This document shows, in pieces, positions 1 to 18,710 of a stretch of 18,710 bases of DNA. Position numbers and translations under genes: made by a program. Location of the stretch: assembly GCA_016932615.1 (NCBI GenBank), contig JAFGCN010000002.1, positions 1 to 18,710 on the forward strand. The letters run 5' to 3'. Position 1 is the stretch's first letter; every line of letters starts with the position of its first letter. The notes beneath the pieces were generated by a model, which saw only the letters and a list, made by a program, of their open reading frames with translations, did not search any database and was not told the origin of the DNA. The stretch is from Candidatus Aenigmatarchaeota archaeon (lineage in GTDB: Archaea > Aenigmatarchaeota > Aenigmatarchaeia > QMZS01).

Positions 1-558
1 AACTATGTAAACGCCTCTAATTCAAATGTGGTTGTATACCAAAGCGGAGTCAAGGACGTAAGCTTTACGAATAACCTTGAAGTAAGGAATGGTGCTATTG
101 ACTTCGCACAGCAGGTCAACTCAGGAAGTTGGGGGTTGACAAACAATGCCTATCTTGAGGGTACGAGGGTTACCTTCCAGGGGGTGACCGTTGGTGCAGT
201 AGATTGCGCCACCTCTAGCTGTGGGGAAATCCAATTCAATCAACATTTGGAAGTCGATGGTTTTTTGGATCCCTGGGCGTATCAGAGACTCGAAAAATCT
301 GATGGAACTAAAATACTGGAGCAGAGGATAGACGTTCTTCCTGGAGGTTGGTTAAGAGTTGACCAGTCAGGATATGCCGGCACCGACAATGGCTTAAGCA
401 AGGGATTCCTTGCACAGTCAGGCTGGTTGCATAGTCCTATCGGTGGTAACAATATAGCTTGGCAAGCAGGATCGGTTGACGGCAACTGGGGATATAATGA
501 AGTACAAGCTGAATGGTGGCTTAACTTCAACCAGATTGTGTCCTTCGGCATGAACTAA
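1..558 (+). CDS. C-terminal part of a secreted or surface protein (5' truncated by window)
   Basis: The frame is open from the first base, so the start lies outside the window; an internal GTG at 28 is not needed as a start. The visible 185 residues are rich in Gly, Asn, Ser, Trp and short alternating hydrophobic stretches, with two cysteines about 5 residues apart (Cys-Ala-Thr-Ser-Ser-Cys), typical of beta-rich extracellular archaeal proteins. No C-terminal membrane segment or sorting signal is visible; the protein ends shortly after an aromatic Trp-Trp-rich segment. It is followed by T-rich DNA suitable for termination. The same-strand neighbours are all predicted secreted or membrane-anchored, which supports a surface role. 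I do not recognise a family; secretion is inferred from composition and context because the N-terminus is missing. Confidence 0.7.
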   Translation, partial: NYVNASNSNVVVYQSGVKDVSFTNNLEVRNGAIDFAQQVNSGSWGLTNNAYLEGTRVTFQGVTVGAVDCATSSCGEIQFNQHLEVDGFLDPWAYQRLEKSDGTKILEQRIDVLPGGWLRVDQSGYAGTDNGLSKGFLAQSGWLHSPIGGNNIAWQAGSVDGNWGYNEVQAEWWLNFNQIVSFGMN

Positions 559-569
559 ACCTTAATTTA

Positions 570-588
570 GATATTTTTATATTTTTAG
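570..588 (+). terminator. T-rich terminator, also resembling a TATA element
   Basis: Two T tracts interrupted by ATA lie 12 bases after the stop of the partial gene. Archaeal termination often occurs at such T tracts. The same AT-rich stretch could act as a TATA element for a transcript starting near 605-615, into the structured region downstream. Confidence 0.4.
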
Positions 589-604
589 CATCCTGTGTGA
601 TTGG

Positions 605-748
605 TGTCTTTGCCGGGCTCGCGCCTGGACTAAAGCCGGTATTTTTGGCTTTCCAATTTAAGGTGAATTGTCCTCATACCAGGAGCGCGGGGATTCGGGT
701 TGGGTATTGAAGCCGATTTAATCCTAAAGGCAATCTTCAGTAGTGTTC
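605..748 (+). other. Structured intergenic segment, possible non-coding RNA
   Basis: This gap between the partial gene and the first membrane protein is much more GC-rich than the AT-rich DNA on either side. It holds two adjacent hairpins: arms 613-618 and 623-628 (six pairs with one G-U, four-base loop TCGC), and arms 632-637 and 647-652 (six pairs, nine-base loop). It is preceded by an AT-rich TATA-like stretch and ends at a T-rich run. No C/D or H/ACA boxes and no complete tRNA could be recognised. It may be a small RNA or a termination region. Confidence 0.25.
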
Positions 749-757
749 TTTTTATAG
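749..757 (+). promoter_or_regulatory. TATA box for the 775 gene
   Basis: TTTTTATAG is centred about 23 bases upstream of the ATG at 775, so transcription would begin at or next to the start codon (leaderless mRNA). No Shine-Dalgarno sequence precedes the ATG. Confidence 0.6.
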
Positions 758-774
758 TTTACTACTTGTAGATT

Positions 775-2382
775 ATGCATTCAGAAAAAAACACGGAGGG
801 AAAAAGGAAAACTTTGGGGTGTAACTATCACTTAGAAAAAAATATACTCTACATCCTTGTGGGATTCCTTCTTTTTGCTTCGGCAATCGTAATGGCTGAT
901 GAAAACAGTACCGACGCGGAAACAGATAATACCAATGCCTTCCAGTACACCTTGTTGAATACCACTGAAGGCGCAGACATCTACTCTGAAGTGCACGCCG
1001 GAGGCGACGTAAATTCATACAATTATATTGCCTCGAACGGAAGCGTCCAGGTATATGTAAACGGCAAGAATATAGTAGAAGAAACTGACCTTATCAAGGG
1101 CTATATTGTCGGCAAAGAAAACGACTGGAGCCAGGACGCCACAGGCGTTGATATGGGGGATGTTGTTGAGGCATTCGAAAGAATCGCCCTCTACAAGGCA
1201 GGAGAGACTGACTACCTGAGCGCCTCGGACAGGGCACTTATGAACTACCTGGACCTTGCCCTGTACCTCAATATCAAGACGTACTTCGATGAAAATATAG
1301 AATCGAGAGACAGCGCGCTTAACGCATACCATGACGCAATACAGAATAATGCCTACCAGATAGAGGCAATCTACCGGACACTTGAAAAAAATGACCCTGA
1401 CACTTACTGCCAGTCCAGAATTGAAGTGGCCGAAAAGTACAACCTTGCGACAGTAAAGTGCGGCCTTCATTCGAAAATATGCTACAACGGTGACCTTAAT
1501 ACCATAGAAGACGGAAGAGACTACTGCATACATATAGACAACGATATCGACTACCTCCCATGCCTCAATACTCTTGGAAGGTGTGGAAAGATTGTTGACC
1601 TAAAGGTAGGTCCTGGTGAAGCGGAAAGCTACATTCCGCTTATGCTTACCTACTCAAACCCGGGCAACATGGACCTCAACCCTTCTGTCAGGATATCTCT
1701 TCAGAAGCCGGACACAAATATCGTCGTAAAGTCCTATGAAGAGAACCTTGGAGAGCTTTTAAGCAGGGAAGAGAAAAACTACCAGCTATTCCTCAATACT
1801 GAAGGCGTGCCTAAGGGCAGGTATGAGCTTTGGGTGACTGTTGCTTCAGGAAGAAAGGAGATAATCGAGAAGTTTGACTATGAACTGCTGGAGGTTGGTG
1901 AACTGAAGAGAACTGGCGACTTCCAGGTGCGGGCATCGGGCAGCGAAGACGGAAAAACAGTGACGCTTCTGGGAAGTTTCAAAAATGAAGCCAGTGTCCC
2001 ATACAGCATCAGCATGAATATTGCTGTCTATAGAGATGAGATAAAGATAATGGGGGACGCTTCTCAAAAAGTCTATGTGGGTCCAGGAGAAACTGCAGAG
2101 ATAAGCTATGCCTACAACCCTGACGCGCCAGGAAACTATACCATCGTCGCGGGCATAGACAAAACTGACCTTTCAAAGAGCATAAGCTTCAGCATGGCAG
2201 CGCCTGAAGTGCAGGAAGATTCAACTGACGCCGGACTGATTACTGGAGACTTCATGGTATCCAGTTCGCAGTTTTACGCGATATTGGCTGTCTTGGCGCT
2301 TATTCTTGCAGTAACATACACTGTCAGAAGAGCGGCGTCATCGACGAAGTCAAGAAGAGCGCTTAACGAAGAGCTGATATGA
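775..2382 (+). CDS. Type I membrane surface protein with six-cysteine module (paralogue A)
   Basis: 535 residues. A basic N-terminus and a hydrophobic segment at about 24-40 ending in VMA form a signal peptide; residues 498-516 form a C-terminal membrane anchor followed by a short Arg/Lys-rich tail, giving an extracellular body of about 450 residues. In order: a variable, partly helical part (45-190), a six-Cys module (C212, C229, C236, C251, C263, C270) containing the signatures VKCGLHSK, DYLPC and NTLGRCG, then two beta-rich Ig/CARDB-like domains (about 275-375 and 380-475). The gene at 4915-6474 is a clear paralogue: 52 of 80 residues are identical without gaps across the Cys module, and the two beta domains also align. 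Even cysteine number and extracellular location suggest disulfides. It has its own TATA box and the start is chosen from its spacing. No known family or function is recognised. Confidence 0.85.
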   Translation: MHSEKNTEGKRKTLGCNYHLEKNILYILVGFLLFASAIVMADENSTDAETDNTNAFQYTLLNTTEGADIYSEVHAGGDVNSYNYIASNGSVQVYVNGKNIVEETDLIKGYIVGKENDWSQDATGVDMGDVVEAFERIALYKAGETDYLSASDRALMNYLDLALYLNIKTYFDENIESRDSALNAYHDAIQNNAYQIEAIYRTLEKNDPDTYCQSRIEVAEKYNLATVKCGLHSKICYNGDLNTIEDGRDYCIHIDNDIDYLPCLNTLGRCGKIVDLKVGPGEAESYIPLMLTYSNPGNMDLNPSVRISLQKPDTNIVVKSYEENLGELLSREEKNYQLFLNTEGVPKGRYELWVTVASGRKEIIEKFDYELLEVGELKRTGDFQVRASGSEDGKTVTLLGSFKNEASVPYSISMNIAVYRDEIKIMGDASQKVYVGPGETAEISYAYNPDAPGNYTIVAGIDKTDLSKSISFSMAAPEVQEDSTDAGLITGDFMVSSSQFYAILAVLALILAVTYTVRRAASSTKSRRALNEELI

Positions 2383-2413
2383 GCCAAAGCAAAACAAAAA
2401 TCCTTTTATGATT

Positions 2414-2422
2414 TTTTATAAA
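2414..2422 (+). promoter_or_regulatory. Orphan TATA-like element
   Basis: TTTTATAAA lies in a T-rich stretch 32 bases after the stop of the 775 gene. About 25 bases downstream begins a GC-rich hairpin segment rather than a gene. It may be a promoter of a small RNA or simply part of the T-rich terminator of the upstream gene. Confidence 0.3.
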
Positions 2423-2462
2423 TTCCTACATTCTGAGCGCTTACCGATTTTACGGGCGACCG

Positions 2463-2476
2463 TGCCGTGCGCGGCA
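2463..2476 (+). other. Hairpin with UNCG-type tetraloop
   Basis: TGCCG and CGGCA form a five-pair stem closed by the loop TGCG, which matches the stable UNCG class in RNA. A further five-pair hairpin (AAAAG/CTTTT, 2525-2538) lies near a T run, so 2443-2540 could be a short structured RNA with its own end. Not assigned to any family. Confidence 0.3.
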
Positions 2477-2535
2477 ATCCGGAATGCGCATGCCTGCAAA
2501 ATCTGCGCAGAAAACACTTAGGCCAAAAGAGCCCT

Positions 2536-2651
2536 TTTACCCCGGTAAATATGTCCTGGGCAATATAGTTTACCTGCATAAAATAATACCTTTACCTGAG
2601 TAAATGTTTACTCAACCACATATTTTATTAAAGTAAAATACGGTCTTTACA
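2536..2651 (+). promoter_or_regulatory. Cluster of TTTAC/GTAAA half-sites, putative operator array
   Basis: Five TTTAC (2536, 2569, 2591, 2607, 2646) and three GTAAA (2545, 2600, 2633) occur in 115 bases. They form dyads: TTTACC-CC-GGTAAA (2536-2549), an exact 8-base inverted repeat TGAGTAAA-TG-TTTACTCA (2597-2614), and GTAAA/TTTAC (2633-2650). The first three direct copies are 33 and 22 bases apart, multiples of 11, so on the same DNA face. A TATA-like stretch (2619-2630) sits between the last two dyads, the arrangement expected of a repressed promoter. The binding protein is unknown. Confidence 0.45.
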
Positions 2652-2783
2652 CTGAAAATTAGTGAAGAACGCCTAATAGAACACAGCAGCAACACAAAAG
2701 CATTACAAGAGTTATTATTAATTAATACCATTTTTTCCAAATTAACTAAAGATGAAACGCACCGAATCATTGAACTGGAGTGA
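2637..2783 (+). pseudogene. Coding-like frame of 48 codons with no start codon
   Basis: The frame between TAA at 2634 and TGA at 2781 has no ATG, GTG or TTG, yet its translation reads like a soluble helical protein end, with alternating charged and leucine/isoleucine residues (for example ISEERLIEHS and TKDETHRIIELE). It could be the relic C-terminus of a small regulator, a gene using a rare start such as ATT or CTG, or chance. It is in frame with the next gene across the TGA. Confidence 0.2.
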
Positions 2784-2826
2784 AAACTTTGGGGAGATTC
2801 AAATACCGTCTCGAAAGAGACACAAA

Positions 2827-2836
2827 CCTATAAAAA
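2827..2836 (+). promoter_or_regulatory. TATA box next to the 2838 start codon
   Basis: CCTATAAAAA ends immediately before the ATG at 2838. With normal archaeal spacing, transcription would begin near 2858, inside the annotated reading frame, close to a second in-frame ATG at 2859. Confidence 0.4.
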
Positions 2837-2837
2837 T

Positions 2838-3383
2838 ATGAAAGCACAGATTATTGGAATGTTGGCAGTATTGATGGCAATTGTTCCTGCAATGGCCTAT
2901 ACAAACATCGCCACAGAGCTTAACGCAAACGGTGAGACCCTCGTAATGGAGCAGTCCACCCTTAGAAACGGCTTTGTAGGCACCATCACCGAGAACACCT
3001 ATAACGATGGTAGGATACACATGAACAAGGAGGTAACAACCGTCGCCGGTTGGACCCCTGCATTGTGGGAAGCCAAGGAAGTATTCGCAGTAGGCACAAC
3101 AATGGTCGACAAGAGCGTGGAATGGAATGCAGGATTCTGCAACCAGCCAGCTTACGCTTCAGTCTACACAAAAGTGTCCACCGGATACTGGCCAGTCTTC
3201 AACACTGAGGAAACCAGGATCGACAACGTAGGTTCCGGTTCATACGGCTTCAGCCTTGTGACCGACGAGCCTGTGTTCTACAAAGAGTCAGTCGGAATCA
3301 GCAGGTCTGGTTTCGTCGGGCTTGACTGCGACCCTGCAGAGCCTGTAGTGCCTGAAGAGCCATTCTGCACACTCTGCGACTAG
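2838..3383 (+). CDS. Small secreted protein
   Basis: 181 residues with a classical signal peptide (one Lys, hydrophobic core, ending VPAMA; cleavage after residue 20). The mature part is rich in Thr, Val, Gly, Tyr and Trp with alternating hydrophobic residues, suggesting a small beta-rich domain; four cysteines are visible, one near the middle and three near the end (the last two as CTLC) after a Pro/Glu-rich linker. There is no membrane anchor, so it is probably released or assembled on the surface. The start at 2838 is preferred because it supplies the signal peptide n-region, but the TATA box lies directly before it; ATG 2859 would fit promoter spacing but leaves a very short leader. Strong T tracts follow the stop. 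No family recognised. It lies between the paralogous six-Cys membrane proteins, suggesting joint function. Confidence 0.75.
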   Translation: MKAQIIGMLAVLMAIVPAMAYTNIATELNANGETLVMEQSTLRNGFVGTITENTYNDGRIHMNKEVTTVAGWTPALWEAKEVFAVGTTMVDKSVEWNAGFCNQPAYASVYTKVSTGYWPVFNTEETRIDNVGSGSYGFSLVTDEPVFYKESVGISRSGFVGLDCDPAEPVVPEEPFCTLCD

Positions 3384-3396
3384 TATCGCAGGGACA

Positions 3397-3427
3397 TTTT
3401 TGTTTCTTTTTTCTTGGGATTTTTTAA
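3397..3427 (+). terminator. T-rich terminator after the 2838 gene
   Basis: Three successive T tracts of five or six bases begin about 13 bases after the stop codon, typical of archaeal intrinsic termination. Confidence 0.5.
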
Positions 3428-3450
3428 AATTACTTACTTTACTACTGCCT

Positions 3451-3460
3451 GCTATATCTA
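3451..3460 (+). promoter_or_regulatory. TATA-like element
   Basis: GCTATATCTA predicts a transcript start near 3480. No clear gene starts there; a 30-codon frame from GTG 3471 to 3563 is the only candidate product. Confidence 0.25.
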
Positions 3461-3470
3461 AGGTATTGTG

Positions 3471-3563
3471 GTGAATGCGGACACAGAGGTCCAGAAAGCA
3501 GACGTGAGAGTTCCAAAGCGCCAGGCAACCGAAGAAGAGACAGAAGAAATACCAAAATCCTAA
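3471..3563 (+). CDS. Possible 30-residue peptide (weak)
   Basis: A frame from GTG 3471 to the TAA at 3561-3563 encodes a highly charged 30-residue peptide rich in Glu, Lys, Arg and Thr, without hydrophobic segments. The nearest TATA-like element (3451-3460) would place the transcript start after the GTG, and there is no convincing Shine-Dalgarno sequence. The charged, non-random composition is the only support; chance is the main alternative. Confidence 0.12.
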   Translation: MNADTEVQKADVRVPKRQATEEETEEIPKS

Positions 3564-3628
3564 AGCAAAACTACAGAAAATTGCTTGGGTAACCTTAACG
3601 AAGCCGTAAAGTAGTGCAGAATTAATGC

Positions 3629-3637
3629 GTTATATAG
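3629..3637 (+). promoter_or_regulatory. TATA box for the 3659 gene
   Basis: GTTATATAG is centred about 26 bases upstream of the ATG at 3659 and so supports that ATG over the TTG six bases earlier. Confidence 0.6.
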
Positions 3638-3658
3638 CCATTTTGCGCTAATTTGGTT

Positions 3659-3952
3659 ATGGAATTCAAAAAATATGCCCCCAAATATTTGGCCCTTCTA
3701 TTGGCTCTGTCGATCATGGCAACATTGCCGGCAATGGCAGACACTTCCTCCTGCAGCACCCTGCAAACACAAGGCATAACAACCTTAACCAAGACAATAA
3801 CTGTAACTTCCGGAAGCTACAGCTTCATGAATCTGGCCATATATCCAAACAAGCTTCCGGCGCTGGAGTTTTCCTGGGGCCCTGCACCATACACTTACTC
3901 AAAAACCTACACAAATCCCCGGTACAGCATCTCAATCCTTAACACAGGGTAG
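3659..3952 (+). CDS. Very small secreted protein
   Basis: 97 residues from ATG 3659; the in-frame TTG at 3653 is less likely because the TATA box spacing points to 3659. The N-terminus has Lys-Lys and Lys followed by a long hydrophobic core ending in LPAMA, a signal peptide with cleavage after about residue 27. The mature part is only about 70 residues, rich in Ser, Thr, Tyr and Pro, with a single cysteine and no membrane anchor. It shares the PAMA-type cleavage site with the secreted proteins at 2838 and 4915. A T-rich terminator follows. I do not recognise the family. Size and location suggest a subunit or decoration of a surface structure, which is inference only. Confidence 0.65.
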   Translation: MEFKKYAPKYLALLLALSIMATLPAMADTSSCSTLQTQGITTLTKTITVTSGSYSFMNLAIYPNKLPALEFSWGPAPYTYSKTYTNPRYSISILNTG

Positions 3953-3964
3953 CAGCCCAAGAGA

Positions 3965-3980
3965 ATTTTTGTTTATTTTT
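3965..3980 (+). terminator. T-rich terminator after the 3659 gene
   Basis: Two five-base T tracts begin about 13 bases after the stop codon. Confidence 0.45.
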
Positions 3981-4021
3981 GGCTTAAATGCCTGCCACAG
4001 CAAAACTGCTTTTGGAGTATG

Positions 4022-4030
4022 TTTAAATAA
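4022..4030 (+). promoter_or_regulatory. TATA box for the 4051 gene
   Basis: TTTAAATAA is centred 25 bases upstream of ATG 4051, predicting a leaderless mRNA. Confidence 0.6.
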
Positions 4031-4050
4031 TCAAGTAGTGTAGATTTTAT

Positions 4051-4740
4051 ATGAAAGCGAGTGTGAAATTTCTGGCCCTGGCATTACTGGGGATAATCGT
4101 TCTCTTAAGCCCAGCGTACGCAGGGCTTACTATGCATAGCGACGTCGACTGCACAGGAGACTGCACAGTAAAGCAGTCCTACAATGGCGACAGCGTCGAG
4201 GTCACGACAAGCGGCAAGGTAAGCATGACAACCAAGGGTGACGGGGAGAAGGCAGAGGTAAGTGTAGAGGCCGAAGGAGAAGGGGAAGCAAAAATCACCA
4301 AAAGTGACGGGACTTCATCAACCGTAAAAATCGGGAGCAGTTCAGGAAGCTCCGGCTCCACGAAAACATCCGGCGCGGCAACCATTGCTTCTGAAGCGGT
4401 TACCAATGCAAGCAGCAGCACAAGCACTGTTGGAAGCGCCGCAAACGAAGCCCTGTGCAATGGAACAGACACAACCTGCGGGGAAAACTCAACCGAAGAA
4501 AATTCCGAAAGCTGGATGTGGGAAACCAATGCGGCGACAATAATCTACTCGGGTGATGCAAACGGCAGCAGCCCTGAAACTTCAGGCCAGGGGCAGGAAG
4601 AAAACCTAAATGCCGGAACCGGAAAAACAATCGTCGAAGCAAATGCCGACGGGAGTGAAGAGCGCCTGGAAGAGGACGGGCCTTTCCAGAAGATATACCA
4701 ATTTTTTGAGCAGCTCACCCTGAAAATCTGGTTCTTCTAA
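4051..4740 (+). CDS. Secreted low-complexity Ser/Thr/Glu/Gly-rich protein
   Basis: 229 residues. Residues 1-24 are a signal peptide (two Lys, hydrophobic core, SPAYA). Residues 31-95 alternate short beta-prone segments with Gly/Asp/Lys turns, including a run of acidic Glu/Gly dipeptides; 95-130 is nearly all Ser, Thr, Gly and Ala; 135-210 is acidic and Asn/Ser-rich. Four N-glycosylation sequons are visible (N119, N137, N146, N171) and four cysteines. Unusually, the chain ends with an aromatic, hydrophobic segment, PFQKIYQFFEQ followed by LTLKIWFF, too short for a membrane span and possibly amphipathic. This layout suggests an extended, glycosylated stalk with a sticky end. No family recognised. 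Its own TATA box lies 25 bases upstream and T tracts follow. Confidence 0.7.
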   Translation: MKASVKFLALALLGIIVLLSPAYAGLTMHSDVDCTGDCTVKQSYNGDSVEVTTSGKVSMTTKGDGEKAEVSVEAEGEGEAKITKSDGTSSTVKIGSSSGSSGSTKTSGAATIASEAVTNASSSTSTVGSAANEALCNGTDTTCGENSTEENSESWMWETNAATIIYSGDANGSSPETSGQGQEENLNAGTGKTIVEANADGSEERLEEDGPFQKIYQFFEQLTLKIWFF

Positions 4741-4755
4741 AAAGAAGCCAGAGCC

Positions 4756-4797
4756 ATTTTATAAGATTTTTTAAGGTCAAAAACAGCCGCATTTTTT
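4756..4797 (+). terminator. T-rich terminator after the 4051 gene
   Basis: Three T tracts (4757-4760, 4767-4772, 4792-4797) follow the stop codon within 60 bases. Confidence 0.4.
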
Positions 4798-4885
4798 GTC
4801 ACAAAACAGTCAAAAACAGGGCAGAACGGCATAAGAGTAGTATTGTAATGCTTGTGTAATGAGTATGTATTTCTCAGAAGATAGT

Positions 4886-4896
4886 AAAAATAAATA
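4886..4896 (+). promoter_or_regulatory. TATA box for the 4915 gene
   Basis: AAAAATAAATA is centred 24 bases upstream of ATG 4915, but only about 9 bases from the upstream in-frame ATG at 4900. This selects 4915 as the start. Confidence 0.5.
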
Positions 4897-4914
4897 CCTA
4901 TGTCACTATACATT

Positions 4915-6474
4915 ATGACAAGTAACAGCGATATTCGGATTAACTATTCAGCATTACTCGGTGTCTTTATAATGTCACTGATGCTAATGACTCCAGCGAT
5001 GGCAACACAGGTTTACCAGGCAATAACAGTAAACGGAACCGGAAGCATATTCCAGGGTTTCGTCAACGAAGAGATGATCTACGAGCAGGTAATCTACATT
5101 GACGGTGAAGCATACCTTAACATCACATACGAAGACGGCTCCAACAGAATAATGGAGCTTGAGGACTACGTAGCTTCAAAAGAAGCCCAGTGGACTACTG
5201 ACGGAAGGGGAATAAGCATGTTGGACGTCGCCCAGGCCCTTGACAAAGCGGCAAGATACAAGCTTGGCGAAGCCGACACGCTAACCGACAACGAAAGGGC
5301 TATACTTGCATCGATTGAGGCCATATCCGGCTCCAATATCGATGAGTTCTATGCAGCTACAATTGCCCCTATGGGAAGAACAATTGAAGGCCAGCAGAAG
5401 CAGATAACCCAGAACACCTACGAGATAGAGGCCCTATACAGAACACTCGAAAAGACAGACCCTGAGGTTTACTGCCAGTCCAGGATGGAAATCGTAAAGA
5501 AATACAACCTTCCAAGCGTCAAGTGCGGGCTTCACTCAAAGAGGTGCTACAACGGAGAGATTTACCTTCAGGAGGGAGGAAAGGACTTCTGCGTCCACAC
5601 AGAGGATTACATCGACTACCTTCCCTGCTACAACACACTCGGAAGATGCGGAAGAGTTGACAAGATAGACATCCTAGACAGCGAAGAAAAAAGCTACACT
5701 CCAATCAAGGTGACATTCACCAACCCGGGACTAATGGCCCTTAAGCCAAAGCTCACTATAGAAATTCAGGAAGAATACTCCTACGAGAGCCTGAAGACTT
5801 ACGAACAGGAGCTTGGAGAAGTTCTGGAGGGGGAAACAAAAACCTTCATTGTCTACTTCGACAACACCGGGCTTGCACCTGGAAGAAACTACAAGATGAT
5901 TACCACTGTTTCATCCGGCCGAAAGGATGTACTCGAAACATTCGACTACTCTCTCAAGCCGGAAGGAACCTTCGAGAAAGTCGGAAAGCTTGAGGTCAAA
6001 TACTCGGAACCGGGATACAAGAAGGAGATGGAGATAGCTGGTGCGTACACAAACCTTGCAGACTATCCTTACTCGGTTGTCATGACCGCAGAGATATTCC
6101 TTGAGGGAAAAAGGTATGCAGAAACAAGAAGCGACGCCCTTGCTGTGAAGCCAGGCGAATCAAAGGAGATAACACTGGCCTACAAGCCAGACCTAGAAGG
6201 AAACTACACAGTCCTTGTAAAGGTGGAAAAGACCACACTAAAGGAGATGGTAATATTCACGGTGGAAAAGCCGTCTCTTACAGGCATATTCATAAGCGCA
6301 ATAACAAAAGTGCCTGAGGGGCAGGAGCCAATAGCTTTCAGTGAGGAAAACATCCGGGAAAATGGCATGACTCTGGCACTGGGCGCTTTCGCGCTGCTTG
6401 TGTCCGTCATATCGACCGCCCTTTACTGGAGAAAGTCCTCAGCAAGCTCCAACAGTAAGCCGGAAGTTGTCTAG
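4915..6474 (+). CDS. Type I membrane surface protein with six-cysteine module (paralogue B)
   Basis: 519 residues from ATG 4915, chosen over ATG 4900 from TATA spacing. A signal peptide ends in TPAMA near residue 31 and a membrane anchor lies at about 484-503, with a short basic tail. Like its paralogue at 775-2382 it has a helical N-terminal part, the six-Cys module (C187, C204, C211, C226, C238, C245; spacing 17-7-15-12-7, identical in the paralogue) and two beta-rich domains of Ig/CARDB type ending near 452. The N-terminal 150 residues have diverged most, while the Cys module is most conserved, suggesting a common fold or partner interface with different specificity. It is the last gene of the surface block; T-rich DNA follows at 6482-6536. 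Function unknown; an adhesin, receptor or structural scaffold would all fit. Confidence 0.85.
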   Translation: MTSNSDIRINYSALLGVFIMSLMLMTPAMATQVYQAITVNGTGSIFQGFVNEEMIYEQVIYIDGEAYLNITYEDGSNRIMELEDYVASKEAQWTTDGRGISMLDVAQALDKAARYKLGEADTLTDNERAILASIEAISGSNIDEFYAATIAPMGRTIEGQQKQITQNTYEIEALYRTLEKTDPEVYCQSRMEIVKKYNLPSVKCGLHSKRCYNGEIYLQEGGKDFCVHTEDYIDYLPCYNTLGRCGRVDKIDILDSEEKSYTPIKVTFTNPGLMALKPKLTIEIQEEYSYESLKTYEQELGEVLEGETKTFIVYFDNTGLAPGRNYKMITTVSSGRKDVLETFDYSLKPEGTFEKVGKLEVKYSEPGYKKEMEIAGAYTNLADYPYSVVMTAEIFLEGKRYAETRSDALAVKPGESKEITLAYKPDLEGNYTVLVKVEKTTLKEMVIFTVEKPSLTGIFISAITKVPEGQEPIAFSEENIRENGMTLALGAFALLVSVISTALYWRKSSASSNSKPEVV

Positions 6475-6481
6475 TCATCAG

Positions 6482-6536
6482 ATTTTATTTTAATTGTTTA
6501 AGCTTCTAAACCTCAAGTGAGAACCCCCTCTTTTTT
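6482..6536 (+). terminator. T-rich terminator region after the surface block
   Basis: T-rich stretches follow the stop of the 4915 gene, including a run of six T near 6531-6536 preceded by a C-rich run. No coding frame with support lies here. Confidence 0.35.
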
Positions 6537-6602
6537 GGCAATACCCCTTAGCTTCAGATTTCAATGAAAACAGCCAGAAGAGGCAATACTGTGCATAAAC
6601 GC

Positions 6603-6611
6603 TTTATTTAT
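6603..6611 (+). promoter_or_regulatory. TATA box for the 6630 gene
   Basis: TTTATTTAT is centred about 24 bases upstream of ATG 6630 and lies inside the longer frame that opens at 6564, which argues for the later start. Confidence 0.45.
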
Positions 6612-6629
6612 TTATTCAAAACTAAATTA

Positions 6630-6821
6630 ATGGAAAAACTGACGCGAGGGAGGGAAATTCTAAAAGCCACTTGCCTTGAAAATACATTCCTGATTGGAAG
6701 CGACGACCATGTCTGGCTCGACCAGGTGAGGGGAACGCACACCAGCCCTGCATCGGTATGCAAGCAGCACGACAATTTTTACGGTCTCGCCCTCAAATTA
6801 AGGAGAACGCTTAATAACTAG
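6630..6821 (+). CDS. Small soluble protein of unknown function
   Basis: 63 residues from ATG 6630. The frame extends back to ATG 6564, but a TATA-like element at 6603-6611 lies within that extension and has leaderless spacing to 6630. The protein has two cysteines (C15, C44), a His-rich middle (DDHVWL, GTHTS, KQHDNF) and an Arg/Lys-rich end; there is no signal peptide or membrane segment. The gene ends 14 bases before the citramalate synthase start, so co-transcription is likely. His and Cys content would allow metal binding, but no known motif is complete. It is not recognised and could be spurious; codon pattern and promoter placement make a real gene somewhat more likely than not. Confidence 0.45.
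   Translation: MEKLTRGREILKATCLENTFLIGSDDHVWLDQVRGTHTSPASVCKQHDNFYGLALKLRRTLNN
6810..6819 (+). promoter_or_regulatory. Weak TATA-like element before the citramalate synthase gene
   Basis: CTTAATAACT overlaps the end of the 6630 gene and is centred about 21 bases upstream of ATG 6836. It could give a separate leaderless transcript in addition to read-through. Confidence 0.3.
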
Positions 6822-6835
6822 ACAAGTCACCAATT

Positions 6836-8368
6836 ATGGCATCCTCCGGAAAACACATTGAAATTCTGGATACCACCCTTAGAGATGGCGAGCAGATGAA
6901 AGGGGTCTCATTCACCCCGGACGAAAAGCTAACTATCGCAAAATTTCTTCTAAAAAAAATCAATGTTGACCGGATTGAGATATGCTCTGCAAGGTCCTCT
7001 CCGGGGGAACTGCAGTCCGCTAAAGACATTCTATCCTGGGCTTCAAAAAACGGCCTCGAGCCACGAATAGAAATTCTGGGGTTTGTTGACGGTGAACTGT
7101 CTGTTGAATGGGCTTCCCAGGCGGGCGGCCGCACGATAAACCTGCTCGTGAAGGGCTCGCTTAAGCACCTTGAAGGGCAGCTTAAGCAGACGCCAAAAGA
7201 GCACATGGAGAACATTTCAAAAGTCCTCCTTAATGCCAAAAGAAGAAAGATAAAGGCCAATGTTTATCTTGAAGACTGGAGCAATGGGATTGCCCACTCA
7301 AGGCCTTATGTATACAAGCTTGTCGAGTTCCTGCTGGGCGCAGGTGTGAAAAGGATAATGCTTGCCGACACACTTGGGATACTATCTCCTGAGGAAACCC
7401 GCACATATGTCGGGGCGATGGCAAAAAAATTCGGGAAAGCCCAGTTTGACTACCACGGCCACAACGACTATGGCCTTGCAACAGCCAACGCCCTTGCAGC
7501 GGCAACTTCAGGCGCAAGGGGAATTCACGCAACGGTAAACGGAATGGGAGAGCGCGCAGGAAACGCTCACCTGGCAGAAGTCGTGGCTGTGATAAACGAT
7601 ATGTCTTCCTTTAGGACGCATGTGGATGAAAAGGAGCTTTACGAGGCAAGCCGGCTTGTTGAACGGCTCTCGGGAGTAAGAAGCGCCGTAAACCGCCCAA
7701 TCATCGGAAGCAATGTCTTCACGCAGACCGCTGGTGTACACGCCGACGGAGACAAGAAGGGCGGGCTGTACATTTCAAAGCTGAATGCTGAAAGGTTCGG
7801 GCGGGTCACAGAGTACGCCCTTGGAAAGCTCAGCGGGAGGGCAAGCCTGGAGCACAACCTCAAGAGAATAGGCCTGGAGCTTACAAAGGAGCAAAAAGAC
7901 AAGGTTCTCAGGAGAATTATTGACCTGGGCGACAGGAAGTCAAACCTCTCGCCGACAGACCTTTCCTACATTGTCTCCGATGTCCTGGGAAGCCCCGCCA
8001 AGAAGACAATCGAGATTACAAAAGTTCTTGTGCCATCGGGGCTGAATATGATTCCCACAGCAACAGTTGCGATACTTTTCAGGAAGGAAGAGTACTCGGA
8101 CAGCGCGACCGGAAATGGCGGCTATGACGCATTCATGAACGCAATCCGAAAGATTATTGTTGACCGACTCGGCCTGGCGCTTCCAAAACTCGAGGACTAT
8201 GAGGTGACAATTCCCCCTGGAGGAAAGACAGACGCGCTGGTAGAAACAAAAATAACCTGGAGCCAGGAAGGAAAGGTCTTTTACACTATAGGTGTGGATT
8301 CAGACCAGATAATGGCTGCAATCAAGGCGACCGAGAAAATGCTGAATGTTGTGTTTCAGACGAATTAG
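6836..8368 (+). CDS. cimA: (R)-citramalate synthase, Leptospira type (alpha-isopropylmalate synthase family)
   Basis: 510 residues. It condenses pyruvate and acetyl-CoA to citramalate, opening the threonine-independent isoleucine route. The HMGL-like TIM barrel carries LRDGEQ (15-20), the metal site HGHND (207-211) and GMGERAGN (236-243); a linker and C-terminal LeuA-type regulatory domain (about 390-510) follow. From memory of the Leptospira interrogans enzyme (about 516 residues), the catalytic and pyruvate-binding residues R16, D17, L81, L104, Y144, E146, H302, D304 and Y312 occur here at the same numbers, and Y430 of the isoleucine site is present, as are FTQTAGVHADGDKKG and PPGGKTDALVET. 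This favours citramalate over isopropylmalate or homocitrate synthase and suggests isoleucine feedback. No leucine/isoleucine genes are adjacent. Activity as 2-isopropylmalate synthase remains the alternative. Confidence 0.8.
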   Translation: MASSGKHIEILDTTLRDGEQMKGVSFTPDEKLTIAKFLLKKINVDRIEICSARSSPGELQSAKDILSWASKNGLEPRIEILGFVDGELSVEWASQAGGRTINLLVKGSLKHLEGQLKQTPKEHMENISKVLLNAKRRKIKANVYLEDWSNGIAHSRPYVYKLVEFLLGAGVKRIMLADTLGILSPEETRTYVGAMAKKFGKAQFDYHGHNDYGLATANALAAATSGARGIHATVNGMGERAGNAHLAEVVAVINDMSSFRTHVDEKELYEASRLVERLSGVRSAVNRPIIGSNVFTQTAGVHADGDKKGGLYISKLNAERFGRVTEYALGKLSGRASLEHNLKRIGLELTKEQKDKVLRRIIDLGDRKSNLSPTDLSYIVSDVLGSPAKKTIEITKVLVPSGLNMIPTATVAILFRKEEYSDSATGNGGYDAFMNAIRKIIVDRLGLALPKLEDYEVTIPPGGKTDALVETKITWSQEGKVFYTIGVDSDQIMAAIKATEKMLNVVFQTN

Positions 8369-8378
8369 CTAAAACGAC

Positions 8379-8387
8379 CATTTTATG
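8379..8387 (+). promoter_or_regulatory. TATA-like element before the cysteine-rich gene
   Basis: CATTTTATG lies just after the citramalate synthase stop and would start transcription near 8408, about nine bases before ATG 8417. Confidence 0.3.
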
Positions 8388-8416
8388 GGCTGGCATTGAT
8401 CACGGCACTGTATCTT

Positions 8417-8599
8417 ATGGCAGACTCGTCGCTGAAGACCTTCTTCGGGAATTCCGACGAGACCATCGAAGTGCAGGCAGGCACCTCAAAGTGCGAACAG
8501 CTCTGTTACAAGTGCTGTATGGAGAAAGGGGCGGAGGTTTGTGAAAATCCAATAGAATTTGGAAATATCTATAAAATCATTTGCAATTGTAATTGTTAA
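8417..8599 (+). CDS. Small cysteine-rich protein
   Basis: 60 residues from ATG 8417 (a TTG at 8396 is an alternative start but lies too close to the TATA-like element). Eight cysteines: one cluster of four (CEQLCYKCC), one single, and a C-terminal cluster CNCNC after KIIC. No signal peptide follows from ATG 8417, so it is probably cytoplasmic, where such spacing suggests metal (zinc, copper or iron) binding rather than disulfides. It does not match a zinc ribbon or ferredoxin pattern that I know. It follows the citramalate synthase by 48 bases and converges with the minus-strand gene ending at 8655. Function unknown. Confidence 0.5.
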   Translation: MADSSLKTFFGNSDETIEVQAGTSKCEQLCYKCCMEKGAEVCENPIEFGNIYKIICNCNC

Positions 8600-8654
8600 C
8601 TCTAAATTCGTATATAAAATAAATCTCAGAAAATAAGAGTCTGGACTTAAAAGC

Positions 8655-9386
8655 TTATTTTATACAACCAATAAATTCCTTAGTAAGATTATCTTTGTAA
8701 TCCTCATACATAATGTTACATAAATAAACATAACCTAATCCGTCCCCTTCCAGTAAATCCCCGGAATAGACCAGCTCGCCCTTTGAAATGTCCCACATGT
8801 GGCTGCCGACTTCGGGAATGTTGATGCGGATGATGGCCTTGTCGTTTCCGTATATGCCGTCGACGCCATAAATCTCCTGGATGCCGACGTTTTCTATGCT
8901 GTAGCCCTCAAGGCCGAGATCCCTGAGCTTTTCCTGGTCGGGGTGCTGTATCTGGAAGGTATATTTCACAGTTGTGCCTTTCTGGTCGCCGTTAAGTATG
9001 CTGTATGCATAGACCCCATCACTATGCAGGCCGTCTTCGGTCACTAGGTTGTAGCTGCATCCGGGTGTGCTGCACGGGACTGCCCATGCCTTTATGTCGC
9101 CTTCCGGCGTTGAAACTTCAACAAGCTCTTCGGGCTTTACAGTCAGCTTATCATACTCTTCGGTTTTGCTGTCCTCTTCTGAGGGCTTTACGCCGGTTTG
9201 GTTTGCTGTGGCGTTTGGGGCGGTTTCGCTGCCTTTTGAAATATTCCCGGAAAGCCCCAAATTCTCCGTATGGGCCTGGGCTTGGTATCCAGCAGGGCTA
9301 TGGGCGCGCCAGCCGGGCATTCCGGCTACACCCAAAAAAACAGCGATTAAGGCGAGCACCAATATCGCTTTGGAAAGGTTTCCCAT
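8655..9386 (-). CDS. N-terminally anchored extracytoplasmic protein
   Basis: 243 residues. Residues 6-22 are hydrophobic with one preceding Lys, giving a signal peptide or membrane anchor. Residues 25-80 are a low-complexity Ser/Thr/Asn/Glu linker with N-X-S/T sequons, followed by a compact domain (about 85-243) with four cysteines: two in CSTPGC, one in YLCNIM and one in the last residues (GCIK). Acidic and Tyr/Gly-rich segments suggest a beta fold. No family recognised. It lies 41 bases downstream of the aIF6 gene on the same strand and might be co-transcribed, though function need not be shared. No strong TATA with ideal spacing was found. Confidence 0.65.
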   Translation of the reverse strand: MGNLSKAILVLALIAVFLGVAGMPGWRAHSPAGYQAQAHTENLGLSGNISKGSETAPNATANQTGVKPSEEDSKTEEYDKLTVKPEELVEVSTPEGDIKAWAVPCSTPGCSYNLVTEDGLHSDGVYAYSILNGDQKGTTVKYTFQIQHPDQEKLRDLGLEGYSIENVGIQEIYGVDGIYGNDKAIIRINIPEVGSHMWDISKGELVYSGDLLEGDGLGYVYLCNIMYEDYKDNLTKEFIGCIK

Positions 9387-9427
9387 AATAGGGCTTAGTT
9401 TCTAAAGAGCAACTGTTTAGAGGGTTC

Positions 9428-10075
9428 CTAGAAAACCTTCAGCGCCTCCTGGACTTCTGCCATTGCAGGTCCTCTTAGGGTTTTAGGCGCAATCATTCCC
9501 TTGGAATTCGCAAGAATCTCAGTTCCGGGAAAACCGTCATAGAACTCTGCCCTCTTTACCGGAACCTTAAGCGTCTTCTCGATAATTTCGATTTCGGCGT
9601 CAAGGGCTTTTTCGTGGACAATGCAGCCGTTGTTGTTTGCAATCGCACCAATACCGGGGAAAGGCAGGTCAGAGATTGTCGAGATGCTTGTCTTCAGCCC
9701 CAGAGTTTCCTGGAAATAGTGCTTTTTCAGCTTGAGGTAGGGGGAAAGAATGCAGCCCTTGTCGTTAAGAAGCATGAGGTTTCCAAGTGTGTTATAGACG
9801 CCCTTGAGGGGAACAATCTCTTTTGTGATGCCTGCAATCTCCTCCTTGTCCACGCATTCAGGCACGAAGAAGTACTTTGAGTTTGAAGCGGCAAAAAGCC
9901 CGATAAGAAAGGAATTGCAGAGAACCAGGCGGCTTGTGCCAGTGCTAAGCGCCTTTGCGATGCGCTCAATCTGCTTTTTTGGTATTTCTGGCGGGAGAAA
10001 ACATGTGTCCTCAGTGCAGATTCCGATAAGCCCAAGCGTAGAGTTTCCAAAGAACTCTGTCTGGTAAATTCCCAT
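9428..10075 (-). CDS. eif6: Translation initiation factor aIF6
   Basis: 215 residues, close to the usual 220. aIF6 binds the 50S subunit (uL14/L24e region) and prevents premature joining to 30S. The chain shows the five-fold pseudo-repeat of the pentein/IF6 fold, with recurring segments of the type 'leucine/asparagine-small-Asn-Asp/Asn-Lys-Gly-Cys/Met-Ile' (LLNDKGCILSP, NNNGCIVHE, ANSKGMIAPKT). In many archaea the gene sits between rpl31e and rpl20a; here it is next to a CheD-like gene instead, so the usual ribosomal cluster is broken up. Three bases separate its ATG from the stop of the upstream gene, yet a TATA box (10094-10101) at leaderless distance suggests its own promoter too. Confidence 0.9.
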   Translation of the reverse strand: MGIYQTEFFGNSTLGLIGICTEDTCFLPPEIPKKQIERIAKALSTGTSRLVLCNSFLIGLFAASNSKYFFVPECVDKEEIAGITKEIVPLKGVYNTLGNLMLLNDKGCILSPYLKLKKHYFQETLGLKTSISTISDLPFPGIGAIANNNGCIVHEKALDAEIEIIEKTLKVPVKRAEFYDGFPGTEILANSKGMIAPKTLRGPAMAEVQEALKVF

Positions 10076-10078
10076 AAT

Positions 10079-10543
10079 TTAGCTAAGTTGTAAGTTTAAA
10101 GACGCCTTAAAGCATCCATACTCTTCCTGAGTTATTACCGGGGTGGCCTTCCCATCTGGAAAGACCAGCAAATCGAACTCATCCGCCTGGGGATGGCGAG
10201 TCACAGCAAGGCCGCCAAAAACCTGCCGGAGCCCCTCTTCTATCTGGGTGGCATTTGTTTCGGCAGTATAATCCTCTCCCACAAAGTAAAGGTCTGCTCT
10301 CAGCGGCAGATTATCTCGTAATGCTAGCTTCAGCTGAGACAAGAATTCGTACTCTGGCACAATATGGGCATAGGTAAGACCGGATTTAGAAGGAAGCAGG
10401 AGGGCAGAACAAACCGTATAATTATCACTCAGAATTGGCCCTTTTGTTTCCTGAGGAAAGAATCCCCAGTGGCCTGCGGGCAAGTAGGGCTTTCCATAAA
10501 TGCGGCCTCCCCTCCACCGAGAGATTTCATACCGGCATTCCAT
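10079..10543 (-). CDS. Unknown protein with CheD-like (Cys/His deamidase) features
   Basis: 154 residues, no signal peptide or membrane segment. The order of elements resembles CheD glutamine deamidases: a strand with T43 and C45 (TVCSALLL), H60 fifteen residues later in the motif AHIVP (CheD: SCV, then AHFMLP), a helix (67-77), a strand ADLYFVGED where CheD has its Gly-rich strand, then a helix (ATQIEEGLRQVF) and a C-terminal strand pair ending FDLLVFPDGKATPV. This is fold-level similarity seen by eye, not a proven family match, and the Gly-rich signatures of CheD are weak. No chemotaxis genes are nearby. It has a TATA box 23 bases upstream and lies three bases before aIF6, so joint expression is likely. 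Confidence 0.6.
   Translation of the reverse strand: MECRYEISRWRGGRIYGKPYLPAGHWGFFPQETKGPILSDNYTVCSALLLPSKSGLTYAHIVPEYEFLSQLKLALRDNLPLRADLYFVGEDYTAETNATQIEEGLRQVFGGLAVTRHPQADEFDLLVFPDGKATPVITQEEYGCFKASLNLQLS
10094..10101 (-). promoter_or_regulatory. TATA box for aIF6
   Basis: On the minus strand CTTTAAAC is centred 22 bases upstream of the ATG at 10075, inside the 3' end of the upstream gene. Confidence 0.4.
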
Positions 10544-10561
10544 AAGAGACTTCCAGAAAGT

Positions 10562-10570
10562 AGTTATAGA
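10562..10570 (-). promoter_or_regulatory. TATA box for the 10543 gene
   Basis: On the minus strand TCTATAACT is centred 23 bases upstream of the ATG at 10543. Confidence 0.55.
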
Positions 10571-10603
10571 GCCACCTAAATCCGGTAACCGAAAGGCAAA
10601 GCT

Positions 10604-10939
10604 TCAGACTTCCCTTTCAATATCCCCCTTTTCGATTTCCACCCAGTATATCTCATAGGCGACAGTGTCTTCAACTGCCTCAAACTGGTGCAAAACTCCC
10701 GGTGGGACGACCAGAACATCTTTTTCCTTCAAAACAATCTCCTGACAGGAATCTGCGCCCTTCCAGGAGCGGACTATCAGCTTTCCGGACTCCACAAAAA
10801 AGCCATTATGCTTGAACTTGTGCCTATGCTTTGAGCAGGTTTTGCCTGCTCCAATTTCTGCACGGCAAATCTCCACATTATTCTTAAAAAACAAGTGCTG
10901 CATAGTACCCCAGCCCTTCACTTCCTCTATTGCTTCCAT
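10604..10939 (-). CDS. Single-domain cupin
   Basis: 111 residues, the size of a minimal cupin barrel. Motif 1 gives H38 and H40 (KHRHK), H44-N45 and G52; motif 2 gives P79, P80, G81 and H84 (VPPGVLHQF). H38, H40 and H84 are the expected metal ligands; the usual motif-1 Glu is not in place and H44 or E50 may substitute. Related small cupins include sugar-phosphate isomerase-like and storage or regulatory proteins, and the substrate cannot be told. The gene has its own TATA box (10961-10970), shared intergenic space with the divergent MarC-family gene, and ends 60 bases before the next minus-strand start. Confidence 0.8.
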   Translation of the reverse strand: MEAIEEVKGWGTMQHLFFKNNVEICRAEIGAGKTCSKHRHKFKHNGFFVESGKLIVRSWKGADSCQEIVLKEKDVLVVPPGVLHQFEAVEDTVAYEIYWVEIEKGDIEREV

Positions 10940-10960
10940 AAGTACCTAGAGCCAAATTCA

Positions 10961-10970
10961 ATATCTTATT
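10961..10970 (-). promoter_or_regulatory. TATA box for the cupin gene
   Basis: On the minus strand AATAAGATAT is centred 26 bases upstream of the ATG at 10939. It lies about 20 bases from the oppositely oriented TATA of the MarC-family gene. Confidence 0.45.
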
Positions 10971-10988
10971 TGAAAGGCGGCAGAAACC

Positions 10989-10997
10989 ATTTATAGC
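10989..10997 (+). promoter_or_regulatory. TATA box for the MarC-family gene
   Basis: ATTTATAGC is centred 23 bases upstream of ATG 11016 and gives a leaderless transcript. Confidence 0.55.
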
Positions 10998-11015
10998 CAA
11001 AAACCAAACAGGTTT

Positions 11016-11645
11016 ATGGTGGATTTCACCTTTCTCTGGGCAGCCTTCCTGGGCATCTTTGCAATCGTAAATCCCTTCAGCACGGCAGTGGTCTTCCTCT
11101 CGATAACCGCAGGGGACAGGGAAAAGAAGAAACGGGCGATGGCCAAAAAGGCATCCCTTGTGTGCGCATGCGTGCTCATATTCTTCATGTTTTCTGGGAC
11201 CGTCCTCTTCGACTTTTTCGGGCTGAGCCTTCAGGCATTCCAGCTTGCCGGCGGCCTTCTGGTGGCAAAGCTTGGCTTTTCCATGATTGAATCGAAATCC
11301 CAGCTCAAGGAAAAGGAAAGGCAGGAGTCTCTCAGGAAAGAAGATGTCTCCATCATACCTCTTGCCATACCCATGCTTTCAGGGCCGGGTGCAATAACAA
11401 CCGCCATGGTCTGGATGAGCCAGGCCGCAGGGCCTTATGAGAAATTCGGCCTAGTGCTGATAGCGATTTTAATCAGTGTAATTTCATATATTGTGCTCTT
11501 GAACGCCAAGTACCTTAAAAATGCGCTCGGGCACACAGGAGTAAATGTTCTGGAAAAATTGATGGGGCTCATTGTCCTGGTCATGGGAATACAGTTCCTG
11601 ATAAACGGGCTTGTTGACCTGAATGTGCTGGACTTGGCTGAGTAA
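11016..11645 (+). CDS. marC: MarC/UPF0056 family membrane protein
   Basis: 209 residues, the family's usual length, with six predicted membrane segments (about 5-25, 46-66, 72-92, 112-135, 147-165 and 183-203). Family hallmarks are visible: NPF near the N-terminus after the first hydrophobic stretch, FGLSLQAFQLAGGLLVAKLG, the central signature PLAIPMLSGPGAIT, and the last segment EKLMGLIVLVMGIQFLINGL. MarC-family proteins are integral membrane proteins of uncertain function; an older link to multiple antibiotic resistance is not well supported, so transport is only a guess. The gene is divergent from the cupin and its stop lies three bases from the stop of the convergent protease gene, so the two terminators must overlap coding sequence. 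Confidence 0.9.
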   Translation: MVDFTFLWAAFLGIFAIVNPFSTAVVFLSITAGDREKKKRAMAKKASLVCACVLIFFMFSGTVLFDFFGLSLQAFQLAGGLLVAKLGFSMIESKSQLKEKERQESLRKEDVSIIPLAIPMLSGPGAITTAMVWMSQAAGPYEKFGLVLIAILISVISYIVLLNAKYLKNALGHTGVNVLEKLMGLIVLVMGIQFLINGLVDLNVLDLAE

Positions 11646-11648
11646 GCC

Positions 11649-14054
11649 CTACTTCTTTAGCTTGGTAGTGTTTCTCCTTTTTGCCAGCATAACTGCCACT
11701 ACCAGGACTGCAATAAGCACAATGGAGATAGCCAATTGAACCGCTCCAAAATGCATCTTCTCTACGGACAGAAGGTCACTGACTTGAAAGGCGTCCCTGG
11801 CAGAAGAACTTTCCGAAGCTGTTTTGAAGGCAGCAGAGCCAATAAGCATAAGGTCGTCTTCCATGGCTTCCCTCCCATTGCTGTCAACGCATACAGAGCA
11901 GTTCTGGGTATAGCTGCAGCTCTCCGAAACCTGCCGGGTCTGGTAACCCTGGCTTGCGCAATAGTTGTAATCTGTTCCGGTGTTTCCGGACATAAACTCC
12001 CAGGCTTCATACTCTACATTCTCTGAAACAGCGCAAAAGCCCCTGTCACCCCCATTTTCCGATTCCCGTACCCGGTACTCATACCCTAGGTCCCCACAGT
12101 ACTGCGCTGCAGGATTTGGGCCCGGGGCATAGCCAAATCCTAAAGAGCCCAAGCCCATGAAAGATTCCAGCTCTGAAACGGAAGGTGAGTAGTCAAGTGA
12201 CTCCTGAAAATCAGGAACGTCTCCCGCCTCTTCGACCCCGGTAATGTAATTTAGAGGCGCCATCCTCTCCAGAATAATATTGCAGGAGCGATAGCTAATC
12301 AGTAGGTATCCTGGAGGGTAATTGGGCTCCTGGGTCCGCTCGCCCCAGCTATTCCGGACAATCCAGGAATTTTCACTGTCATCCCAACCGACAATCACCA
12401 CTGCATGGCCATATGCCTGATCCAGACAGTAATCATGCTCACAGGTATGCGTGTCATAATGGAAGCCCTTTAGAGTAGATACCGCTGCAATAACCGGGCC
12501 ATAGTCCATAATCGCCTGCTTAACCTGGCCAATATCTGCACCTGGGCTTCCATAACCCGTTACAAGGTAAGACTCATCACAAACCGCATCTTCCGGGCAG
12601 GACATGGAAGTGCAGGGCTCAGACTCCACGCAATAACTGGAGGAGCAAACATATTCTGCGCAGCCCTCATCGTCAGTCTGCTTCAGTGGACACTTGGTCT
12701 CTGAATATCCAAGGCAAGACTCAACAGGAATGGGCAGCTCATGTTCAACCAGGAACTCAAGCACTGCTTCAGGCCACTCTCCCATGCAGCCGCCCCCACC
12801 CGAAAGGCAGGAAACCAGAAACTGCTCCGACAGGTCAGGTGCATCAACGTCATCCCCGTTCTTGTACGCTTGGTAAGCATAAGCGCCGCTTACCGCAGAC
12901 GAAATCGCAAACGCCCAGCAAGAGCCGCATATTCTCTGGTCCTCAACCGGAGGCATGTAGTCTATAACATCAAAACTTTCAGGCAATCCTTCCCGGTTGA
13001 CAACTACGCTGTCCTCAGCCCAGTAAGACTCTTCGCCGCAGAAGCACTCCATTGAAAACTTTCTTTCGCCAGTCACCCGGGTCGGAGTAATTCCCACCCA
13101 ATCCAAATCCGCCTCAAACTGCTCACCGTCAGGGTCTTCATATTCTTCATAATGGACTAGAGCAAGAAGTTCTCCCGAAAGACTCTGATCAACCTTCTCC
13201 CTCTCATCATAATGAACCCTACAGTAGTCGCAGGATTCTACATCTCCATCCTCGTCAAGGTAGAAGGCATCTATATTGAAGTACGCCACACTTGTATCGC
13301 CTACCTTCACGATTTCATCCTCATCAAAGCTGGTTTCAAGATGCACATAATACCCGGGGCAGGAACTGTCAGCTTTGCACTCATATCCCGGCTTACTGAG
13401 GATACCCCCCTTATTAAAATGGCACTTCTCGCCAAGTGCGCACTCCAAATCCTCGTCCTCATCGCAGACAACGGGTCCGCACTCACCAATATTTACCTCC
13501 ACGCCATCAGATGAGGAACGGTCACCGGTCAGACCTCTCCGAAGGGGAACGCAGCAGGACTCTTCCCCACAATCAAGGAAATCTTCGTGGATGCGCTCGG
13601 TCTCCGTGTCACATGAAGCGCTGCAGTGGCCGCCCTGCCGGGCACATGTCGCAAGTTCGTCCACTACCTCCTGCTTGACCATTACCACCTCCTCAACAGC
13701 CCTCTTCTCAGTTTCGGATCCTGCAAGAAAGGAATATTCAAACGCCACCAGGTAAGTTCCATACTCGGGAAAGTTCAGCTTATCCAAGGGGACTTGGAAC
13801 ACATAGCCACCTGGGGGAACTCTAAGGTTTGCAGTCTCCAGGCCATTATCCTCCAGGCATGCTGAAGTCACATCCACCCTTGAGCCAGAATGTTCCAAAA
13901 AAACCTTAACCTCTCCTTCAAGTGGCTCACCGTAGGCGTTATTGATGTCAAAATAAACAAACTCCCTGAAAGGGGATACCTCCTGTGCAAAGGCGGGAAG
14001 AACGCAGAGTAGAGATGCCAGAAGCGCAAAAGTAACCCTACGCAAGAATGACAT
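11649..14054 (-). CDS. Secreted membrane-anchored papain-family (C1) cysteine protease
   Basis: 801 residues. Signal peptide 1-23 (AFAQ); C-terminal membrane segment about 769-790 followed by KRR, so the body faces outside. Residues 25-130 form a beta domain; 137-235 and 330-340 are very cysteine-rich; the C1 domain spans about 358-600. Catalytic residues are visible: Q373 (oxyanion hole), C379 in CGSCWAF (Q-C spacing 6 as in papain), H550 in YGHAVVIVGW and N568 in RNSWGE. A cysteine-rich insert (446-492) lies between the Cys and His halves. After it, 645-690 resembles DUF333 (NPAAQYCGDLGY ... GFCAV ... WEF). There is no classical ERFNIN pro-segment, so activation is unclear. A GGAGGTG ribosome-binding site eight bases before the ATG marks an operon-internal gene. 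Last gene of the histone-nuclease cluster; shared function is not implied. Confidence 0.9.
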   Translation of the reverse strand: MSFLRRVTFALLASLLCVLPAFAQEVSPFREFVYFDINNAYGEPLEGEVKVFLEHSGSRVDVTSACLEDNGLETANLRVPPGGYVFQVPLDKLNFPEYGTYLVAFEYSFLAGSETEKRAVEEVVMVKQEVVDELATCARQGGHCSASCDTETERIHEDFLDCGEESCCVPLRRGLTGDRSSSDGVEVNIGECGPVVCDEDEDLECALGEKCHFNKGGILSKPGYECKADSSCPGYYVHLETSFDEDEIVKVGDTSVAYFNIDAFYLDEDGDVESCDYCRVHYDEREKVDQSLSGELLALVHYEEYEDPDGEQFEADLDWVGITPTRVTGERKFSMECFCGEESYWAEDSVVVNREGLPESFDVIDYMPPVEDQRICGSCWAFAISSAVSGAYAYQAYKNGDDVDAPDLSEQFLVSCLSGGGGCMGEWPEAVLEFLVEHELPIPVESCLGYSETKCPLKQTDDEGCAEYVCSSSYCVESEPCTSMSCPEDAVCDESYLVTGYGSPGADIGQVKQAIMDYGPVIAAVSTLKGFHYDTHTCEHDYCLDQAYGHAVVIVGWDDSENSWIVRNSWGERTQEPNYPPGYLLISYRSCNIILERMAPLNYITGVEEAGDVPDFQESLDYSPSVSELESFMGLGSLGFGYAPGPNPAAQYCGDLGYEYRVRESENGGDRGFCAVSENVEYEAWEFMSGNTGTDYNYCASQGYQTRQVSESCSYTQNCSVCVDSNGREAMEDDLMLIGSAAFKTASESSSARDAFQVSDLLSVEKMHFGAVQLAISIVLIAVLVVAVMLAKRRNTTKLKK

Positions 14055-14062
14055 AATTACAA

Positions 14063-14070
14063 CACCTCCC
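14063..14070 (-). promoter_or_regulatory. Strong Shine-Dalgarno site for the protease gene
   Basis: On the minus strand GGGAGGTG ends eight bases before the ATG at 14054 and matches the 3' end of archaeal 16S rRNA. It contrasts with the leaderless genes elsewhere and indicates a leadered, operon-internal message. Confidence 0.65.
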
Positions 14071-14077
14071 TAAAAAT

Positions 14078-14617
14078 TTAAGTGCCCTCTTTTTTTATCT
14101 CCTGCTTGACTTCACTCAGGGAAAGCTTCTTCCTCTTTCCCGCCCTTTTTAGCTCATAGCACTCAAAGTCCTCTGCTTCTATTGCCCGTGGCTTAAGGCA
14201 TATTTTGGGCACCACTACAAAAATCCTGTATCCTTTCTCCAGCGCCTTTCCAAAGCCAACCGTTTGCTCTTCCGACAAATCGGGCTTTCCGTCAAGCTTA
14301 ACTTCAACAAAAATCTTCCTGCCCTTTACGAGAAACGCAGGCAACACATCCGAGCCGAACTTCTCCAAAAGCCAATCCCGGTAGCCATCCATAGGGTTTC
14401 CTGAAGTCCCGCCCTGGCAAAAACAACCCACAACTCCCTTGGTGAGGTCCGTTCTGCAGTTTTCAAGAACAGAAGCAGAGTACGGAGAAGTAAACTCTAT
14501 TCCCTCAAACTCCCGCTTGACAAAAAAATCGCACAGGTCCGACTCGAGCCCACCGGGAACATCTCCCTTGCCAGAGACGCCGCCACCTAAAGAACCTCTA
14601 ACCGCACTCGAAGCCAT
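14078..14617 (-). CDS. Putative PD-(D/E)XK nuclease-fold protein
   Basis: 179 residues, no signal peptide. The first 25 residues are Gly/Ser-rich and probably flexible. Residues 76-140 fit a PD-(D/E)XK nuclease core: helix (YRDWLLEKF), D90, strand with E105 and K107 (KIFVEVK), then S115-E-E-Q118, a helix (FGKALEKGY) and a strand (RIFVVVPK). The Glu-X-Lys followed by Ser-X-X-Gln and Leu-X-X-Gly resembles VRR-NUC and Holliday-junction-resolvase-like domains. A Lys-rich tail follows. Cysteines at 54, 65 and 67 (CFC) lie before the core. The start is two bases after the histone stop and no separate promoter was seen, so it is read from the histone transcript. A role in DNA repair or processing is inferred; family assignment is by eye. 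Confidence 0.7.
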   Translation of the reverse strand: MASSAVRGSLGGGVSGKGDVPGGLESDLCDFFVKREFEGIEFTSPYSASVLENCRTDLTKGVVGCFCQGGTSGNPMDGYRDWLLEKFGSDVLPAFLVKGRKIFVEVKLDGKPDLSEEQTVGFGKALEKGYRIFVVVPKICLKPRAIEAEDFECYELKRAGKRKKLSLSEVKQEIKKEGT

Positions 14618-14619
14618 GT

Positions 14620-14895
14620 TTATTTAACCCTGCGGACCGCAAGCTCGATGTCCTCTGCCATTATAGTCTTTCTTCCGGCATGGCGCGTGAGCTTGTCTGC
14701 CTCCTGGACAACCCTTTTCAGCTCTTCAGCAAGATATACCGATAGTGCCTGCGCCGCCTCCTTGCTCATCCTTTCCGCCCCGAACTTCTTTGAAAGCCGA
14801 AGTACCGTATGCAGGTGAATCGTTTCCTTTCTCGACTTCTGGCTCTTGTAGGTTTCCTTATTCCTTATTGCTTTCAGGCCAAACTTTTCCAGCAT
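14620..14895 (-). CDS. Archaeal histone with N-terminal basic tail
   Basis: 91 residues against about 67-70 for HMfB-type histones. Residues 26-91 align without gaps to HMfB (offset 23): R33, FGAERMS, and HAGRKTI followed by AEDIELAVRR are close to identical. H72 and D82, the equivalents of HMfB H49 and D59 in the dimer-dimer interface, are kept, so tetramers or longer stacks on DNA are possible. The first 25 residues are an extra tail with K4, K8, R11, K13, K17, K20, R22 and K23; no alternative start codon lies inside it, so it is not a wrong start. A TATA box (14913-14924) sits 23 bases upstream. The gene is first in a unit with the nuclease-like and protease genes. Confidence 0.93.
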   Translation of the reverse strand: MLEKFGLKAIRNKETYKSQKSRKETIHLHTVLRLSKKFGAERMSKEAAQALSVYLAEELKRVVQEADKLTRHAGRKTIMAEDIELAVRRVK

Positions 14896-14909
14896 AAACT
14901 AATACCCGA

Positions 14910-15209
14910 CTAGTTAAAAATAAGCCCAAATATCAGCGTCCAGATTCCCTTTATGAGATAATAGAAGAAAATCGGGAGCCCTATGAAGCTTGTAAAGCCG
15001 TAAGACATTATGACAAGAATGGCCGCCATAAGGTCAACGAAAACACAGAAGTGGACAATGAAGCTCACGGGTGGCAGGATAGGGACAAAGCAGCTCAGCC
15101 CCTTTATCAGGAGCAGAAATATCAGGATAAGCGCAAGGGGATTTTGAAACCTCATGAAAAGCAGGACGGAAACCACAATATCGACCAGGCCTAAAAGCTG
15201 AAGGAGCAT
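14910..15209 (-). CDS. Small multi-pass membrane protein
   Basis: 99 residues from ATG 15209; the frame continues upstream to 15302, but that part overlaps the preceding gene and a TATA box lies 24 bases before 15209. Three or four hydrophobic segments (about 5-20, 24-43, 50-70 and 78-97) with short loops make almost the whole chain membrane-embedded. No family recognised. It ends 14 bases before the histone ATG, and the histone's TATA box overlaps its last codons, so partial co-transcription is possible. Confidence 0.75.
   Translation of the reverse strand: MLLQLLGLVDIVVSVLLFMRFQNPLALILIFLLLIKGLSCFVPILPPVSFIVHFCVFVDLMAAILVIMSYGFTSFIGLPIFFYYLIKGIWTLIFGLIFN
14913..14924 (-). promoter_or_regulatory. 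TATA box for the histone gene
   Basis: On the minus strand CTTATTTTTAAC is centred 23 bases upstream of the ATG at 14895 and overlaps the last codons of the upstream membrane protein. Confidence 0.45.
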
Positions 15210-15228
15210 AAAATTAATCGGGGGAGCA

Positions 15229-15516
15229 CTAATATACTTTTTTCTTTGCTGGCCAGAGCCCACGCTCAACATCCATACGTTCATAGGCAGAGCAGGGACC
15301 ATCTATATCCGGATGCCTGACCTCTTCGGGAGTTATGTCCTCAAGCCAGTTCATATGCTTTTCTGGGGGACCCATTCCCCACCACCTTTCTCTCATTATT
15401 TTCGGAGTAATCGGATCATTAAACTTCCCACCAGCCGCGCTACCCGAAAAAGCCAAATTCACGCCAGAACCGGACGATTCCTGATATTTAGGACGCTTCA
15501 GATAGCAACTCTCCAT
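15229..15516 (-). CDS. Small Trp/Pro-rich protein of unknown function
   Basis: 95 residues from ATG 15516, selected from TATA spacing; an ATG at 15561 is less likely because the TATA element would lie inside the frame. No signal peptide or membrane segment. The first 35 residues are Ser/Gly-rich; the second half is dense in Trp, Pro, Met, Glu and Arg (for example RERWWGMGPPEKHMNW, LEDITPEEV, DGPCSAYER) and looks strongly constrained. It ends in a Lys-rich tail. I do not recognise the family. The stop lies 19 bases before the ATG of the small membrane protein, so they may form a unit. Confidence 0.65.
   Translation of the reverse strand: MESCYLKRPKYQESSGSGVNLAFSGSAAGGKFNDPITPKIMRERWWGMGPPEKHMNWLEDITPEEVRHPDIDGPCSAYERMDVERGLWPAKKKVY
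15230..15238 (-). promoter_or_regulatory. TATA box for the small membrane protein gene
   Basis: On the minus strand AGTATATTA is centred 24 bases upstream of ATG 15209, supporting this start. Confidence 0.5.
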
Positions 15517-15533
15517 TCGCCAATTTAGCAAAG

Positions 15534-15545
15534 TAAAAATATAAG
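15534..15545 (-). promoter_or_regulatory. TATA box for the 15516 gene
   Basis: On the minus strand CTTATATTTTTA is centred 24 bases upstream of ATG 15516; it matches the archaeal consensus well. Confidence 0.55.
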
Positions 15546-15570
15546 ATTCTATTTTTTGCATCCTAATGCT

Positions 15571-17637
15571 TCAGGACACTGCAAGAAGGATTTTTTCAAG
15601 AGTCTTCTTTCCAATTGCCTTCTCCACAGCAACCCTGTCGAAATTCCTTATGTCCGAAAAATTCCTGATTCCAAGGCCATAAAGCCGGCGCGCCTTTACC
15701 CGCCCTATCCCTTTGAGCCGCACAAGCTCCAGAAGCTCGCTTCTTATTCCCTTCTCAACCCTTATCTCGATTTTTCGAAACTCCTCTGCAAGGCGGGAAA
15801 GCCCTTTCATCCGCGAAAATTCCCTCGCTGCATACAGAAGCCAGACCGCATTGCTTGTCTTTACGTAAACCTCTCCAGGTGTGACAGAATACTTTTCCAG
15901 AATCTCATCCTCGCCCGCTTCGCTTATCCAGTCGTGAAGCATCCTTGCGGTCTTGAGGGACTGGAGGAAAAATTCATACGAGTGGTCCCATTGGGTCGGA
16001 ACCGGAACAATGAAATCGGGGGCGTGCTTTGCGATAAAGTCGTCATACTCGGAAAACTCCTTTCCAGTGACTTTTAGGTGGGGCTGCATCTCAAAGCAGG
16101 AGCATATTGCGTGAAGGTAGAAAAGCGCTCCCGTAGAGGGCTTTATCCTGCCTATGCAGTCCAAAAGGCGCCTTGCCGAAAGTGGGTCTATGTAAAGCTC
16201 GGCTACCCTCTTTCCCAGCGGAGTTGCCCTGAATTTTCCGGTGTCTATGAATTCAAAGTCCTCCAACATTTCAAGCGCCGCCTCGATTCTCTCCTGGAAC
16301 TCAATAGACGTGCCAAAGGTAAAGCCAAAGAAGGTCTTGGAAAAGAGGTAGAGAAGCTTCGACCTTGAGTTAGCAGCTTCGGTTGCAATCAGGGAGAGCG
16401 CCTGGGCGCGAAGGACCGGCTCCATCGCAATCTTGGAAAAAACCGGCTCAATTGGCCCGAAAATATACCTGTCACGAAGCTCGTAGGCCTCGTTTTTTCC
16501 CTTTGCAATAATCAGGGCGACTCCCTTCTTGTCGTACTTTGGCCTTCCGGCGCGCCCAAGCATCTGCTGAATTTCAAGGTTAGGTATCGGCTGGGAATAG
16601 TCTCCCCCATACCTTCTAAAGTCCCGTATAATCACAAGAAATGCGGGGAGGTTCAGACCCGCCGCAAGAGTTGTGGTGGCGCAGATGACCTTTATTTTTC
16701 CCTCCCTGAAGCCCTTCTCAACAAGATGGCGCTGGGCATTTGCAAGCCCTGCATGGTGAAACGCAACGCCGTGCTTCAGGCAGTCGGCTTCCCTTTTGCA
16801 CTGCTTTGTGGGGGAGGAAAGCGCAGTCAGGACTTTTTTTGAAATTTCATCGTTTTCCGCCAAAGGAAAGTCCTTTGATATTTTTTCCGCAAACGCCTCT
16901 GCGTTTCTTCTGGACGCGAAAAACACAAGCGCCTGCCTGTCCTTTGAGACCACGTGCTTTATGAGGTCTGCAGGTTCCCTGCACTCGACTTCCCGCGTCT
17001 CATCCTCATACATGACCGTTCCCGGGATAAAAACTCCTTTTTTGAGCGGGACCGGACGGTAATCTGACTCCACAAGCTCCGCGTCAAGCCAGTCCGCAAG
17101 CTCGCCTGCATTTGAAATCGTAGCCGAAAGCGCAAGTATCTGGGGGCAGATATTTTCCTTTAGGAGCGTCAGGACAATCTCAAGAGTCGGCCCCCGGTTA
17201 GGGTCTGTAAGAAGGTGAGTTTCATCTGCAATGACAAGCGATACCTCTGAAAGCCAGGATGCCTTGTGCCTGATGATGGAGTCAAGCTTTTCTGAGGTAA
17301 GAATTATAAGGTCTTTGTCTCCAAGATAGTCTGAAGCCGAATCAAGGTCGCCAGTCGAAACTCCCACCTTTAGGCCAAATGTTCCATACTTTTCCTTGAA
17401 ATCGTGGTATTTTTCGGATGCAAGCGCCCTCAGGGGAACAATGTAAACCGACTTTCCCTTCTTTTTCAGAAAGTGCCCTATTATTGCAAGCTCTGCAATC
17501 GTGGTCTTTCCGCTCGCAGTCGGGCTTGAAACAACCATACTCCTGCCCTCAAGAAGCTTTTTTTCCAGGGCAAGCTTCTGCACCGGGTTGAATTCCTTTA
17601 TCCCGGACTGCTTTCTGACAATTTCGGAGGCGTCCAT
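15571..17637 (-). CDS. hel308: Hel308-type superfamily 2 DNA helicase
   Basis: 688 residues from ATG 17637, the usual Hel308 size; the frame extends 16 codons further to 17685, but MDASEIV aligns better with family N-termini and a TATA-like element lies at 17655-17664. Visible parts: Q-motif region (FNPVQ, Q20), Walker A PTASGKT (39-45), DETH box (138-141, Thr in place of the more common Ile/Val), LSAT (170-173), motif VI QQMLGRAGRP (357-366), then winged helix, ratchet domain and a C-terminal helix-hairpin-helix (LKGIGRVKARRLYGLG). Hel308 unwinds lagging strands at stalled forks in a 3'-5' direction in archaeal repair. It is separated from the gene cluster downstream by about 55 bases. Confidence 0.92.
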   Translation of the reverse strand: MDASEIVRKQSGIKEFNPVQKLALEKKLLEGRSMVVSSPTASGKTTIAELAIIGHFLKKKGKSVYIVPLRALASEKYHDFKEKYGTFGLKVGVSTGDLDSASDYLGDKDLIILTSEKLDSIIRHKASWLSEVSLVIADETHLLTDPNRGPTLEIVLTLLKENICPQILALSATISNAGELADWLDAELVESDYRPVPLKKGVFIPGTVMYEDETREVECREPADLIKHVVSKDRQALVFFASRRNAEAFAEKISKDFPLAENDEISKKVLTALSSPTKQCKREADCLKHGVAFHHAGLANAQRHLVEKGFREGKIKVICATTTLAAGLNLPAFLVIIRDFRRYGGDYSQPIPNLEIQQMLGRAGRPKYDKKGVALIIAKGKNEAYELRDRYIFGPIEPVFSKIAMEPVLRAQALSLIATEAANSRSKLLYLFSKTFFGFTFGTSIEFQERIEAALEMLEDFEFIDTGKFRATPLGKRVAELYIDPLSARRLLDCIGRIKPSTGALFYLHAICSCFEMQPHLKVTGKEFSEYDDFIAKHAPDFIVPVPTQWDHSYEFFLQSLKTARMLHDWISEAGEDEILEKYSVTPGEVYVKTSNAVWLLYAAREFSRMKGLSRLAEEFRKIEIRVEKGIRSELLELVRLKGIGRVKARRLYGLGIRNFSDIRNFDRVAVEKAIGKKTLEKILLAVS

Positions 17638-17654
17638 AATATTATAACCCAACA

Positions 17655-17664
17655 CGTAAAATGA
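17655..17664 (-). promoter_or_regulatory. TATA-like element for hel308
   Basis: On the minus strand TCATTTTACG is centred about 23 bases upstream of ATG 17637. The match is weak, but it falls within the alternative upstream extension and so favours the shorter protein. Confidence 0.35.
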
Positions 17665-17757
17665 ACTGCCGGTTTCCCGAGGCACTTGTTAAATTCCCCA
17701 GCCAGTTTATTTTAAGAAGGATTTTCAAACCAGGAGGCACAGATAAGACCAAGCGAT

Positions 17758-17767
17758 GCTTATAAAG
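17758..17767 (+). promoter_or_regulatory. TATA box for the 17784 gene
   Basis: GCTTATAAAG matches the archaeal consensus and is centred 22 bases upstream of ATG 17784. Confidence 0.6.
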
Positions 17768-17783
17768 AGAATGCTTTTCTATT

Positions 17784-18500
17784 ATGACCTTTAGCAAACT
17801 ATCGGCCCTGGTCCTTATTGTAGCAATTTTGGTATTTGGAACGATTTATTTCGGCCAGCAAAGCCAGGGCACCCTCCAGAGCAACCCTGCAGAATTTACG
17901 GAAAGCGATGTGCCGGATTCCGAAATAGAGCCGGAAAGCGCTGCAAAACCAGTTCCCCTACCTATTGAAGAGCCAAAAGCCAGGGAATATTTCCCGGAAA
18001 ACTCTCCTGAGGGCTGGTATGGACTGGACCCTGAACTGAACCCGGAAAGCTGCTCAGTAGACAATTCTCCACCCTTTGCCCTAAGATACTGTAACCTTCC
18101 GGATCTGAAGGTGGCCTATTCAAAGCGGTGGGTTGAGGAAAGCGGCCAAAATGGGCTGCAGGTAAGGGTAATTTCTGGCAACGTGTTCATATTCTCTCCT
18201 GGAACGCAGGAAAAAACCGAAAAAGTCATTCTATCCTCAGGGTCACTTGGCCCAGATTGTACGGAATATTCGATTCTGGGAACGACCGTCAGGAGATGCA
18301 ATAGGTACCTGTATCTCTCCAAACACCCAGATACTTCTCTGCCCAGCTCCCCAGACGACCCTCGGCTGGAAGAGGATTTCGAAAAACTAACCTATTATTT
18401 GGATACTTTCGAGAAAGGTAGTGCCATTTATGTCCTGTATTATGAACCCTCCGCCCAGAAAGCTGCAAAAGAGATTATTGGGCTTGTTTTGGAGAATTAA
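17784..18500 (+). CDS. N-terminally anchored extracytoplasmic protein
   Basis: 238 residues. A short N-terminus with one Lys precedes a hydrophobic segment (about 8-24) without a clear cleavage site, so it is probably an anchored protein facing outside. Residues 30-70 form an acidic Pro/Glu/Ser linker; the domain at about 78-238 has four cysteines (C92, C103, C159 and C172), which could form two disulfides, alternating beta-type segments and a final helix (KAAKEIIGLVLEN). No family recognised. The layout (anchor, acidic linker, small Cys-containing domain) parallels the protein at 8655-9386, without obvious sequence identity. Its TATA box lies 22 bases upstream. Confidence 0.75.
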   Translation: MTFSKLSALVLIVAILVFGTIYFGQQSQGTLQSNPAEFTESDVPDSEIEPESAAKPVPLPIEEPKAREYFPENSPEGWYGLDPELNPESCSVDNSPPFALRYCNLPDLKVAYSKRWVEESGQNGLQVRVISGNVFIFSPGTQEKTEKVILSSGSLGPDCTEYSILGTTVRRCNRYLYLSKHPDTSLPSSPDDPRLEEDFEKLTYYLDTFEKGSAIYVLYYEPSAQKAAKEIIGLVLEN

Positions 18501-18560
18501 GCAACTGGAGCAGGGAATAGGCAAAATTCATAATTAAGTGTCTTCGGTCAAATGAAGAAA

Positions 18561-18571
18561 AGTATAAATAC
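18561..18571 (+). promoter_or_regulatory. TATA box for the 18607 gene
   Basis: AGTATAAATAC is centred 41 bases upstream of ATG 18607, so the transcript should start near 18590 with a short leader that contains a GGTGG ribosome-binding site at 18597-18601, five bases before the ATG. Confidence 0.55.
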
Positions 18572-18606
18572 TTAATTAACATTATAATCATATTATGGTG
18601 GTATAA

Positions 18607-18710
18607 ATGCCGATAAATAAAAATGATCTTTGGAAGACCTATGAACCCAGAATGCCGAGAATAAGGCCTAAAACCGGAAGAAAGCTCTCTTTCTCTCCAA
18701 GCCAGGCGAC
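18607..18710 (+). CDS. N-terminus of an unknown basic protein (3' truncated by window)
   Basis: The 34 visible codons run off the window edge. The sequence is rich in Arg, Lys and Pro (EPRMPRIRPKTGRK) with one Trp, no hydrophobic segment, suggesting a cytoplasmic nucleic-acid-binding or ribosome-associated protein, though this is only composition. The start is supported by a TATA box, a short leader and a GGTGG Shine-Dalgarno site; an ATG at 18595 is closed by a stop within three codons. Confidence 0.6.
   Translation, partial: MPINKNDLWKTYEPRMPRIRPKTGRKLSFSPSQA

Follow-up and report, generated by a model that had tools for sequence, protein, structure and literature searches.

Introduction

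In the S-layer of Sulfolobales, an anchored stalk, SlaB, which is composed of beta-sandwiches, a coiled coil and a C-terminal transmembrane helix, is combined with SlaA, a more variable secreted partner rich in beta structure. In SlaB, three N-terminal beta-sandwiches are followed by a 132-residue helix with the transmembrane segment (PMC10903991). The archaeal thread (Saci_0406) and the TasA/camelysin filaments are formed by small beta-rich proteins that are secreted by Sec/SPI, independently of class III signals, and in archaeal threads the subunits are joined by donor-strand complementation (PMC9715654). Type IV pili and archaella also act at the cell surface, and genes for an S-layer and an archaellum have been reported from Aenigmarchaeota, as have type IV pilus genes from those of hot habitats (PMC8407114).

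The DNA analysed here (the window, 18,710 nucleotides) is the beginning of contig C2 of an aenigmatarchaeal genome of 1.26 Mb in 29 contigs. The explanation that best accounts for its genes, and which we hold with about even confidence, is that they encode cell-surface complexes in which small secreted beta-rich proteins are combined with a coiled-coil stalk, either A or B. To our knowledge, the mechanism by which DPANN archaea make contact with their hosts and neighbours is mostly unknown, and a stalk with fast-evolving partners offers a concrete, testable gene set for this contact. Pfam, NCBIfam and PHROGs contain no family for A, B or s1 to s3. The set is linked to a tailed virus that carries a partner gene. 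No account of this gene set was found in a limited literature search, and it is probably an undescribed cell-surface structure.

Results and Discussion

Organization of the locus

Five open reading frames, A, s1, s2, s3 and B, are found on the forward strand where the original prediction had placed them. A (775..2382, 535 residues) and B (4900..6474, 524 residues, or 519 if M6 at 4915 is the start) are paralogues, with 39% identity over 387 residues by BLASTP (E 3e-104). By the simple hydropathy rules used here for all signal peptides and membrane helices, each has an N-terminal hydrophobic signal and one C-terminal transmembrane helix. In A the signal peptide is followed by the N-terminal region, a coiled coil, the six-cysteine module (1408-1584), two Ig-like domains assigned by alignment to B (about 1588-2214) and the membrane helix (about 2257-2325). 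B contains a core module (5164..5556) made of a helical domain, a long heptad helix and the motif YC-x16-CG, a six-cysteine stretch (residues 192-250, 5473..5649), the tandem Ig-like domains (residues 249-457, 5644..6270) and a C-terminal membrane helix (about residues 487-510, 6358..6429), before which lies a TGxF motif common to the other anchored members. As a sorting signal general to proteins of this genome with a C-terminal anchor, the motif was not borne out, given that only 6 of 25 carry it.

The cysteine spacing is 17-7-15-12-7 in both proteins (residues 212-270 of A and 192-250 of B), and the cysteine stretch is their best conserved part. The best ungapped stretch of 80 residues has 53 identical positions, where 52 had been counted originally. 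By region, the identity is 24% in the mature N-terminus, 36% in the helical part, 64% in the cysteine stretch, and 37% and 30% in the two Ig-like domains. The predicted picture of two anchored paralogues with a shared cysteine pattern, two beta-rich domains and diverged N-termini is thus upheld by BLASTP, hydropathy and a structure model of B. This model has a mean pLDDT of 59 and is reliable only for the Ig pair (about residues 249-457), which gives Ig-like fold matches with Z scores reaching 12.7 across 93 residues. The helices at residues 80-202 precede the Ig pair and include a long helix, H147-186, of moderate confidence. The fold of residues 249-457 is that of tandem Ig-like surface proteins (CARDB, the GH2 domain, the transglutaminase C-terminal pair), with CARDB matched by sequence only below threshold; it is, however, a generic fold, and these proteins leave the core module of B uncovered.

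Between A and B lie s1 (2838..3383, 181 residues, with a C-terminal tail ending in EPFCTLCD), s2 (3653..3952, 99 residues from a TTG, or 97 from the ATG at 3659) and s3 (4051..4740, 229 residues). All three have an N-terminal signal and no further membrane stretch by hydropathy, which agrees with the secretion proposed for them, while the description as tiny does not suit s1 and s3. Direct reading places PAMA at the signal end of s1, s2 and B, that is, in three of the five proteins, as had been stated. A TATA-like box at leaderless distance had been described for most of the genes; it does fit the open reading frame starts of A (-26), s3 (-29) and s2 (-24), the last fitting the ATG at 3659 better (-30), but for s1 and B it fits an internal methionine only (M8 at 2859, -30, and M6, -26), and it is uncertain where translation of s1, s2 and B begins. 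Upstream of A, at the position of its small partner, a truncated open reading frame (1..558, forward strand) encodes the C-terminal 185 residues of a beta-rich protein whose remainder lies beyond the contig start; it is an orphan, with no clear homologue in 156 Aenigmatarchaeota genomes. The best reading of this layout is that the window carries two stalk-partner sets, one formed by the truncated frame and A, and the other by s1, s2, s3 and B.

The stalk family and its conserved core

A profile of the core, comprising the coiled coil and the cysteine motif, was run over 156 Aenigmatarchaeota genomes and about 236 other archaea. It matches 9 of the 156, in six taxonomic families (f1, f8, f10, f11, f13 and f19), and apart from two weak matches (E 0.008) none of the other archaea; within the genomes searched, the stalk is restricted to Aenigmatarchaeota. 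Many of these genomes are fragmented or incomplete, and the absence counts are lower bounds. The patchy spread nonetheless argues against an essential structure. When contigs were scanned with B alone nothing was returned, and the alignment returned three named Candidatus Aenigmatarchaeota MAGs; kinship with these named homologues places the window in the phylum.

The relatives of B are full length in G001, G025 and G057 and shorter in G020, G039, G097 and G108, and that of G010 is a fragment at a contig end. The part common to the nine-member alignment is a helical region, a heptad helix and Y-C-x16-C-G, conserved in all members. Heptads are present in every row, with 7-9 of 10-11 a/d sites hydrophobic. 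Among the invariant columns are those of C192 and C209 in B, the only two cysteines kept throughout, so that the six-cysteine pattern does not serve as the family signature that it had been taken for: C216 and C231 of B are also kept in f13, which has four cysteines, and all six occur in f1 alone. The C-terminal anchor likewise fails as a defining trait, given that the tandem Ig domains and the transmembrane helix are confined to f1 and f13, while the stalks of the four remaining lineages (f8, f10, f11 and f19) end without a clear transmembrane helix. The G020 stalk bears a different Ig-like domain, Big_13. The Ig pair, the anchor and the cysteines other than C192 and C209 are lineage additions to a conserved core.

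An insertion, LGYDDExHIN-IWxxCQ, is common to the stalks of f10, f11 and f19 (L047 6385-8025, L046 7390-8457 and L050 4279-5499). Proteins of G000:C28, G002, G006, G009, G032, G149 and G154 match the Ig region only; they are of a different kind and were not counted as stalks. Sub-threshold matches such as those to YldA, LacZ_4 and Oxysterol_BP were dismissed. No convincing match came from PDB sequences searched with a profile, and A, B, s1 and s3 match none of the PADLOC anti-phage defence models.

Gene neighborhood and partner families

The original prediction had called for a check of whether the module is regularly accompanied by small secreted genes. Eight loci extend far enough in the upstream direction to be tested (B, G001, G025, G057, G039, G020, G097 and G108, from six families). 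In every one of them, a co-directional small secreted gene of 125-326 residues lies directly upstream of the stalk, and in G039 and G108 there are two. No homologue was found scattered singly without partners, and none matches a known family. For comparison, 21 of 339 genes sampled in the window's genome (6.2%) have such an upstream neighbour, a baseline that comes from one genome and a heuristic signal-peptide rule. The plain product over the eight loci is about 2e-10; given that the loci are related, weight is put on the six taxonomic families and not on this product. Chance clustering of ordinary secreted proteins could be considered because the genome is rich in secretion, with 17% of its genes looking signal-bearing. 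With eight of eight neighbours against the 6.2% expected, and with the same partner family recurring beside stalks across taxonomic families and having no cellular copy elsewhere for the families searched, this explanation is extremely unlikely.

The partners belong to several unrelated families, and s1, s2 and s3 show no clear relationship among themselves. The homologue of s1 is the gene that immediately precedes the G097 stalk in f8 (z 6.6 after removal of signal peptides), that of s3 immediately precedes the G001 stalk (z 12.2), and s2 has no homologue in the sets compared. Other families are shared by G025 and G057 (62%), by G020, G108 and a virus, and by G039 and G108 (E 7e-31). One partner family can thus stand beside stalks of different taxonomic families, as seen for f1/f8, f10/f19 and f11/f19. 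Partner and stalk co-occur: in the class-wide search, which covered the s1, s3, G025/G057 and G020/G108 families, no copy was found away from a stalk in the 156 genomes, except on one tailed-virus contig. The family of G020, G108 and the virus is also absent from the about 236 other archaea.

The stalk loci have further neighbours. Upstream of the set and co-directional with it, an ArsR-like winged-helix gene (L047 4811-5254, L046 1958-2383 and L050 7278-7586) is present in three genomes, G020, G039 and G108, the G020 and G039 copies being homologous (36%, E 2e-21). The nearness of regulators, the rapid divergence of the partners and the presence of two paralogues in one genome could fit a receptor-ligand or effector set, in which the small proteins act on other cells, as toxins or signals, and are received or neutralised by the anchored protein. 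Given that no catalytic or toxin family is matched, that the anchor is absent in four lineages and that the stalk has a short cytoplasmic tail with no signalling domain, we regard such a set as distinctly unlikely.

Long cysteine-rich secreted genes adjoin the set in five loci. They encode proteins with up to 116 cysteines (L046 2439-5597, L050 1-4156, L047 8255-11026 and L044 3807-6459), two with disintegrin-like matches.

The main rival to a stalk with secreted heads is a filament of the thread/TasA kind, in which strand exchange or end-to-end stacking would join the small beta-rich proteins into a polymer, with the stalk as its cap or its base in the membrane. The small proteins have Sec-type signals with AxA-like ends and beta-rich, Gly/Thr sequences; the subunits of archaeal threads, too, are processed by Sec/SPI. 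When the N-termini were read and checked with a regular expression, no convincing class III signal was seen in the small proteins; motif matches in s1 (KAQ), G020 (RAI) and G108 (RSE) are attributed to chance, given the AxA-like signal ends. No pilin or machinery gene of type IV pili or archaella was recognised in the window. In G001, the genes just downstream of the stalk are two of the TasA/camelysin type (PF12389) and one that resembles a signal peptidase (L053, identical to L043, 2407-3738, 6267-7001 and 7041-7867). These neighbours match PF12389, but none of the small proteins or stalks scanned does, and no small protein matches a pilin or other subunit family in Pfam. Unlike threads and TasA filaments, the set has a dedicated coiled-coil companion gene and several unrelated small families in place of one repeated subunit, and an AlphaFold2 model of one small partner from a two-row alignment gave no confident fold (pLDDT 27). 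A filament is therefore considered a real but minor possibility.

For the stalk with secreted heads, the following steps may be proposed. The small beta-rich partners, made from the genes directly upstream of the stalk, would leave the cell via the Sec pathway. The stalks would oligomerise through the coiled coil, and the invariant C-x16-C, probably a disulphide, would lock the oligomer. The N-terminal region of the stalk would bind the secreted partner and hold it as a head. In f1 and f13 the tandem Ig domains and the transmembrane helix would keep the rod on the membrane, while in f8, f10, f11 and f19 the rod would end without such a clear segment. From one lineage to the next the partners diverge rapidly, as would be typical of proteins that face a host, a neighbouring cell or a virus, and for this reason adhesion or cell contact is probably the function. 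The surface assembly of scaffolds and subunits first proposed for the locus is supported in so far as secreted partners recur, and weakened in that the anchor and the additional cysteines are confined to two lineages.

This arrangement resembles the SlaA/SlaB pair in having a membrane-anchored stalk, which combines a coiled coil with beta-sandwich domains and a C-terminal transmembrane helix, and a secreted, more variable beta-rich partner, here encoded beside the stalk in every testable locus. It differs in that the coiled coil of B precedes the Ig pair, reversing the order of SlaB, the partners are small and a cysteine motif is added. Given the reversed order and the presence in only 9 of 156 genomes, the stalk is neither a member of the SlaB family nor part of a general S-layer. 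The best reading is that the set may work like the SlaB/SlaA stalk-canopy pair by analogy, without homology.

A partner gene in a tailed virus

The one copy of a partner gene away from a stalk is on G076:C1, a contig of 21,866 bp (L098/L099) from an Aenigmatarchaeota MAG, also present as IMG/VR 3300014886_000074. It carries virion genes for the terminase large subunit, portal, major head and neck proteins. The partner gene is 45% identical to that of G108 and 37% to that of G020, and its orientation is opposite to that of the virion genes. It is followed, on its own strand, by a gene of 144 residues with a signal peptide and heptads, which ranked second of 2001 against the N-terminal half of the stalk when compared with shuffles using one profile, and was not at the top with another. 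The resemblance is weak, and kinship of this coiled-coil gene to the stalk is only suggestive, as far as these sequence comparisons go. A second viral match, L102, was dismissed as a bacterial phage without the partner gene.

The pairing of partner and coiled-coil genes on this contig would fit surface genes that began or still circulate on tailed viruses and modify the surface of the host, perhaps so that other viruses are kept out. This is a single viral contig, however, with no further one found and none in INPHARED; the kinship of its companion gene is suggestive, and the remaining loci sit among cellular genes, all of which makes a viral origin or sharing of the set quite improbable. That a previously undescribed, lineage-specific contact apparatus of Aenigmatarchaeota, with a coiled-coil stalk and interchangeable secreted heads, has also been taken up by their tailed viruses to change or block the cell surface is a reading that we consider doubtful.

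Elsewhere in the window, a cysteine-rich open reading frame of 67 residues without family match (8396-8599, forward strand) follows a LeuA-like gene. A candidate archaeal surface protease is encoded on the reverse strand (11649-14054); it is a secreted enzyme of the papain type (Peptidase_C1) that also contains DUF333, numerous cysteines and a transmembrane helix at the C-terminus.
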